64,000 nucleotides of DNA, taken from contig NZ_QURL01000004.1 in NCBI RefSeq assembly GCF_003403015.1, positions 1 to 64,000 on the forward strand, in the 5' to 3' direction. Of this stretch, positions 1-64,000 are shown piece by piece. Within the stretch, counting starts at the first letter, position 1, and each line of letters opens with the position of its first letter. The notes beneath the pieces are model-generated. The model had not been told where the DNA came from and did no database searches. It saw only the letters and a list, made by a program, of their open reading frames with translations. The position numbers and the translations under genes are program-made. Source of the DNA: Fulvimarina endophytica (GTDB taxonomy: Bacteria > Pseudomonadota > Alphaproteobacteria > Rhizobiales > Rhizobiaceae).

Positions 1-403
1 CAAAACATCTCCCCGGTCATCAGTCCAGCCAAAGGTAGCCAGACCAAAGCCGGGAGCCGCATAAACGCCGCCCACGTCTCTCTTTCTTCTCAAAATCTCA
101 TAACCAACTTGTCAAAGATCACGCAGAGGTCGAAACTCCTGCGCCGGATATCAGATCAGGACCGAAGCCCCTCACCCATCCGATGGAAAAACCGTCCGGC
201 CCAACCCGGCGTGAACCGGACTGGCGAACAGCTTCGCCTATGTAGATAAACGTCACAAGAGCTTCAAGACCCGTCCGCTCGAAATCATCCGAACCACCCG
301 TCCAGACCCCCAAGGAACCCGGACGCCCCGGAACCCCGGGGGAGCCTCGAAGCCGGCACCAGAGCGAGTTGAAGAACTCGCCGGCGGCGCCTGCTCCGTC
401 GAT
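1..403 (-). other. Probable leader of an rRNA operon (16S gene beyond left edge)
   Basis: No credible protein gene lies here. Read on the minus strand, the stretch runs from a strong TTGACG/TATAAG promoter (410-439) through a boxA-like antitermination site (110-121) into a sequence containing GACGTGGGCGGCG, of a kind I associate with alphaproteobacterial rRNA leaders and spacers. That order (promoter with T-rich upstream element, untranslated leader, boxA) is what precedes a 16S gene, which would begin just left of the window. The rRNA itself is not visible, so this is inference from the regulatory layout. Confidence 0.6.
110..121 (-). promoter_or_regulatory. boxA-like antitermination site
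   Basis: The minus strand reads TGATCTTTGACA, matching 10 of 12 positions of the E. coli rrn boxA TGCTCTTTAACA. boxA is bound in the nascent RNA by NusB/NusE to resist Rho termination of rRNA operons. The position, about 285 nt after the predicted start point and near the window edge, fits an rRNA leader. Confidence 0.55.
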
Positions 404-460
404 GAGCGGCTTATAGGCGGAGCCAACCAAAGCCGTCAACCGGAAAAAACAAGAAAAAAC
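404..460 (-). promoter_or_regulatory. Strong sigma70-type promoter, probably rrn P1
   Basis: On the minus strand TTGACG (434-439) and TATAAG (410-415) are separated by 18 bp. Upstream of the -35 are two T-tracts (441-460), like an UP element. Transcription would run left, away from the MFS gene at 765 and into the boxA-containing leader. The start point is not known. Confidence 0.6.
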
Positions 461-583
461 ACATAGCCCAAAATTACCGCAAACCAAGGCAAGTGGTTGA
501 AAAACAATCAAGTGTAACGACACGCGGATGACATGCGGTTGAAACACGGCCGTCACATCCCTCCAGCCCCCTCCCCTCCGCTT

Positions 584-616
584 CTCTCCCCTCTCCCCTC
601 TCCCCTCTCCCCTCCC
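584..616. repeat. Short tandem repeat, CTCTCCC x4
   Basis: Four perfect copies of the heptamer CTCTCCC (584-611) followed by a partial copy, inside a longer pyrimidine-rich tract (about 560-640) between the rRNA-type promoter and the MFS gene. A 7-bp unit is prone to slipped-strand length change. It is not inside a convincing ORF. Between 461 and 764 I see nothing else. Confidence 0.8.
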
Positions 617-764
617 ATAATCTCCTCTCCTCCCGCGAGGTCGGTCCCCGATCCGTACGCTCGCGCGGATATGATCGGTGGCAATGGTCATCGAGGGCCC
701 GGTCGGATAACGGAATGGGCGGACGATCAGACCTGACCGCCGCCTCGGCGGTAAGACCCCGTAC

Positions 765-2042
765 GTGACGGATATGCCGATGCCCCCTGCCCTGCCGAGT
801 TCCCAATCCTTCTGGCCGAAGAGCCGTTTCGCCGTCAGTCTCGCCTTCTTCGTGAACGGCTTCGCCCTCGGCAGCTGGACACCGGAGGTGCCGATCATCG
901 GCGCGTCCCTCGGGCTCTCGCCTGCGACCTACGGGTTCATGATCCTGGTCTTCGGCCTCGGCGCGGTCGCGGCGATGCCGATCATCGGCACGATGATCGC
1001 GCGTCTCGGCTCGCGCCCGGCCCTGATCCTCACCCAGCTTCTCCTCGCAGCGTCCCTCCTCGCTCTGGCGCTCTCCCCTCTTCCCGCGCTCTCGGTCGCC
1101 GCGATCTTCTTCTTCGGCATGGGGCTCGGGGGAATGGATGTGGCGATCAATGCCAGCGCGGTCTCCGTCGAGCGCGCGCTCGACCGTGCGATCATGTCCT
1201 CCTGTCACGGCTTCTGGTCGCTCGGCGCCCTTGCCGGTGCGGGCGCCGGCGGCCTCTTGATCGACGCGGTCGGCTCGCTCGGCCATCTGGCGATCGTCGC
1301 GGTCCTCGTGCTTCTGGGTCTCGCTTTGCTCGCGCCTCGCCTCATCGACGACCGTCCGGCGTTCCGGCCGAAGACGGACGCGGCCCGTCCGCCTCTCGCG
1401 AGCCTCCTGCGCGAGCATCGGACGCCGCTTCTCCTCAGCGTGGCGATCGGGGTGATCGCGCTCGCCGGCTTCGTTCAGGAAGGCGTCGTCATCGACTGGA
1501 GCGCCGTGTTCCTGCGCGACGAGCTCGCGGTCTCGGTCGCGGCCTCCGGCTTCGGCTTCGCCGCCTTCTCGTTCACCATGGCCTTCTTCCGCTTCTTCGG
1601 AGACGGCATTCGCGAGCGCTTCGGCGCGGTGCGCACGGTCCGGCTTTCCCTCGGCTTCGCGCTCGCGGGGCTCCTCGTCCTGGCGCTGGCGCAAGGGCTC
1701 GGAACGGCGCTTTTCGGCTTCTTCCTGCTCGGGATCGGGCTTTCGAACGTGGTGCCGATCGCCTTCTCGGCCGCCGGAAACGTCAGGGGCCTTGCCGACG
1801 GGACGAGCATCTCCATCGCCTCGGCCATCGCCTATTCCGGCGGCCTCGTCGCGCCGGCGGCCGTCGGCCTCGTCGCGGCAGCCTACGGATTTGCGACGGT
1901 GTTCATGGCTCTCGCGGTCATCTGCACCGCGATCGCGATCTGCGCCAATCTCCTGAAGGGGGCGGACCGGGACGGCACGGGCGTCGATGCGGCCACCGCC
2001 AACGGGATGGGTGCGGCATCGGGCGAGAGAAAGACGGGCTGA
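765..2042 (+). CDS. MFS transporter, fucose-permease/YbjJ-like
   Basis: A 425-aa inner-membrane protein with about 12 hydrophobic segments and the major facilitator layout. The first helix region carries FVNGFALGSWTPEVPII and the cytoplasmic loop after helix 2 has GTMIARLGSRP, a typical MFS loop signature. The central segment (about residues 195-215) is hydrophilic, as expected between the two six-helix halves. The sequence resembles the YbjJ/FucP-like branch, which includes uncharacterised sugar or drug permeases, so the substrate cannot be named. GTG at 765 is the longest start; ATG at 774 or 780 is equally possible because no clear ribosome binding site is visible. It stands alone, divergent from the rRNA-type promoter and convergent with grpE. 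Confidence 0.8.
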   Translation: MTDMPMPPALPSSQSFWPKSRFAVSLAFFVNGFALGSWTPEVPIIGASLGLSPATYGFMILVFGLGAVAAMPIIGTMIARLGSRPALILTQLLLAASLLALALSPLPALSVAAIFFFGMGLGGMDVAINASAVSVERALDRAIMSSCHGFWSLGALAGAGAGGLLIDAVGSLGHLAIVAVLVLLGLALLAPRLIDDRPAFRPKTDAARPPLASLLREHRTPLLLSVAIGVIALAGFVQEGVVIDWSAVFLRDELAVSVAASGFGFAAFSFTMAFFRFFGDGIRERFGAVRTVRLSLGFALAGLLVLALAQGLGTALFGFFLLGIGLSNVVPIAFSAAGNVRGLADGTSISIASAIAYSGGLVAPAAVGLVAAAYGFATVFMALAVICTAIAICANLLKGADRDGTGVDAATANGMGAASGERKTG

Positions 2043-2047
2043 AACGC

Positions 2048-2084
2048 AAAAACGCCGATCGCGGGTACCAACCGCGATCGGCGT
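2048..2084 (-). terminator. Rho-independent terminator of grpE
   Basis: A perfect 13-bp stem (2052-2064 with 2072-2084) and a 7-nt loop, followed on the minus strand by five T residues (2048-2052). It lies between the convergent MFS and grpE genes and works best as the end of the hrcA-grpE transcript. Confidence 0.85.
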
Positions 2085-2153
2085 CGAACACTCTTCGTCT
2101 CAAGGCCCTGCTCGCAAGCCGGCCTCGTATCGCAACGGCCTCGGGGCTGGGCG

Positions 2154-2822
2154 TTACCCTTGGCTGGCGCCGTCGCGGCTCTCCTCGCCCTCCGGCTGCG
2201 TGGCGGCATCGGGCCTCGGCGCGGACTGCTTGGGCCCGCCCTTCGACACGCCCACCATGGCCGGACGCAGCACGCGCTCGCCGATCGCGTAGCCCGCCTG
2301 CACCACCTGAACGACCGTATTGTTCGGCACGTCCGGATTGGGCACCTCGAACATGGCCTGGTGGAAGTTCGGATCGAAGCGCTGGCCTTCCGGATCGAGC
2401 TTCCTCACGCCGTGCTTCTCCAGCGAGGCCTGAAGACCGCGCTCGGTCATCTCGACGCCCTCGATCAGCGAGGCGACCGTCTTGTCGCCGCCCGAGCGGG
2501 CCTCGTCGGGAACGGCATCCACGGCACGGCGCAGATTGTCGGCGACCGACAGGATCTCGCGGGCAAAGTTCGTCACCGCATAGCTGCGGGCATCCTTCAC
2601 CTCGCGCTCGGTGCGGCGGCGAAGATTCTCCATGTCGGCGGCGAGCCGAAGGAGGCGATCCTTGACGTCGCTGTTCTCGGTCTCGAGTTCGACGATCCGC
2701 GCCTCGAGGGCCTCGGCCCGCTCGTCTCCCGCCTCGCTCTCGGCCGCGTCCTCGAAAGCCATCCGCTCGTCGTCCTCGCCATCGAGGTTCGCGAATTCGC
2801 TTCTTCCGGTTTCGCTCATCAT
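2154..2822 (-). CDS. grpE: Nucleotide exchange factor GrpE
   Basis: GrpE is the cytoplasmic dimeric nucleotide exchange factor of the DnaK chaperone. The 222-aa product has the expected acidic, disordered N-terminus and a long coiled coil ([20 protein letters not shown]), then the core with [10 protein letters not shown] and [13 protein letters not shown]. The C-terminal beta domain ends in the family signature [21 protein letters not shown]. The start at 2822 (MMSE) is preferred over an in-frame ATG at 2843 because AAGGTGAG sits about 6 nt upstream of it. It follows hrcA by 173 bp on the same strand, so heat-shock repressor and chaperone cofactor are probably co-regulated. Confidence 0.97.
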
Positions 2823-2995
2823 GCGGGACTCACCTTCTCTCACGGGTCTGGCGACGCGACGTCCGCTTCCGCGATCGACCCTTGTTCGGGCGTTCGCGAC
2901 CGGCCGTCACTCGCGTCTGTCGGTTCTGTCCGCGCATATCGAAGCCGTGGGCGGGAAAATCAAGCCTCGATTGCGGCCGTGCCCGAGTTCGAAGT

Positions 2996-4093
2996 TCAGC
3001 TGCGCGACAGAAGCCGGGAGACGAGGCGGGCCGTATAGTCGACCATGGGCACGATGCGCCGGTAGTTGAGGCGCGTCGGACCGATGACGCCGACTGCCCC
3101 GATGATCTGTTCCGGCCCGCCGCCGACCGAAGCGCGTTCATACGGTGCGACCACCAGCGAGGAGCCGGAGAGCGAGAACAGGTTGTTCTCCTTGCCGATG
3201 AAGATGCGGACGCCGTCGCCCTTTTCGGCAAGGCCCAGGAGTTCGATCATGCCGCTCTTCGTCTCCAGATCGTCGAAGAGCATGCGCAGGCGCTCGATAT
3301 CCTCCGCCGCCGTGACGTTTTCGAGAAGGTTGGCGCGGCCGCGCACGATGAGGCGCGCCGGCTGCCCGCCTTCGGCCCCGGACCAGACCGCGAGCCCCTG
3401 TTCGACGAGCTGGCGCGACAGAACGTCGAGCGCCGCATTGGTCTCGCTCTTCAAGGCGTCGAGGCGCGCGCGCGCCTCGCGCAGCGTTCGCCCCGCCACA
3501 TGGGCGTTGAGGAAATTGCCGGCCTCGGTCAGCTGGGAGTGCGTCACCCCCGCCGGAAGGTCGAAGAGCCGGTTCTCGACCTCGCCATCCGTGCCGACGA
3601 GAACCGCGAGCGCCCGCGTCGGCTCGAGGCGAATGAACTCGATATGCTTGAGGCGCAGATTGGAGGTCGCGGCCAGGACGATGCCGGCGCCTCGCGACAG
3701 GCCGGACAGAAGCTGGCTCGCCTCCGTCAGAAGCGCATCGACCGGGCGCCCGTCGCCGGCCATGCGCACCTTTTCCTCGATCTCCTCGCGCTCGGACGAT
3801 CCGAGATCGCCGACTTCGAGAAAGGCATCGACGAAGAAGCGAAGGCCGAGTTCGGTCGGCATGCGCCCGGCGCTGACATGGGGCGAGTAGATGAGGCCGA
3901 GGGATTCCAGATCGCTCATCACGTTGCGGACGGAAGCCGGCGAGAGCGAGGTCGTCAGAAGCTTGGACAGCATGCGCGAGCCCACGGGCTCGCCCTGGTC
4001 GAGATAGCTCTCGACGATCAGCCTGAAGATCTCCCGCGAGCGGGCGTCGAGCGGCTGCGGCCTGTCGCCGAACAGGGGCATCGGGTCTGTCAT
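2996..4093 (-). CDS. hrcA: Heat-inducible transcription repressor HrcA
   Basis: HrcA represses groESL and related operons by binding CIRCE elements and is itself kept folded by GroEL. The 365-aa product begins with a winged-helix DNA-binding domain ([26 protein letters not shown], then [18 protein letters not shown]) and continues into the GAF-like HrcA core, ending with [23 protein letters not shown], which is diagnostic. The open frame runs far upstream into the cysQ-metH region, but that extension is a shadow; the ATG at 4093 gives the normal family length. No CIRCE inverted repeat is visible near hrcA or grpE, so its targets lie elsewhere. The neighbour rph, common in this order, is replaced here by cysQ. 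Confidence 0.96.
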
Positions 4094-4200
4094 GGGCTCC
4101 GTCGTGATAAGTCGGGAGCCATAATCATAGGCAGGTGCATGGCGTCCCGAAAGGCGGTCGGCGCGATTTTCCGGTCCCGGTTGTCCCGTGGAGCCGGCGC

Positions 4201-5016
4201 TCAGGTGCTGCGTAGAATCCCGGGCCGCTCGAGGATCGCCGGATCGCCGACCGCGATGAAGAAGCCGTTGGCGTAGATGTCCTCCAGCCGCTGGCGGGTG
4301 CGGCCGTAGACGAAGGTCTCGCCGGAGGGGGTAACCGTCAGCCCACCGGCGGCGCGCAGGATCGCGTCGCCCGCCGCCGTATCCCACTGCATGGTGCGGC
4401 TGAAACGCGGATAGAGGTCGCCCCGGCCCTCGGCGATCAGGCAGAACTTGAGCGAGGACCCGATCGCGATCGTCCCTGAGATATCGAGCGCGTCGAGATA
4501 GTCCTTGGTCGTGCTGCTCAGATGATTGCGGCTCACCAGCGCACGCATCGGCCCGGGCGCGGGGCTCGCGGCGAGCGCGATCGTCTCGTCGCCGCGCTCG
4601 AGAGTGGGCGCGAGACCCAGCCCGCCGTAATAGACCTCGCCGGTTTCCGGCACGCCGACGCAGCCGAAGATGGGAAAGCCGCGCTCGATCACGGCGATGT
4701 TCACCGTATAGTCCGGCTTTCCGGCGATGTAGCTCTTCGTTCCGTCGAGAGGGTCGACGAGGAAGAAGACATCGCCCACCTCGGGAACGCGCCCGTCGGA
4801 AAACCGCTCCTCGGCGATGATCGGCAGCGTGTAGCGGGCTTCGAGAATCGCGGTGATCGCCTGCTCGGCGGCCCGGTCGGCGCGGGTGACGGGGGACTCG
4901 TCGTCCTTGAACTCCACCTCGCCGCTCGCACCGAGCTCGACGATGGCCTCCATGCCGGCGCGGACCGCCTCGATGATCGGCCGCGGGTCGATCTCGACCC
5001 CGGGCTGGATGGTCAC
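4201..5016 (-). CDS. cysQ: 3'(2'),5'-bisphosphate nucleotidase CysQ (inositol monophosphatase family)
   Basis: A 271-aa metal-dependent phosphatase of the IMPase fold. The Mg-binding signature DPLDGT is at residues 88-93, preceded by VTRADRAAE and AEERF and followed by the C-terminal [15 protein letters not shown] motif. The DGTKSYI and SRNHLS stretches fit the CysQ branch, which removes the 3' phosphate from PAP(S), a by-product of sulfate assimilation, rather than inositol-1-phosphatase. It sits 87 bp downstream of metH on the same strand, which suits a role in sulfur and methionine metabolism. The exact substrate (PAP, PAPS or histidinol phosphate) cannot be fixed from sequence. Confidence 0.88.
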
Positions 5017-5103
5017 GGCTCGTCTCCCGTCCCGGATCGCTTGCCGCCCCCTCTCCCGACGGTTCAGCCGGGAAGCGGGCGACGGTGCGTTCCGTCATGA
5101 TGC

Positions 5104-8910
<3,807 letters not shown>

Positions 8911-8944
8911 GGATCGATCCTTTTCGTCAGCAGAAGACGAAATC

Positions 8945-8967
8945 ACATAAAGATATGTTTATGTCAA
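8945..8967 (-). promoter_or_regulatory. metH promoter overlapped by a palindromic operator
   Basis: Arms ACATAAA (8945-8951) and TTTATGT (8958-8964) form a perfect 7-bp inverted repeat around GATATG, so the full site is a near-perfect 20-bp palindrome. On the minus strand TTGACA (8962-8967), an ideal -35 hexamer, overlaps one arm, and the site ends 34 bp before the metH start. A dimeric repressor bound here would block polymerase. The A/T-rich palindrome resembles sites of ArsR-family methionine-cycle regulators such as SahR; the regulator assignment is inference. Confidence 0.65.
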
Positions 8968-9081
8968 CAAATGACAGCGCCCGGCGCGATGGCCGGCCGC
9001 TCCACTCTCATAGCACAAGGGCAGCACCGATCGATCGTTCCGAAAGAAAGCCGGCCGCCCCGCCGCGCCTTGCGGCACGGG

Positions 9082-10053
9082 TCAGCCCGCGAGCCGCGCG
9101 CCGCCCGCCTCGGTCTTCAGGAAAGCCTCGCCGCACTGGCGCGCCAGATTGCGCACCCGAAGGATGTAGCTCTGGCGCTCGGTGACCGAGATCACACCGC
9201 GCGCATCCAGAAGATTGAAGGCGTGGGACGCCTTGATGCACTGGTCGTAGGCGGGCAGGACGCAGCGATGCAGCATGGAGGCCGCCTGCGCGCCGCCATT
9301 GTCGTTGCCGGCGACCGAAGGCGCGCCGGCCGCGAGGATCGCGGCGCACTGGCGCTCGGCCTCGTCGAAATGCCGGTGCAGGATCTCCGTATCGGCCATC
9401 TCGAAATTGTAGCGCGAATATTCCTGTTCGGCCTGTAGGAAGACGTCGCCATAGGTCACCTTCTCCTCGCCCTCGCGGCCGTTGAAGTTCAGGTCGTAGA
9501 CGTTGTCGACGTTCTGGACATACATCGCGAGGCGTTCGAGACCGTAGGTGAGCTCGCCGGCGACCGGCGCGCATTCGATGCCGCAGACCTGCTGGAAATA
9601 GGTGAACTGGGAGACCTCCATTCCGTCGCACCAGCATTCCCATCCGAGCCCCCAGGCGCCGAGCGTCGGGCTCTCCCAGTCGTCCTCGACGAAGCGGATG
9701 TCGTGGAGAAGCGGATCGACGCCGATCGCCTTCAGCGAGCCGAGGTAGAGTTCCTGCAGATTGGAGGGATTGGGCTTCAGGATCACCTGATACTGATAAT
9801 AGTGCTGGAGCCGGTTGGGGTTCTCGCCGTAGCGTCCGTCCTTGGGCCGGCGCGAGGGCTGCACATAAGCGGCGTTCCAGGGTTTCGGCCCGAGCGCGCG
9901 CAGCGTCGTCGCCGGATGGAAGGTGCCGGCGCCGACCTCCATGTCGTAGGGCTGAAGCACGACGCAGCCGTAATCGGCCCAGTAGCGATGCAGGGTCAGG
10001 ATCAGGGCCTGAAACGACCGGCGCGGGTCCATGTGAGGGGGCGTGTCATGCAT
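9082..10053 (-). CDS. glyQ: Glycyl-tRNA synthetase alpha subunit
   Basis: The 323-aa product is the catalytic (class II) subunit of the alpha2beta2 glycyl-tRNA synthetase, which charges tRNA-Gly in the cytoplasm. Family signatures are [21 protein letters not shown] near the start, [32 protein letters not shown], and [21 protein letters not shown]. The chosen ATG at 10053 gives [10 protein letters not shown]; the ATG at 10032 is an alternative and no ribosome binding site decides between them. The beta-subunit gene glyS, normally next to glyQ, is not here: metH follows instead. Confidence 0.97.
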
Positions 10054-10309
10054 GGGATCGGGCTTTCGTCGGCGATGGGCGGCATCTCGCGATGCGCCGG
10101 GATCGCGGACGAGTTGCCACGGAGGCGCGCGCATGGTCAAGCGCGGCGCCCTCTGTCCATGGAGGCGATGCACGACAGGCCTTCACGATCCGTCTTCGCG
10201 GAACGCCGATGGCTGGCCCGGCCGCATCGGCGCGCAAGCCCGCATCGGAGAGGGGAAACGGAGGCTGCCCGGCAAAATCGGGAGCCGACGCTCCGGCACC
10301 CGTCCCGGA

Positions 10310-10504
10310 TCAGTCCTTCTTGACCCGATAGATGCCGTCGGACCCGCGAACCAGCGTTCCCTGCGCGCCCGTGCGCACCTCCGCTTCGGCGCGCCGGTTG
10401 CGTTCGGACACGCGCTCGGCGTCACGCTTCATCTGCTTGTAGCCGTAGAGCGCGGCGGCCCCGACAAGGCCGAGGAGGAGAAACTGCGGCATGAATTCGA
10501 ACAC
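10310..10504 (-). CDS. Small single-pass membrane protein, unknown function
   Basis: A 64-aa product with one N-terminal hydrophobic helix (about residues 4-22, PQFLLLGLVGAAALYGY) and a charged C-terminal tail (KRDAERVSERNRRAEAE) ending in GTLVRGSDGIYRVKKD. It lies between sppA and glyQ on the same strand. I recall small proteins of this type between these two genes in related Rhizobiales, which supports it being real. No function is known to me. Confidence 0.7.
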   Translation of the reverse strand: MFEFMPQFLLLGLVGAAALYGYKQMKRDAERVSERNRRAEAEVRTGAQGTLVRGSDGIYRVKKD

Positions 10505-10656
10505 GTCACTGGTTCCGATGGGAAGGAGAGTATGCGCCCGGCGCGCGGGTCCGGCAAGCTGGTCGCGCGGATTATGACGGAAGTTTCACCTCTCCCGCCG
10601 CCGCCTCGCCCGCCAGCCCGTTCTCGAAGGGCCGGCCGAGGATCGAGCACCCCGCT

Positions 10657-11550
10657 TCAAAGACCGTAGCGCGCGAAAAGCGCCCGTTCCTCGAGGATCG
10701 AGCCCGCCTGCGACACCGCGCCGGCCCCGATGCTCGTGCCGAGATCTGCACCTTCACCCGCAAGTCCGATACCGGGCCTGACGCGGCCGAGCAGCCCGGT
10801 CTTGGCGGCGACGAGCTTCGTGCGGACCTTGTCGCCATAGAGTTCGCGAAGAGTGCCGTGAAGATCGCCGATCCGATCCACGAGGCCGAGTTCGACCCCC
10901 TGCCGGCCGGACCAGAACAGGCCCGTGAAGAGATCGTCGTTCTCGGCGAGCTTGCCGCCGCGCCGTTCGCACACGAGGTCGATGAAGGTCTGGTGCACGT
11001 CGAGTTGCAGGGCTTTCAGCCGCTCCACATCCTCCGGCTTTTCCGGCTGGAACGGATCGAGGGTCACCTTGTTCTTGCCGGCCGTGTGCACCCGGCGCTC
11101 GATGCCGAGCTTGCCGATCGCCTCGACGAAACCGAACGAGCCCGAGACGACGCCGATGGAGCCGACGATCGAGGAGGGATCGACCATGATCTCGTCGCCC
11201 GCACAGGCGATCATGTAGCCGCCGGACGCCGCCACGTCCTCGACGAAGACGAGGACGCGCTTCTTCTTCTGGTGGGCGAGATCGCGGATCCTCTTGTGGA
11301 TGAGCCGCGACTGGACCGGCGATCCACCGGGCGAATTGACGACGATCGCGACGGCGGGTGCGCTCTTGTGCGCAAACGCCCGTTCGAGAAGCGGTGCGAC
11401 GCTCGCGACCGACAGGGTCTGGCGGCCGATCCCGCCCGAGGCCATGATCGCACCGGACAATCGGACCACGGGAATTTCCACGCCTTCCTTGCGGAAGCGC
11501 TTGGGTACGAACGTCTTCAAGAAATTGGCCACGCGCACAGTCACCTTCAT
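10657..11550 (-). CDS. sppA: S49-family signal peptide peptidase (SppA-like)
   Basis: A 297-aa serine protease of the short SohB/SppA type, which degrades leftover signal peptides in the membrane or periplasm. The fold is seen in VPVVRLSGAIMASGG, the oxyanion region NSPGGSPVQS and the nucleophile/base segment VFVEDVAASGGYMIACAGDEI (catalytic Ser in AASGG, Lys in the same domain), then SIVGSIGVVSGSFGF. No N-terminal membrane helix is obvious beyond a basic stretch. ATG at 11550 was chosen to match family length; the ATG at 11574 is equally possible because neither has a clear ribosome binding site. It heads a minus-strand cluster with the small membrane protein and glyQ. Confidence 0.9.
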   Translation of the reverse strand: MKVTVRVANFLKTFVPKRFRKEGVEIPVVRLSGAIMASGGIGRQTLSVASVAPLLERAFAHKSAPAVAIVVNSPGGSPVQSRLIHKRIRDLAHQKKKRVLVFVEDVAASGGYMIACAGDEIMVDPSSIVGSIGVVSGSFGFVEAIGKLGIERRVHTAGKNKVTLDPFQPEKPEDVERLKALQLDVHQTFIDLVCERRGGKLAENDDLFTGLFWSGRQGVELGLVDRIGDLHGTLRELYGDKVRTKLVAAKTGLLGRVRPGIGLAGEGADLGTSIGAGAVSQAGSILEERALFARYGL

Positions 11551-11688
11551 GCGGATATCATCGTCGCCCGGCATGTATGGTCGCCGCACGGCTTCGCAAA
11601 GATCGCGGCAGTCCCGGGAACGCGGGAAGCGGTCGCAATCGTGTGACCCGTGGGATCCGGTCCGGCGACCGGCCCCTCGCCGTCGACC

Positions 11689-11782
11689 GCATCGGACCGA
11701 AACGTGGCCCCGGTTTCCGGGCCATCCGATGCGTCTGCACGAAACCGGAACCTCGGACCCGATTCTCAAATCGGGTCCGAGG
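11689..11782. repeat. Two-hairpin intergenic repeat, copy A (RIME-like)
   Basis: The first palindrome begins with GCATCGGACCGAAA and ends with CCATCCGATGC (11689-11732). The second is a perfect 14-bp stem, CCTCGGACCCGATT paired with AATCGGGTCCGAGG (11751-11782), with loop CTCA. The same two-part element recurs at 34659, 60504 and 63319. It begins 2 nt after the stop of the methylase gene at 11785 and probably forms hairpins at the 3' end of that mRNA. The design is like rhizobial RIME/REP mosaic elements. Confidence 0.9.
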
Positions 11783-11784
11783 CT

Positions 11785-12615
11785 CTAGTGCGTCCGCCCC
11801 TTCCTGTCCGGCCATCCGAAGAATGCCTCGCCCTCCGACACCGCGCGCGAGAAATCGCTCGCCGTCATGTCCCTGTCGAAGAGATGACGCGGCGGAAGAA
11901 AGACCAGGGGCTCCCGGGATCCCTTGCGCCCGGTCGCAACGAGCCGCATCGCCGGCTCGCCCTCTCCGGCATGGATCGCCGTCAGGGCCGGTCCACCGAT
12001 GCGGCCGGACAGAACCTCAAGGCAGATCGGCAGGACGGCCGGGGGCAGGATCGCCGCGAAGCGCCCGCCATCCCTCAGGAGCGAGAGGCAGGCCCGGAAC
12101 CAGCCCGCGAGAAAGTCAGGGCTCGGCGCATTGAGGGCGGCGGCGCGCAACGGGTCGGGCGAAACGCGGTCGCTCGGCAGACGGAAAGGCGGATTGGTGA
12201 GCAGGTGATCGTACGAGCCGATGGCGTCCTCGCCCGGCGCTTGCGCCGCGCTCTTTTCGAGAAGATCGCGCTCGACGACGCGGACCCGCCCCCTGAGCCC
12301 GGAATTGGCGGCAAGCTGCAGGCCTTGGCGGGCACAGCCGGCCATCACCGGCTCGCGTTCGAGAAGCGTCGCGGTCAGACCCGGTGCGCGGACACTTGCG
12401 GCAAATCCCACGGCCCCGGCGCCGGCACCCGCATCGAGAAGACGCCCCCGGGCGTCCGGAGAAACGGTCGCGGCCAGAAGCAAGGCGTCGAGGCCGGACC
12501 GGTATCCGATCCTTGCCGGCTGTACGAGCTGGAACCGGCCGCCGTAGAATCCGTCGATCCGCGTTTCCACCGCGGCCACATCGGTAAGGGCCGCAGCCCC
12601 CGCGTCATCGCCCAT
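11785..12615 (-). CDS. tRNA1(Val) A37 N6-methyltransferase-like protein
   Basis: A 276-aa SAM-dependent methyltransferase of the TrmN6/YfiC type (COG4123). The glycine-rich SAM loop LLDAGAGAGAVGFAASVRA follows a recognition segment DGFYGGRFQLVQPARIGYRSGLDALLLAA, and the catalytic NPPF motif (LLTNPPFRLP) marks adenine-N6 methylation. Members modify A37 next to the anticodon of tRNA-Val. A broader role in amino-group methylation cannot be excluded. It is followed 2 nt later by repeat copy A and preceded by a DUF2007 gene on the same strand, and lies opposite the polyprenyl synthase. Confidence 0.87.
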   Translation of the reverse strand: MGDDAGAAALTDVAAVETRIDGFYGGRFQLVQPARIGYRSGLDALLLAATVSPDARGRLLDAGAGAGAVGFAASVRAPGLTATLLEREPVMAGCARQGLQLAANSGLRGRVRVVERDLLEKSAAQAPGEDAIGSYDHLLTNPPFRLPSDRVSPDPLRAAALNAPSPDFLAGWFRACLSLLRDGGRFAAILPPAVLPICLEVLSGRIGGPALTAIHAGEGEPAMRLVATGRKGSREPLVFLPPRHLFDRDMTASDFSRAVSEGEAFFGWPDRKGRTH

Positions 12616-12666
12616 CTGGGAGCCGCCCGGCGGACCGGGACAAGCCGTCCGCCCTCGGGAGCGCGA

Positions 12667-12897
12667 TCATCGCGATTCGGTGGTCAGTTCGTGCCCGAGG
12701 GCCGACTCGCGCATCAGCCGGCGCGCCTTCTCGATCTCGTCGGGATCGACCATGATCCGGCGCGGCAGGACACCAATCGATCCGTCGAGAATGCTCATAT
12801 GCTGATCGGCGATGAAATGGGCGATGTCGGCATCGTTGAGAAGCGCGCCCACAAAGGATATGAGAACCGCGTCATTGGAGCGCATCAGTTCCTTCAT
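12667..12897 (-). CDS. DUF2007 domain protein
   Basis: A 76-aa cytoplasmic protein. The opening MKELMRSNDAVLISFVGALLNDADI and the later DQHMSILDGSIGVLPRRIMVDPDEIEKARRLM match the DUF2007 family, annotated as putative signal-transducing proteins. ATG at 12897 is chosen because the frame upstream of it is not family-like. It lies 51 bp upstream of the methylase gene, divergent from the polyprenyl synthase gene; the same three-gene arrangement is familiar from Rhizobiales. Its function is not known. Confidence 0.85.
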   Translation of the reverse strand: MKELMRSNDAVLISFVGALLNDADIAHFIADQHMSILDGSIGVLPRRIMVDPDEIEKARRLMRESALGHELTTESR

Positions 12898-13089
12898 GGA
12901 GCGTGTTCCGGTTCTTCGTGGCTCGAGTTCCTGGTTAGTTAGCTTGACGGACGGGGCCCGCGCAATGCAAGCCCGCACGAGGCGGGCACGCACTGGCGAG
13001 AGCCCGCCCGCGCTCTAGGATCAGGGCTTGGGTTCCAAGCTTCGGCGCCGAACCCGAGCGCCGGGGTCCTCAAAACCGATTGGAGTACA

Positions 13090-14109
13090 ATGGTGGTTGC
13101 TGCGAACCGCGTCGAGCGCACGGAAGCCCGGGGGACGATCGACACGATCCTGGCGGTCACAGAGCGCGACATGGCGCGGGTCAACGAGTTGATCCTGTCC
13201 ATGGCCGGCTCGCGGGTCGAACTCATCCCCGAGATCGCCAACCATCTCATATCCTCGGGCGGCAAGCGGCTGCGCCCCATGCTCACCATCGCCTCGGCGC
13301 TGGCCCACGGCTATGGCGAGGGCGACGCCCAGGTGAAGCTCGCCGCCAGCGTCGAATTCATGCACACCGCGACGCTTCTCCACGACGACGTGGTGGACGA
13401 GAGCGACCTGCGGCGCGGCAAGAGCACCGCGCGCACCATCTGGGGCAATCAGGCGAGCGTCCTCGTCGGCGACTACCTTCTCGGCCAGGCCTTCAAGATG
13501 ATGGTCGATGTCGGCTCCCTGACGGCCCTGTCCATCCTGTCCGACGCCTCGGCCATCATCGCCGAGGGCGAGGTCTGGCAGCTTGCGGCCGCCAAGCGGA
13601 TGACGACGAGCGAGGCGGACTATCTGGCCGTCGTCGACGCCAAGACGGCCGCGCTCTTCGCCGCGGCCGCCGAAGTCGGCCCGGTCATCGCCGGCAAGGG
13701 CGAGGCGGAGCGCGCGGCCATGCGCAGCTATGGTCGCAGCCTCGGCATCTCCTTCCAGCTCATCGACGACGTTCTCGACTATGGCGGGATCGCCGCCGAT
13801 CTCGGCAAGAACACCGGCGACGACTTCCGCGAGGGCAAGATCACGCTTCCGGTGATTCTCGCCTATCAGGCCGGCGACGAGGAGGAGAAGGCCTTCTGGC
13901 GCGCGGCTATGGAAGAGGGCGAGAACGGCGACGAGGCCCTCGCCAGGGCCCGCAGCCTCATCGAGCGGCACGCCACCCTCGAAGCGACCATCGAGCGCGC
14001 CCGCGACTACGGCGCCCAGGCCTTCGAGGCCGCATCGAGCCTTCCCGCCTCGCCGGCCCGCGACGCGCTTCTCGACGTCGTCGAGTTCTGCATCTCGCGC
14101 ATCCGCTGA
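13090..14109 (+). CDS. Long-chain polyprenyl diphosphate synthase
   Basis: A 339-aa all-helical trans-prenyltransferase. It carries the first aspartate-rich motif DDVVD (residues 99-103, in LLHDDVVDESDLRRG) and the second DDVLD (226-230, in SFQLIDDVLDY). GGKRLRP before the first motif binds isopentenyl diphosphate. Small residues before the first motif (FMHTATLLH) are typical of octaprenyl/decaprenyl synthases that make the ubiquinone side chain; alphaproteobacteria usually make Q-10, so a decaprenyl product is likely but not provable. GGAG lies 5 nt before the ATG. ispE, another isoprenoid gene, lies downstream. The 299 nt between this gene and the TPR gene show no further feature. Confidence 0.95.
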   Translation: MVVAANRVERTEARGTIDTILAVTERDMARVNELILSMAGSRVELIPEIANHLISSGGKRLRPMLTIASALAHGYGEGDAQVKLAASVEFMHTATLLHDDVVDESDLRRGKSTARTIWGNQASVLVGDYLLGQAFKMMVDVGSLTALSILSDASAIIAEGEVWQLAAAKRMTTSEADYLAVVDAKTAALFAAAAEVGPVIAGKGEAERAAMRSYGRSLGISFQLIDDVLDYGGIAADLGKNTGDDFREGKITLPVILAYQAGDEEEKAFWRAAMEEGENGDEALARARSLIERHATLEATIERARDYGAQAFEAASSLPASPARDALLDVVEFCISRIR

Positions 14110-14408
14110 CCGGCCGAAGGGCGGCGGACACGCCCGAACGCCCAAGCCTATGGTTCGGGAACGCCGGGCGCGGCCCGAAACCGCCCGGCCCGCCCATTCG
14201 CCCGCACGCTCCCATGACTGCCGCGACAGGTTCACGGCGCCACGGGCCCGGTCCCATTCCGGTCACAAGGCCCGTGCAAGACACCACACAGATCGATGAA
14301 CTTGCATTTTCATCCCGCTTGTCGTCCAGTCCCGGCGCAACACGGCCGACCCCTCGGCCGGGTTTCGGGCTCCGATCCAAGACGGGTCGATGGAGAAGGG
14401 ACGCACCC

Positions 14409-16316
14409 GTGTTCTTGAAACGGCTTTCGTACATGTCCGCCACGCTCGCGCTCTGCGCGGCCCTCGCTCCGGTCTCCGCCGGGGCGGTGGAGACGGCGAA
14501 CGGCACCGAGGCGCCCGATCTGCCCTTCGAGGCCCAGTCCCTGCCCGGCGCCTATCTGGCCGCCAAGCAGGCCCAGCAGACCGGCGCGCTCGACGATGCG
14601 ACCGTCTATTTCGATCAGGCGCTGAAGCTCGATCCGGATTCGGAAATCCTGCGGCAGGACGCGATGCTCGCCTTCTTGGCCGGCGGACGCTTCGCCGAGG
14701 CGATCGATCTTGCGAACGAATTGCGCGACAGCCCGACCAGCGGCAAGATCGCCCGCATCGCCCTCGGCATCGACGGGCTGAAGAAGGGCCAGTACGACAA
14801 GGCCATCGGCGAGTTCGACATCGTCGACCCGTCCGATCTCGACATCCTGCTCCTCGGCCAGCTGATGGCCTGGTCCAATCTCGGGGCCGGACGCGTCGAC
14901 GAGGCCCTTCTCGGCATCGACGATCTCGACCAGGCGCCCTGGTTCCAGGCCTTCAACCTCTACCAGAAGGGCCTGATCGCCGATGTCGCGGGCCGGACCG
15001 AGGTTGCCCGCGCGGCTTATTCCAGCCTCGTCGACCAGCCGATCCTCGCCCAATCCTCGCCCGACGCCTTTCTCTCGGCCGCCGAAAGCCTCGGCCGGCT
15101 GGAGGCGCGCGCCGGCAATCGCGATGCGGCTGTCGCGGCGATCGACAAGGGGCTGGATCTTGCGCCGAGCTACGATCCCCTGCGCATCCTGAAACAGCGC
15201 ATCGAGCGGCAGGAGACCATCGACCCTGCGATCGCCAATGTGCAGGAAGGCGGCGCCGAAGTGCTGCGGATCCTTGGCCAGACCATCAATCGGGGAGACG
15301 GCCAGGATGTCGCCCTCCTCTACTTCCAGCTCGCCAAGGCCCTCGCGCCGCGCAATCCGGGCATCCTGACCGCCCTTGCGGGCATCGCCGAGCGAACCGA
15401 ACAGTTCGACCGTGCGATCGCCTACTACCAGTCCATTCCCGAGAACTCCGCCTATCGCCGGACCGCCGACCTCCAGATCGGCCTCGACTACTGGTATGCC
15501 GATCGCAAGGAGGAGGCCAAGGACCATCTGCGCCGTGCGACCGAGACCTATCCCGACGACATCCAGGCCTATACCGCGCTCGCCGACGTTCTCGCCGCCG
15601 ACAAGGACTATGCGGAGGTCACCAAGGCCCTCGACAAGGCGATCGAACTTGCCGCGCCGATCACCGACGACAACTGGAACCTCTTCTACCAGCGCGGCAT
15701 CTCCTACGAGCGGCGCGACATGTGGGACAAGGCGGAGGCCGACTTCAAGCGCGCGCTGGAGCTTTCGCCCGACCAGCCGCAGGTGCTGAACTATCTCGGC
15801 TATTCCTGGGTCGACCAGAACGTCAATCTGGACGAGGGCCTCGACATGATCCGCACGGCGGTCGAGCTGCGCCCGAACGACGGCTACATCATCGATTCCC
15901 TCGGCTGGGCCTATTACCGGCTCGGACGTTACGACGAGGCCGTGGACGAGCTCGAACGCGCGATCCTGCTCTCGCCCACCGATCCGACGATCAACGACCA
16001 TCTCGGTGATGCCTACTGGCATGTAGGCCGCGAGCGCGAGGCGCGGTTCCAGTGGGAACGGGCCCTCAGCGGCGATCCGAAGCCGGAACCCGATCAGATC
16101 GAACGCATCCGCGCCAAGCTCGAAGGCGGCCTTGAAGCCGTCGCCGACGAAGGCGGCTCGGCCGGCTCCGACAAGCCGCGCGCCGATGCCAAGGACGACG
16201 CCTCGTCCGAGGGCTCGGCCGCCGCGCCCTCGCCGCTCCCTGCTGCAACCTCGGCATCCGGCGCGTCCGATGCTCCGGCAGAAGCCGGAACCGGCGAGAG
16301 CGGCCAGGCCAACTGA
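14409..16316 (+). CDS. Secreted tetratricopeptide-repeat protein
   Basis: A 635-aa exported scaffold protein. A GTG start at 14409 is supported by GGAGAAGGG (14392-14400) 8 nt upstream, and gives a clean Sec signal peptide (LKRLSYMSATLALCAALAPVSAGA). The mature protein is almost entirely TPR-like helical hairpins; clear copies are GALDDATVYFDQALKLDPDS, RDMWDKAEADFKRALELSPD and GRYDEAVDELERAILLSPTD. It ends in an Ala/Ser-rich low-complexity tail. The region just before ispE is conserved in Rhizobiales, where such proteins are annotated only as TPR proteins. ispE starts 17 bp later, so they are probably co-transcribed. Confidence 0.92.
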   Translation: MFLKRLSYMSATLALCAALAPVSAGAVETANGTEAPDLPFEAQSLPGAYLAAKQAQQTGALDDATVYFDQALKLDPDSEILRQDAMLAFLAGGRFAEAIDLANELRDSPTSGKIARIALGIDGLKKGQYDKAIGEFDIVDPSDLDILLLGQLMAWSNLGAGRVDEALLGIDDLDQAPWFQAFNLYQKGLIADVAGRTEVARAAYSSLVDQPILAQSSPDAFLSAAESLGRLEARAGNRDAAVAAIDKGLDLAPSYDPLRILKQRIERQETIDPAIANVQEGGAEVLRILGQTINRGDGQDVALLYFQLAKALAPRNPGILTALAGIAERTEQFDRAIAYYQSIPENSAYRRTADLQIGLDYWYADRKEEAKDHLRRATETYPDDIQAYTALADVLAADKDYAEVTKALDKAIELAAPITDDNWNLFYQRGISYERRDMWDKAEADFKRALELSPDQPQVLNYLGYSWVDQNVNLDEGLDMIRTAVELRPNDGYIIDSLGWAYYRLGRYDEAVDELERAILLSPTDPTINDHLGDAYWHVGREREARFQWERALSGDPKPEPDQIERIRAKLEGGLEAVADEGGSAGSDKPRADAKDDASSEGSAAAPSPLPAATSASGASDAPAEAGTGESGQAN

Positions 16317-16333
16317 GCCGTCGGAGAGCCGAC

Positions 16334-17206
16334 ATGCAGGACGACGAACTGGCCGGCACGCTGCTTGCGCCGGCCAAGGTCAATCTGGCGCTCCACGTCA
16401 CGGGACGGCGCGCCGACGGCTACCATCTCCTCGAAACCCTCGTCGTCTTCCCGCGAGCGATCGCCGACCGCATCGAGATCGAGCCTGCGGACCGGGACCT
16501 TCTCACGGTGACAGGCGAATTCCGCGAGGGCGTGCCCACCGATCGCGGCAATATCGTCCTGAAGGCGCTCGACCTTTGCCGCGCGCAGGCGGGCGAACTC
16601 GGCATCGGTGTTCCGCCTCTCTCCATCACCCTCGAAAAGAACCTGCCGCATGGCGCCGGCATCGGCGGCGGATCGGCGGATGCGGCAGCGCTCCTCTCCC
16701 ACCTCGCGCGCCTCGATCCCGCCCTCGGCGAGCGTCTCGCCTCGCTCTCTGCCGGGCTCGGCGCCGATGTTCCGATGTGCATGGCCGGCAGTCCGCAGGT
16801 CGCGCGCGGGATCGGCGACGAGCTGGAACCCGTCGCCCTGTCGGCCGGGTTCGGCATCCTCCTCGTCAATCCGCGCCGCCCGGTCCCGACGCCGGCGGTC
16901 TTCAAGGCCCTCGTGAACCGCTCCAACACCCCCCTGCCCGCGATGCCGCCCAAGGGTTTCGGGACGACCGAGGCTCTTCTCAACTGGCTGAAGGCAACGC
17001 GCAACGACCTGCAGGAGACGGCGGTCTCGATCGAGGGCGCCATCGCGGAAGCCATCGGGGCGATCGAGCGCGAAGACGCGCTTCTCGCCCGCATGTCGGG
17101 TTCGGGCGCTACGGTGTTCGGGCTCTTCGAGACCCCTGAAATCGCCCGGGACCGCGCCGAACGGCTTCGCGCATCGCGGCCGGACTGGTGGATCCGGGCC
17201 GCCTGA
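16334..17206 (+). CDS. ispE: 4-diphosphocytidyl-2-C-methyl-D-erythritol kinase
   Basis: IspE phosphorylates CDP-methylerythritol in the non-mevalonate isoprenoid pathway. The 290-aa GHMP kinase has the substrate-binding opening APAKVNLALHVTGRRADGYH, the ATP-binding glycine loop LPHGAGIGGGSADAAALL near residues 95-112, and the C-terminal MSGSGATVFGLF loop. GGAG sits 7 nt before the ATG. It is downstream of the polyprenyl synthase and the TPR gene, linking precursor supply and side-chain synthesis in one cluster. Confidence 0.97.
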   Translation: MQDDELAGTLLAPAKVNLALHVTGRRADGYHLLETLVVFPRAIADRIEIEPADRDLLTVTGEFREGVPTDRGNIVLKALDLCRAQAGELGIGVPPLSITLEKNLPHGAGIGGGSADAAALLSHLARLDPALGERLASLSAGLGADVPMCMAGSPQVARGIGDELEPVALSAGFGILLVNPRRPVPTPAVFKALVNRSNTPLPAMPPKGFGTTEALLNWLKATRNDLQETAVSIEGAIAEAIGAIEREDALLARMSGSGATVFGLFETPEIARDRAERLRASRPDWWIRAA

Positions 17207-17377
17207 ACGGCGTGGGTCCGCAAGACGGGCTCCGCCATTATCGGTTCCCGGCTCCAGCCTCGCATCGCGATGTCACGGCGCGAGGCGCGAGCACGCGTTT
17301 CTCGCTTCCCTGTTTAGCCGGCCTATAAATCGGCGGGAACGGACAGATCCTGTCCTCGGTTTGGAAAGAGGCACGAA

Positions 17378-17971
17378 ATGGACAGCGAAGACGACAAGGA
17401 GCGCAGGGTGACCCTTATCGAACGCAGCGACAAGGAACGGTCCTTCATCGCCCTCTCGATCGCCGTCATCACCGTATCGGACACCCGGCACGAGGCGGAC
17501 GATCGGTCCGGAGACACGCTTGCCAAGCGCATCGAAAAGGCCGGCCATAAGGTCGCGGCGCGCCGCCTGGTCCGGGACGAGCGCGGCGAGATCACAGGCG
17601 CGGTCGAGGGCTTCGTCAGGGACGAGGCTGTCGATGTGGTGATCACCACCGGCGGAACGGGCTTTACCGGGCGCGACGTCACGCCCGACGCATTGGAGCC
17701 GCTGTTCGACAAGCGCATGGACGGCTTCTCCGCCGTCTTCCATCGCATTTCCTTCGACAAGATCGGCGTCTCCACCATCCAGTCGCGCGCGACGGCCGGC
17801 CTCATCGGCACGACCTTCGTCTTCGTCCTGCCCGGATCGCCCGGCGCCTGCGCCGATGCCTGGGACCACATCCTCGAACGCCAGCTCGACTACCGGCACA
17901 AGCCCTGCAATTTCGTCGAGATCATGCCGCGTCTGGACGAACACCTGCGCAGGGGCGGCCGTTCGGTTTGA
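17378..17971 (+). CDS. moaB: Molybdenum cofactor biosynthesis protein B
   Basis: A 197-aa MoaB/MogA-family protein involved in activating molybdopterin for metal insertion, probably by adenylation. Signatures are IAVITVSDTRHEADDRSGDTL, ITTGGTGFTGRDVTPDAL and FVLPGSPGACADAWDHIL. GAGG lies 7 nt before the ATG at 17378, and TATAAA at 17322-17327 could be part of its promoter. No other molybdenum genes are nearby. MoaB and MogA are hard to separate by sequence, but the short single-domain form fits MoaB. Confidence 0.93.
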   Translation: MDSEDDKERRVTLIERSDKERSFIALSIAVITVSDTRHEADDRSGDTLAKRIEKAGHKVAARRLVRDERGEITGAVEGFVRDEAVDVVITTGGTGFTGRDVTPDALEPLFDKRMDGFSAVFHRISFDKIGVSTIQSRATAGLIGTTFVFVLPGSPGACADAWDHILERQLDYRHKPCNFVEIMPRLDEHLRRGGRSV

Positions 17972-18052
17972 AAACGAGCAGCAGCAGGCTCCGGACTGGG
18001 GTCGCTTCGAGCTTCGGCGAACCGCATGAAAACCGGACGCAGTCGTCCGGCA

Positions 18053-18583
18053 TCACTCGGCCGCGCGCCTCGGCCTGATCTCCGCATTGAGCGGGCGGGA
18101 TGCGAGGCCCGAGGCGAGCTGCGCCAGCGGCTCTCCCCCCAATTGCTTCACCCGTCCGAGCGCCTGCGGCTTCTTCAGCAACAGACCGGTCTCGAGTGCC
18201 GAGGGCCGCGAGGTCAGGCGCGAGAGAAAGCCCATCCTGTCGCGCGCGGCAGGCCGGAACCGGGCGGGCCCGGTCCCCTTTCGTCCTGAGGCACCCTGAA
18301 GATGCTCGAGCACTTCGGACGTCCAGCCCTGCAGGGGCCGGCTGCCGATTTCGAGCCAGAGGAGCCAGTCCGAACGATCCCGGCCGATCGCCGTTTCCAG
18401 GGCGGAGGGCTGAATGACGACGCATCCGCTGTGTTCGGCGATGCGGTGCGCCCCCTCGCTCATTCCCCGGTCGATCAGGACGACGGTTCGAACGATCCCC
18501 TCCACCGCCCCGGAGACGAGTTCGGCGAGCGTCAGGGCAAGCAGCCGCTCTTCGGCTCCGCAATCCATGTAGACGGTCAACAT
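18053..18583 (-). CDS. Hypothetical protein with a degenerate glycosyltransferase-2-like N-terminus
   Basis: A 176-aa protein. The opening MLTVYMDCGAEERLLALTLAELVSG and VVLIDRGMSEGAHRIAEHSGC look like the first beta-alpha unit of a family-2 glycosyltransferase, but the length is half of an active enzyme and no DXD motif follows, so catalysis is doubtful. Similar short proteins beside moaB are known to me from Rhizobiales as 'glycosyl transferase'. It starts 120 bp from the radical SAM gene on the opposite strand, so the two LexA boxes between them could affect both. Function unknown. Confidence 0.6.
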   Translation of the reverse strand: MLTVYMDCGAEERLLALTLAELVSGAVEGIVRTVVLIDRGMSEGAHRIAEHSGCVVIQPSALETAIGRDRSDWLLWLEIGSRPLQGWTSEVLEHLQGASGRKGTGPARFRPAARDRMGFLSRLTSRPSALETGLLLKKPQALGRVKQLGGEPLAQLASGLASRPLNAEIRPRRAAE

Positions 18584-18631
18584 GCCGCACGGTGTAGCGT
18601 TTCGTGCCGGAGAACGCCACTCGCTCGGAAT

Positions 18632-18646
18632 GTTCTTGTCTTGTTC
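18632..18646 (+). promoter_or_regulatory. LexA (SOS) box 1 with overlapping promoter
   Basis: GTTC at 18632-18635 and GTTC at 18643-18646 are separated by exactly 7 nt, the direct repeat used by alphaproteobacterial LexA. The fuller match GTTCTTGTCTTGTTC is close to the rhizobial consensus. A possible promoter lies on it: TTGTCT (18636-18641) and TAAATA (18659-18664), 17 bp apart, so LexA binding would cover the -35. Confidence 0.75.
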
Positions 18647-18676
18647 TCATTCATCGATTAAATATGGGGATAACGA

Positions 18677-18691
18677 GTTCACGAAATGTTC
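18677..18691 (+). promoter_or_regulatory. LexA (SOS) box 2
   Basis: A second GTTC-N7-GTTC repeat (GTTC at 18677-18680 and 18688-18691), 45 bp downstream of the first and ending 11 bp before the radical SAM start codon. It overlaps the GAGG ribosome binding site (18692-18695) at its edge. Two boxes flanking one promoter suggest tight repression. Confidence 0.6.
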
Positions 18692-18702
18692 GAGGTTTTC
18701 AG

Positions 18703-19860
18703 ATGCTGGATATCGCTCATGCCGATCGTGCCGCCTTCGATCCCGCGCTCGGAACCGACTATGCCAACCGTATCATCGCGGAGGGCGGCGCCCGCATCGG
18801 GCCGGATCGCCGGCGAGGCCGCGGCGCAGGCATCAATCCCGCAGGTCGCTTCGAGCCCTTCGCTCGCAGGGATATCGATGACGGCTGGGACAGCCTCGAA
18901 AACCTTCCTGCCTTCAGGACCGAAGTTCAGGTCGAGAAGCCGCGCACCATCATCACCCGCAACACCTCGCCGGACATCTCCTTCGATCGTTCGGTGAACC
19001 CCTATCGGGGATGCGAGCATGGATGCGTCTACTGCTTCGCGCGGCCGAGCCACTCCTATATAGGCCTTTCGGCCGGACTGGACTTCGAGACCAAGCTGTT
19101 CGCCAAGCCGAATGCGGCCCAGCTTCTGGAGCGAGAACTGTCGCGGCCCGGCTATGCGGTGCGCTCCATCGCCATCGGCACCAATACCGACCCCTATCAG
19201 CCGATCGAGAAGCAGCACCGCATCATGCGCGAGATTCTCGAAGTCCTGGAGGCGGCCAATCATCCGGTCGGCATCGTGACGAAGTCCGCTCTCGTCCTGC
19301 GCGACATCGACATCCTCTCGCGCATGGCGGACAAGGGCCTTGCGCGCGTAGCGCTCTCCCTCACCACCATGGACCGCAAGCTCGCCCGCACCATGGAGCC
19401 CCGCGCCGCGACCCCGCAGAAGCGCATCGATGCGATCCGGGAACTCAGCCAAGCCGGCATTCCGACCATGGTGATGACCGCACCGGTCATTCCGGGTCTC
19501 ACCGATTCGGAAATCGAACGGCTGCTGGAAGCGGCGGCGACCGCCGGCGCGAAGGAGGCCGGTTACGTGCTGCTGCGCCTTCCTCTCGAAGTCTCGCAGA
19601 TCTTCAAGGACTGGCTCCTGCGTCATTATCCGGACCGCTATCGCCACGTCCTCTCCCTTCTGCGCTCCATGCGCGACGGCAAGGACTACGACGCCGAATG
19701 GACCAAGCGCATGCGGGGCACGGGGCCCTATGCCCATCAGATCAAGCGCCGCTTCGATCTGGCGACCAAACGGCTCGGTCTCAATCAGGAGCGCAAACCC
19801 CTTCGGACCGATCTCTTCGTGCCGCCGCGGGGCGCCGGCGTCCAGCTGTCGCTGATCTGA
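18703..19860 (+). CDS. PA0069-family radical SAM protein
   Basis: A 385-aa radical SAM enzyme. The iron-sulfur signature CEHGCVYC (a CX3CX2C motif) follows NPYRGCEHGCVYCFARPSHSY, and downstream SAM-binding segments are IGTNTDPYQPIEK and GIVTKSALVLRDIDIL. The family is related to spore photoproduct lyase and is found widely as 'PA0069' or 'Rv2578c', but its reaction is unknown to me. The start at 18703 is fixed by GAGG 7 nt upstream; longer in-frame starts would run through the promoter and LexA boxes. The two SOS boxes point to a role in DNA damage, as does its relation to SPL. rnhB lies 165 bp downstream. Confidence 0.9.
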   Translation: MLDIAHADRAAFDPALGTDYANRIIAEGGARIGPDRRRGRGAGINPAGRFEPFARRDIDDGWDSLENLPAFRTEVQVEKPRTIITRNTSPDISFDRSVNPYRGCEHGCVYCFARPSHSYIGLSAGLDFETKLFAKPNAAQLLERELSRPGYAVRSIAIGTNTDPYQPIEKQHRIMREILEVLEAANHPVGIVTKSALVLRDIDILSRMADKGLARVALSLTTMDRKLARTMEPRAATPQKRIDAIRELSQAGIPTMVMTAPVIPGLTDSEIERLLEAAATAGAKEAGYVLLRLPLEVSQIFKDWLLRHYPDRYRHVLSLLRSMRDGKDYDAEWTKRMRGTGPYAHQIKRRFDLATKRLGLNQERKPLRTDLFVPPRGAGVQLSLI

Positions 19861-20025
19861 TCGGAGGCGGACCCCATGATCCGGGCGGTGGAAGTTTAAA
19901 AAAACCGTAGCCGGAACAAATCATGGTCAAATTGTCCGCCTACCGCGAAATAAGGCCACGCATCGCCACATCATCAAATGCGCGGCCTTGTGGAGAATCG
20001 GTGACTGGGCGAGGCTGGCCGCACC

Positions 20026-20748
20026 ATGGCTTGCTCTTCATCCGATTCTCCAATTCCCTTACCCGGTTCAGCCGATCCGGCCGCGCCGAATGGCGGGGAC
20101 GAGATGCCTGCGGCAGGCCGCAAGGCAAAATCGCGCGCCCGCCCCCTCCCCGATTTCACGCTCGAGGCGCAGCTCCTGACATCCGGGGAGCGTCTCGTTG
20201 CCGGCATCGACGAAGTGGGCCGCGGCCCCCTTGCCGGACCGGTCGTTTGCGCCGCCGTGATCTTCGAGGCCGAAGCCGATCTGCCGGACGGGCTCGACGA
20301 TTCCAAACGGCTGACGGCCGCAAGACGAGACCGGCTCCACGAGGAGATCCTGCGGCGCGCTCATGTGGCCATCGCCGCCGTTCCGGCCGCGATCATCGAT
20401 CGGATCAACATCCGCCAGGCGACGCTTCTCGCCATGACGCAGGCAGTGGAGCGTCTGCCGGTTCGGCCCTCCCACTGCCTCTTCGATGGCCGGGAAGTAC
20501 CCGAACCCTTTCGCGACATCGGAACCGCGATCGTCGGCGGCGATCGTCTCAGCGCCTCCATCGCCGCCGCCTCCATCGTCGCGAAGGTCAGCCGAGACCG
20601 CATGATGCTGCGCGCCGATCGTCTGTTTCCGGGCTACGGCTTTGCGACCAATATGGGATATGGCGCACCCATCCATCTCGCGACGATCGCCGAACAGGGC
20701 CCGACGCCGATCCACCGCATGAGCTTCAGGCCGCTCTCAGCCCTTTAA
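20026..20748 (+). CDS. rnhB: Ribonuclease HII
   Basis: RNase HII removes ribonucleotides and RNA primers from RNA-DNA hybrids. The 240-aa product has the catalytic opening GIDEVGRGPLAGPVV (first Asp/Glu pair), DDSKRLTAARR, the third acidic site in HCLFDGREVP, and AASIVAKVSRDRMM with the Asp near 195. The N-terminus has an extra ~55 residues rich in Ser, Pro and Arg; the alternative ATG at 20104 would remove half of it. In many Rhizobiales the cell-cycle methylase ccrM follows rnhB, but here the ATP synthase operon does. Confidence 0.95.
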   Translation: MACSSSDSPIPLPGSADPAAPNGGDEMPAAGRKAKSRARPLPDFTLEAQLLTSGERLVAGIDEVGRGPLAGPVVCAAVIFEAEADLPDGLDDSKRLTAARRDRLHEEILRRAHVAIAAVPAAIIDRINIRQATLLAMTQAVERLPVRPSHCLFDGREVPEPFRDIGTAIVGGDRLSASIAAASIVAKVSRDRMMLRADRLFPGYGFATNMGYGAPIHLATIAEQGPTPIHRMSFRPLSAL

Positions 20749-20877
20749 GCCGAGAGCCTTCCCGCCCGAAGCCCGAAGCCCAACTTCGCACCAGCTGCTC
20801 ACCGGACAGGCCGTCACGCGGGAGAAGGGACCGGCCCCGGAATATCGACGGGATCGACGGCCATTGGCGTGCCCACG

Positions 20878-20910
20878 AAAAAGGCGGCCGACGCTCACGC
20901 GCGGGCCGCC
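20878..20910 (-). terminator. Rho-independent terminator of the F0 operon
   Basis: A stem GGCGGCC (20883-20889) with GGCCGCC (20904-20910) followed on the minus strand by five T residues (20878-20882). It lies 67 bp past the stop of the last F0 gene and ends the atpI-B-E-b'-b transcript. Confidence 0.85.
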
Positions 20911-20977
20911 TCTCCAATCTCTCTTCTGGTCGATCCGCCAGGACCGGCCGCGATCGGGCTTCCCTTTGGAAGCGCTG

Positions 20978-21448
20978 TCAGTTCAGGCGCTGGCGAACCG
21001 AAGCGATCGAGTCCGAAACCGACTGGCCTGCGCCATCCCGGCTCGCGATCACCTTGGAAGCGGCCTCGATCGCGACGTCCACGGCGGTCGCGCGGACCTC
21101 CTTGCGGGCATCGGCCTCGGCCTGCGCGATCTGGTTCTCGGCCATCGCGGTGCGACGCTCGACGAACTCCCTGTTCTTGGCCGCGGCATCGCTCAGCATG
21201 TTCTGGGCCTCGCGCTTGGCCGAGTCCAGAATGTCCTGCGCTTCCTGTTCGGCCTCGCGGCGCCGGCGCTGATATTCGGCCAGCTGCTGCTTGGCCTCTT
21301 CCTTCAGCTCACGGGCTTCCTCGAGTTCTTCCTGAATGCGCTTCGAGCGGGCGTCGAGCGCGCTGTTGATGCGCCGGAAGCCCTTGAAATAGACCACGAC
21401 CGCGAAGAACAGGATGAGGGCGATCAATGCCCAGAATGAATTATCCAT
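20978..21448 (-). CDS. atpF: ATP synthase F0 subunit b
   Basis: A 156-aa stator subunit of F1F0 ATP synthase. One N-terminal membrane helix (DNSFWALIALILFFAVVVYF) is followed by a long charged coiled coil rich in Glu, Ala, Arg and Gln, which connects F0 to the delta subunit. The opening is the b form typical of photosynthetic-type and alphaproteobacterial enzymes with b and b'. It is separated from b' by 12 bp. The F1 genes are not in the window. Confidence 0.95.
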   Translation of the reverse strand: MDNSFWALIALILFFAVVVYFKGFRRINSALDARSKRIQEELEEARELKEEAKQQLAEYQRRRREAEQEAQDILDSAKREAQNMLSDAAAKNREFVERRTAMAENQIAQAEADARKEVRATAVDVAIEAASKVIASRDGAGQSVSDSIASVRQRLN

Positions 21449-21460
21449 TCCGTCCGCCTC

Positions 21461-22075
21461 CTAGCGTCTCGTCTCGGCGACCGCAGAGGCCACCTCGTCG
21501 CGGGACACGTCGATCTTGACCACGTCGCGAAGGATCGTCTCGGCGACGTCGGTCGCAAGACCGTCCATCTCGTTCATCGCATTGGACTTTGCGAGTGCGA
21601 TGCGCTCGCGCGCCTCGTCGAGCCGTCCATCGAGTTCGGCTTCGAGCTTGGAGCGCTGCGCGTCACCCTCGCGGCGCGCTTCGTTGCGCGCGTCCTGGGC
21701 GATGGCATGCGCGCGGTCGCGCGCTTCGGTGAGTTCCTGCTGATAGGCGGCTTCGGCCTCGTCGGCCTCCTGCTTCGCCCGCTCGGCAGCTTCCAGATCG
21801 ATGGCGATCCGGTCGCGGCGGTTTTCGAGGATACCCCCGACCCGCGGCACCAATACGTTCTTAAGGACCCAGTAGAAGACGCCGAACGTCACCGCCAGCC
21901 ACAGAAGCTGGGACGGGAAGTATGTGGGGTCCATCGGCGGGAAGGCGTTATGCCCGCCCTCGGCGTGGGCACCGACCTCGCTCTGCGTCTGCGGCCCCTC
22001 TTCCGGGAACAGCGAAGGGTCGGTCCCAGTCGATGCGCCGTGCTCCTGGGCGTGAGCGGCCATGTCGAACAGCAA
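21461..22075 (-). CDS. ATP synthase F0 subunit b'
   Basis: The second, b-like stator subunit (204 aa), forming a heterodimer with b. An N-terminal acidic, His/Glu-rich segment precedes the membrane helix (SQLLWLAVTFGVFYWVLKNVLVPRVGGILENRRDRI) and the charged coiled coil. The start is a TTG at 22075, preceded at 7 nt by GGAGG; the ATG at 22063 lies 19 nt from that site, so the TTG is preferred. Gene symbol is usually atpG or atpF2 depending on the database, so it is left blank. Confidence 0.92.
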   Translation of the reverse strand: MLFDMAAHAQEHGASTGTDPSLFPEEGPQTQSEVGAHAEGGHNAFPPMDPTYFPSQLLWLAVTFGVFYWVLKNVLVPRVGGILENRRDRIAIDLEAAERAKQEADEAEAAYQQELTEARDRAHAIAQDARNEARREGDAQRSKLEAELDGRLDEARERIALAKSNAMNEMDGLATDVAETILRDVVKIDVSRDEVASAVAETRR

Positions 22076-22163
22076 GTCTATGCCTCCATCTCATCCGGAT
22101 CGGCCGGCCGCATTGCGACCGGCCAGAACCGACGATCCATATCGTTCAGTTTCGAAGGACCGC

Positions 22164-22388
22164 TTAGACGAAGAGAAGAAGCAGCGCGATCAGCAGCGAG
22201 AAGATGCCCAGCGCTTCCGTCACGGCGAAGCCGAAGATCAGGCGGCCGAACTGGCCGTCGGCGGCCGACGGGTTGCGAAGAGCGCCCGCAAGGTACTGGG
22301 CGAACATGTTTCCGAGACCGAGGGCGGTCATGCCCATGCCGAAACAGGCCAGACCGGCTCCGACGTAACGTGCAGCTTCAGCTTCCAT
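22164..22388 (-). CDS. atpE: ATP synthase F0 subunit c
   Basis: The 74-aa proteolipid that forms the rotor ring. Two membrane hairpin helices are seen (RYVGAGLACFGMGMTALGLG and FGRLIFGFAVTEALGIFSLL), with the polar loop RNPSAADGQ between them. The proton-carrying glutamate is in AVTEALG of the second helix. The lack of any sodium-binding Gln/Glu pair suggests a proton-coupled enzyme. It lies between atpB and the b' gene. Confidence 0.97.
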   Translation of the reverse strand: MEAEAARYVGAGLACFGMGMTALGLGNMFAQYLAGALRNPSAADGQFGRLIFGFAVTEALGIFSLLIALLLLFV

Positions 22389-22450
22389 GGAATTCTCCTT
22401 TGTATGGATCGTGTATCAGGCAGCACCCGTTCGCCGGCGCTGCGACAGGG

Positions 22451-23257
22451 TCAGTGATGGGGATGAACCGCATCGTTGAGGTACATGCAGGTCAGGACTG
22501 CGAACACATAGGCCTGCAGGAACGCGACGAGGAATTCCAGGGCGGTGATCGCGACCGCCATCAGAAGCGGCAGGATCGATCCGATGACGCCAACGGCGCC
22601 CAGGGAAGACAGCGTCACGACGAAACCAGCGAACACCTTCAGGGTAATGTGTCCGGCCAGCATGTTGGCGAAGAGACGAACCGAGAGCGAGACCGGCCGC
22701 GACAGGAACGAGATGATCTCGATCAGCACCACGAAGGGCAGGATGGCCGCCGGCACCCCGGACGGGATGAACACCTTGAACCACGACCCGCCATGCTTGG
22801 CGATGCCGTATCCCACCACCACCGACATCACCACCATCGCCAGCGCGAAGGTGACGATGATGTGGCTCGTCACGGTGAAGAAATAGGGGAACATACCGAT
22901 CAGGTTCGCGACGAGCACGAAGGTGAAGATCGAGAACACGAAGGGGAAGAACCGCATGCCGGCAGTTCCGGCCGCTTCGCGCAGCATGTTCGCGGTGAAC
23001 TCGTAAGTGAGCTCGGTCATCGACTGCAGGCGGCCGGGAACAAGTCCGCGCCCACGGGTCGAATAATAGATGAAACCGGCGCTCAGGCCGGCGGTCGCCA
23101 GCATAAAGAGCGAAGAATTCGTGAACGAGAAGTCCAGCCCGCCGATCTGAATGGGCACGAGCGGAAAAACATCGAACTGATGAATCGGATCGGTCGGATT
23201 CGTCGCCAAACTCTGAAGTCCTTGTCGAAACGTCTTGAGCGTCCTTGAGCCGGCCAT
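22451..23257 (-). CDS. atpB: ATP synthase F0 subunit a
   Basis: The membrane subunit that forms the two proton half-channels. Conserved elements are DPIHQFDV, the helix with [20 protein letters not shown] that contains the essential arginine, and a terminal [21 protein letters not shown]. The total is 268 aa from the ATG at 23257; GTG at 23290, which would follow AAGAAGGG immediately, is an alternative. There are 5-6 membrane helices. It follows atpI at 60 bp and precedes atpE. Confidence 0.95.
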
Positions 23258-23317
23258 GGCAATAGCCGCTGACGCTCGCCTTCGCAACACCCCTTCTTGG
23301 ACGAATGGGCGCGTTTC

Positions 23318-23755
23318 CTACGAATTGCGCGGCTTTTCCGCCCGCTCCGCGTCCGCGGTCGCCTGCGGGGCGGCTGTGGGGGGCTTCGGAGACACATGCC
23401 GCAGCACGTTTCGAATGCCCGCGGCAAATCCGAACATCAGGAACACGATGAGGCCGAAGGGGGCGATGCCGGCGGTCCGGTCGATGAGAAAACCGATTCC
23501 CCCGCCCACGATGATTCCCGCCGCGAACTCGCTGGCAAGCTTCAGCCCCTCGGCCATGCCGCGCATGCTGGAGCCCGAGCCCGACTGGCGCTCGGTTTCC
23601 TGCGCCCGCGCCACCGAGCGCTCCGCCAGCTTTTCGCCGAGGGCTGCGCGCCGCGCGGCCCATTCGTCGGCCGCGACCGTCGCGGGCGACGTGCCCGGCG
23701 AAGCGGGGGGCAGAGCCCCCTCGCCGGGCTCGTCCCGGTCCGTTCTACCCGCCAT
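23318..23755 (-). CDS. atpI: ATP synthase protein I
   Basis: A 145-aa small membrane protein that heads many F0 operons and helps assembly of the c-ring. The C-terminal half has two hydrophobic helices (LASEFAAGIIVGGGIGFLI and APFGLIVFLMFGFAAGIRNVL), preceded by a charged N-terminal region. ATG at 23755 is chosen because AAGGAG lies 7 nt upstream; the longer ORF start at 23818 has none. It overlaps no gene and stands at the head of the F0 cluster. Confidence 0.88.
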   Translation of the reverse strand: MAGRTDRDEPGEGALPPASPGTSPATVAADEWAARRAALGEKLAERSVARAQETERQSGSGSSMRGMAEGLKLASEFAAGIIVGGGIGFLIDRTAGIAPFGLIVFLMFGFAAGIRNVLRHVSPKPPTAAPQATADAERAEKPRNS

Positions 23756-23847
23756 GTCGCGTCTCCTTCGTTGCGGCGGTCTGCGCCGATCGAAGGCGGA
23801 AGCCGCGCCGAGGATCATCCGGCACGGCCCCGCTCATCACAATTGGG

Positions 23848-24900
23848 TCAGTGCGCCTTTCCGCCGCCGGTGGAGCCCGACGACCATCCGGTCTTCATCA
23901 GGCTCGCGACGGTCGTCACGACGAGGACGCCGATGATGACCGCGAGCGAGAAGCCGGTGGTGATGTGCGGCACCCAGGTGATCGGCTCGCCGCCGTTGAT
24001 GAAGGACAACTCGTTCGCCTCCATCGCGTGGAAGATCAGCTTGACGCCGATGAAGCCGAGAATCACCGAGAGGCCGATGCCGAGATAGACCAGCCTGTCG
24101 AGCAGGCCGCCGATCAGGAAGTAGAGCTGCAGAAGGCCAAGCAGTGCGAAGGCGTTCGTCGTGAACACGATATAGGGCGCGTTGGTCAGGCCGTAGATCG
24201 CGGGAATCGAATCGAGCGCGAAGAGAAGGTCGGTCATGCCGAGGGCGAAGATGACGACCATCATGGGCGTCATCAGCCGTCTGCCGTTCTCCTTCACGAA
24301 CAGCGCATTGCCGTGGAACTCCGGCGTCGAGGGGAAGGTGCGGGCGAACCACTTCACCAAGCCGTTCGGCTCGTACTTCTCGTCCGTCGTCTTCTGGTGA
24401 CCGAAGCTCTCGCTCGCCAGCTTGACCGCCGTGCCGATCAGGAACAGGCCGAAGATGTAGAAGATCCAGGAGAACTGCTCGATTGCCGCCGCACCGACGG
24501 CAATGAAGATGCCGCGCATGATCAGCGCCAGCACGATGCCGATGAGCAGCGCCTTCTGCTGGTCCTCGCGCGGAACCTGGAAACTCTTCATGATGATGAC
24601 GAAGACGAAGAGATTGTCGATCGACAGGCTCTTCTCGGTCACGAAGCCGGCGAAATATTCGAGCCCGTGCTTGTGGTCCCAGAAATACCAGAGCGCGCCG
24701 CCGAAGACGATGGCGAGTCCCACATAGACCGCCGACCAGGTGGCCGCTTCGCGGAAGGTCGGCTCGTGCGCCTTGCGCACGTGAACCAGGAAGTCGAACA
24801 GGAAAAGCCCGGCGATGCCGGCGATCGTCGCCAGCCAGATCCAGGTCGCGACCGGATCGCCAAGTCCCTGGCCTACAGCAGTGCTTTCCACTCGTCCCAC
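23848..24900 (-). CDS. TerC/Alx-family integral membrane protein
   Basis: A 350-aa membrane protein with about 9 helices. TerC signatures are TEKSLSIDNLFVFVIIM and LFALDSIPAIYGLTNAPYIVFTTNAFALLGLLQLYFL, which include acidic residues thought to bind divalent cations, with a hydrophilic loop in the middle (about residues 180-210). Related Alx and MntP-type proteins export manganese, so a metal-export role in manganese or oxidative stress is likely but not proven. No yybP-ykoY riboswitch was recognised upstream. The gene lies opposite no operon partner. Confidence 0.93.
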   Translation of the reverse strand: MGRVESTAVGQGLGDPVATWIWLATIAGIAGLFLFDFLVHVRKAHEPTFREAATWSAVYVGLAIVFGGALWYFWDHKHGLEYFAGFVTEKSLSIDNLFVFVIIMKSFQVPREDQQKALLIGIVLALIMRGIFIAVGAAAIEQFSWIFYIFGLFLIGTAVKLASESFGHQKTTDEKYEPNGLVKWFARTFPSTPEFHGNALFVKENGRRLMTPMMVVIFALGMTDLLFALDSIPAIYGLTNAPYIVFTTNAFALLGLLQLYFLIGGLLDRLVYLGIGLSVILGFIGVKLIFHAMEANELSFINGGEPITWVPHITTGFSLAVIIGVLVVTTVASLMKTGWSSGSTGGGKAH

Positions 24901-25017
24901 TCCCTCGCTTGAAACCGCGGCCGATCTCGCATCCGCCGCGCGCCAAGGGTCAGGCTGCAGAACCGGCGGTGATCGGGCAGGCCCTACTTAGTGAGGAACG
25001 CTTCCGGCACAATGGAC

Positions 25018-25175
25018 GGATGCGACATCGCCCCGTCGCATCCGCTGTCGCATGTCCGATGAGACGGAAAAGACACGGGGGCGAACCGGGAAGAGCGGGC
25101 CTCGCGGGCCCGTTCAGGCCCGCCGAGGTCCGCTATCCGGCGAGGGTTCAAGGCGCCGCGCGAGGGCGCGGTGCC
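25018..25175. repeat. Cluster of three inverted repeats between terC and the BMP gene
   Basis: This gene-free gap (24901-25254) holds a perfect 9-bp stem GGATGCGAC/GTCGCATCC (25018-25026 with 25035-25043), an 8-bp stem GCGGGCCT/AGGCCCGC (25095-25102 with 25116-25123), and a 10-bp stem with one G-U pair (25152-25161 with 25166-25175). None has a T-tract on either strand, so they are not ordinary terminators. Their role is unknown. Confidence 0.6.
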
Positions 25176-25254
25176 GATCCCCGCCTCACACATGCCCCGC
25201 AGGCTGGCCGCAACGTGCCGCGCCCTGCCCGCTACGAGATTTGTCTCGCTCCCG

Positions 25255-26355
25255 TCAGCTCTTCACGCCTTCCACATACCAGTCCATCTTGAGCAGGTCC
25301 TCGTCCGGGATCTCCTCGCCCTCCGGAATACGGACCTCACCCGCCTGATCGGTGATCGGGCCGGTGAAGATGTCGTAGTTTCCGGCCTTGGTGTCGTCGT
25401 AGACCTTCTGGGCGGCCGCCTTCACGTCCTCCGGCATCGCCTCGTTGAAGGGCGACATCACCACTTCGCCGTCCTCCATGCCGAGCCAGACGTTCTGCGG
25501 CTCCCAGCTGCCGTCGAGCACGGCCTCGACGCGCTTCACGTAATAGGGGCACCATTCGTCGATGATCGCGGTCATGTGCGCCTCAGGTGCGAAGCTCGTC
25601 ATGTCCGAGGCCTGGCCGAAGGCGATCGCGCCGGCCTTCTGCGCGGCCTGGATGGGGGCCGGCGAATCGGTGTGCTGGGTGATCACGTCCGCCCCCTGCG
25701 ACAGAAGCGCATTGGCCGCGTCCGCCTCCTTGGCCGGATCGTACCAGGAGTTCACCCAGACGACCTGGGTCTCGAAGTCCGGATTGACCTTGCGCGCCGC
25801 CAGCGTGAAGGCGTTGATGCCCATCACCACCTCGGGGATCGGGAAGGAGGCGATATAGCCCGCCTTGCCGCTTTCGCTCATCATGCCGGCGATCGTGCCC
25901 AGCACCGCCCGGCCCTGGTAGAAGCGGGCATTGTAGAGGCTCATATTGCCGGGAGCCGCCTGATAGCCGGTGGCATGCTCGAACTTCACGTCGGGAAACT
26001 GCCGCGCGACCTTGATCGTCGGGTTCATGAAGCCGAAGGAGGTGGCGAAGACGATGTCCGCGCCGTCCTGGGCGAGCTGGCGGATCACGCGTTCGGCGTC
26101 GGGGCCTTCGGGAACGCTTTCCACGAAGGTGGTCTCCACCCTGTCGCCGAGCTTTTCGGCCATGCACTGGCGGGCCTGGTCATGGGCATAGGTCCAGCCG
26201 AAATCGCCGACGGGTCCCACATAGACGAAGGCCGCCTTGACCTTGTCCTTGCCGCCGGAGGCCGCGCCGTCCTGGGCAAGGGCGATCGGCGAGGACAGGG
26301 CGGCCGCCGTGAACGCGGCGGCGGCCAGAAGACGGCTTCTCTTGAGATCGAACAT
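25255..26355 (-). CDS. BMP-family ABC transporter substrate-binding protein
   Basis: A 366-aa periplasmic binding protein with a Sec signal peptide (FDLKRSRLLAAAAFTAAALSSPIALA). The PnrA/Med (BMP) fold shows in VKAAFVYVGPVGDFGWTYAHDQ, ADIVFATSFGFMNP and GYIASFPIPEVVMGINAF. BMP proteins of this branch bind purine nucleosides such as guanosine and xanthosine. AGGAG lies 6 nt before the ATG at 26355. The open frame extending upstream to 27387 is a shadow. It is the last gene of a four-gene transporter operon. The ligand is inferred from family, not from binding residues. Confidence 0.93.
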   Translation of the reverse strand: MFDLKRSRLLAAAAFTAAALSSPIALAQDGAASGGKDKVKAAFVYVGPVGDFGWTYAHDQARQCMAEKLGDRVETTFVESVPEGPDAERVIRQLAQDGADIVFATSFGFMNPTIKVARQFPDVKFEHATGYQAAPGNMSLYNARFYQGRAVLGTIAGMMSESGKAGYIASFPIPEVVMGINAFTLAARKVNPDFETQVVWVNSWYDPAKEADAANALLSQGADVITQHTDSPAPIQAAQKAGAIAFGQASDMTSFAPEAHMTAIIDEWCPYYVKRVEAVLDGSWEPQNVWLGMEDGEVVMSPFNEAMPEDVKAAAQKVYDDTKAGNYDIFTGPITDQAGEVRIPEGEEIPDEDLLKMDWYVEGVKS

Positions 26356-26381
26356 GAAGGCTCCTGTGAACGAGGGGAGGA

Positions 26382-27296
26382 TCAGACCGCCGGCCTGAAC
26401 GGCTTGCCGAGGCAGGCGGGCGCATGGGTCGCGTTCCGGCGGCCGAGCGAGATGACCGCGAGGACGACGATGGTCGCGAGATAGGGAAGCGCCGAGAGGA
26501 ATTCGGGCGCGAACAAGGCGAAGCCGGCAGCTTTCGCCTGGAGCTCCATGGTGATGACGAAGCCGAAGAGATAGGCCCCGAGAAGCAGGCGGCCGGGCTT
26601 CCATGAGGCGAAGACCACGAGGGCGATGGCGATCCAGCCGCGCCCGGCGGTCAGGCGCTCGGCCCACATCGGCGTGAGAACCAGCGAATAGTAGGAGCCC
26701 GCGAGCCCCGCCATCGCACCGCCGAACAGGACGGCGAGATAGCGGATCTTCAGCACCGGATAGCCGATCGCATGAGCCGCATCGCTGCTCTCGCCGACGG
26801 CGCGCAGGATCAGACCCTGACGCGAATGCTTGAGGAACCACCAGACCGCGAGTGTCAGGAGAAGCGCCAGATAGACGAGCGGCGACTGGCCGAAGAGGAG
26901 GCGCAGGATCGGATCGTCGAAGGCGACGAGCGGCCCGAGCGTCGTCGTCGTGATGCCCACGAAGGGCGCGCCGGCCAGTGCCGAGACGCCGGTTCCGAAG
27001 ATCGCGAGCGCAAGACCCGTCGCCACCTGATTGGCCATCAGGGAAAGGGTGAGCAACGCGAAGACGAGGGAGACGAGAGCGCCGGCGAGAAGCGCTGCGA
27101 CCGCGCCCAGCGCGGGCACGCCCGTCGTATAGGAGACCGCGAAGCCCGCGACCGCGCCGATCAGCATCATGCCCTCGACGCCGAGATTGAGGACGCCGGA
27201 CTTCTCGACGACGAGTTCGCCGAGGGCGGCGATCAGCAGAGGCGTCGCAGCACCGGCTGCGGCCATGAGAATGGCGACGACGAGATCGAGGCTCAT
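26382..27296 (-). CDS. ABC transporter permease 2 (nucleoside type)
   Basis: A 304-aa inner-membrane permease of the branched-chain/ribose type. Typical segments are ELVVEKSGVLNLGVEGMMLIGAVAGF and FGTGVSALAGAPFVGI near the N-terminus and GRGWIAIALVVFASWKPGRLLLGAYLFG near the C-terminus, in about 8 helices. Its start overlaps the stop of permease 1 by four bases (ATGA at 27293-27296), indicating translational coupling. It is the NupQ/YufP-like partner of the gene upstream. Confidence 0.93.
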   Translation of the reverse strand: MSLDLVVAILMAAAGAATPLLIAALGELVVEKSGVLNLGVEGMMLIGAVAGFAVSYTTGVPALGAVAALLAGALVSLVFALLTLSLMANQVATGLALAIFGTGVSALAGAPFVGITTTTLGPLVAFDDPILRLLFGQSPLVYLALLLTLAVWWFLKHSRQGLILRAVGESSDAAHAIGYPVLKIRYLAVLFGGAMAGLAGSYYSLVLTPMWAERLTAGRGWIAIALVVFASWKPGRLLLGAYLFGFVITMELQAKAAGFALFAPEFLSALPYLATIVVLAVISLGRRNATHAPACLGKPFRPAV

Positions 27297-28453
27297 GCGC
27301 GCTGGGTTCCGGTCGTGGAGGGAGTGGGGATGGCGCTTCCGGGCGTCGGCGATATTGCGGCGGCCCCGCCCGATGCGTCCTGCGCACGGCGCGCCCTCCC
27401 CCGCTTCACGCGGTAGCCGGCGAGGATGTCGAAGCCGAGAAGGAAGAAGAGGATCAGCGCCTGGAAGGCGCCGGCCGCAGCACTCGGCAGACCGATCGCG
27501 GTCTGTGCGTTCTCGCCGCCCACATAGGTCAGCGCCAGAACGAGGCTCGCGATCAGGATGCCGAGCGGATTGAGCCGGCCGAGAAAGGCGACGATGATGG
27601 CGCTGTAGCCGTAGCCGGTGGGAAAGGACGGCACCATCTGGCCGAAGGGTCCGGAGGCTTCGAGGATTCCCGCGAGCCCTGCGAGCCCTCCGCCGAGAAG
27701 AAGCGCGAACCAGACCGTCGCATTCACCGAGAAGCCCGCGAACCGCGCGGCCTTCGGGCTCGCGCCGACGCTTCGCACCTGGAACCCGACGATGGTCCGG
27801 GTCATCAGCCCAAAGGCCGTCAACGCCACCGCGGCGGCGATGGGCACGCCGAGATGGATGAGCGTTCCGGGAAACGCCATCGGCAGGGTCTGGTCGAAGC
27901 TGAACATCGCGGTCTGGGGGAAGTTGAACCCCATCGGGTCCTTCCAGGGCCCGCGCATCAGGTAATAGAGAAGCTGGATCGCCACATAGTTGAGCATCAG
28001 CGAGGACAGGATCTCGTTGACGCCGAGTTTCGTGCGCAGCAGCGCCGGCACCGCCGCATAGGCCATGCCGCCGAGGATGCCTGCGAGGATCATCGCCGGA
28101 AGGATCCAGCCGCCCTGGAGGTCGAGGGTCTGCAGGGCGACGAAGGTGCCGCCGAGCCCGCCGAGAATGTACTGCCCCTCGGCGCCGATATTCCAGACAT
28201 TGGCCCGAAAGCCGATCGCAAGCCCGGTGGCGATGATCGCGAGCGGCGCGGCCTTCACCAGAAGGTCCTGCCACCGATAGGGATTGAGGAGCGGGGCGAC
28301 GAAGATCTCGTAGACCGCCGAAAGCCCGTCATGGCCGAGCAGCGTGAAGAGGATCGCGCCGGCAACGAGCGCGCAGAACACCGCGACCACGGGGGCTGCA
28401 AGGCTTGCGGCGCGGCTCGCCTCGCGGCGCGGTTCGAGGGCAAAAAGGCTCAT
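27293..28453 (-). CDS. ABC transporter permease 1 (nucleoside type)
   Basis: A 386-aa permease with about 8-10 helices and a long C-terminal extension rich in Ala, Ser and Thr (about residues 355-386). Key segments are GFRANVWNIGAEGQYILGGLGG, NEILSSLMLNYVAIQLLYYL and ARFAGFSVNATVWFALLLGGGLAGLAGI, as in the BMP-associated NupP type. It starts in an ATGA overlap with the ATPase stop (28450-28453) and ends in one with permease 2, so the three are translated as a unit. Confidence 0.93.
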   Translation of the reverse strand: MSLFALEPRREASRAASLAAPVVAVFCALVAGAILFTLLGHDGLSAVYEIFVAPLLNPYRWQDLLVKAAPLAIIATGLAIGFRANVWNIGAEGQYILGGLGGTFVALQTLDLQGGWILPAMILAGILGGMAYAAVPALLRTKLGVNEILSSLMLNYVAIQLLYYLMRGPWKDPMGFNFPQTAMFSFDQTLPMAFPGTLIHLGVPIAAAVALTAFGLMTRTIVGFQVRSVGASPKAARFAGFSVNATVWFALLLGGGLAGLAGILEASGPFGQMVPSFPTGYGYSAIIVAFLGRLNPLGILIASLVLALTYVGGENAQTAIGLPSAAAGAFQALILFFLLGFDILAGYRVKRGRARRAQDASGGAAAISPTPGSAIPTPSTTGTQRA

Positions 28454-30003
28454 GCCGCCCTCCCGGCACCGAGCATCGCCTCGCTTTCGGGATCGTCCTC
28501 GCCGTGGACGCCGCCCATCAAAAGGCCGATGCGCTCGATGGAGACGCCCGCGACCTCCATGGCCTCCGACAGACGCCCGCCGTTCATCACCGCGATCCGG
28601 TCCGAGAGTTCGAGGAGTTCGTCGAGATCCTGGCTGAGGCACAGGATCGCCGCGCCCCGCGAGGCGAGATCGATCATCGCCTGCCGGATGAAGGCCGCAG
28701 CCCCGGCGTCGACACCCCAGGTCGGCTGGGAGACGATGAAGACCTTCGGCTCACCGAGAATCTCGCGTCCGACGAGGAATTTCTGGAGATTGCCGCCCGA
28801 AAGGCTCGCCGCCGCCGCCTCCGGACCGTTCGCGCGCACCGAGAAGGCGTCGATGACGGTCTTGGCATAGATGCGCGCGCGCCCGAGGCGAAGCAGTCCG
28901 CCGGCAGCCGTCAGGCCGGCCGGTCCGCGGGCCGAAAGGACCGCATTCTCGGCCAGCGTCATCGCACCGATCGCCGAATGGCCGTTGCGCTCCTCCGGCA
29001 GGGCGGAGAGGCCCCGCTTGCGCCGTGCACCGACACCGAGGCGCGAGATCTCCGCACCATCGAGATGGATCGATCCCGAAACCCCAGTGAGGCGTTCGCC
29101 GGACAAGACCGAGACGAGTTCGTTCTGTCCGTTCCCCGCCACACCGGCGATTCCGAGGATCTCTCCGGCGCGAACCGAAAGGGAGACGGATTTGAGGCTC
29201 GTGCCGAAGGGCGGCTCGCCGGGCGCGTCGAGGCCGTCGACGGCGAGGCGCGGCTTTCCGATCAGCCCCTTGGCCTTGGTCGAGATGTCCTTGAGCGAGC
29301 CGCCGATCATCATCTCGGCCATGGAACGGGCCGATTCGCGGGCCGGATCGCAGGTCCCGACCACCTTGCCGCCGCGCAGGATCGTCGCCGTGTCGCACAG
29401 CGCCTTGATCTCGGCGAGCTTGTGGGAAATGTAGAGGATCGAGCAGCCCTCGTCGCGCAGCTGGCGCAGCACCTTGAACAGGCGCTCCACTTCCTGCGGC
29501 GTCAGGACCGAGGTCGGCTCGTCCATGATGAGGAGTTTCGGCTTCTGGATCAGGGCGCGCACGATCTCGATGCGCTGGCGCTCGCCCACCGACAGCGTAT
29601 GAACCTCCCGCTGCGGATCGAGCGAGAGGTCGTATTCGGTCAGAACCTCCCTGATCCGCGCATCGAGCGTCCGGCCCGAGGGCGGATTGTCCATGCCGAG
29701 GGCGATATTCTCCAGAACCGTCATCGCCTCGAACAGGGAGAAGTGCTGGAACACCATTCCGATGCCGAGCCGGCGTGCCTCGTTCGGCGATCCGATCGAG
29801 ACGGTCCGGCCGTCGATCGCGATCGAGCCCTCGTCGGCCCGCTGGACGCCGTAGATGATCTTGACGAGCGTCGACTTGCCCGCGCCGTTCTCCCCGAGAA
29901 GGGCGTGGATCTCGCCGGGCGCCACCGCGAAGGACACGTCCTCGTTGGCCGTCACGCCCGGAAAACGCTTGGTGATCCCGGAGAGTTCGAGGCGCGGCGT
30001 CAT
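28450..30003 (-). CDS. ABC transporter ATP-binding protein with two NBDs (nucleoside type)
   Basis: A 517-aa fused ATPase with two nucleotide-binding domains, as in sugar- and nucleoside-type importers. Domain 1 has Walker A GENGAGKST (near residue 36), signature LSVGERQRIEIVRAL and Walker B LLIMDEPTSVLT. Domain 2 is degenerate: GVAGNGQNELVSV replaces Walker A and the Walker B is weakened to VFIVSQPTWGVD, as in other enzymes of the family. Because domain 1 is intact, one catalytic site is expected per monomer. The ATG at 30003 is preferred; the frame upstream of it is not family-like. It heads the operon ATPase-permease-permease-BMP. Confidence 0.94.
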   Translation of the reverse strand: MTPRLELSGITKRFPGVTANEDVSFAVAPGEIHALLGENGAGKSTLVKIIYGVQRADEGSIAIDGRTVSIGSPNEARRLGIGMVFQHFSLFEAMTVLENIALGMDNPPSGRTLDARIREVLTEYDLSLDPQREVHTLSVGERQRIEIVRALIQKPKLLIMDEPTSVLTPQEVERLFKVLRQLRDEGCSILYISHKLAEIKALCDTATILRGGKVVGTCDPARESARSMAEMMIGGSLKDISTKAKGLIGKPRLAVDGLDAPGEPPFGTSLKSVSLSVRAGEILGIAGVAGNGQNELVSVLSGERLTGVSGSIHLDGAEISRLGVGARRKRGLSALPEERNGHSAIGAMTLAENAVLSARGPAGLTAAGGLLRLGRARIYAKTVIDAFSVRANGPEAAAASLSGGNLQKFLVGREILGEPKVFIVSQPTWGVDAGAAAFIRQAMIDLASRGAAILCLSQDLDELLELSDRIAVMNGGRLSEAMEVAGVSIERIGLLMGGVHGEDDPESEAMLGAGRAA

Positions 30004-30132
30004 GGGTGGCGGTTCGGGTCCGTTGATGGCGTCTGCCTCACTATGGCATCCGCCGAGGAGATCTGCCAAGCGAACGGGCAGGTTTTTCCCATGATAAGAA
30101 ACGAGGCATGACGAGCGCCGCTTCCGCCCCGC

Positions 30133-31680
30133 TCAATCGTCTTCGGCGATGCGGCGCAGCTTGATCGCCTTCACGATATCCGAGAGGGACTTGCGGTCCG
30201 ATTTGCGCCCGCCCGCGACGATCGTCTCGTAGTAATCGCGCTTGGCCCGGTACATTCCCTCGTCGGCCCGGTTCACCACCTCCTCCAGCCGCTCGCCCGC
30301 AAGCCCCGTCGCAAGGCCGATGGAGAAGGACAGTTCCGCCCCCGGATAGAAGCGGTTGTTGATCGCGGTGAGCTTGCCGATCTCATCCATCAAGGCCTGC
30401 CCGTCCTCCTCGCCGCTTCCCGGCATCAGGACCACGAACTCGTCGCCGCCGATGCGCGCGGCCCGCATGGGGTCGCTGACGGCCTCGCGCAGCACCTCGC
30501 CCGCCCGCCGCAGGACCCCATCGCCGGCGGCATGGCCGAGCGTGTCGTTGACGTGTTTCAGACCGTTGAGATCGGCCGCGAGCACCGTCACCGGATAGGC
30601 CCCGCACCGCTCCAGCCGCTTCAGTTCGTCGTCGAAGAACGAGCGGTTGTTCAGCTTCGTGAGGACGTCGTGCTTGCCGAGATATTCGAGATAGGCTTCC
30701 GCCTTCTTGCGCGCGGTGATGTCGGTCAGCGCGATCTGCGCGAGCGACCAGTCGTGCTCGTGGCCGGGGAAGATCGAAAGCTGCATGTGCAGATGGATCA
30801 CCTGCCCGTCGAGCCCGTAATTGACCACTTCGCGCACGTGGAAGCTCTGCCCGTCCCACAGCTTGATGATCATTTCCTTGAAATAGGGCGCGGTTTCGGG
30901 GCGGAAGACCTCTCCGAGCCGCGAGAACAGCTCCGCCTTCGTTTGTGCCCCGTAGAGGGTCAGCGTGTGCTGGTTGACGTCGACGACGCGGATCTCGCGC
31001 ATGCAGCGCTCGACGAATTCGGGATGGACGTCGACGAAGGTGCGGAAATCGCTCACCCCCATCGCCCTCACCTCGGCGAGCATATCCTTGATCTTGCTGA
31101 GATCCTCGACCCAGAGCGAGATCGGGGAGTGCTCGAACAGGGCCCGCGAGAAGGTTTCGCTCGCAGCCAGGCGCCGCATGCTTTCCTCGCGCGCCGAGAC
31201 GTCCTCGGTGGAGACGAGGACGCAGCTCCAGTCGTCCTCGTAGCCGGGCATGATCCGGCCCTTGACCTGCATGTGCAGGGGCTCGCCCTTCAGCGTGTAG
31301 TTGACGGCAAGGCTCGTGAACCCGCTGCCCCGCTCGTAGAGCTGGCAGAGTTCGAGGCGGTGGTTCTCGTACATGTCGCCGGAGAAGACGGTGCCGAGAT
31401 TGTCCCGCAGCTCCTCCACCGACCGCGCCTTCAGAAGCGCGAGCGTCCGCTCGTTGACCGCGAGGATGCGGATGGCGGCCGCCGAGCGGCGCACCGTGTC
31501 GCGGTCGTTCGCAAGATGGGCGGCGAGGCCCGTGACCCCTTGGGCCCGCAGATCGTCGAGAAGTCGCTTGACCCCGCTCCAGTCCTCGATCCAGAGCGGA
31601 ACGGGTGCGTTGACGAAGACCTCGTCATCGGCAAAGGGCGGATGGCCCTGGGGGATATCGTCTTCGGGTCGGTTCCACAT
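30133..31680 (-). CDS. Two PAS-like domains plus GGDEF (diguanylate cyclase)
   Basis: A 515-aa probable cyclase making cyclic di-GMP. Two related sensor segments each open with a PxxLWIEDWS-like motif (about residues 27-150 and 170-310), followed by a linker and a GGDEF domain whose catalytic signature GGDEF is intact at residues 411-415, in ARIGGDEFVVLMP. The RxxD inhibitory site is absent (SDPM in its place), so product inhibition is not expected. There is no transmembrane helix, so it is probably cytoplasmic. The start at 31680 (MWNRPEDD) avoids a poorly conserved extension; no operon partners are near. Confidence 0.9.
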   Translation of the reverse strand: MWNRPEDDIPQGHPPFADDEVFVNAPVPLWIEDWSGVKRLLDDLRAQGVTGLAAHLANDRDTVRRSAAAIRILAVNERTLALLKARSVEELRDNLGTVFSGDMYENHRLELCQLYERGSGFTSLAVNYTLKGEPLHMQVKGRIMPGYEDDWSCVLVSTEDVSAREESMRRLAASETFSRALFEHSPISLWVEDLSKIKDMLAEVRAMGVSDFRTFVDVHPEFVERCMREIRVVDVNQHTLTLYGAQTKAELFSRLGEVFRPETAPYFKEMIIKLWDGQSFHVREVVNYGLDGQVIHLHMQLSIFPGHEHDWSLAQIALTDITARKKAEAYLEYLGKHDVLTKLNNRSFFDDELKRLERCGAYPVTVLAADLNGLKHVNDTLGHAAGDGVLRRAGEVLREAVSDPMRAARIGGDEFVVLMPGSGEEDGQALMDEIGKLTAINNRFYPGAELSFSIGLATGLAGERLEEVVNRADEGMYRAKRDYYETIVAGGRKSDRKSLSDIVKAIKLRRIAEDD

Positions 31681-31851
31681 CGTCCGGTTTCGTTCCAGAT
31701 CCTTCGTCAGCGCAGTGCCGCGTGATGAAGCGCTAAACCGGTTTATCCGGCAATCCGACAAGTGAGAAGCCAGGCTGAGGGTTTTTCGCACCGCACACTG
31801 TGTTTCCACACGTGTATCGGGCGGGCCGGCACCCTCTAACCCCTTCACACG

Positions 31852-31877
31852 AAAAGGGCGGCCCTCGAGCCGCCCTT
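31852..31877 (-). terminator. Rho-independent terminator of minCDE
   Basis: AAGGGCGGC (31854-31862) pairs with GCCGCCCTT (31869-31877) around a 6-nt loop, and on the minus strand four T residues follow (31852-31855). It lies 28 bp past the stop of minE and ends the min operon. Confidence 0.8.
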
Positions 31878-31905
31878 CATCAACAAAGTTTGTTGAACCG
31901 GCCGA

Positions 31906-32172
31906 TCAGGCCGCTTTCTTGATCTTCGCGTCGACGGGCAGTTCGATATCCACCTCGAGGGTCGAGAACTTGTCGCCCTTGTCCATCTTGACGGCGACCT
32001 TCTCGCCATCGACGCAGATATGCTTGGCGATGACCTGGATGATCTCCTCGCGCAGGAGGTTGACGAGATCGGAATGCTCGCCGTTCGTGCGCTCGTGGGC
32101 CAGCAGGATCTGCAGCCTTTCGCGCGCGGCCGGCGCGGTCGTGCGTTTCTGGAAGAAGTTGAACAGGCTCAT
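31906..32172 (-). CDS. minE: Cell division topological specificity factor MinE
   Basis: MinE drives oscillation of MinD by stimulating its ATPase at the membrane, so keeping the division site at mid-cell. The 88-aa product has the N-terminal MSLFNFFQK membrane-targeting helix, the anti-MinCD segment (ARERLQILLAHERT) and the topological specificity domain (LVNLLREEIIQVIAKHICVD). The start overlaps the minD stop by four bases (ATGA, 32169-32172). Open frames reading further upstream are not real. Confidence 0.96.
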   Translation of the reverse strand: MSLFNFFQKRTTAPAARERLQILLAHERTNGEHSDLVNLLREEIIQVIAKHICVDGEKVAVKMDKGDKFSTLEVDIELPVDAKIKKAA

Positions 32173-32984
32173 GCAGCCCTCCGGCCGAAGAACTTGCCGA
32201 GAAGGCCGCGCTTCTCGCCGGGGATCGACATCGGGACATCCTCGCCGGCGAGCCGGCGGGCGGCGTTCGTGTAGGCGAGCGCCGGGGCGCTGTTGTTGTC
32301 CGACATCGTCACCGGCGTGCCCAGATTGGAGGCGCGCAGGACGTCGAGGCTTTCGGGGATGATGCCGAGCAGCGGGATCGAGAGGATCTCCAGGACGTCG
32401 TCCACCTTCAGCATGTCGCCGCGATCGGCGCGGCTCGCATCGTAGCGGGTGAGGAGGAGATGCTTCTCGATGCGCTCGCCGTTCTCGGCCTTGGCGGTCT
32501 TGGAATCCAGCAGGCCGATGATGCGGTCGGAATCGCGCACCGAGGAAACTTCCGGATTGGTCACCACCACGGCGATGTCGGCATGGCGCATCGCGAGGGT
32601 CGCGCCGCGCTCGATGCCGGCCGGCGAATCGCAGACGATCCAGTCGAAGTCCTTGCGCAGCTCTTCCATGACCTTCTCCACGCCCTCGGCGGTGAGATTG
32701 TCCTTGTCGCGGGTCTGGGAGGCCGGCAGCAGAAACAGGGTCTCGCACCGCTTGTCGCGGATCAGCGCCTGGCTCAGCTTGGCATCGCCCTGAACCACGT
32801 TGATCAGATCGTAGACGACCCGGCGCTCGGCGCCCATCACGAGATCGAGATTGCGAAGTCCGACGTCGAAGTCGACGACGGCGACTTTCTCGCCGCGCTG
32901 GGCAAGGGCTGCGCCGAGCGCTGCCGTCGAGGTGGTCTTCCCGACGCCTCCCTTGCCCGATGTCACAACGATTGTCTTTGCCAT
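32169..32984 (-). CDS. minD: Septum site-determining ATPase MinD
   Basis: A 271-aa Walker ATPase of the ParA/MinD superfamily. The deviant Walker A is SGKGGVGKTT, followed by DFDVGLRNLDLVMG and Walker B-like DFDWIVCDSPAGIERGA. The C-terminus ends in a basic amphipathic helix (KRGLLGKFFGRRAA) that binds the membrane. ATG at 32984 is chosen, with AGGAG 9 nt upstream; the ATG at 32990, only 3 nt from that site, is the alternative. It sits between minC and minE in the standard order minC-minD-minE. Confidence 0.97.
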   Translation of the reverse strand: MAKTIVVTSGKGGVGKTTSTAALGAALAQRGEKVAVVDFDVGLRNLDLVMGAERRVVYDLINVVQGDAKLSQALIRDKRCETLFLLPASQTRDKDNLTAEGVEKVMEELRKDFDWIVCDSPAGIERGATLAMRHADIAVVVTNPEVSSVRDSDRIIGLLDSKTAKAENGERIEKHLLLTRYDASRADRGDMLKVDDVLEILSIPLLGIIPESLDVLRASNLGTPVTMSDNNSAPALAYTNAARRLAGEDVPMSIPGEKRGLLGKFFGRRAA

Positions 32985-33033
32985 GGTCATTTTCTCCTGG
33001 TTCCCAGCATCATGCCGGGATGGTCGGTTGGGT

Positions 33034-33822
33034 CTAGAGTCGGTCGGCGCGAATGGTTTCGCCATCGAGCCAGATGGTGACGGCCTGGCCTACGAGTTGC
33101 CGGTCGAGGTCGTCGGGCATCTTGTAGAGGCCGTCGATCGCGACGAGTTCGGCTTCGAGCTTGGAGCAGAAGATGCGGGCGTTCGAATTGCCGACGGAGC
33201 CCGCCAGTGCCCGGCCGCGCAGGGCGCCGTAGACATGGATGGAGCCGCCGGCGACGATCTCGGCGCCCGAGGAGACCGAGCCGACGACGGTCACGTCGCC
33301 CTCGGGAAAGATGATCGACTGGCCGGATCGCACCGGGCGGTCGACGACGAGGGAGGGAAGCTGGCCGGTCTCGGCGAGATGGACCGGCTGGGCCTCAGGC
33401 CGCGATTTCTCGGCGACGGCGGCAGCGGCCGCGGCACCGCTTTCGGCTGAACTTCCCGCCTGCGCGGCGGCCGGCTTCGGCGCCTCGGCGTCCGGATCGA
33501 TGTCGGCGGCCGGGCGGCCGCCCTTCATGGCGGGCGGCATGCCGAGCCCGAGGATCGAAGGCCTCGCGCCTTCGATGCCCATGATGCGGACAGAGCGTTC
33601 GCCCAGTTCGCCGATGAGATCCTTCAGTTCCTCCTGGGTGATGTCGAGGCCCTCGACATCGAGGACGATGGGCCGGCCGAGGAAGAAGCCGGTGGAGCGG
33701 CGCGCCAGATCATCCAGACGCGCAAGCCAGTTGTCGAAGGGCAGTTCGGGCGAAAGCTGGATCGCCAGGAAGGATCGGCCCTTCAGTCGGATCGGACGCT
33801 TGTCGGTGGAATTCTCGGACAT
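33034..33822 (-). CDS. minC: Septum formation inhibitor MinC
   Basis: MinC blocks FtsZ assembly away from mid-cell and is recruited by MinD. The 262-aa product has the N-terminal FtsZ-binding domain (RPIRLKGRSFLAIQLSPEL ... VLDVEGLDITQEELKDLI), an Ala/Pro-rich linker (about residues 115-150) longer than in E. coli, and the beta-helical MinD-binding domain (PVRSGQSIIFPEGDVTVVGSVSSGAEIVAGGSIHVYG). The ATG at 33822 is chosen because the part upstream of it is not homologous; the ATG at 33864 is an alternative. The gap to minD is 49 bp. Confidence 0.94.
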   Translation of the reverse strand: MSENSTDKRPIRLKGRSFLAIQLSPELPFDNWLARLDDLARRSTGFFLGRPIVLDVEGLDITQEELKDLIGELGERSVRIMGIEGARPSILGLGMPPAMKGGRPAADIDPDAEAPKPAAAQAGSSAESGAAAAAAVAEKSRPEAQPVHLAETGQLPSLVVDRPVRSGQSIIFPEGDVTVVGSVSSGAEIVAGGSIHVYGALRGRALAGSVGNSNARIFCSKLEAELVAIDGLYKMPDDLDRQLVGQAVTIWLDGETIRADRL

Positions 33823-34069
33823 TCGCTCGTCTGGTTCCGTCAGGTTCGTGACCGGGACCGTCATGGTCGCGGTGGGGTGGCACCGTCGCCGCGCGTCTCC
33901 AACGCACAACATGGTTTATCGAAGGTTACTGGCCGAGCCCTGCGCAAAACTGACGTTTTCCGAGGCTTCCCCCGGCCTGCCAGCTTACCGCAAATTTAGG
34001 CGGAACGGCGGAACGCCAGTGCGCTCGCATGTGTTTGCAAGGCGGACGAACAAATATCGGAGTGTTCAG

Positions 34070-34636
34070 ATGCGTATCGCCAAAACCACCGCCGCCTTCG
34101 CCGCCACCACGCTCCTCGCCCTCGGCGCCCTCTCCGCCGCGACCCCCGCTTCGGCGGCCGCCCTCAAGGTCGGAACGCTCGGCTGCCACAGCGATGGCTC
34201 GATCGGCTATGTCGTCGGCTCGCAGGACAAGCTGGTCTGCGAGTTCACGCCCATCGGCAGCGGCGACACCGCCCTTTATGCCGGCACGCTCGACACGACC
34301 GGCCTTTCGGTCGGTGCCACCGGTCGCACCGTGATGACCTGGGCGGTCGTCTCGCTCGATGGGTCTGCGGCCCAGCCGGGCAGTCTCGCCGGCACCTATG
34401 TGGGCGCCTCGGCCAATGCCTCGGCCTTTGTCGGCGGCGGCGTCAACGCGCTCGTCGGCGGCTCCAACGACAGCCTCTCGCTTCAGCCGTTGAGCCTCAC
34501 CGGCCAGGAGGGCATCAACGCCACGCTCGGCGTCGCCAAGCTCCAGCTGCTTCCGGCAGCACCCGTTCTTGCGGGCGAGCCCGTGGTTCCGATCGCCGTC
34601 GCCCCCGCCGGCGGTAACGCCGTCGTCCCCCGCTGA
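34070..34636 (+). CDS. Secreted DUF992 protein
   Basis: A 188-aa exported protein. A signal peptide is clear (RIAKTTAAFAATTLLALGALSAATPASAA), followed by LKVGTLGCHSDGSIGYVVGSQDKLVCEFTP, the family hallmark with its two cysteines. DUF992 proteins are typical of Rhizobiales and unknown in function; the sequence has many small residues and looks beta-rich. GGAG lies 8 nt before the ATG. It is divergent from minC and followed by repeat copy B. Confidence 0.9.
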   Translation: MRIAKTTAAFAATTLLALGALSAATPASAAALKVGTLGCHSDGSIGYVVGSQDKLVCEFTPIGSGDTALYAGTLDTTGLSVGATGRTVMTWAVVSLDGSAAQPGSLAGTYVGASANASAFVGGGVNALVGGSNDSLSLQPLSLTGQEGINATLGVAKLQLLPAAPVLAGEPVVPIAVAPAGGNAVVPR

Positions 34637-34658
34637 TCGCCCCGCTCTGATCACTGAG

Positions 34659-34755
34659 GCATCGGACCGAAGAGTGGGCAAGGGTTTCGGACCATCCGAT
34701 GCGTCGGGAAACAGCCGGCGCCCCGGACCCGGTCCTTGAGACGGGCCCGGGTCTC
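34659..34755. repeat. Two-hairpin intergenic repeat, copy B (degenerate)
   Basis: GCATCGGACCGAA (from 34659) and CCATCCGATGC (ending at 34702) are the two ends of the first palindrome seen in copy A. The second hairpin (34721-34755) has changed bases, with CCCGGACCCGG opposite CGGGCCCGGG, so this is the most decayed of the four copies. It is placed 22 nt after the DUF992 stop codon, in the mRNA 3' region. Confidence 0.8.
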
Positions 34756-34910
34756 TCGCGCGGCACCGCCTTTCAGCCTCTCGACATCCAAGGCCCGCCG
34801 GCTCGCCCCCGGCGGGCCTCGTCGTATCCGGCCGCAGGCGACGATCGAAACACCGGCGCGCGAACACCCGGTGATTTGACACCGGTGCGAGCCTCGTGGG
34901 ACGGATGTGG

Positions 34911-34997
34911 CGCAAAGCGACAGGGGCATCCGGCAGAGACCGGGTTGAGAAGCACCCTTTGAACCTGAACCGGATCATACCGGCGGAGGAAGTTGCG
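34911..34997 (+). promoter_or_regulatory. TPP riboswitch (THI element)
   Basis: The conserved core is present in order: CAGGGGCATCC, TTGAGA (34946-34951, the CUGAGA loop), ACCCTTTGAACCTGAACCGG and ATCATACCGGCGGAGGAAG. The closing P1 helix is CGCAA (34911-34915) with TTGCG (34993-34997). It lies 74 bp upstream of thiD and should switch off expression when thiamine diphosphate binds, either by sequestering the ribosome binding site or by termination. Confidence 0.95.
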
Positions 34998-35071
34998 ACG
35001 GCCTGCTTTCATCGCTCAGGTCCTGGCGCGTCTTCGGCTCCATCGGCGAATCCCATGCGGCGAGGCGGACG

Positions 35072-35875
35072 ATGGTCCCGAACATTCTTTCGATCGCCGG
35101 CTCCGATCCTTCGGGCGGAGCCGGCATCCAGGCCGATATCAAGGCGATCAGCGCGAATGGCGGCTATGCCATGGCCGCGATCACGGCGCTCACCGCCCAG
35201 AACACCCGGGGCGTTCGCAGCTTCGTCCTCGCAGGCCCCGACATGGTTCGCGCGCAGATCGAGGCGATCGTCGAGGACATCCGCATCGATGCGATCAAGA
35301 TCGGCATGCTCGGCGATGTCGAGACCACCCTCCTCGTCGCCGAACTCCTCGCGCAAATCGATGCGCCGGTGGTCGTCGATCCGGTGATGATCGCCAAGGG
35401 CGGCGACCGGCTCCTGTCCGAAGACGCCGTGGCCGCGCTGCGCGACCACCTTCTCCCGCGCGCAAGCCTCCTCACCCCCAATCTGCCGGAGGCCGCAGCG
35501 CTTCTCGGCGAGACGGGGGCAAAGACGCCCGAGGAGATGCGCGATCAGGGGCGCCGGCTTCTCGAACTCGGCTGCGGGGCGGTCCTCGTGAAGGGCGGCC
35601 ATCTTCCCGGAGAGGAGGCGATCGACGTTCTCGTCACGCGGGAGGAGGAGATCTGGCTCGAGGCGAGGCGCTTCGACACCCGCAACACCCACGGCACCGG
35701 CTGCACCCTGTCATCCGCGCTCGCGACCGAACTCGGGCACGGCCGCAATCTCAAAGAGGCCGCATACCGGGCCAAAGCCTATATCGGCGGGGCCATCGCG
35801 GGGGCGGACCGCCTCGATGTCGGCCGGGGCCAGGGCCCGACCCACCACTTCCACGCATTCGCGGACGGTGACTGA
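35072..35875 (+). CDS. thiD: Hydroxymethylpyrimidine (phosphate) kinase
   Basis: ThiD phosphorylates HMP and HMP-phosphate to give HMP diphosphate, one of the two precursors of thiamine phosphate. The 267-aa ribokinase-fold protein has the opening ILSIAGSDPSGGAGIQADIKA (substrate site), VVVDPVMIAKGGDRLL, and the ATP/anion-hole motif NTHGTGCTLSSALATEL. The TPP riboswitch directly upstream confirms its pathway. It ends 33 bp before phoB, which converges on it. Confidence 0.97.
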   Translation: MVPNILSIAGSDPSGGAGIQADIKAISANGGYAMAAITALTAQNTRGVRSFVLAGPDMVRAQIEAIVEDIRIDAIKIGMLGDVETTLLVAELLAQIDAPVVVDPVMIAKGGDRLLSEDAVAALRDHLLPRASLLTPNLPEAAALLGETGAKTPEEMRDQGRRLLELGCGAVLVKGGHLPGEEAIDVLVTREEEIWLEARRFDTRNTHGTGCTLSSALATELGHGRNLKEAAYRAKAYIGGAIAGADRLDVGRGQGPTHHFHAFADGD

Positions 35876-35908
35876 CGGGCACCGGCCGAAAGGCGTCACG
35901 CCGCGGGG

Positions 35909-36649
35909 TCAGCCCGCGGCAGCTTCCCTTGCCCGCGGACGCGGCGCCGCCTTGCCGGCGAGAAACTGCTCGTCCAGCGCATAGCCCGCCCCGCGAACGG
36001 TCCTGATCGGATCGCGGTCTCGCGTTCGGTTGATCGCCTTGCGCAGCCGGCCCACATGCACGTCCACCGTGCGCTCGTCCACGTAGATGTCGCGACCCCA
36101 GACCCCGTCGAGAAGCTGTTCGCGCGTGAACACCCGGCCGGGCGACTGCATGAAGAATTCGAGAAGCTTGTATTCGGTCGGTCCGAGCTTCAGCTCGCGG
36201 CCCGATCGGCGGACGCGGTGGGCCGAACGGTCGATCTCGAGATCGCCGGCCGTCAGGACGCTGGCGACCTTTTCGGGATTCGCCCTGCGCAGCATGCCTT
36301 TGACGCGTGCCGTGAGCTCGCGCATGGAGAAGGGCTTGACCACGTAATCGTCGGCCCCGACCGAAAGGCCCTGGACGCGCTCGCTCTCCTCGCCCCGTGC
36401 CGTCAGCATGATCACGGGAAGCTGCGCGGTCTCCGGCCGCTGGCGCAGGCGCCGGCAGATCTCGACCCCGGACAGCCCCGGCAGCATCCAGTCGAGGACG
36501 AGAAGATCGGGCACGTCCTCCTTCAGGCGAAGATCGGCCTCGTCGCCCCGGGCGATGACCTCGACCTCGTAGCCTTCCGCTTCCAGGTTGTAGCGCAGGA
36601 GAACGCCCAGCGCCTCCTCGTCCTCGACGACGGTGACCCGGAGGCTCAT
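35909..36649 (-). CDS. phoB: Phosphate response regulator PhoB
   Basis: A 246-aa OmpR-type response regulator that binds Pho boxes. The receiver domain (residues 1-120) has the acidic pair EDEE, the phospho-acceptor Asp in LLVLDWMLPG (about 53) and Lys in VVKPFSM; the winged-helix domain ends with VDVHVGRLRKAI and RTVRGAGYAL. A short Ala/Arg-rich tail follows. It overlaps the phoU stop by four bases (36646-36649), so it is the last gene of the phoR-pstSCAB-phoU-phoB operon. Confidence 0.96.
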   Translation of the reverse strand: MSLRVTVVEDEEALGVLLRYNLEAEGYEVEVIARGDEADLRLKEDVPDLLVLDWMLPGLSGVEICRRLRQRPETAQLPVIMLTARGEESERVQGLSVGADDYVVKPFSMRELTARVKGMLRRANPEKVASVLTAGDLEIDRSAHRVRRSGRELKLGPTEYKLLEFFMQSPGRVFTREQLLDGVWGRDIYVDERTVDVHVGRLRKAINRTRDRDPIRTVRGAGYALDEQFLAGKAAPRPRAREAAAG

Positions 36650-37383
36650 TCGCTCGCGGCCTCCACGGCCTGCTCGACGCTTTTCTGGGTGACGGAGGCG
36701 GACCGGTCGCCCTTCGAGCGTTCGGTCACCATTTCCTGCCCGGTGCGGATGTAGAAGACCGTCTCGGCGATATTGGTCGCGTGGTCGCCGATCCGCTCGA
36801 TGTTCTTGGCGCTGAACAGGAGATGGGTGCAGGAGGTGATGTTGCGCGGATCCTCCATCATGTAGGTCAGGAGTTCGCGGAAGATCGAGGTATAGACGGC
36901 GTCGATCTGCTCGTCGCTCTCGCGGATCGCGGCCGCGCGCTCGTGGTCGCGCGTCGCATAGGCGTCGAGAACGTCCTTCAGCTGGTCGATCGCCAGTTCC
37001 GACAGGTGCTCGATGCCGCGTACGAGCTGTCCCGGCTGGGGATGTCGGTGCACCGCCAGAACCCGCTTGGAGATGTTCTTGGCGAGATCCCCGATCCGCT
37101 CCAGATCGTTCGAGATGCGGATCGCGCCCACGATCTCGCGCAGGTCGAGGGCGATCGGCTGGCGCTTGCCGATGGTCATGATCGCCTTCTCGTCGACCTC
37201 GCGCTGGGAGGCGTCGAGAATCACGTCGTCGGCGATCACCGACTGGGCGATGCTCGCATCGCCCTTGACCAGCGCCGTCACCGACTGCTGCAGCATGCGC
37301 TCGGCCTGCCCGCCCATCTCCGAGATCCGGCGGACGATGTATTTCAGCTCGTCCTCGTAGGAGGAAACGATATGCGAAGCCAT
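36646..37383 (-). CDS. phoU: Phosphate signalling protein PhoU
   Basis: A 245-aa all-helical, metal-binding protein that keeps PhoR/PstSCAB signalling off when phosphate is plentiful. Two related three-helix repeats each carry the E/DxxxD motif, in RISNDLERIGDLAKNI and SAKNIERIGDHATNIAETV. Length and repeats fit PhoU. It follows pstB by 106 bp and overlaps phoB in an ATGA junction. Confidence 0.97.
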   Translation of the reverse strand: MASHIVSSYEDELKYIVRRISEMGGQAERMLQQSVTALVKGDASIAQSVIADDVILDASQREVDEKAIMTIGKRQPIALDLREIVGAIRISNDLERIGDLAKNISKRVLAVHRHPQPGQLVRGIEHLSELAIDQLKDVLDAYATRDHERAAAIRESDEQIDAVYTSIFRELLTYMMEDPRNITSCTHLLFSAKNIERIGDHATNIAETVFYIRTGQEMVTERSKGDRSASVTQKSVEQAVEAASE

Positions 37384-37489
37384 GGGGGCCTCCCTGGAAA
37401 TGAGTGCTCGTGCGGCCGGTCCGGCCGATCGCGCCGAACCCTGTCATGGCGGGACGGCGCCCCTCGAAGCGCCCTCCCCTCGTATCGGA

Positions 37490-38302
37490 TCAGCCGAAGC
37501 GGCCCATGATGTAGTCCTGGGTCCGCTTGTCGCTGGGATTGGAGAACATCATCTCGGTATCCCCGACTTCGGCGAGATCGCCGAGATGGAACATCGCGGT
37601 CTGCTGGCTGACGCGCGCCGCCTGCTGCATCGAATGGGTGACGATGACGATCGTGTAGTTCTGCTTGAGCTCGTCGATCAGTTCCTCGACGGTGGCCGTC
37701 GCGATCGGATCGAGGGCCGAGCAGGGCTCGTCCATCAGGATGACCTCGGGCGAGACCGCGATCGCGCGGGCGATGCACAGCCGCTGCTGCTGGCCGCCCG
37801 AAAGCCCGGTGCCGGGCTCGTCCAGCCGGTCCTTCACCTCGTTGTAGAGGCCCGCCTTCTTCAGCGAGGTGTGGACGATCTCCTCCAGTTCGTCCTTGGT
37901 CTTGGCAAGGCCGTGGATCTTGGGGCCGTAGGCGACGTTCTCCCAGATCGACTTGGGGAACGGGTTGGGCTTCTGGAACACCATGCCCACCCGCGCGCGC
38001 AGTTCCACCACGTCGAGGTCGGGATCGTAGATGTTCTCGCCGTCGAGAAGGATCGTGCCGGCGACCTTGGCCGCGTCGATCGTGTCGTTCATCCGGTTGA
38101 GGCAGCGCAGATAGGTCGACTTCCCGCAGCCCGACGGACCGATCAGCGCCGTCACCTGGCGTTCGTAGACCTCGAGGTCGATCCCGTTCAGGGCCTGCTT
38201 CTGGCCGTAATGGACGGTGACCTTCTCGGTCTTCATCTTGATCGTGCGGTTGGGGGTCACGGAGGCTCTTTCGTTCAGCGTCGCTTGGATGTTTTCCATC
38301 AT
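37490..38302 (-). CDS. pstB: Phosphate ABC transporter ATP-binding protein PstB
   Basis: A 270-aa ATPase that energises phosphate uptake. Walker A is GPSGCGKST, the Q-loop is VFQKPNPFP, the signature is [14 protein letters not shown] and Walker B is [25 protein letters not shown] is the family's start of the ATPase core. Seven bases separate it from pstA, so it is translated as part of the operon. It begins with two Met codons (MMENIQ). Confidence 0.98.
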
Positions 38303-38308
38303 ATCAGT

Positions 38309-39631
38309 CTACCACCGTCGTTCGAAGCGGCGACGCAGGAAGATCGCCGTGAGGTTCATGAGCGCAAGGAAGCCGAGAAGGATCATGATGGCGCCGGAGG
38401 TGCGTTCCTGGAAGGCGCGCTCGGCCTCGTTGGCCCACATGTAGATCTGCACCGGCAGGGCCGTCGCCGGATCGAGCGGCGTGTCGGGATAGTCGGCGAC
38501 GAAGGCGACCATGCCGATGAGAAGCAGCGGCGCCGTCTCGCCGAGCGCCTGGGCAAGGCCGATGATGGTGCCGGTGAGAATGCCGGGCGCGGCGAGCGGC
38601 AGCACGTGCTGGAACACGGTCTGGGTGCGCGAGGCTCCGAGGCCGAGGGCCGCCCAGCGGATCGAAGGCGGAACGGCCCGAAGCGCCGCGCGCGTCGCGA
38701 TGATGATCGTCGGAAGCGTCATCAGGGTGAGCACCAGTCCGCCGACGAGGGCGGCCGAGCGCGGCAGCCCGAACCAGTTGATGAAGACCGCGAGCCCGAG
38801 GATACCGAAGACGATCGAGGGCACCGCCGCCAGATTGTTGATGTTCACCTCGATGAGATCGGTGAAGCGGTTCTTCGGCGCGAACTCCTCCAGATAGATC
38901 GAGGCCGCGACGCCGATCGGCAGCGCGAGCGCCAGAACGATCAGCATCATATAGGCCGAGCCGATGATCGCGACCCCAACGCCGGCGGTCTCGGCCCGCG
39001 AGGAGGCGCCGGAGGTGAACAGGCCCCAGTTGAAGTTCTGCGCGATCGCGCCCTTGGCCTCCAGCTCCTCGATATAGCGCAGCTGCAGATCGCTGATCGG
39101 GCGGCGGTTTTCGGGCACGTTGAGGTCGTATTGGCCCTTCAGCGCGCTGTCGAGCTGGGAGCTCGCATAGAGCCAGACCTCCTGCGTCGTGCCGATCGCC
39201 GACAGGTCGCTCATCACGATGTCGCGCAGCTCGGTTCGCACGCCCTGGGAGATCAGCCCGTTGGCGGCGGTCACCGCCTGCCTGTCCTCGGGGTCGATGC
39301 CGAGAAGCCGGATCAGGCCGTCGCGGGCGAGCTGGGGATAGTTCGCCATCAAGAGCTTGGTCTCGTTCTCCGCAGCGTCCTGCGGCGTGCCGAGAATCTC
39401 CTCGGAGAACGTGATCGGAACCTGGATCTCGGTCTGGAAGAAGGCCGTATAGCCCTTCGAGACGACGCTCCAGAGGAGGATGCACAGGAAGGTCACGCCG
39501 AGGACGATCGCGAAGATGCCATAGGCCTTGAACCGGCGCTCGGCGGCGTAGCGCTTCTTGATCCCGATATCGCGGCGATTGGTGGACGAATGCGTCCGCC
39601 CCTCGGCGCCCGTTGCGGTCGTATCGGTCAT
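38309..39631 (-). CDS. pstA: Phosphate ABC transporter permease PstA
   Basis: A 440-aa permease, longer than the roughly 300 aa of E. coli. An N-terminal membrane helix (FKAYGIFAIVLGVTFLCILL) is followed by a hydrophilic insert of about 130 residues (DUF3333-type), then the usual ABC permease core with EFAPKNRFTDLIEVNINNLAAVPSIVFGILG and ALGETAPLLLIG. The insert would lie on the periplasmic side. It overlaps the pstC stop (39628-39631). Confidence 0.95.
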   Translation of the reverse strand: MTDTTATGAEGRTHSSTNRRDIGIKKRYAAERRFKAYGIFAIVLGVTFLCILLWSVVSKGYTAFFQTEIQVPITFSEEILGTPQDAAENETKLLMANYPQLARDGLIRLLGIDPEDRQAVTAANGLISQGVRTELRDIVMSDLSAIGTTQEVWLYASSQLDSALKGQYDLNVPENRRPISDLQLRYIEELEAKGAIAQNFNWGLFTSGASSRAETAGVGVAIIGSAYMMLIVLALALPIGVAASIYLEEFAPKNRFTDLIEVNINNLAAVPSIVFGILGLAVFINWFGLPRSAALVGGLVLTLMTLPTIIIATRAALRAVPPSIRWAALGLGASRTQTVFQHVLPLAAPGILTGTIIGLAQALGETAPLLLIGMVAFVADYPDTPLDPATALPVQIYMWANEAERAFQERTSGAIMILLGFLALMNLTAIFLRRRFERRW

Positions 39632-41118
39632 TCGTACTGTTCCTTGTACTTCCGCACGATGTAGAGCGCGTAGACATTGAGGCAGAGCGTGATCACGAAG
39701 AGCGTGATGCCGAGCGCGAAGGCGACGAGCGTCTGGGGCGAGGTGAATTCCAGGTCACCCGTCAGCTGCTGCACGATCTTCACGGTGATCGTCGTCATCG
39801 CCTCGAAGGGATTGATCGTGAGGTTCGCCGCGACACCCGCCGCCAGCACCACGATCATCGTCTCGCCGATGGCGCGCGAGGCCGTGAGCAGGAGCGCCGA
39901 GACGATGCCCGGGAGCGCTGCCGGCAGCACCACCTTCTTGATCGTCTCCGACCGGGTCGCCCCGAGCCCGAGCGAGCCGTCGCGCAGCGAACCGGGCACT
40001 GAGGTGATGATGTCGTCGGAGAGCGAGGAGACGAAGGGGATCAGCATGATGCCCATGACGAAACCCGCCGTCAGCACGCTCTGGGCCTGGATGAAGGCGG
40101 AGTAGTCGCCGGTCAGGAGCCCGGAGATCTGGGCCGAGAGATCGCGGAAGAACGGACCCACCGTGACGAGGGCGAAGAAGCCGTAGACGATGGTCGGGAT
40201 GCCGGCGAGCACTTCGAGGAGGGGCTTTGCGACCGATCGCACCCGGTTGCTCGCATATTCGGCCATGTAGATCGCGGCGAAGAGGCCGATCGGCACGGCG
40301 ACCAGCATGGCGACGAAGCCGATATAGAGCGTGCCGGCGAGAAGCGGGATCAGCCCGAACTGCCCTTCGGCCCCGCCCGAGCCCGCCGCCGCGAAGCGCG
40401 GCTCCCAGACCGTGCCGAAGAAGAACGTCCAGGGATCGACGCGGGCGAAGAAGTCGGCGCTCTCCGAAACGAGAGAAATGACGATGCCGACCGTCGTCAG
40501 GATCGCGATCGAGGAGGCGATCACGAGCATCGAGTTGACGACCGATTCCACCTTGTTGCGCGCGCGCAGGCGGGTGCGGATCCCCCGATAGCCGTGGAAG
40601 GTCCCGATCGCGGCAAGGGCGATCACGACGAGGGTCATCGCCCAGCGGCTGATGTCCTGAAAGGCGTTCCGCTCGATGGCGAGCGGGATCATCCAGTCGG
40701 CGCTCGCCGAGGCGACGGGCACGCCATACTGGCGAAACAGCGGCACGGCCTCTGCGATCGGGGTCTCGGCCGTCACGGTCTCACGCTCGCTTTCGGGTAG
40801 CGCGCGAAGGCCCGAGCCGATCGATTCGACGATGCCGTAGGCGAGATCGTCCGTCAGGTTCGCCTCGGCGACCGCCCCTTCGGGAAAATCGCCGCGCACG
40901 TTCAGCTCGTTGAGGATCGGCGAGGCGATCAGCCAGACCGACAGCACCAGAAGCGCCGGGATCACGCCCCAGGTGAACACGTAGCTCGCATGGTAGACCG
41001 GGCGCGAATGCGGCTTGCGCCCGCCCTCGGCACGAAGCGCGGAGCCCCGGCGAAAGCCCAGGGTCGCACCGATCGCGCCGATCAGGAGGACGATGGCGAT
41101 AATCGTGAAGGTCGACAC
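39628..41118 (-). CDS. pstC: Phosphate ABC transporter permease PstC
   Basis: A 496-aa permease with a long N-terminal part: two extra helices and a hydrophilic domain (about residues 60-150) before the core. The core motif is AEYASNRVRSVAKPLLEVLAGIPTIVYGFFALV, then LRDGSLGLGATRSETIKKVVLP and the conserved ASRAIGETMIVV. The start is GTG at 41118 with AAGG 9 nt upstream. PstC with PstA forms the phosphate channel. A 269-nt gap with hairpins separates it from pstS. Confidence 0.95.
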   Translation of the reverse strand: MSTFTIIAIVLLIGAIGATLGFRRGSALRAEGGRKPHSRPVYHASYVFTWGVIPALLVLSVWLIASPILNELNVRGDFPEGAVAEANLTDDLAYGIVESIGSGLRALPESERETVTAETPIAEAVPLFRQYGVPVASASADWMIPLAIERNAFQDISRWAMTLVVIALAAIGTFHGYRGIRTRLRARNKVESVVNSMLVIASSIAILTTVGIVISLVSESADFFARVDPWTFFFGTVWEPRFAAAGSGGAEGQFGLIPLLAGTLYIGFVAMLVAVPIGLFAAIYMAEYASNRVRSVAKPLLEVLAGIPTIVYGFFALVTVGPFFRDLSAQISGLLTGDYSAFIQAQSVLTAGFVMGIMLIPFVSSLSDDIITSVPGSLRDGSLGLGATRSETIKKVVLPAALPGIVSALLLTASRAIGETMIVVLAAGVAANLTINPFEAMTTITVKIVQQLTGDLEFTSPQTLVAFALGITLFVITLCLNVYALYIVRKYKEQYE

Positions 41119-41209
41119 GGAATGCGCCTTTCAGGAAGTTGGACCTGCCGCAGGGGCGCAAGGTCCGGGCCGATGGCCGGCAATGACACGCTGCGGCGGA
41201 GGCTTCGCC

Positions 41210-41373
41210 TCGGCGATGATCGCCGAAGGGACGGCCAACGGGACCCGAACGATCGGGCCGTTGGCCGTCCGCTCGGCGCCCCCCCGAGCCCCGCTTCAGA
41301 TGGCGACGGGCTCGAGGGCGGTTCGCGGCGCGAGGCGGGCGGGCGGACCGACATCCGCACCGCCCGCCTCGCG
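41210..41373. repeat. Three strong hairpins in the pstS-pstC gap
   Basis: TCGGCGA/TCGCCGA (41210-41216 with 41220-41226); a perfect 13-bp stem GGACGGCCAACGG/CCGTTGGCCGTCC (41229-41241 with 41258-41270) with an inner CCCG/CGGG; and a perfect 14-bp stem CGCGAGGCGGGCGG/CCGCCCGCCTCGCG (41329-41342 with 41360-41373) with an inner GCGGA/TCCGC. No T-tract follows on the minus strand. Their position fits mRNA stabilisation or partial termination after pstS, so that the binding protein is made in excess. Confidence 0.75.
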
Positions 41374-41387
41374 GATCATTTCGAGGC

Positions 41388-42440
41388 TTAGCCGGAGACC
41401 GAGACCGAGTCGCCGTTCTCGAACTGCTCGATCTGCTGTGCGCGCTCGTCCTGCGGCAGCGGAACGAGGCCGTATTCGACCGTCGGCGAGCCGTCGCCCG
41501 TCATCTGCTCCGACAGGAAGAACTGCACGTATTCCTGAAGGCCCGGAACGACGCCGAGATGGGCGCGCTTGACGTAGAAGTAGAGCGGACGCGACACCGG
41601 ATACTCGCCCGAAGCGATCGTCTCGGCCGAAGGCGTCACGTCGTCGATCGTGGCGACCTGGAGGCGGTCCTGGTTCTGCTCGAAGAAGGCGAGACCGAAC
41701 ACGCCCACCGCCTGCGGATTGGCTTCGATGCGGGCCAGCGTCTCGGTGTAGTCACCCGAGATCTCACCGATGGTGTTGTCGTTGCGGACCTGCATGCAGG
41801 CGTCTTCCGCCGCATCCTCGTCCATTCCGCCGTCCATCATCATCTTCATGGCGCCGGAGTCTTCACAGCCCTGAAGCAGGAGCTTCTCCTCGAAGACTTC
41901 GCGCGTGCCGTGGTTGGAGGCCGGGATATAGGCCGAGATCTGCTGATCGGGGAGCGAGGCGTCCACGTCCGACCACTTGGCGTAGGCGTTCGGGCCCATC
42001 TGGCCGTCCTGCGGAACCTGCGCGGCCATCGCCTTGTAGACCATCTCGGGGGTCAGGGCGAACGAGGGGCCCGAGGCTGCGGATGCGAAGACGATGCCGT
42101 CATAGCCGAACTTGATCTCGGAGATCTCGTTGACGCCGGCATCGTTGCAGGCCTGGATCTCCGAGTCGCGGATCGGGCGCGAGGAGTTGGCGACGTCGAT
42201 CGTGTCAGGGCCGACGCCCTGGCAGAACTGCTTCAGACCGGCGGACGAGCCACCCGATTCGACCACCGGGGTCGGATAGTCGGGGAAGGTCTCGCCGAAG
42301 TTCTCGGCCACGATCTGCGCATAGGGCAGAACGGTCGAGGAACCGGCGACCTGGATCGGCTCGCCGGACTGGGCGAAGGCCGGGGCGGACAGGCCGAGGG
42401 CGGAGCCCACGAGAAGGCTGGCGAGGAGCTTGTTGTGCAA
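41388..42440 (-). CDS. pstS: Phosphate-binding protein PstS
   Basis: A 350-aa periplasmic receptor of the high-affinity phosphate transporter. The signal peptide is ASLLVGSALGLSAPAFA; the mature part opens with IQVAGSSTVLPYAQIVAENF, the phosphate-binding loop, and contains VESGGSSAGLKQFCQG and DVANSSRPIRDSE. An inserted segment with Met-, Asp- and Glu-rich residues (AMKMMMDGGMDEDAAEDAC, about 205-225) is not in E. coli PstS but occurs in alphaproteobacterial PstS. A triple Pho box lies 111 bp upstream. It is the first pst gene after phoR. Confidence 0.95.
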   Translation of the reverse strand: MHNKLLASLLVGSALGLSAPAFAQSGEPIQVAGSSTVLPYAQIVAENFGETFPDYPTPVVESGGSSAGLKQFCQGVGPDTIDVANSSRPIRDSEIQACNDAGVNEISEIKFGYDGIVFASAASGPSFALTPEMVYKAMAAQVPQDGQMGPNAYAKWSDVDASLPDQQISAYIPASNHGTREVFEEKLLLQGCEDSGAMKMMMDGGMDEDAAEDACMQVRNDNTIGEISGDYTETLARIEANPQAVGVFGLAFFEQNQDRLQVATIDDVTPSAETIASGEYPVSRPLYFYVKRAHLGVVPGLQEYVQFFLSEQMTGDGSPTVEYGLVPLPQDERAQQIEQFENGDSVSVSG

Positions 42441-42550
42441 GGGATGTCTCCGGTTACGGTTCGAATGGACGCCTGTTGAAAGTTACGCCGGTCGGCCGGC
42501 GCAGAACTCTTGCGTTCGACGGGTTCCTAACGCCCTTCCACGAACCATAT

Positions 42551-42579
42551 ATGACAGCCGGAGCACAGTTTTATGACAG
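42551..42579 (-). promoter_or_regulatory. Triple Pho box of the pst operon
   Basis: On the minus strand three 7-mers, CTGTCAT (42573-42579), CTGTGCT (42562-42568) and CTGTCAT (42551-42557), are spaced 4 nt apart, giving the 11-bp periodicity of PhoB direct repeats. The spacers are AAAA and CCGG. The site begins 1 nt after the phoR stop codon and sits 111 bp before the pstS start. Phospho-PhoB bound here would activate pstS transcription separately from phoR. Confidence 0.9.
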
Positions 42580-42580
42580 G

Positions 42581-43888
42581 TTAAACACTTGATTTTTCAG
42601 GTTTTATTTGCGCTTCACCCGCATTCCCGGAAAGCCTCGCGAACCGCGTCGTGAAGATCGTGCCGCGACCGGGCTCGGAATCGATGAGAAGACGGGCCTT
42701 GTGGCGCTGGAGAATGTTGCGGACGATGGCGAGCCCGAGGCCCGTTCCCTGCATGGCCCGCGAGGAGCCGACATCGACGCGGTAGAACCGCTCCGTCAGG
42801 CGCGGCACGTGCTCGGCAGCGATCCCCTCGCCGAAATCCTCCACCGAGGCGTCGACGACCGGATGGCCGCGTTCGGCACCGGTGCGCAGGCGCAGGACGA
42901 CGCGCCCGCCCGACCGGCCGTATTTGCAGGCGTTCTCCACGAGGTTCGAGAAGACCTGCATCAGCTCGTCGCTCGCGCCGGCGACTTCGAGGCCCGACGG
43001 TCCGAGATCGGTCTCGATCGCAACGCCCATATCGCTCGCGAGCGGGGCCATCTGATCGGCCACCTTCGTCAGAATCGCGCGCAGGTCCACCGCCTCGCTC
43101 ACCGGCAGGTGCCGCTTCATCTCGATTCGCGAGAGCGAGAGAAGATCGTCGATCAGCCGCGACATGCGCGCGGCCTGGTCCCGCATGATGGCGAGGAAAC
43201 GGTCACGCGCGAGCGCATCGTCCCGGGCCGGCCCCTGGAGCGTCTCGATGAAGCCCGTCAGCGAGGCGAGCGGCGTTCGCAGTTCGTGGCTGGCATTGGC
43301 GACGAAATCGGTGCGGATGCGATCGGTCTGGCGCACGGCGGTCCGGTCGGAGAAGACGAGAAGAAAGATCCGGGGCCGGCCGCCGTCCCGGTCGCGAACC
43401 GGCAGGATCTCGATCTCGAAGCTTCGATCGGCCCCGCGCCGCTCGTCGAGAAAGGCCGTGCGGCGCTCGTCCATCCGCATGGCGTCGTCGATGGCGGACA
43501 GGACGTGGGGCGCACGAAAGCGCAGCGCGACGGCCTCTCCGATGGCGAGCCGCCCGAGCGGTTCGATCGAGGCCGGGTTCTGATAGGTGAGGGTCGTCTC
43601 GCGATCGAGCACGAGCACCGGCTCGGCCAGCGCCTCGACGATCGCCCGGCTGCCGGCACCGAACGCCTCGCGCTCGACCGGCGCCTCGGCGCCGACGGGT
43701 CTCGGCTCGGACCGGCCGACCGGCCAGAAGAGAATGGCGATAAGGAAGACGCAGAACAGCGCGAGTTCGATGGCGATGCCCGGATCGAAGACGCTGGCAA
43801 GTCCCGTCGCTACGACCGCGAAGAGCGCCAGCGATTTCAGCCGTCGCACCGCGCGCCTCGGATCCCGGTCGGCCGGCACCGGCGTCAC
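42581..43888 (-). CDS. phoR: Phosphate sensor histidine kinase PhoR
   Basis: A 435-aa membrane kinase that phosphorylates PhoB under phosphate limitation. A predicted N-terminal membrane segment (SLALFAVVATGLASVFDPGIAIELALFCVFLIAILFWP) is followed by a PAS domain (LVLDRETTLTYQNPASIE), then the H box ASHELRTPLASLTGF, N box LVENACKYG, and G1/G2 boxes DFGEGIA and GTGLGLAIV. The start is GTG at 43888 with GGTGG 7 nt upstream. It heads the PHO gene cluster. Confidence 0.94.
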   Translation of the reverse strand: MTPVPADRDPRRAVRRLKSLALFAVVATGLASVFDPGIAIELALFCVFLIAILFWPVGRSEPRPVGAEAPVEREAFGAGSRAIVEALAEPVLVLDRETTLTYQNPASIEPLGRLAIGEAVALRFRAPHVLSAIDDAMRMDERRTAFLDERRGADRSFEIEILPVRDRDGGRPRIFLLVFSDRTAVRQTDRIRTDFVANASHELRTPLASLTGFIETLQGPARDDALARDRFLAIMRDQAARMSRLIDDLLSLSRIEMKRHLPVSEAVDLRAILTKVADQMAPLASDMGVAIETDLGPSGLEVAGASDELMQVFSNLVENACKYGRSGGRVVLRLRTGAERGHPVVDASVEDFGEGIAAEHVPRLTERFYRVDVGSSRAMQGTGLGLAIVRNILQRHKARLLIDSEPGRGTIFTTRFARLSGNAGEAQIKPEKSSV

Positions 43889-43973
43889 GACGCGCCACCC
43901 ACCACGCTGCGGCCGCAGCGGCCCTGCCCGTCGCGCGTCCTCACAACCATGATCCTATCGGGATGGGAAGAAA

Positions 43974-44050
43974 TGGTACGGTTGGGTGGTCTCGAACCAC
44001 CGACCTCCGGAGCCACAATCCGACGCTCTAACCAACTGAGCTACAACCGC
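43974..44050 (-). tRNA. tRNA-His (GTG)
   Basis: The minus strand folds into a normal cloverleaf: acceptor GCGGTTG with CAACCGT, D arm GCTC/GAGC, anticodon loop TTGTGGC with anticodon GTG at positions 34-36 and a T arm GGTGG/CCACC with TTCGAGA. CCA is encoded (43974-43976). The base before G1 is T, so there is no genomic G-1; the discriminator is A73, and position 72 is U opposite G1. These are the altered identity marks known in alphaproteobacterial tRNA-His, which lost the G-1:C73 pair. Confidence 0.95.
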
Positions 44051-44152
44051 ACGCTCGCCGTCTCCGAAAGGGAGTGGCGACGATGCGGCCCGAGATAGAG
44101 CGTTTTTTCGCGCCGTGCAAGGGCTTCCTTTCATGGGGAGGCGGCGAAATCC

Positions 44153-44797
44153 TCATCGTCCCTGGGCGACGAGAATTCGGATGGCGAAGGCCGAAAAGAC
44201 GCCGGCGAACAGCCAGTCGATGGCGCGCGTCACCTTCGGCCGGCGCATCAGCACGCCGGAGAGCGTGTCGGCGGCGAGAATCATCGGCACGCTCACGGGA
44301 ATGGCCACCGCGATGAAGAGAAGGCCGAGAAAGACGAGCTTACCGGCCGCGTGCGGATCGGAAGCGGAGACGAATTGCGGCAGGAAGGTCACGAAGAAGA
44401 GGATGATCTTCGGGTTGAGGAGATTGATCCCGAGACCGGTCAGCCAGTGCCCGAACGTGCTGCGCCGGCGCGCGGGCCGGCCGGGCTTCACGCTGAGGGC
44501 GGAGCCCGAGACCACGGCCTGGACCGCAAGGAAGATCAGATAGGCGGCGCCCGCGAACTTCAGGACGAGGAAGGCCTCGGGCGAGGCCGCGATCAGGGCC
44601 GAGATGCCGAAGGCGGCAAGGCTCGTATGGACCAGAATGCCGCTCGATGCCCCGAGCATCGCCGCAAAGCCCGCCTTGCGCCCCGAAGAGAGCGTGCGCC
44701 CCAGGAACAGGGTCATGTCCGGCCCCGGCGTGATGGTCAGCACCACGGCGGCGAGAAGGAAGGCGGCAAGGGTCGCGGGGTCTGGAACGAAGGTCAT
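44153..44797 (-). CDS. LysE/RhtB-family amino-acid exporter
   Basis: A 214-aa inner-membrane exporter with about 6 helices. The family start ATLAAFLLAAVVLTITPGPDMTLFLGRTLSSGRKAGFAAMLGASSGILVHT contains the conserved TPGP motif; later NLLNPKIILFFVTFLPQFV is also typical. AGGA lies 6 nt before the ATG at 44797. Substrates in this family are amino acids such as lysine, homoserine or threonine; which one cannot be told. It is opposite argG. Confidence 0.9.
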   Translation of the reverse strand: MTFVPDPATLAAFLLAAVVLTITPGPDMTLFLGRTLSSGRKAGFAAMLGASSGILVHTSLAAFGISALIAASPEAFLVLKFAGAAYLIFLAVQAVVSGSALSVKPGRPARRRSTFGHWLTGLGINLLNPKIILFFVTFLPQFVSASDPHAAGKLVFLGLLFIAVAIPVSVPMILAADTLSGVLMRRPKVTRAIDWLFAGVFSAFAIRILVAQGR

Positions 44798-45043
44798 CCT
44801 GCATCCTGTCAAATCGGACCGGACGAGGGGATCTTCGCCTTCGTGAGAGGCTCGATCGGAGGGTCCCGGAAACCGGCGCACCCGCTGAAGCCCGCGCCGC
44901 CCGCAATCTAGCACCGGCGAGGATAGCCGTCAGCCCGTCCACACCCCTCCCCCCGCAGATATCGCCCTGCGCCCCGTTTCCTCGCCCGCGAAGCTTGCTA
45001 TACAGCGCGCGAACCTTCGAACTCTGCATCAGAAAGCGAACCC

Positions 45044-46261
45044 ATGGCCCTTCCCCGCGACGTCAAGAAGGTCGTCCTCGCCTATTCCGGCGGGCTCGAC
45101 ACCTCGATCATCCTCAAATGGCTGCAGACCGAACTCGGCGCCGAAGTGGTGACCTTCACCGCCGATCTCGGCCAGGGCGAGGAACTCGGCCCTGCCCGCG
45201 AAAAGGCCGAGCGCGCCGGCGTCAAGGACATCTATATCGAGGACGTGCGCGAGGAGTTCTGCCGCGACTTCGTCTTCCCGATGTTCCGGGCCAACGCCGT
45301 CTACGAGGGCACCTATCTCCTCGGCACCTCGATCGCCCGCCCGCTGATCTCCAAGCGCCTCGTCGAGATCGCGGCCGAGACAGGCGCCGACGCCATCGCG
45401 CACGGTGCGACCGGCAAGGGCAACGATCAGGTGCGCTTCGAGCTCTCGGCCTATGCGCTGAACCCCGACATCAAGGTCATCGCCCCCTGGCGCGACTGGT
45501 CGTTCAAGTCGCGCACCGACCTTCTCGATTTCGCCGAGAAGAACCAGATCACGGTGACCAAGGACAAGCGCGGCGAGGCCCCGTTCTCGGTCGATGCCAA
45601 CCTTCTCCACTCCTCCTCCGAGGGCAAGGTGCTGGAGGACCCGAACGAGGCGCCGCCGCCCTACGTCTTCATGCGCTCCGTCAGCCCCGAAGAGGCCCCG
45701 GATACGCCGACGACGATCACCATCGGCTTCGAAAAGGGCGATCCGGTCTCGATCGACGGCAAGACCATGAAGCCGCACGAGCTCCTCGCAGCGCTCAACG
45801 ATCTCGGCCGCGACAACGGCATCGGCCGTCTGGATCTCGTGGAGAACCGCTTCGTCGGCATGAAGTCGCGCGGCATCTACGAAACGCCGGGCGGCACGAT
45901 CCTGCTCGCCGCGCACCGGGCGATCGAGTCGATCACGCTCGATCGCGGTGCCATGCACCTCAAGGACCAGCTGATGCCGCAATATGCCGAGCTGATCTAT
46001 AACGGCTTCTGGTTCTCGCCCGAGCGCGAGATGCTGCAGGCCGCCATCGATCATTCCCAGAAGCACGTGGAAGGCACGGTGCGCCTCAAGCTCTACAAGG
46101 GCAATGTCATCGTGGAAGGCCGCGAGAGCGCGAAGTCGCTCTATAACGACGCCCTCGTCACCTTCGAGGACGATCACGGCGCCTACGACCAGAAGGATGC
46201 GGCCGGCTTCATCAAGCTCAACGCCCTGCGCCTTCGCACCCTCGCCAAGCGCGGCGCCTGA
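45044..46261 (+). CDS. argG: Argininosuccinate synthase
   Basis: A 405-aa enzyme that joins citrulline and aspartate using ATP, in arginine synthesis. N-type ATP pyrophosphatase motif [15 protein letters not shown] (residues 11-25, SGGLDTS P-loop), [13 protein letters not shown] in the citrulline/aspartate site, and the C-terminal [16 protein letters not shown]. Length and start (ATG at 45044) are as expected. A perfect terminator follows; no arginine neighbours are adjacent. Confidence 0.98.
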
Positions 46262-46289
46262 GCCGGGTCGAGCCAACCACACAGGTCGA

Positions 46290-46321
46290 GCCGCCGGGGA
46301 GAACCTCCGGCGGCTTTTTTG
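46290..46321 (+). terminator. Rho-independent terminator of argG
   Basis: GCCGCCGG (46290-46297) pairs with CCGGCGGC (46307-46314), followed by seven T residues (46315-46321). It begins 29 nt after the argG stop and separates it from the convergent yggU gene. Confidence 0.92.
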
Positions 46322-46367
46322 TTAGTGTCAGGAAGCATAGGCCCGGCGGATGATCCGCGCCGCCGGC

Positions 46368-46685
46368 TCAGGCCCCGGCGAGGCCTTCCGCGATCGCGGC
46401 AAGCCGCTCCGCCTCGCCGCGCAGATGCACGGTCTTCGAGCGCGAAGTCACGCCCGCGACGACCGCCACATCCGATTTCGCGCATCCGAAGGCGCGGGCG
46501 AGGAGCGCGGCGAGCGCTGCGTTGGCGCGCCCGTCCTCGGGCAGCGCACGCACCCTCGCCTTCAGGCGCAGCCGTCCCGCGCCGTCCTCGGCCACCGCAT
46601 CCAGCCTGTCGGCGGAACTCTTCGGCGTCAGCCGCACGAAGAGCCGGATGCCGTCGCGGGCGGTCTCGAAGAACGGATCGGCCAA
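46368..46685 (-). CDS. DUF167 (YggU-family) protein
   Basis: A 105-aa cytoplasmic protein of the UPF0235/DUF167 family. IRLFVRLTPKSSADRLD and RLRLKARVRALPEDGRANAALAALLARAFG contain the conserved lysine-serine and glycine-rich loops, followed by VAVVAGVTSRSKTVHLRG. The start is a TTG at 46685. It follows yggT by 24 bp, a pairing seen in many bacteria. The function is unknown. Confidence 0.88.
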   Translation of the reverse strand: MADPFFETARDGIRLFVRLTPKSSADRLDAVAEDGAGRLRLKARVRALPEDGRANAALAALLARAFGCAKSDVAVVAGVTSRSKTVHLRGEAERLAAIAEGLAGA

Positions 46686-46709
46686 GGCCGGTCAGCCCGG
46701 TCCTTCAGG

Positions 46710-47012
46710 TCAGATGCCGGCCTGCGCCACCGCCGGATAGAGATAGATGATGATGACCTGCTGCAGGAAGAAGATGCCCAGCAGGGCGACGAGCGGCGAC
46801 AGATCGAGCCCGCCGAGATCCGGCAGGAAGCGGCGGATGCGGCGATAGAGCGGCTCGGTCATCCGGTAGAGGAACTGCGCGATCGAATCGACGAACCCGT
46901 TGCCGGAATTGACGATGTTGAAGGCGTAAAGCCACGACAGGATCGCCGAGGCGATGATGATCCACCAGTAGATGTTGAGGGCGAGCATCACGACACTGAG
47001 AACGGCGAGCAT
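46710..47012 (-). CDS. YggT-family membrane protein
   Basis: A 100-aa inner-membrane protein, two hydrophobic helices (MLALNIYWWIIIASAILSWLYAF and PLVALLGIFFLQQVIIIYLYPAVA) separated by a basic loop FLYRMTEPLYRRIRRFLPDLGGLDLSP, which is the YggT signature. It is the first gene of the yggT-yggU pair. The start at 47012 gives the normal length; longer open frames run into the FhuF gene and are not real. The 283 bp upstream show no clear promoter. Confidence 0.9.
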   Translation of the reverse strand: MLAVLSVVMLALNIYWWIIIASAILSWLYAFNIVNSGNGFVDSIAQFLYRMTEPLYRRIRRFLPDLGGLDLSPLVALLGIFFLQQVIIIYLYPAVAQAGI

Positions 47013-47295
47013 GGCGGGAATGGTGTCCTTCGGGTTGAGGCTCCTTCGGGCGCAAATGCGTCCTTCGGAGCGCGAACGGATGGGGCGGCATGCCGGCCTC
47101 AGGACCGGGACCGTTCCCCTCATAGGCCGACATCGTGAGGAAAAGCATAAGACGGCGGCCGAACAGGGCATCTGGACCCGCCGCCCGAGGACGGGCGCGC
47201 GGGGCCCCATGCCATGTAAAGATCGGTGCCTGTCGCCGCAAGGAAGGGCCAGGAGACAAGGCCGCGGCGCCCGTCGCGCGCCGGCGGGTCCCCGG

Positions 47296-48108
47296 TCAGG
47301 CAATCGCCGGATCGCCCGTCCTGAAGGGGCAGGTCCCGCAGAAGGAGCGGGCCGCTGACGAATATTTGAGGCAGCAGGCCCGTCTCGTGATCGCCGCACC
47401 GCCGCCTCCCGCCTCGAAACCGGCTCGATCGGCCTCCCAGTCGATCGCATCCACGCAATCGGGCGCGAATGCTGCGAGATAGGTCCGCATGGCCGAACGC
47501 GCGGCCGGTCGCGGGGCGCCTGCCCGGCAGAGGGCAAGCCAGGGCGAAAGGAGGCCGATCGCGTGATTGCTGGCAAGGATCGGGCCGCCCTTGCGCGGCT
47601 GCGTCCGGTCGATCGCGCCGAGAAGCGCGAGAAGATCGGCGCTCGCGGCCCGCACCTCGTCCGGCGCGGCCGCGCGCCAGTCGGGCGTGACGGCCCGCGG
47701 GCGAAGGCCGATCGCCCGTTCCTCGATCAGGAACCGCGCTTCGCCCGGCCCGGCGGTCGCGATCGATCCCTCCAGAAGCCAGAGGGCCGAAAGCGCGCCG
47801 AGACTTGCGCGGGCGAGATGGCGGTGCACCTGGCAGACCGCGACCGATCGGGAGGGCGCGCCCCGCCTCCGCTCGTCGAGAACCGCCCGCGAGACGGCGG
47901 ACGGGCGCAACAGATCGGCAAGCCGCAGATCGTCCGGGCCCCGAGCGGTCTCGCCGATCATCGCGCAGATCCGCGTCAGCGCACGGCGGCGCGGCTCGGC
48001 GGCAAGCGTCTGCAGAAGGTCGAGAAACGCCGCGCGGGAGGGATCGGCAACCCCTCCCCCGAGGCGCCTGCCGGCCTCGAACATCTCTCGGGACGGCTCC
48101 ATGCTCAT
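47296..48108 (-). CDS. FhuF-like siderophore-iron reductase
   Basis: A 270-aa protein whose C-terminus has the FhuF iron-sulfur signature C-C-X10-C-X2-C (in RACCLKYSSAARSFCGTCPF, last 30 residues). FhuF reduces ferric siderophores in the cytoplasm so that iron is released. The N-terminal two thirds are weakly related to FhuF, rich in Ala and Arg, and I could not align a substrate pocket. The start overlaps the tonB stop by four bases (48105-48108), so it is translated as part of the exbB-exbD-exbD-tonB operon. Reductase activity is inferred from the motif and the context. Confidence 0.75.
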   Translation of the reverse strand: MSMEPSREMFEAGRRLGGGVADPSRAAFLDLLQTLAAEPRRRALTRICAMIGETARGPDDLRLADLLRPSAVSRAVLDERRRGAPSRSVAVCQVHRHLARASLGALSALWLLEGSIATAGPGEARFLIEERAIGLRPRAVTPDWRAAAPDEVRAASADLLALLGAIDRTQPRKGGPILASNHAIGLLSPWLALCRAGAPRPAARSAMRTYLAAFAPDCVDAIDWEADRAGFEAGGGGAAITRRACCLKYSSAARSFCGTCPFRTGDPAIA

Positions 48109-49091
48109 CTCAGCTGGAAGCGGATCGGCACCGTGAAGCTCATGCTTTGGCGTCCCGCCACGGCCGGAATCGGCGGGAAGGGAGCGGCGCGGCGAACCGT
48201 ATCGACCGCGGCCTGGTCGAGGAGCCCGTTGCCGGAGGAGCGCACGAGCCGGATACCGCTCACCCCGCCCCGCGCGGTCACGGTGAAGGCGACGCTCGCG
48301 ACCCCCTGGGCCTGGCTGCGCCGGGCGGCCGATGGATAGCGCTGGGCCCTGCGGATGCGCGAGAGCACCTGCCCGGAATAGTTCGACGTCGCCTGGGCGG
48401 CACTCACGCCCGAGCCGCGACTGCCGGATCGTGCGGATCGCCCGGCCTCCTGCGAGCCGCGCCGCGCATCCGCCTGGCTGGCTCCGCGATTGCCGCTGCG
48501 CTGCTCGGCGCGCTGCGGCGTCCGCCGCTCGGTCCGGGCCGGCTTCGGGTCCGGCTCGGACTGGGCGACCTGCGGTCTCGGCGCGGGCGGCGGCGGGCGC
48601 TTGGTCGGCGCGGGAACGTTCTCGGGCTGCGGGTCCATCGCCTCCACCGTTTCCGTCACGGATGCGGTCTCGATGGTGTCGGGCTCGACGGCCGCGACCT
48701 CGGCCGGCTCGCTCACGGCCTCCGTCGCCTCGGAGGATTCGGTCACGAGTTCGCTGTCGACCGGCTCGGCCGTCTCCGGCGTCTCGGCCGGCTCGGCGGT
48801 GTCGACGGTTTCGGCGGGCTCCGCGCTCGCCATCTCGTTCACCGGCTCGGCCTCGACCGGCTGCACCGCTTCCGGCTCGACCGTCTCGCTCGTATCGTTC
48901 GCGCTCTGGTCGCCGGCCGAGACCGCGTCGAAGGGATCGCCCACCATCGCGAGCTCGATCCCCGGCCCGCCTTCGAGCATGGCCGTCTCCTCGCGATCCG
49001 CATCGCTCAGCAGCCAGAGCGCCAGCGCTCCGTGGATCGTAAGGGAGAGGATGACGGCGCAGGCGATCGCCGTGCGGGACAGTCCGCCCAT
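48105..49091 (-). CDS. tonB: TonB-like energy transducer
   Basis: A 328-aa protein that transmits the proton-motive force from ExbB/ExbD to outer-membrane receptors. An N-terminal membrane helix (SRTAIACAVILSLTIHGALALWLL) is followed by a long Pro/Glu/Ala/Val linker with repeated EPAE and TxEPxE steps (about residues 50-180), then a C-terminal TonB domain, IRRAQRYPSAARRSQAQGVASVAFTVTARGGVSGIRLVRSSGNGLLDQAAVDTVRRAAPFPP. The ATG at 49091 overlaps the exbD stop (TGATG). The linker is acidic rather than the Pro-Lys type of E. coli. Confidence 0.93.
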   Translation of the reverse strand: MGGLSRTAIACAVILSLTIHGALALWLLSDADREETAMLEGGPGIELAMVGDPFDAVSAGDQSANDTSETVEPEAVQPVEAEPVNEMASAEPAETVDTAEPAETPETAEPVDSELVTESSEATEAVSEPAEVAAVEPDTIETASVTETVEAMDPQPENVPAPTKRPPPPAPRPQVAQSEPDPKPARTERRTPQRAEQRSGNRGASQADARRGSQEAGRSARSGSRGSGVSAAQATSNYSGQVLSRIRRAQRYPSAARRSQAQGVASVAFTVTARGGVSGIRLVRSSGNGLLDQAAVDTVRRAAPFPPIPAVAGRQSMSFTVPIRFQLR

Positions 49092-49558
49092 CACTGCGGC
49101 CCTCCCGCGCGGGTCACGATATGGGCCGCATAGCCCGCCTCGCGCAGCTGGCGCAGGATCGCGATGAGATCGCGCGCCGGCAGGTCGCGATCGGCGGTGA
49201 CCGAAAGGGGGGCTCCCGTCGCCGCCTCGCCTTCGGTCTCGCCGGTCTCGCGAGCCTCGCCCGCGGGCGGGACCTGCGCCTCGGGGGCCGAGCGGGTGGT
49301 CGAGAGTTCGGCGATCAGCGCATCCATCTCGATCGCCGCGCCGCCATAGCGCAGCTCGCCCTCGGCGGTGATGCCCACCGGCTCGGCCGGCGGCGGCGCG
49401 CCCTCCGCGTCGCGCGTGGAGATCAGCCGGATCTCGGGATCGGCGCCCGGCGCGATCGTTCCGGCGAGCAGGAAGAAGATCAGCATCAGGAAGACGACGT
49501 TGATGAGCGCGATCGTCGGATCCTGTGCCTTGCGCTTTTCGGCTTGTTTCAGTCGCAT
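49091..49558 (-). CDS. ExbD-family protein, second copy
   Basis: A 155-aa ExbD/TolR protein with one N-terminal membrane helix (TIALINVVFLMLIFFLLAGTIAP). The essential membrane aspartate, usually LID in ExbD, is here LIN (PTIALINVVFLM): the residue is Asn, not Asp. That may make it inactive as a proton carrier or indicate a different role. The periplasmic domain is diverged but contains the typical D/ExxLRQLREAGY near the end. It lies between exbD (first copy) and tonB. Confidence 0.88.
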   Translation of the reverse strand: MRLKQAEKRKAQDPTIALINVVFLMLIFFLLAGTIAPGADPEIRLISTRDAEGAPPPAEPVGITAEGELRYGGAAIEMDALIAELSTTRSAPEAQVPPAGEARETGETEGEAATGAPLSVTADRDLPARDLIAILRQLREAGYAAHIVTRAGGPQ

Positions 49559-49574
49559 GATCGGCCTTCGGGAT

Positions 49575-49620
49575 CGTCATCAGGGTGGGCGTCGTCAGAG
49601 TGGGCGTCGTCTGGCGTGGG
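49575..49620. repeat. Three tandem 15-bp repeats between the two exbD genes
   Basis: Units CGTCATCAGGGTGGG (49575-49589), CGTCGTCAGAGTGGG (49590-49604) and CGTCGTCTGGCGTGGG (49605-49620) share the core CGTC(G/A)TC-N3-GTGGG. They fill the 81-bp gap between the two exbD genes, just upstream of the second exbD. Whether they have a role or are slippage products is unknown. Confidence 0.7.
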
Positions 49621-49639
49621 GGCCGGCAGGCCAGAGGGT

Positions 49640-50026
49640 TCAGTCGGCGACGGAGATCTTCGTGAAGCCCGAGCGCTGCGCGGCCTCCACCGCGTTCACC
49701 AGCGTCTGGCTCACGGCGTCCTCGGTGGCGGTCACGAGAAGCGTCTCGCCGCCGGCCTGCCGAAGCGCCGCGAGCCGGTCCGCGATGTCGGCAAGCCCCA
49801 CGGTCTCCCCGTTGATCGTCACTTGATCGTCGGCACCCGCCCGCAGGAGAACGTCCGGCGAGGAGCCGCCGCTCGCCCCTTCGGCATTGGGGGCGGCGAT
49901 GTCCACCTGCTGGTGGCGAACGAAGGTGGAGGTCAGCATGAAGAAGAGGAGCAGCAGAAAGATCACGTCGATGAGCGAGGTCACCGACAGGGCCGCACGC
50001 TTCTTCGGATTGCGCGAGATCCGCAC
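49640..50026 (-). CDS. exbD: ExbD, first copy
   Basis: A 128-aa biopolymer transport protein. The N-terminal cytoplasmic tail (RISRNPKKRAALSVTSLID) is followed by the membrane helix VIFLLLLFFMLTSTFV; the essential Asp in TSLIDVIFLLLLFF is present. The periplasmic domain contains QVTINGETV and ALRQAGGETLLVTATEDA. The start is GTG at 50026, 2 bp after the exbB stop. It forms the proton-driven motor with ExbB. Confidence 0.94.
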   Translation of the reverse strand: MRISRNPKKRAALSVTSLIDVIFLLLLFFMLTSTFVRHQQVDIAAPNAEGASGGSSPDVLLRAGADDQVTINGETVGLADIADRLAALRQAGGETLLVTATEDAVSQTLVNAVEAAQRSGFTKISVAD

Positions 50027-50028
50027 CC

Positions 50029-50742
50029 TTATTCCCCCGGAACGAGGCTCGGCTCAGCCTTGCGGACCGACGGGCCCTTCGCCCGGGCCGCAGCCTCCGG
50101 CGCACGGTCGGTGATCCGCCTCGTGAAGATCGCCGCGAGCGCGGTCTCCATGCCCACCCGCTCGTTCTCGATGCGGCTGTCGAGCCAGGTGACGGCGAGC
50201 TGCGTCGGCATCGCCACGGCAAGGCCCACGGCCGTCGTCAGGAGCGCCACCCAGATGCCGCCGGCAAGCTGCGACGGATCGATGTTCGAGCCCGCACCCT
50301 GCATGGCCTGGAAGGCCTCGATCATGCCGAGCACGGTGCCGAAGAGGCCGAGCAGCGGCGCGATCTGGGCGATCGCCTCGAGAAGGCGCAGCCCGGCCGT
50401 CAGCCGGTGCAGCCGCTCCTGGGCGATCCGCTGCACGTCCTCTTCCACATCGGCGCGGGCGTCAGGCCTGAAGAGAATTCCCCTGATGGCGGCGGCGACG
50501 ACCACGGCCACCGGACTGCACCCCCCTTGTGCGATCGTCAGCGCATCGCGCTCCTGTCCGTCCACGAAGCGGTCGACGGCCTTCTTCGACGTGCCGCGCC
50601 GGCCGACCCCAGCGGCCGCGAACTGCCAGATCTTCAGAAGGAAGGTCGCCAGCGAGATCACCGAGAGAAAGAGCAGGATCAGGGTCACGGCGCCGCCGAG
50701 CTCGTAGAGGTCGTAGAGCGGTGACAGGAGGGTTTCGAACAT
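50029..50742 (-). CDS. exbB: ExbB
   Basis: A 237-aa MotA/TolQ/ExbB proton channel subunit. Three membrane helices: one near the N-terminus (GGAVTLILLFLSVISLATFLLKIWQF), two later (LRLLEAIAQIAPLLGLFGTVLGMIEAF and GGIWVALLTTAVGLAVAMPTQLAVTWLDS), with LLGLFGTVLGMI the family motif. AAGG is 8 nt before the ATG. It leads the operon exbB-exbD-exbD-tonB-fhuF. Confidence 0.95.
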   Translation of the reverse strand: MFETLLSPLYDLYELGGAVTLILLFLSVISLATFLLKIWQFAAAGVGRRGTSKKAVDRFVDGQERDALTIAQGGCSPVAVVVAAAIRGILFRPDARADVEEDVQRIAQERLHRLTAGLRLLEAIAQIAPLLGLFGTVLGMIEAFQAMQGAGSNIDPSQLAGGIWVALLTTAVGLAVAMPTQLAVTWLDSRIENERVGMETALAAIFTRRITDRAPEAAARAKGPSVRKAEPSLVPGE

Positions 50743-50773
50743 GGCTCAACCTTCACCCGAAGCGGACGGAAAA

Positions 50774-50815
50774 GGCCCGGCGGGTTTTTTTAAACGAGAA
50801 AAACGGCGCCCGGCC
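50774..50815. terminator. Possible hairpin terminator upstream of exbB
   Basis: An imperfect inverted repeat pairs GGCCCGGCGGGTTTTT with AAAAACGGCGCCCGGCC (about 50774-50789 with 50799-50815). It lies between the secreted-protein gene (stop at 50818) and exbB, and it contains a T-run in both orientations. It could end the upstream transcript, but the arms mismatch in two places, so I am unsure. Confidence 0.4.
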
Positions 50816-50817
50816 CG

Positions 50818-51294
50818 TCAGAGACCGAACGCGATATCGGCCTTCGAGGACGCGGCGAGCGCGGACATGCACCGGTTCTTGTCGACGGCCTCGCCGCCAT
50901 CGGCGCCCTCGCAGGCGGCGACGTCGTTGACGAGGACGCGGTCGATCGCCTTGCAGTCCGCCCCCGAAAGATTGAACTCCCGCACCTTCGTGCGGCCCTC
51001 GTCCATGGCGCCGAAGTCGAGAACGAGGAGCCGGTCGATCAGCCCGCCCGGCTTGAACAGCACCACCTCGAACGCGGCCTTGGCGAGATCGACGCCCGTC
51101 TTGTTCGTCGTCACGAAGCCGAGGCGGCATCCCTGGTCCGTGTCCACGGCCCGGTTGAGCTCGAGGCTGAGGCTGCCTGCATCCTTCGCGCCTTGCGCCG
51201 TCTCGCTTCCTTGCGCGAATGCGGCGGCCGGGACGGCGAGGATGGCGGCAGATGCCAGAGCGGCGATCGATCGGCGGGCGAACCGGGCGAGCAT
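50818..51294 (-). CDS. Secreted protein with conserved cysteines, unknown function
   Basis: A 158-aa exported protein. Sec signal peptide LARFARRSIAALASAAILAVPAAAFAQ; the mature part is short with four cysteines (GCRLGF, ADCKAID, AACEGA, NRCMSA), suggesting two disulfides in the periplasm. I recognise it as a widespread Rhizobiales hypothetical protein but cannot name a function. AGGA lies 8 nt before the ATG. It precedes exbB on the same strand, but a possible terminator separates them. Confidence 0.75.
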   Translation of the reverse strand: MLARFARRSIAALASAAILAVPAAAFAQGSETAQGAKDAGSLSLELNRAVDTDQGCRLGFVTTNKTGVDLAKAAFEVVLFKPGGLIDRLLVLDFGAMDEGRTKVREFNLSGADCKAIDRVLVNDVAACEGADGGEAVDKNRCMSALAASSKADIAFGL

Positions 51295-51764
51295 GGGCGG
51301 ATCCTGGATTGTTTGGCATGGGGCCCGGAGGGGCGTCACGGCGACCTATCGAAAGTCGAGTATAGGAGTCAAGTAATGACAGGCAAGTTGTTCTGCCCAA
51401 AAGCCTCTTTCTCGTCACTCTGCCGCAAGCAACTTAGAGACGTTCCAATTCGTTGTTTGGACAGATTCCAGACTGGCCGCCCGCCGGCGTGGAACTACGC
51501 ACACGCCCAGGCGGCATTCCATCCGTTCCGGGCACGATGACCGGCTATGTTGACGGCGTTCGTCGACTTAATGCGGGGCGAGAAAAACCGGCCTCCGGTT
51601 TTCCGTTCGCACCCTGTGCAACAGGGGTCCTGACGCGCGGCGTTCGATGAGATCGAAGACCGCGCTTCAGGTGAATCGGGACCCGGGCGAAGCGGGACCG
51701 GACGAACCGATGCCTTGCGACGATATCTGTGGAATCGGAAACCGAAGCCTCCGGCGCTTTCGCC
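51295..51764. other. Gene-free stretch with nothing recognised
   Basis: Between the secreted-protein start and the GATase stop I see no credible coding frame, terminator or RNA. One ATGACAG (51374-51380), a single Pho-like half-site, occurs without a partner at 11 bp and is probably chance. The sequence is slightly less GC-rich than its surroundings around 51360-51450. Confidence 0.5.
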
Positions 51765-52607
51765 TCAGGGGCGACGCGCGGCGAGGTGCGCGAGGCTGTT
51801 GCGAATCTCCGTCATCCGGCGCGCGGGCTCGAACACGTCCGCATCGAGCCCCAGCCGCCAGGCGATGTCGTGGCGCTGCGGATCATCGGCGAGATCCGTA
51901 AGCATCGCCGCATAGGCGCGGATGTCGTCCTCGCCCCGGGCGAGCCCCTCCTCCACGAGGCTCGTGGACTGGCGAAGGATCGCCGCCGCGATCTCGTCGA
52001 TGGCGATCTCGGGATGGTACTGGACGCCGTGGAAGACCCCCGCCCCGTGCCGGATTTCGGCAGCTTCCACCGGCGTGTGCTTGGAGCGGGCAAGCACGGT
52101 CCCGCCCGGCGGCATCTGCGCGATCACGTCGGCATGCATGGCCGGCGCATCCCAGACGAGAGGCCGTCCCGCCAGCAGGAAATGGTCGCGGCCCTCGGTC
52201 GTCGCGACGATACCGCGCGTGAACCCGGCCTTCATGGAGGGCGAGCGCGTCTCGACCCGTCCCCCGGCCGCAACGGCGGCGATCTGCAGGCCGGCGCAGG
52301 AGCCGAAGGCGGAGAGGCCGACTGAGAACACCCGCGTCATGAAGTCGGCGGCCGCGCGCGTTGCGGCATTGTCCTGATGCATCGCGATGGGCGAACCCGC
52401 GAAGAACGCGCCGTCGAAGGCCGCAAGGTCGAGACCGTCGGCCGCCGCCCCGCCGCCGAGGCAGGAAACGGTCTCGATCGCCGCGTCCGGCGCGAGCGCC
52501 GAGACGGTCTGCCGGTAGGTCTCGTCCGAGGATGCGCCCGCCGTGCGGCGGCGTTCGTCGGCTTCGTCCGGGGTTTCGCTGGCGACGACGAGGAGTTTGA
52601 GGGGCAA
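51765..52607 (-). CDS. Class I glutamine amidotransferase
   Basis: A 280-aa protein with the class I glutamine amidotransferase fold. The catalytic triad is visible: Cys104 in GSCAGLQIA, His198 and Glu200 in QYHPEIAI. Family features such as FFAGSPIAMHQD and KHTPVEAAE resemble GuaA-like, stand-alone GATase domains that attack gamma-glutamyl substrates or serve an unknown partner. The start is TTG at 52607, because no ATG lies in a plausible position; its ribosome binding site (GGA) is weak. No partner synthetase is adjacent, so the function is open. Confidence 0.85.
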   Translation of the reverse strand: MPLKLLVVASETPDEADERRRTAGASSDETYRQTVSALAPDAAIETVSCLGGGAAADGLDLAAFDGAFFAGSPIAMHQDNAATRAAADFMTRVFSVGLSAFGSCAGLQIAAVAAGGRVETRSPSMKAGFTRGIVATTEGRDHFLLAGRPLVWDAPAMHADVIAQMPPGGTVLARSKHTPVEAAEIRHGAGVFHGVQYHPEIAIDEIAAAILRQSTSLVEEGLARGEDDIRAYAAMLTDLADDPQRHDIAWRLGLDADVFEPARRMTEIRNSLAHLAARRP

Positions 52608-52925
52608 GACGATCCGTTGTGTTGGAGGGTCGGCTGCTTGGAACGACAAGCGACGGGTCCGGGTCGGCAGTTCGCTCCGAACCTTCGTTTCAGGGCGCGA
52701 TGTCGTCCGAAAAGTCGTCCGACCGTCCGGCATCACACCCGGCATGTGTTCGCGAGGCGAAGATTCCGGCGCGGTTTCTGGAGCTCTGACTATAGGAACC
52801 CATGCGCCGAAGGCGCCCTCCATGCGGCAATTTCCCACAGCCAAATCATGGCGGGCGCGACGGAGGCGTCAGGCGTTTCCCGTCGCGCTCCGGCCCCCTG
52901 CCGAGCGAAGGCGGCTGCCGAACGC

Positions 52926-52959
52926 AAAAGGAGCGCGCCCGGCCTGCCGGGCACGCTCC
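52926..52959 (-). terminator. Rho-independent terminator of phoX
   Basis: Arms 52930-52943 and 52946-52959 form a 14-bp GC stem with one mismatch (C-A), with four T residues following on the minus strand (52926-52929). It lies 24 nt past the phoX stop. The rest of the 376-bp gap to the GATase start holds nothing I recognise. Confidence 0.75.
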
Positions 52960-52983
52960 CTGTTCATTCCTGATCGTAAAACG

Positions 52984-55074
52984 TCAGGACGACGCGATCT
53001 TGCCGCCGCCGCGCTTGGTGATCGCGACCACCGAGGGACGCGTCGGCATCGCATCGTCGAAATCCGGCCAGCGGGTCGACAGGTCCTCGTAATAGGAGAG
53101 CCTGCCGAACTCCTCCCAGTCCTCGCCGCCATCTGCCGGATGCTGCACGGCGACGAAGAAGGTCGAGAGGTCGGGCGTCGGACGGGGCCCGCACATCTCG
53201 GCGCCCACCGGCACCCGGTAGAAGAGCTTGGAGGTGCCGCGAGCGCTGCCCTCGGTGTCCATGGCCCACAGCCCGTCGGTGCGGCCCGTCGCCTTCGGCG
53301 AATTGCCGTCGGTCGAGACCCAGAGGCGGCCGTCGGAATCCACGGCGCAGTTGTCGGGCATGCCGAACCAGCCATTTTCCGTGGTCTCAGTCGAGAAGGT
53401 CGCGCCCACATCGGCGATCGAGGGATCGCCGCACTTCACGAGAATTTCCCACCGGCCCTTGGTCGCGGCGAAGTCCCCGTTCTCCTCGGCGATCTCGACG
53501 ATATGGCCGAAGGCGTTCTCGAGGCGCGGATTGGCGGCGTTCGCCTCCTTGCGCTTGGTATTGTTGGTCAGCATCACGTAGACGCGGCCGTTCGAGCCGT
53601 TGGGCTCGATATCCTCGGGCCGGTCCATCGGCGTCGCCTCGAGGAGATCGGCCGCACGGCGCGTCTCGATCAGGACATCGGCCTGGCTCTCGAACCCGTT
53701 CTCGGCCGTCAGCGGACCCTCGCCATGGGTGAGCGGCATCCATTCGACGGAGCCGTCCTCGTCGAAGCGCGCCACATAGAGCGTGCCGTCGTCGAGAAGG
53801 TCCATGTTCGCGGCCCGGTCGTCCGGGTTGAACTTGCCGGCGGTGACGAACTTGTAGACGTAGTCGAAGCGCTCGTCGTCGCCGAGATAGAAGACGACCC
53901 GGCCATCGGGTGCGACGATGCTCTCGGCGCCTTCGTGCTTGAAGCGGCCGAGCGCGGTGCGCTTCTTCGGCGTGGAGTTCGGATCCTCCACATCCACCTC
54001 GACCACCCAGCCGAAGCGGTTCGGCTCGTTCGGCTCCTTGGAGAGGTCGAACCGGTCGTGGAACCTGCCCCATTCATAGGAGGCGTCCGGCACGCCGTAG
54101 CGCTCGTAATTCTCCGCCTCGCGATGCCCTTCCGGCAGTTCGCCGATGAAGTAGCCGTGGAAGTTCTCCTCGGCCATGATGTAGGTGTTCCAAGGCGTGA
54201 CGCCGCCGGCGCAGTTGTTGAGCGTGCCGAACACCTTCCGGCCGGTCGCGTCGGCATTGGTCTTCAAACGGTCGCTGCCGGCCGCCGGACCCGAAACTTC
54301 CATCTCGGTGGTCGAGGTGATGCGCCGGTTTTTGCCGCCGTCCAGCACCGGCTGCCACTTGCCGTTCTCCTTGCGGATCTCGATGATCGTGCCGCCATGG
54401 GCCGCCATCTCGATATCGACGCGCTTCTGGTCGGCTGGCGCGATCACGAGTTCGAACGGCTCGGTCGGCGTCAGGGCGGCTTCGGTCGAGGTCGGCTGGC
54501 TGCCTTCGGCCGTCTCGTCGTCCGTCGCGACACCCTCGGAGGCGATCGGATTGCCGCCCTTCACCGTCACGATGCCCGGGAACATCAGGTGCTCGTTGGT
54601 GTATTCGTGATTGACCACCAGATAGCCGTGCTCGGACGAGCCGTCGATCGGGATATAGCCGACGAAGTCGTTGTTGTAGCCGAACTGGCGGGCCTGGGCT
54701 TCCGGCGTCTGGTTCGCCGGATCGAAGTCCGGCGAGTCGGCGAACACCTTGTCGCCCCAGCGCAGGAGCACGTCCGCGTCGTAGCCCTCGGCCACGTGAT
54801 GATCCCGGTCGATGCCGGCGGTCACTTCCTTGAAGTCGAAGACCGTGCCGGCATCCTGCGCATGGGTCTCGTCGGCGGCCATCAGCGCCATCGGCGAGAC
54901 CGTCGCGGCGATCGCGGTCGCGGCGAGCGAACCCTGCAGGAAGCTGCGGCGCGAGAACCGGCGGGCGATGATCTCGCCCATGGTCGGCGTCTGGGTCGGG
55001 TTGAGGCCCGGCCCGTCGGCCTCTTCGAGCTGGCTCGTCCGGAAGACGGCTTTCGGCTTGACGTGTTCGTTCAT
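52984..55074 (-). CDS. phoX: PhoX-family alkaline phosphatase (DUF839), Tat-exported
   Basis: A 696-aa calcium/iron-dependent phosphatase that releases phosphate from organic esters outside the cytoplasm. A Tat signal is present (SRRSFLQ at residues 41-47, then a hydrophobic stretch GSLAATAIAATVSPMALMA). The DUF839 core is marked by VVNHEYTNEHLMFPG, NNCAGGVTPWNTYIMAEENFHGYF, and FGMPDNCAVDSDGRLWVSTDG, typical of PhoX. ATG at 55074 is taken, as GGAG lies 10 nt upstream. A Pho box 189 bp upstream places it in the PHO regulon. Confidence 0.94.
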   Translation of the reverse strand: MNEHVKPKAVFRTSQLEEADGPGLNPTQTPTMGEIIARRFSRRSFLQGSLAATAIAATVSPMALMAADETHAQDAGTVFDFKEVTAGIDRDHHVAEGYDADVLLRWGDKVFADSPDFDPANQTPEAQARQFGYNNDFVGYIPIDGSSEHGYLVVNHEYTNEHLMFPGIVTVKGGNPIASEGVATDDETAEGSQPTSTEAALTPTEPFELVIAPADQKRVDIEMAAHGGTIIEIRKENGKWQPVLDGGKNRRITSTTEMEVSGPAAGSDRLKTNADATGRKVFGTLNNCAGGVTPWNTYIMAEENFHGYFIGELPEGHREAENYERYGVPDASYEWGRFHDRFDLSKEPNEPNRFGWVVEVDVEDPNSTPKKRTALGRFKHEGAESIVAPDGRVVFYLGDDERFDYVYKFVTAGKFNPDDRAANMDLLDDGTLYVARFDEDGSVEWMPLTHGEGPLTAENGFESQADVLIETRRAADLLEATPMDRPEDIEPNGSNGRVYVMLTNNTKRKEANAANPRLENAFGHIVEIAEENGDFAATKGRWEILVKCGDPSIADVGATFSTETTENGWFGMPDNCAVDSDGRLWVSTDGNSPKATGRTDGLWAMDTEGSARGTSKLFYRVPVGAEMCGPRPTPDLSTFFVAVQHPADGGEDWEEFGRLSYYEDLSTRWPDFDDAMPTRPSVVAITKRGGGKIASS

Positions 55075-55262
55075 GGGGGGTCGCTCCGTCGAATGATCGA
55101 TCGATAGGGTCGTATCTCGTGGAAGGTCCGAGCCGGGCTCGCCGCGCCGGGAAAGGGCGCCGTCTTCACAACGGCGCGGGATCACCGGCTGCGAACACCC
55201 CGCACCGCTCACAGAGGCGAACGGGGGGTTCGGATCTTTCGGCCCGTCGATACCGAGGCGCC

Positions 55263-55280
55263 ATGACAGGTGCGTGACAG
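55263..55280 (-). promoter_or_regulatory. Pho box of phoX
   Basis: The minus strand has CTGTCAC (55274-55280), 4 nt, then CTGTCAT (55263-55269), the two-repeat PhoB site with an 11-bp step. It lies 189 bp from the phoX start and is oriented toward phoX, while the Amt fusion gene lies on the other side. A long untranslated leader for phoX is implied. Between 55281 and 55421 I see no clear promoter for the fusion gene. Confidence 0.85.
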
Positions 55281-55421
55281 TCTGGAACCATTCCGAAGAA
55301 TGGCACACGCCCCCCAAAGCGCGGACGGCTCGCCGCGATAACGCACTGCTCGCGGGAGTGGTTGTTTACACAAATTTTCTCACCTTACGGCATAAGTGGA
55401 GCGGAAATTCGAGGATCCCGT

Positions 55422-58400
55422 ATGCTCCCAGTCCCTCTCCTCCTTCCGGCCTGCACCGCCGGCGCCGCCATCCTCCTCGTCGCGGGATCATCGGCCAGCC
55501 TCGCCGGCTCGCCCGTCGGGGCGCTGGACGTCGAGGCGCGCGTCCTCGACCTTGCCACCTCCATCGACCGGGCCTGGGTCCTCTTTGCCGCAGCGCTCGT
55601 CCTGTTCATGCAGGTCGGCTTCCTGATGGTCGAGGCGGGCGCCGTGCGCACCAAGAACGCGGTCAGCGTCGCCCTCAAGAACCTCCTCGACTTCGCCTTC
55701 GCCATCCTCGCCTTCATCACGATCGGCTTTTCCCTGGCCTTCGGATCTGAGACGGTCCTCGGCCTTTTCGCCTGGGGCACCCCTCCCTTGTCCATGGAGG
55801 CGGCGGGAGAGCTCGACCTCTCCTTCTTCCTGTTCCAGGCGATGTTCTGCGGCACCGCCGCGACCATCGTCTCGGGAGCCGTCGCCGAGCGCATGCGCCT
55901 GCGCGCCTATGTCTGCGTCAGCTTCGTCCTTGCCGCCTTCCTCTATCCGGTCTTTGCCCACTGGGCCTGGGGCTCGGCCCTCGCGCATTCGCCGAGCGCC
56001 GTTCTCGGCAATGCCCACTTCGTCGACTTCGCGGGCTCGACCGTCGTCCACTCCACCGGCGCCTGGGTCGCGCTTGCCGCCGTCCTCGTCATCGGCTCGC
56101 GCAAGGGACGCTTCGACGAGCGGCGCACCGTGCGCTTCGGCGGGCACAGCTCCGTCCTTTCGGCCACCGGCGCGCTGATCCTCCTCGTCGGCTGGATCGG
56201 CTTCAACGGCGGCTCCACGCTCGCGCTCACCTCGGCGGTTCCGGCGATCATCCTCAACACCGTCGCGGCGGGCGCGGCCGGGGCGGCCGCCGGCTTCGGC
56301 CTTGCCTGGAGGAAAGGGCCGCTCGCCCCCGAGCGGGCGATCAACGGCATGATCGGCGGCCTCGTCGCCGTCACCGCCGGCTGCCATCTCGTCTCGCCCC
56401 TCGGCGCCATCCTTCTCGGCGTTCTCGGCTCCCTCGCGGCCAACCGCGCCAATCTCTTCATCGCCCAGCGCCTGCGTCTCGACGATGCGGTCGGCGCCAT
56501 CGGCACCCACGGCGTCGCCGGCGCGGTCGGCACCATCGGCCTCGCCTTCGTCGCGCCCGCAGCCTCCCTGCCGGCCGGCTCGCGTCTCGATCAGGCGCTC
56601 GTCCAGGCGGCAGGCGTCGGCCTCGGCTTCCTCTGGGCCTTCTTCGGCGGCCTCCTCATCCTCCACGTCCTGAAGACGGTCGTCCGCCTCAGGACGACAC
56701 CCGAGGAGGAAGCGCGCGGCCTCAATATCTGCGAGCACGGCGTGCATCTGGGAACCGGCGAGCTCGAAAGCGCCATCACCACCCTCGTCAGCTCCCCCGT
56801 CACGCCGGATCTGCGCCTTCCCGTCGAAGAGGGCGACGACAGCCAGGATCTGGCGAACTGCCTCAACGGGCTGATGGACCGGCTCCATGCGCGCGAAGCC
56901 GAACGCCGCATCGCGAGCGCATCCGAAGGCCAAGGCGGTGAGATCGCGCGGTTCGAAGCCCTCGGCACCATCACCGCGGACGCCATCCTCCTCATCCACG
57001 ACGACATCGTGCGCACCGCCAACGGCGCCGCCGAGGCGCTGTTCGAGGCGCCGGCCGATTTCCTCCTCGGTCGCTCGGTCTCGATCCTGTCGGACATGAA
57101 CGGCCTGCCGAACCTGTCCACCGGCTTTGCGGATGTGGAGGAGACGACGCGCGAGATCGACATCATGTCCGATCTCGGCCGCGAAGTGCCGGTCGAGATC
57201 ACCGTGCGCTCGACGAGCCTCCAGGACGAGACCGTGCTCATCGTTCGCCTCACGGACATCTCGGAGAAGCGTGCCGCGCGGGACCGGATCTTTCACCTCG
57301 CAATGCACGATCCCCTCACCGATCTGCCGAACCGGGAACTCTTCCGCCGCCGGCTCGACGACGTTCTCGCAACCGATATCGGCAGGCCTTCGGTCGCCCT
57401 GCTTCTCGTCGACATGGACCGGTTCAAGGACGTGAACGACATCCACGGCCATCCGAGCGGCGATACCCTGCTCATGGCGGTGGCCGAGAGATTGCGCGCC
57501 CAGGTGCGCCAGAACGATACCGTGGCGAGGCTGGGCGGCGACGAGTTCGCCGTCATCCAGACCGAAGTCGCCTTCGCGAACCAGGCGGCGGACCTTGCCC
57601 ATCGCCTCTTGAAGGCGCTCGCCGAGCCGCTTCTCCTGCCTTCGGGCGCCACCATCCATCCGCGCGCGAGCATCGGCATCGCCTTGGCTCCGCGCGACGG
57701 AGACGACTTCGCCTCCCTCATGCAGCATGCCGACCTCGCGCTCTATTCGGCCAAGCAGAACGGTCGCAACGGTTATCAGGCCTTCGAACCCGGCATGGGC
57801 CGGGCGCTGCGCCTGCGCCAGGAGCTGGAAAGCGATCTCGGCCTTGCGATCGAGCGCGGCGAGTTCGAGCTCTTCCTCCAGCCGCGCGTCGACCTGACCG
57901 ATGCGAGAATCTCCTCCTACGAGGCGCTGATCCGCTGGCGCCGTGGCGACATCTACGTCTCGCCGGCCGATTTCATTCCCGTCGCCGAGGCATCGGGTCT
58001 CGTGGTTCCGATCGGCGAATGGGTCATCCGCGAGGCGTGCCGCATCGCCGCGAGCCAATTCGAGGAGACGGCGATCAGCGTCAATGTCAGTCCGCGCCAG
58101 TTCCTCGATCCGGGCTTTCTGTCGGTGATCCGCCAGGCTCTCGCCGAGACGGGCCTTCGCCCGGAGCGTCTGGAGCTCGAGATCACCGAAGGCGTGCTGA
58201 TCGACGACGATTCCCGCGCGATCCACATCCTCGGCGAGATCAAGGCGCTCGGCGCTCTCGTCTCCCTCGACGATTTCGGAACGGGCTATTCGTCCCTCAG
58301 CTATCTCACCCGGTTCAGGTTCGACACGATCAAGCTCGATCGCAGCTTCGTCCAGGCGACGGACGAGACCGCCTGGCACGTCATCCGCTCGGTGCTCGGC

Positions 58401-58622
58401 ATCGCCGGGGGGCTCAGGGCCCGCGTCGTCGCCGAGGGCGTGGAGACGACGCAGCAGCTCGAACGGCTGATGGTCGTGGGCTGCACCGAGATCCAGGGCT
58501 TCCTCGTGGCCGAGCCCCGCCCCGTCCGCGATGTGCCCCGGAAGCTCGATCATCGAACCCGGGCGATGATCCTCGACCGGCGCCCATCCCGCGAGCCGGT
58601 CCTCGGCGAAGCCATCATCTGA
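55422..58622 (+). CDS. Ammonium transporter fused to PAS-GGDEF-EAL
   Basis: A 1066-aa fusion. The N-terminal 430 residues are an Amt domain with about 11 helices and a signal-like start; the pore signatures are intact: Asp202 and His210 in VDFAGSTVVHSTG, spaced as AmtB D160/H168, and the second twin histidine His363 in GTHGVAG. A cytoplasmic linker leads to a PAS-like domain (about 510-620), GGDEF (705-709, in ARLGGDEFAVIQ) with an RxxD inhibitory site RQND (696-699), and EAL (834-836, in YEALIRW) with DDFGTGYSS (950-958), ELEIT and KLDRSF. Both c-di-GMP domains thus look active. GAGG lies 7 nt before ATG 55422. No glnK is adjacent. It probably senses or moves ammonium and changes c-di-GMP. 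Confidence 0.93.
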   Translation: MLPVPLLLPACTAGAAILLVAGSSASLAGSPVGALDVEARVLDLATSIDRAWVLFAAALVLFMQVGFLMVEAGAVRTKNAVSVALKNLLDFAFAILAFITIGFSLAFGSETVLGLFAWGTPPLSMEAAGELDLSFFLFQAMFCGTAATIVSGAVAERMRLRAYVCVSFVLAAFLYPVFAHWAWGSALAHSPSAVLGNAHFVDFAGSTVVHSTGAWVALAAVLVIGSRKGRFDERRTVRFGGHSSVLSATGALILLVGWIGFNGGSTLALTSAVPAIILNTVAAGAAGAAAGFGLAWRKGPLAPERAINGMIGGLVAVTAGCHLVSPLGAILLGVLGSLAANRANLFIAQRLRLDDAVGAIGTHGVAGAVGTIGLAFVAPAASLPAGSRLDQALVQAAGVGLGFLWAFFGGLLILHVLKTVVRLRTTPEEEARGLNICEHGVHLGTGELESAITTLVSSPVTPDLRLPVEEGDDSQDLANCLNGLMDRLHAREAERRIASASEGQGGEIARFEALGTITADAILLIHDDIVRTANGAAEALFEAPADFLLGRSVSILSDMNGLPNLSTGFADVEETTREIDIMSDLGREVPVEITVRSTSLQDETVLIVRLTDISEKRAARDRIFHLAMHDPLTDLPNRELFRRRLDDVLATDIGRPSVALLLVDMDRFKDVNDIHGHPSGDTLLMAVAERLRAQVRQNDTVARLGGDEFAVIQTEVAFANQAADLAHRLLKALAEPLLLPSGATIHPRASIGIALAPRDGDDFASLMQHADLALYSAKQNGRNGYQAFEPGMGRALRLRQELESDLGLAIERGEFELFLQPRVDLTDARISSYEALIRWRRGDIYVSPADFIPVAEASGLVVPIGEWVIREACRIAASQFEETAISVNVSPRQFLDPGFLSVIRQALAETGLRPERLELEITEGVLIDDDSRAIHILGEIKALGALVSLDDFGTGYSSLSYLTRFRFDTIKLDRSFVQATDETAWHVIRSVLGIAGGLRARVVAEGVETTQQLERLMVVGCTEIQGFLVAEPRPVRDVPRKLDHRTRAMILDRRPSREPVLGEAII

Positions 58623-58811
58623 CCCTGCGGCCGGGTCGTGGCGCCCGGCTCGTCGCGCGCAGCGCTTCGCGCGCGAGCTTCGCTTCCGCCCTTGGGTGCC
58701 ACCCCCGAGTGCGGCATCGGATCGTCCGAAGATGCGGACGAGGGTCGCAGGTCCGATGCCTGCGAGCGCCGCCCGGCGGTCCGTGCGGGCAAGCGGCGCC
58801 GGCCCGGCGCT

Positions 58812-60311
58812 TCACTTGACCAGCCTGACACCTTTGATCTCGCCTGCGATCCGGGCGAAGACGCTTCGCAGTTCACCCGCGGAGGCGATGGCGTAATACT
58901 GTTCCGGCCGGGATGCACATCCCCTCAGGACCGCAGGATCGCCGTCGATGAGATTGACCGCATAGACGTTGATCGGCTCGGCGCGCGTCTTGGCGTGCTG
59001 GCAGGCGGCCCGTGTGCGATCGTCGATGGGAGTCGTATCGCCGGTGAGGAAGTGCCAGCGGTTCTTCTGGTTCTTGCCGTCCGACAGGATCACCATCACC
59101 GGCTCGGCACCGGAGCGCCGCCCGGTCAGCGGCGAGGTGGGCGACAGGGCCTCCATTCCCCACTGAATTCCGATCGTCAGGTTCGTGCTGCCCTCGGCGG
59201 TCAGGGCGTCGACGCGGGACGCCACCAGATCCAGATTGCCGTCGAGCGGGCGAACCTCGCCGATCTCCTGCGTGTCGCATTGCGATGTGGGATATTTCCG
59301 GCCCGCCCGATCGGGCGCGTCGCTCGTCACGTCGAAGTTCTGGTTGCGATCGATGACACAGCTCTGCTTGCTGGGCTGGTCGTAGACGACGAAATTGCTG
59401 ACCTGGCTCACCTTGTAATTCATGCACTGGTCGCCCCGGCGCCTGTAGACGCTGTCGATGCAGGTGGCACGGTCGGCACGGATCGCGTTGCGGCCGCTCG
59501 CCGTCACGGCCTTGTAGAGGAACGCGTCTTTCGACCCGTCGGCCGTGACATAGGCACCCGTGGAGCCGATGACGAAGCCCGGTCTGCCGCTGGAGCACAG
59601 GGGGCCGTAGAAGCTGTCCCAGCCCGTGCCGCTCTCGAGGAGGCGGCAATCGATGAACTCCAGATCGGTTTCCGATCTTGCGAGATTGGCGTCCGAGAGG
59701 CGAACCCCGCTGTGGAACGGCACGAGCGCGACCCGGATCCGGTCCCTCTGATCCTTGAACTCGTCCAGGAACAGCCGCACCGCCCCCTTCAGTTCGCGGA
59801 TTCGCTCGCCCTTCATCGATCCCGAATTGTCGAGAACGAAGGCGATGTCGATGTCCGGCCCCTGTGTTGCCGCCTGGGCGACGACGTTCAGCTTGGCCTT
59901 GTCCAGCCCGACGATCTTCATGAAGCGATACGGGACCTCGTCCGCCACGGTATAGGTGAAGACGCCGTTCTCAGCGCTCAACCGGCCGGTGAGTTCGTCA
60001 TCCGTCCCCGACATGTTCTGATGGAAGAGCTGGTGGGCTCTCGTCTCCCGGTCGCCGAAGGTCGCATCGGCCATGGATGCGGCACCGAGCGCGGCGATAT
60101 CGGCTGCGCTCTGGATCGCGCTTCGCTTGTGGCTCGCATCCGCCAGATCGACGGCACCTCCGGCGAAAAGGACGAGGGGCACCAGGATCAGCGCCGCGAG
60201 CAGCATGAAATTGCCCCCGCGATCGCCGGCGAACGATCGCGCCTCCTTCGCCATGAACCGCACCATGGAGGCAAGGCGTAAGGCAGGAGACGTTTTCATC
60301 GACATGTCCAT
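58812..60311 (-). CDS. TadG-like pilus-assembly protein with vWA domain
   Basis: A 499-aa protein. The N-terminus has a basic segment then a prepilin-like helix (GGNFMLLAALILVPLVLFAGGAVDLADASHKRSAIQSAADIAALGAA), the TadE/TadG motif, anchoring it in the inner membrane. A von Willebrand A domain follows with the metal-binding site DNSGSM (161-166). The long middle insert has several cysteines and repeated charged turns. Such Flp/Tad proteins take part in pilus assembly, but no other tad gene is present here, so this copy is an orphan. The start could be 60311, 60305 or 60299; the ribosome binding site is weak. Confidence 0.85.
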   Translation of the reverse strand: MDMSMKTSPALRLASMVRFMAKEARSFAGDRGGNFMLLAALILVPLVLFAGGAVDLADASHKRSAIQSAADIAALGAASMADATFGDRETRAHQLFHQNMSGTDDELTGRLSAENGVFTYTVADEVPYRFMKIVGLDKAKLNVVAQAATQGPDIDIAFVLDNSGSMKGERIRELKGAVRLFLDEFKDQRDRIRVALVPFHSGVRLSDANLARSETDLEFIDCRLLESGTGWDSFYGPLCSSGRPGFVIGSTGAYVTADGSKDAFLYKAVTASGRNAIRADRATCIDSVYRRRGDQCMNYKVSQVSNFVVYDQPSKQSCVIDRNQNFDVTSDAPDRAGRKYPTSQCDTQEIGEVRPLDGNLDLVASRVDALTAEGSTNLTIGIQWGMEALSPTSPLTGRRSGAEPVMVILSDGKNQKNRWHFLTGDTTPIDDRTRAACQHAKTRAEPINVYAVNLIDGDPAVLRGCASRPEQYYAIASAGELRSVFARIAGEIKGVRLVK

Positions 60312-60503
60312 ATGTTTCAGAGAAAGTCAGCGGACCTTGGCGATTGGTCATTGAAGATTACTGAAGGATTCACGCAGAACTTGCGCGATCCACACGCCTT
60401 TCGGGCACTTCGCATCCGTGCATTCGAATGACACGCGAACGTGAAGGCGTGGGGTGCGATGGAATGCGGACGGGTCGGCGGCGACGGGGTGGCGGCGACG
60501 ACA

Positions 60504-60598
60504 GCATCGGACCGAAACGTGGAACCTGTTTTCGCGCCATCCGATGCGTCAGCAGGAAACAGGAGCCTCGGACGCGATTCTCAAATCGGGTCCGAGGC
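60504..60598. repeat. Two-hairpin intergenic repeat, copy C (RIME-like)
   Basis: First palindrome GCATCGGACCGAAA to GCCATCCGATGC (60504-60547); second stem GCCTCGGACGCGATT paired with AATCGGGTCCGAGGC (60565-60598), with one mismatch. It shares the same two parts as copies A, B and D. It lies in the 510-bp gene-free gap 60312-60821 between the divergent TadG-like gene and the 537-aa secreted protein. I see nothing else in the gap. Confidence 0.9.
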
Positions 60599-60821
60599 CT
60601 GAAGCCAAGCCTTCTGTTCGGCCACGTTCCCATGAGCTGCGAGTTCCGCCGTTCGCCCATCCCCCTGTCCACCATTTCCGGCCTGAGACTATGGACGGGG
60701 GCAAACCGGTGAGTTAGCTACCCAGAATGGACGTTCCGTCGTCTCGTGGGGCAAGTACGGAGACGGCGGATCGCTTTCGAATCAGACCTGCGTGATCCGA
60801 TCTTCTGGCGGGGGGCCGACG

Positions 60822-62435
60822 ATGAAGAACCATATCATGGCACTGGCTTGTGCCGTCTGTCTTGCGACCGGCAGCGTCCTTGCCGAGGAAAACCCGCCGC
60901 AGCGCAGCGATCTTGCAGCGCTTCTCGGCGAGCCTGTGCTGCGCGCGGGCGACGAGAGCGGAGCGGACCGTCTGCGATCCTCGCTCGAACTCTATCTGAC
61001 GGCCGCTGCCTTCGAGAACGGCATCGTCTCGATCGAGCCGGTCGACGAAGGCTACCGGATCACGGCCCGTCTGTCGGAACTCGGCGAGGAGATCGCAGGT
61101 CTCGAAGACATCTCTTTGAGAATGGACGATTACGCGATTCTCGTCAGTGAGCAGCCTGACGGGCGGTGGTTCGTCGCCTCGAGCGGGCCTTTCGCCATGA
61201 GCCTCTCGTTCCGGTCCCCTTCGGGCGAACCAGGCGGGGCGCAGATCGTCCAGAGGCTCGATTACGAGGTCGGGTCCCATGAATGGGCGGGCTATTGGGA
61301 CCCCGAAGTCCAGAGTTTCACGCGCGCGGAGGGCTATCTCGGCACGGTGCGTCAGGTCGAGACCAATCCGGCCGGAACGACGACGACGACGAGCGAGCCG
61401 ATCCGCACGCGGTTCACCGGAGAGGTCGGCGAGGACGGCGGACTGAATATGGAGGCGGTCCAGTCGGGAGGAGCCTTCCGGCAGGAAGGAACGGTGTCGC
61501 TCGATCCGAGAGATCCGGAAAGCGCCATTTCGTTCGTCGTGCAAAGCGGCGATCTGGAAACCGTCGTGAACGGCGAGGGAATGAGGACCGCCGAGGTAAT
61601 GCGCCTCTACGGCGTCGGGATCGAACTTCTGACCCGTCCCGAGCCAGGCGATTTGCTCGAGGAGCTCAAGGATGCGCTCCGAGCCGCTCTCCCCGTCTGG
61701 ACCCGTTTTGCCAGCGATATGAAGATCGGCGGCATCACCGTCGATGTCGGTCCCTTCGGGTCCGGTCGCATCGGCTCCGCCGACGTCGACATGGCCCTCG
61801 ACGGGATCAGCACCACCGGGACCTACAGCATCCGGTACGGCCTGACGGATATCGCCATCACCTCGCCCTTCGTGCCGGAATGGGCGAGCGCCCTGATCCC
61901 GGACCGGGTCGTGTTCGAAGCCGAAGCGACGGATGTCGATCTCCTCGAACCGGCCACCCTCCTGATCTCCGATCTTCGGCTGAACGCCGAGGCGCCGGTC
62001 TCCAGGCAAACCCTGACGAAGGTCGACGACCTCTTCCAGGCCTCGGGGGCCAGCTTCGGCATCGTGGACTCGTCGATTGCGGGCCGTGGCTACCGGATCG
62101 ATTATTCCGCCGACTTCGCCGATGGCGATGTCTCCGTCGATGTCAGGGCCGAGGGGATCGATACGCTCATCGCCGGCCTTCAGGAGGCCGGCCGGGACTA
62201 TCCGCAGGCCCTTCAGGGCGTCAGCGTCCTGCAGATGGCGAAAGGCTTCGGCAGACCCGTGGGTGACGGCGCCCTGGAATGGGCCGCCACCTTCGGCCGC
62301 GACCAGTCCATCACCGTCAATGGAGCGATGCTGCGCGCACCCGAATCCCCCCAACCCCCAAGCCTCGATCCCGGCGCCGGACAGTTCGAACCCGGTGCCC
62401 CATCGGAAGCGGACGGCCCGACCGATCCGCTCTGA
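60822..62435 (+). CDS. Secreted protein of unknown function
   Basis: A 537-aa exported protein with signal peptide KNHIMALACAVCLATGSVLA and no other membrane helix. The mature part is acidic, with many Gly-Asp-Thr beta turns and a Pro-rich C-terminal tail. No enzyme motif was recognised, and I cannot assign a domain family. The start at 60822 (MKNH) is preferred over 60792, since only it gives a normal signal peptide; GGGGG lies about 8 nt upstream. The gene stands alone between a repeat element and the dps-like gene. Confidence 0.7.
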   Translation: MKNHIMALACAVCLATGSVLAEENPPQRSDLAALLGEPVLRAGDESGADRLRSSLELYLTAAAFENGIVSIEPVDEGYRITARLSELGEEIAGLEDISLRMDDYAILVSEQPDGRWFVASSGPFAMSLSFRSPSGEPGGAQIVQRLDYEVGSHEWAGYWDPEVQSFTRAEGYLGTVRQVETNPAGTTTTTSEPIRTRFTGEVGEDGGLNMEAVQSGGAFRQEGTVSLDPRDPESAISFVVQSGDLETVVNGEGMRTAEVMRLYGVGIELLTRPEPGDLLEELKDALRAALPVWTRFASDMKIGGITVDVGPFGSGRIGSADVDMALDGISTTGTYSIRYGLTDIAITSPFVPEWASALIPDRVVFEAEATDVDLLEPATLLISDLRLNAEAPVSRQTLTKVDDLFQASGASFGIVDSSIAGRGYRIDYSADFADGDVSVDVRAEGIDTLIAGLQEAGRDYPQALQGVSVLQMAKGFGRPVGDGALEWAATFGRDQSITVNGAMLRAPESPQPPSLDPGAGQFEPGAPSEADGPTDPL

Positions 62436-62620
62436 TCCGGGCGCCGTTCGGCCGAAACGGCACGCGGTTTGCGGCATCGGTCGCGCCGGCAGCGACACTA
62501 TGGCACGCTTATCAAAAGCCCCGTCGCACGGAACGACACCCTGCCTTTCCCTTTAACCTCGGCGGCCGGATCGGAATCATCCTGACAATCCCGCCGCAGA
62601 GCACAGGGAAAGGGACAGTC

Positions 62621-63235
62621 ATGACATTCCGCCACCTCGGTCACCTTCGCTACGCCGCTCCCATCGCGGCGGCGCTGCTGGCGGGTCCTGCATTCGCGCA
62701 GAGCACCGACACGAACACGAACCCGGCGACATCGAGCTCGGGGACCGAGACATCGACGCAGAACAGTGTCTCCCTGCCGCTTTCGCAGGATGTCCGCCGG
62801 ACCTCCACCGAAGCCTTGCAGCAGGTCACCTATGATCTCATCGCGCTTCAGCACAATGTCCATCAGGCGCACTGGAACGTGCAGGGCATCGAGTTCTACC
62901 AGCTGCACGAGTTCTACGGCGAACTCTATTCGGCGCTTCTCCCGTTCATCGATCAGGCCGCCGAACGCAAGCTGGCTCTCGGCGAGGCGGCTGACGGCCG
63001 TCTGGTCCCGACCGCCGAAAACACGACGATCCAGCCCATCGATGAAGGCTATCTGAACGATCGCCAGACCCTCGAGCTCCTCGAAGCCAATTACGCGACG
63101 ATGTCCTCGGACCTCTACTCCGCGATCGATGCGACCGAGGACGATCTCGTCACCCAGGACCTTCTGATCGGCTTCTCCCACGTGATCGACAAGCATTTCT
63201 GGCAGCTCCGCGCCCATCTCGAACGCGGTCGCTGA
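62621..63235 (+). CDS. Dps-like ferritin with a signal peptide
   Basis: A 204-aa Dps/ferritin-like protein. The intersubunit ferroxidase residues match the Dps pattern: His84 (AHWNVQG), His96 (QLHEFYG), Asp111 and Glu115 (FIDQAAERKLALG), with spacings identical to E. coli-type H31/H43/D58/E62. It begins with a Sec signal peptide (FRHLGHLRYAAPIAAALLAGPAFAQ) and a Ser/Thr/Asn-rich linker, so it should be exported. AAGGGA lies 7 nt before the ATG at 62621, which fixes the start. DNA protection is unlikely outside the cytoplasm; iron oxidation or peroxide detoxification in the periplasm is more plausible. Confidence 0.88.
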   Translation: MTFRHLGHLRYAAPIAAALLAGPAFAQSTDTNTNPATSSSGTETSTQNSVSLPLSQDVRRTSTEALQQVTYDLIALQHNVHQAHWNVQGIEFYQLHEFYGELYSALLPFIDQAAERKLALGEAADGRLVPTAENTTIQPIDEGYLNDRQTLELLEANYATMSSDLYSAIDATEDDLVTQDLLIGFSHVIDKHFWQLRAHLERGR

Positions 63236-63264
63236 TTGCGTCTCGTTCTGCCCCAAACGCAAAA

Positions 63265-63290
63265 GCGCGCCGGGATCGCTCCCGGCGCGC
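63265..63290. terminator. Hairpin between the convergent dps-like gene and pnp
   Basis: Perfect 11-bp stem GCGCGCCGGGA/TCCCGGCGCGC (63265-63275 with 63280-63290) and loop TCGC. On the minus strand four T residues follow (63261-63264), so it can end pnp transcription; on the plus strand it is followed by TTCGATT, a weaker signal for the dps-like gene. Confidence 0.75.
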
Positions 63291-63318
63291 TTCGATTGTA
63301 AGCGGATGCGTGACCACA

Positions 63319-63408
63319 GCATCGGACCGAAAAGTGATCCCGGTTTTCGGATCATCCGATGCGTCAGCAAAAATCAGAAGACAGGGACCCGATTCTGACA
63401 TCGGGTCC
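63319..63408. repeat. Two-hairpin intergenic repeat, copy D (RIME-like)
   Basis: First palindrome GCATCGGACCGAAAA to TTTTCGGATCATCCGATGC (63319-63362); second stem GGACCCGAT/ATCGGGTCC (63385-63393 with 63400-63408), shorter than in copy A. It lies between the dps-like gene and pnp, 12 bp past the pnp stop. Confidence 0.88.
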
Positions 63409-63420
63409 GAGTCCCTCGGA

Positions 63421-64000
63421 TCAGGCCGCGTCTTCGCCAGCGGCCTTCTTGATCTCTTCGCCCGTCGCCTGGTCGACGACCTTCATCGAGAGACGGACCT
63501 TGCCGCGCTCGTCGAAGCCCATCAGCTTGACCCAGACCTTGTCGCCTTCCTTGACGACGTCGGTCGTCTTGGCGACGCGGCCCTCGCCGAGCTGGGAGAT
63601 GTGGACGAGGCCGTCGCGCGAGCCGAAGAAGTTGACGAAGGCGCCGAACTCCACCGTCTTCACCACCGTGCCCTCGTAGACCTCGCCGACTTCCGGCTCG
63701 GCCACGATCGAGTGGATCCACTTGCGGGCCGCCTCGATCTCCTTGCCCGAGGAGGACGCGATCTTGATCGTGCCCTCGTCGTCGATGTTGATCTTGGCGC
63801 CGGTCTTTTCCACGATCTCGCGGATCACCTTGCCGCCCGAGCCGATCACGTCGCGGATCTTGTCGGTCGGGATCTGCATCACCTCGATGCGCGGGGCGAA
63901 CTCGCCGAGCTCGGAGCGGGCCTCGCCCAGCGCCTTGTTCATCTCGCCGAGGATGTGGACACGGCCGCCCTTGGCCTGGTCGAGGGCGATCTTCATGATC
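63421..64000 (-). CDS. pnp: Polyribonucleotide nucleotidyltransferase, C-terminal part
   Basis: The last 192 residues of PNPase, which degrades RNA phosphorolytically with RNase E. The KH domain ([35 protein letters not shown], with GSGGK) and the S1 domain ([34 protein letters not shown]) are complete, ending KKAAGEDAA. The catalytic RNase PH-like domains and the start codon lie beyond the right edge of the window. Confidence 0.97.

Follow-up and report, generated by a model that had tools for sequence, protein, structure and literature searches.

A predicted LexA operator conserved upstream of a PA0069-family radical SAM gene with a fold related to spore photoproduct lyase

The DNA analysed here, called the window, is a stretch of 64,000 nucleotides from contig NZ_QURL01000004.1 of Fulvimarina endophytica. 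A gene on its + strand (18,703–19,860) encodes a 385-residue radical SAM protein (PF04055) with a CxxxCxxC motif formed by C104, C108 and C111. The sequence-only reading had assigned this gene to the PA0069 family, and correctly so: the protein scored 571.8 bits against NF033668 (PA0069 family, hypothetical equivalog; cut-off 360) over nearly its full length. We saw no difference between the protein and this family (rSAM_PA0069), to which the model assigns no function. The Rv2578c family (NF038135) has a homologous core but gave 233 bits, below its 430-bit cut-off, and is a sister family rather than the same one. The closest named genome among the matches listed was Aurantimonas coralicida, with 80% identity. 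The longest open reading frame begins at GTG 18,604, which would put both of the boxes described below inside the gene; this start was rejected and ATG 18,703 was taken, as several relatives align with the protein from its first residue onward when it starts there. A ribosome-binding site read from the sequence (GAGG, 18,692–18,695, + strand) lies 7 nt before it. Downstream, rnhB for ribonuclease HII (20,026–20,748, + strand; PF01351, 140 bits) starts 165 nt after the radical SAM stop codon, and upstream there is a divergent gene (18,053–18,583, − strand) that has no Pfam or NCBIfam match.

Two exact GTTC-N7-GTTC direct repeats precede the gene on the + strand, both at the positions first reported for them: box 1 at 18,632–18,646 (GTTCTTGTCTTGTTC) and box 2 at 18,677–18,691 (GTTCACGAAATGTTC). 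Such a repeat at a promoter has the form of the alphaproteobacterial LexA operator; box 1, which is conserved upstream of orthologues, is a predicted operator, and box 2 is a second LexA-like box. The window holds five matches to the motif against 1.89 expected, and five or more were reached in 4 of 100 shuffles; by itself, this count is weak evidence for function. Across the genome there are 89 matches per strand, and reversing the pattern gives 14 and 27. The motif with a T before the second GTTC is found in the host genome at lexA, between uvrA and ssb, and before a DNA polymerase III alpha gene, and occurs at 39 places in all, many of them within reading frames. It is because of conservation, not motif count, that box 1 stands above chance. 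At a further locus (L079; G000:C24:25537-25551) a LexA-like box, apparently intergenic, lies beside a gene with matches to the anti-phage models ProA and Hhe, matches that concern the part of the gene inside the locus and are below the whole-protein cut-offs.

Of 81 genomes sampled from the host's taxonomic family, 77 (host included) carry the gene, and the other four are 1.1–1.9 Mb in size. In a span covering 350 bp of upstream sequence and the first 30 bp of the gene, GTTC-N7-GTTC was found at 74 of the 77 orthologues, always in the orientation of box 1, a count that does not represent independent events because the genomes share ancestry. A check for boxes before orthologues in relatives, proposed with the original claim, therefore came out in favour of box 1. 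The three orthologues without an exact motif are L049, L100 and L134, and for L134 just 128 bp of upstream sequence was searched. The spacing was specific: within 200 bp upstream, N7 occurred at 73/77 loci, and every other spacing in the range N3–N12 at 2–5/77. In control windows within and after the gene the N7 motif was found at 0/77, 0/77 and 0/76 loci (the two intragenic windows being 210 nt long). Control genes of the same family (30 loci each, from 41 genomes searched each) behaved accordingly, with the motif at 30/30 lexA loci and at none of the 29 orientable gyrA loci, one of the 30 being left out since its orientation was not assignable. For recA (L422-L451), the strict motif was present within 300 bp at 9/30 loci, fewer than for the radical SAM gene. 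The strict pattern therefore misses some SOS promoters and is an incomplete readout of the regulon.

The association extends through the class. Of 82 matches among 144 alphaproteobacterial genomes, 78 (one per genome) were over the cut-off and were counted, and GTTC-N7-GTTC lay within 300 bp of the aligned start in 67 of these 78 genomes, host included. Gene-body windows gave 0, 1 and 0 of 78, and the motif is thus conserved before orthologues beyond chance. At least one of the 67 motif loci has the opposite orientation. Five of the 11 misses carry a single-base variant, and at L146 the motif lies further upstream, beyond those counted in the 67. In further genomes of the host's order the motif was found in 15/16 (22 genomes from outside the class set, 16 of which had ready loci and were counted), and at 74 named loci out of 80, these being the best of at least 596 matches, a set from which the host genome is perhaps absent. 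At G134:C3:15439-16481, and on contig C1 of G300 and G451, the radical SAM gene is broken or in multiple pieces.

Outside the class, the operator changes. CTGT-N8-ACAG preceded the gene in 23 of 32 Pseudomonadota other than Alphaproteobacteria and was not found at the other nine, GTTC-N7-GTTC occurred in 0/32, and CTGT-N8-ACAG in turn occurred at 0/78 alphaproteobacterial loci. This set came from a phylum search with 120 matches, 6 of them under the cut-off; 40 genomes outside the class were over the cut-off, of which 32 were counted and 8 left out, with beta and gamma classes pooled. According to the part of PMC3323433 available to us, the LexA motif of Alphaproteobacteria differs from that of most beta and gamma species. 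The switch matches this reported difference, and the gene would therefore keep its regulator while its operator changes.

The boxes had been described as flanking a possible promoter, an arrangement that our alignments contradict. A −35-like hexamer, TTGTCT (18,636–18,641, + strand), lies within box 1, and a −10-like hexamer, TAAATA (18,659–18,664, + strand), follows it; the first is predicted from the family and class alignments, the second, a weak match, from the family alignment and from TATAnT-like hexamers across the class. All 74 motif loci of the host's family have a box that starts GTTCTTG, as the motif search itself shows; in the promoter alignment the invariant TTG is built in, since that alignment was chosen on GTTCTTG-N4-GTTC. 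In the class set, which was not selected on TTG, T, T and G stood at box offsets 4, 5 and 6 in 68/81, 67/81 and 61/81 loci. In the family alignment, a T at offset 27 and an A at offset 28 were each present in 71/74, 17 nt beyond the TTG element, a spacing that would be that of −35 and −10 elements. Box 1 thus probably includes the −35 element, which makes occlusion of the polymerase by LexA likely. Transcription would begin near 18,671, and box 2 would therefore lie in the 5′ leader, downstream of the start point and ending directly before GAGG. A scan for consensus sigma-70 promoters called none, the −10-like hexamer included, and was dropped as evidence for or against a promoter.

Two further features emerged from the promoter alignments. 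At class loci L155, L167, L217 and L218 a TATAnT-like hexamer at offsets 26–28 is followed 6–8 nt later by the ATG, which suggests that the radical SAM message is leaderless in several other alphaproteobacterial families. Most of the 74 host-family promoters (L033-L132) carry the block TAGGAATA-N3-TTCAT at box offsets 27–41, longer than a −10 element needs to be; the window has TAAATATGG at this position instead. We considered whether this block may be read as Irr-like or as another palindrome.

The two-box arrangement is real in the host but confined to its genus among the 77 family loci: box 2 was found at two of them, in the host and in G022, the only other sampled genome of the genus. As part of the proposed mechanism, LexA would also bind box 2, shortly after the predicted transcription start, and this second site would probably tighten repression in this genus. 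Alternatively, box 2 could have arisen by chance and serve no function. Chance alone would place about two such motifs in 64 kb, box 2 is missing from 75 of the 77 relatives, and a pair of boxes was seen in the searched stretch at none of the named loci (the best 80 of at least 596). Against this, box 2 lies at the same distance in both genus genomes, and all eight half-site bases are identical while 3/7 spacer bases differ, and we consider a chance match rather unlikely.

GANTC, the CcrM methylation site, was present at box offsets 42–62 in 34 of 74 host-family promoters (L031-L060, L089-L135), which are not 34 independent events because the genomes are related. Its free base was T in 19, G in 8, A in 5 and C in 2. 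It was the commonest gapped four-letter word at these offsets (34, the next reaching 20), and 200 shuffles gave a mean of 4.3 and a maximum of 11. Other 20-nt windows tried in the promoters had GANTC in 0–6/74 and the 15-nt window at 27–42 had it in 9, and outside the host's family it was found in 2/81. For comparison, GANTC occurs somewhere in the 200 bp upstream of about 24% of Agrobacterium genes, as given in the available part of PMC11514494. These nearly fixed positions suggest joint SOS and cell-cycle control in the promoters concerned. At the corresponding place in the window (18,674–18,693) and in G022, GANTC is absent and box 2 (offsets 45–59) stands there instead.

Among the best 80 of at least 596 named loci, rnhB followed the radical SAM gene within 4 kb on the same strand at 69, elsewhere at 1, and was not found in the flank at 10. 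The projected gap between the radical SAM gene and rnhB was below 300 nt at 53 of these best 80 loci, with the two genes touching or overlapping at a few, and 325 nt to 3.2 kb at 16. Co-transcription with rnhB is thus likely in part of the loci only. RNase HII may be partly SOS-induced in the host's order. The divergent gene at 18,053–18,583 starts about 49 bp from box 1, which could in principle make it the owner of the box and the radical SAM gene a bystander, and a homologue of it was found at 62 of the 77 host-family loci. However, the box was present at 14 of the 15 loci where the searched flank showed no such homologue, its orientation relative to the radical SAM gene was identical in 74/74, it stays with this gene across the class, and a −10-like element keeps a constant position on the side of the radical SAM gene. 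Ownership by the divergent gene is therefore extremely improbable.

The protein had also been described as a distant relative of spore photoproduct lyase, and this held at the level of fold but was not recovered by a sequence profile. An AlphaFold2 model built with 58 family members had a mean pLDDT of 91.5 and a pTM of 0.90. Spore photoproduct lyase came first in a Foldseek search of solved structures (E 1.7e-8), and in VIA-align it was first of 50 listed entries, its structures 4fhc and 4rh0 having a Z of 18.9 over 271–273 residues, with the next family at 14.7. A profile of the 58 family members searched against PDB chains returned no lyase and seven weak matches (SkfB, NifB and haem-sensor cyclases), and hhalign of the family against a lyase chain aligned the C-terminal part only, with 33% probability. 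The kinship is therefore one of fold, since the sequence profile gave no lyase. phmmer with the single protein against the PDB found only chance ribosomal matches and was dropped as a test of kinship.

The window protein and the lyase share the fold, CxxxCxxC and a tyrosine before the third cysteine. C104, C108 and C111 are invariant in 58/58 family members, as is Y110, the counterpart of Y97 in the Bacillus enzyme. They differ in the residues that complete the reaction. In Bacillus, C141 is the hydrogen donor and is needed for repair in spores, and Y99 takes part in the relay, according to the available part of PMC3742179. In contrast, the only cysteines of the window protein are its three cluster ligands, and no other cysteine column exceeds 23/58 in the family; a fourth conserved cysteine that could donate hydrogen was not found among the 58 proteins. 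The place equivalent to C141 (about T160) comes from a hand alignment, of which the missing-cysteine result is independent. Y99 is replaced here by F112, and this column is F in 39/58 and Y in 19/58. With the hydrogen-donor cysteine absent, there can be no cysteine-to-tyrosine relay, and either the lesion or the way in which the radical is quenched would therefore differ from the lyase.

Could the gene still encode a true spore photoproduct lyase, for SOS-controlled reversal of UV thymine dimers? The lyase is the closest solved fold, Y97 is retained as Y110 in 58/58, and alphaproteobacterial splB is called a predicted photolyase in the available part of PMC3323433. Loss of the cysteine is no absolute bar either, because Bacillus C141A still turns over in vitro, at 0.14 compared with 0.41 per min (about a third), giving mainly an SO2 adduct (PMC3742179, part available). 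Nevertheless, this protein has no counterpart of C141, with three cysteines in all and no fourth conserved column in 58 proteins, most family members (39/58) have F at the place of Y99, and the sequence profile had no match to lyase chains. Across the class, gene presence was unrelated to that of photolyase (odds ratio 1.2, p 0.6), which bears on light repair instead. A true lyase is thus very improbable. Judged by the model, the PA0069-type protein is a radical SAM enzyme of the lyase fold and not a lyase proper, and the name photoproduct lyase would be unwarranted.

LexA control of genes of this kind has been predicted before. Sanchez-Alberola et al. (2012; PMC3323433) predicted it for splB in alpha- and beta-proteobacteria and termed the role of splB photoreactivation, in the part of the paper available to us, although the lyase reaction itself is SAM-driven. 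Their splB is, like the present gene, lyase-like and preceded by the class-specific LexA motif, a likeness to the PA0069-family gene drawn from its description in the available text. As far as that text goes, it concerned multi-chromosome genomes, and the trait was not observed in its gamma-proteobacteria, whereas we counted 78 alphaproteobacterial genomes and 32 other Pseudomonadota and also looked for the catalytic cysteine. The available parts of other papers place a radical SAM protein in the core Gram-positive regulon and in that of Balneolaeota (PMC7739468) and link SplB-like genes to SOS operons (PMC3765255). In Streptomyces, the radical SAM gene vnz_31145 was assigned to the LexA regulon by ChIP-seq and mitomycin C RNA-seq (PMC9380542, part available); we set it beside the Rv2578c family by its description there. 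PMC8565304 is also among the printed support for the explanation proposed below. As splB-like LexA control is already in print, the host gene is a well-supported case of a known kind.

PA0069 in Pseudomonas aeruginosa and Rv2578c in Mycobacterium are probably LexA targets as well. Among open-licence papers, we found none that names PA0069 or Rv2578c together with LexA. Likewise, no substrate tested for the PA0069 family and no observation of the CcrM site was found in the available parts of the open-licence literature, with searches partly aimed elsewhere.

Taken together, we propose that the radical SAM gene belongs to the LexA/SOS regulon, in which it has been widely retained, and encodes a lyase-fold radical SAM enzyme that acts on damaged nucleic acid, a reading to which we give a probability of about 0.8. 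SOS control had been claimed through two boxes; box 1 gains strong support from its conservation across genomes, while the second box is a feature of the genus. LexA control through box 1 is very likely on this comparative evidence. The co-occurrence of the gene with DnaE2, described below, also counts in favour of the proposal. LexA bound to box 1 would cover the predicted −35 element, whose TTG is within the box, and so block RNA polymerase. Upon DNA damage, RecA stimulates the self-cleavage of LexA, which would free the promoter and induce the gene. The product would be a [4Fe-4S]/SAM enzyme, most likely making a 5′-deoxyadenosyl radical to act on damaged nucleic acid, a predicted substrate that we regard as somewhat favoured, and a role on DNA lesions is plausible.

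A different view of the substrate is that the enzyme is SOS-induced but modifies RNA, a compound of the nucleotide pool or a protein of the SOS mutasome, and not a DNA lesion. The next-scoring folds are radical SAM enzymes with lipoyl protein, peptides, tRNA and nucleotides as their substrates, and the gene tracks DnaE2 and not photolyase. In 99 class genomes of at least 2 Mb, both the gene and DnaE2 were present in 63, the gene without DnaE2 in 12, DnaE2 without the gene in 8 and neither in 16 (Fisher p 6e-6, with genomes taken as independent and kinship uncorrected). The association weakened when the size range was narrowed (p 0.004 at ≥2.3 Mb; p 0.017 at 2.0–3.5 Mb), and in the same 99 genomes there was none with photolyase (p 1.0). 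For these counts three partial photolyases (G136, G152 and G160, of which two passed the cut-off) were scored absent, and the split dnaE2 of G214, which is under the cut-off, was scored present. On the other side, the closest fold is, by a clear margin, that of a DNA-lesion enzyme, and SplB-like genes occur in DNA-repair operons of other bacteria (PMC3765255, part available). A substrate other than a DNA lesion is accordingly the less likely of the two, and we consider it doubtful. Action on damaged nucleic acid remains our preferred reading of the enzyme.

A more speculative extension, which we think improbable as a whole, is that the PA0069 family forms a second class of radical SAM enzymes that process lesions, this one cysteine-free and SOS-induced across Pseudomonadota under the LexA motif of each lineage. 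Its partners would be the DnaE2 mutasome and, in Hyphomicrobiales, also the RNase HII encoded downstream, and in many members of the host's family the promoter would read CcrM methylation as well. If this is true, the level of the enzyme would there respond to DNA damage and the cell cycle alike.

SOS regulation of such a gene is by itself not new, and interest shifts to the substrate of the enzyme. The chemistry usually assumed for it conflicts with the protein's own cysteines, which raises the questions of which lesion is processed and what quenches the radical. That a LexA operator has been kept before this gene despite the change of operator sequence between classes means that the gene is very likely useful during DNA damage.
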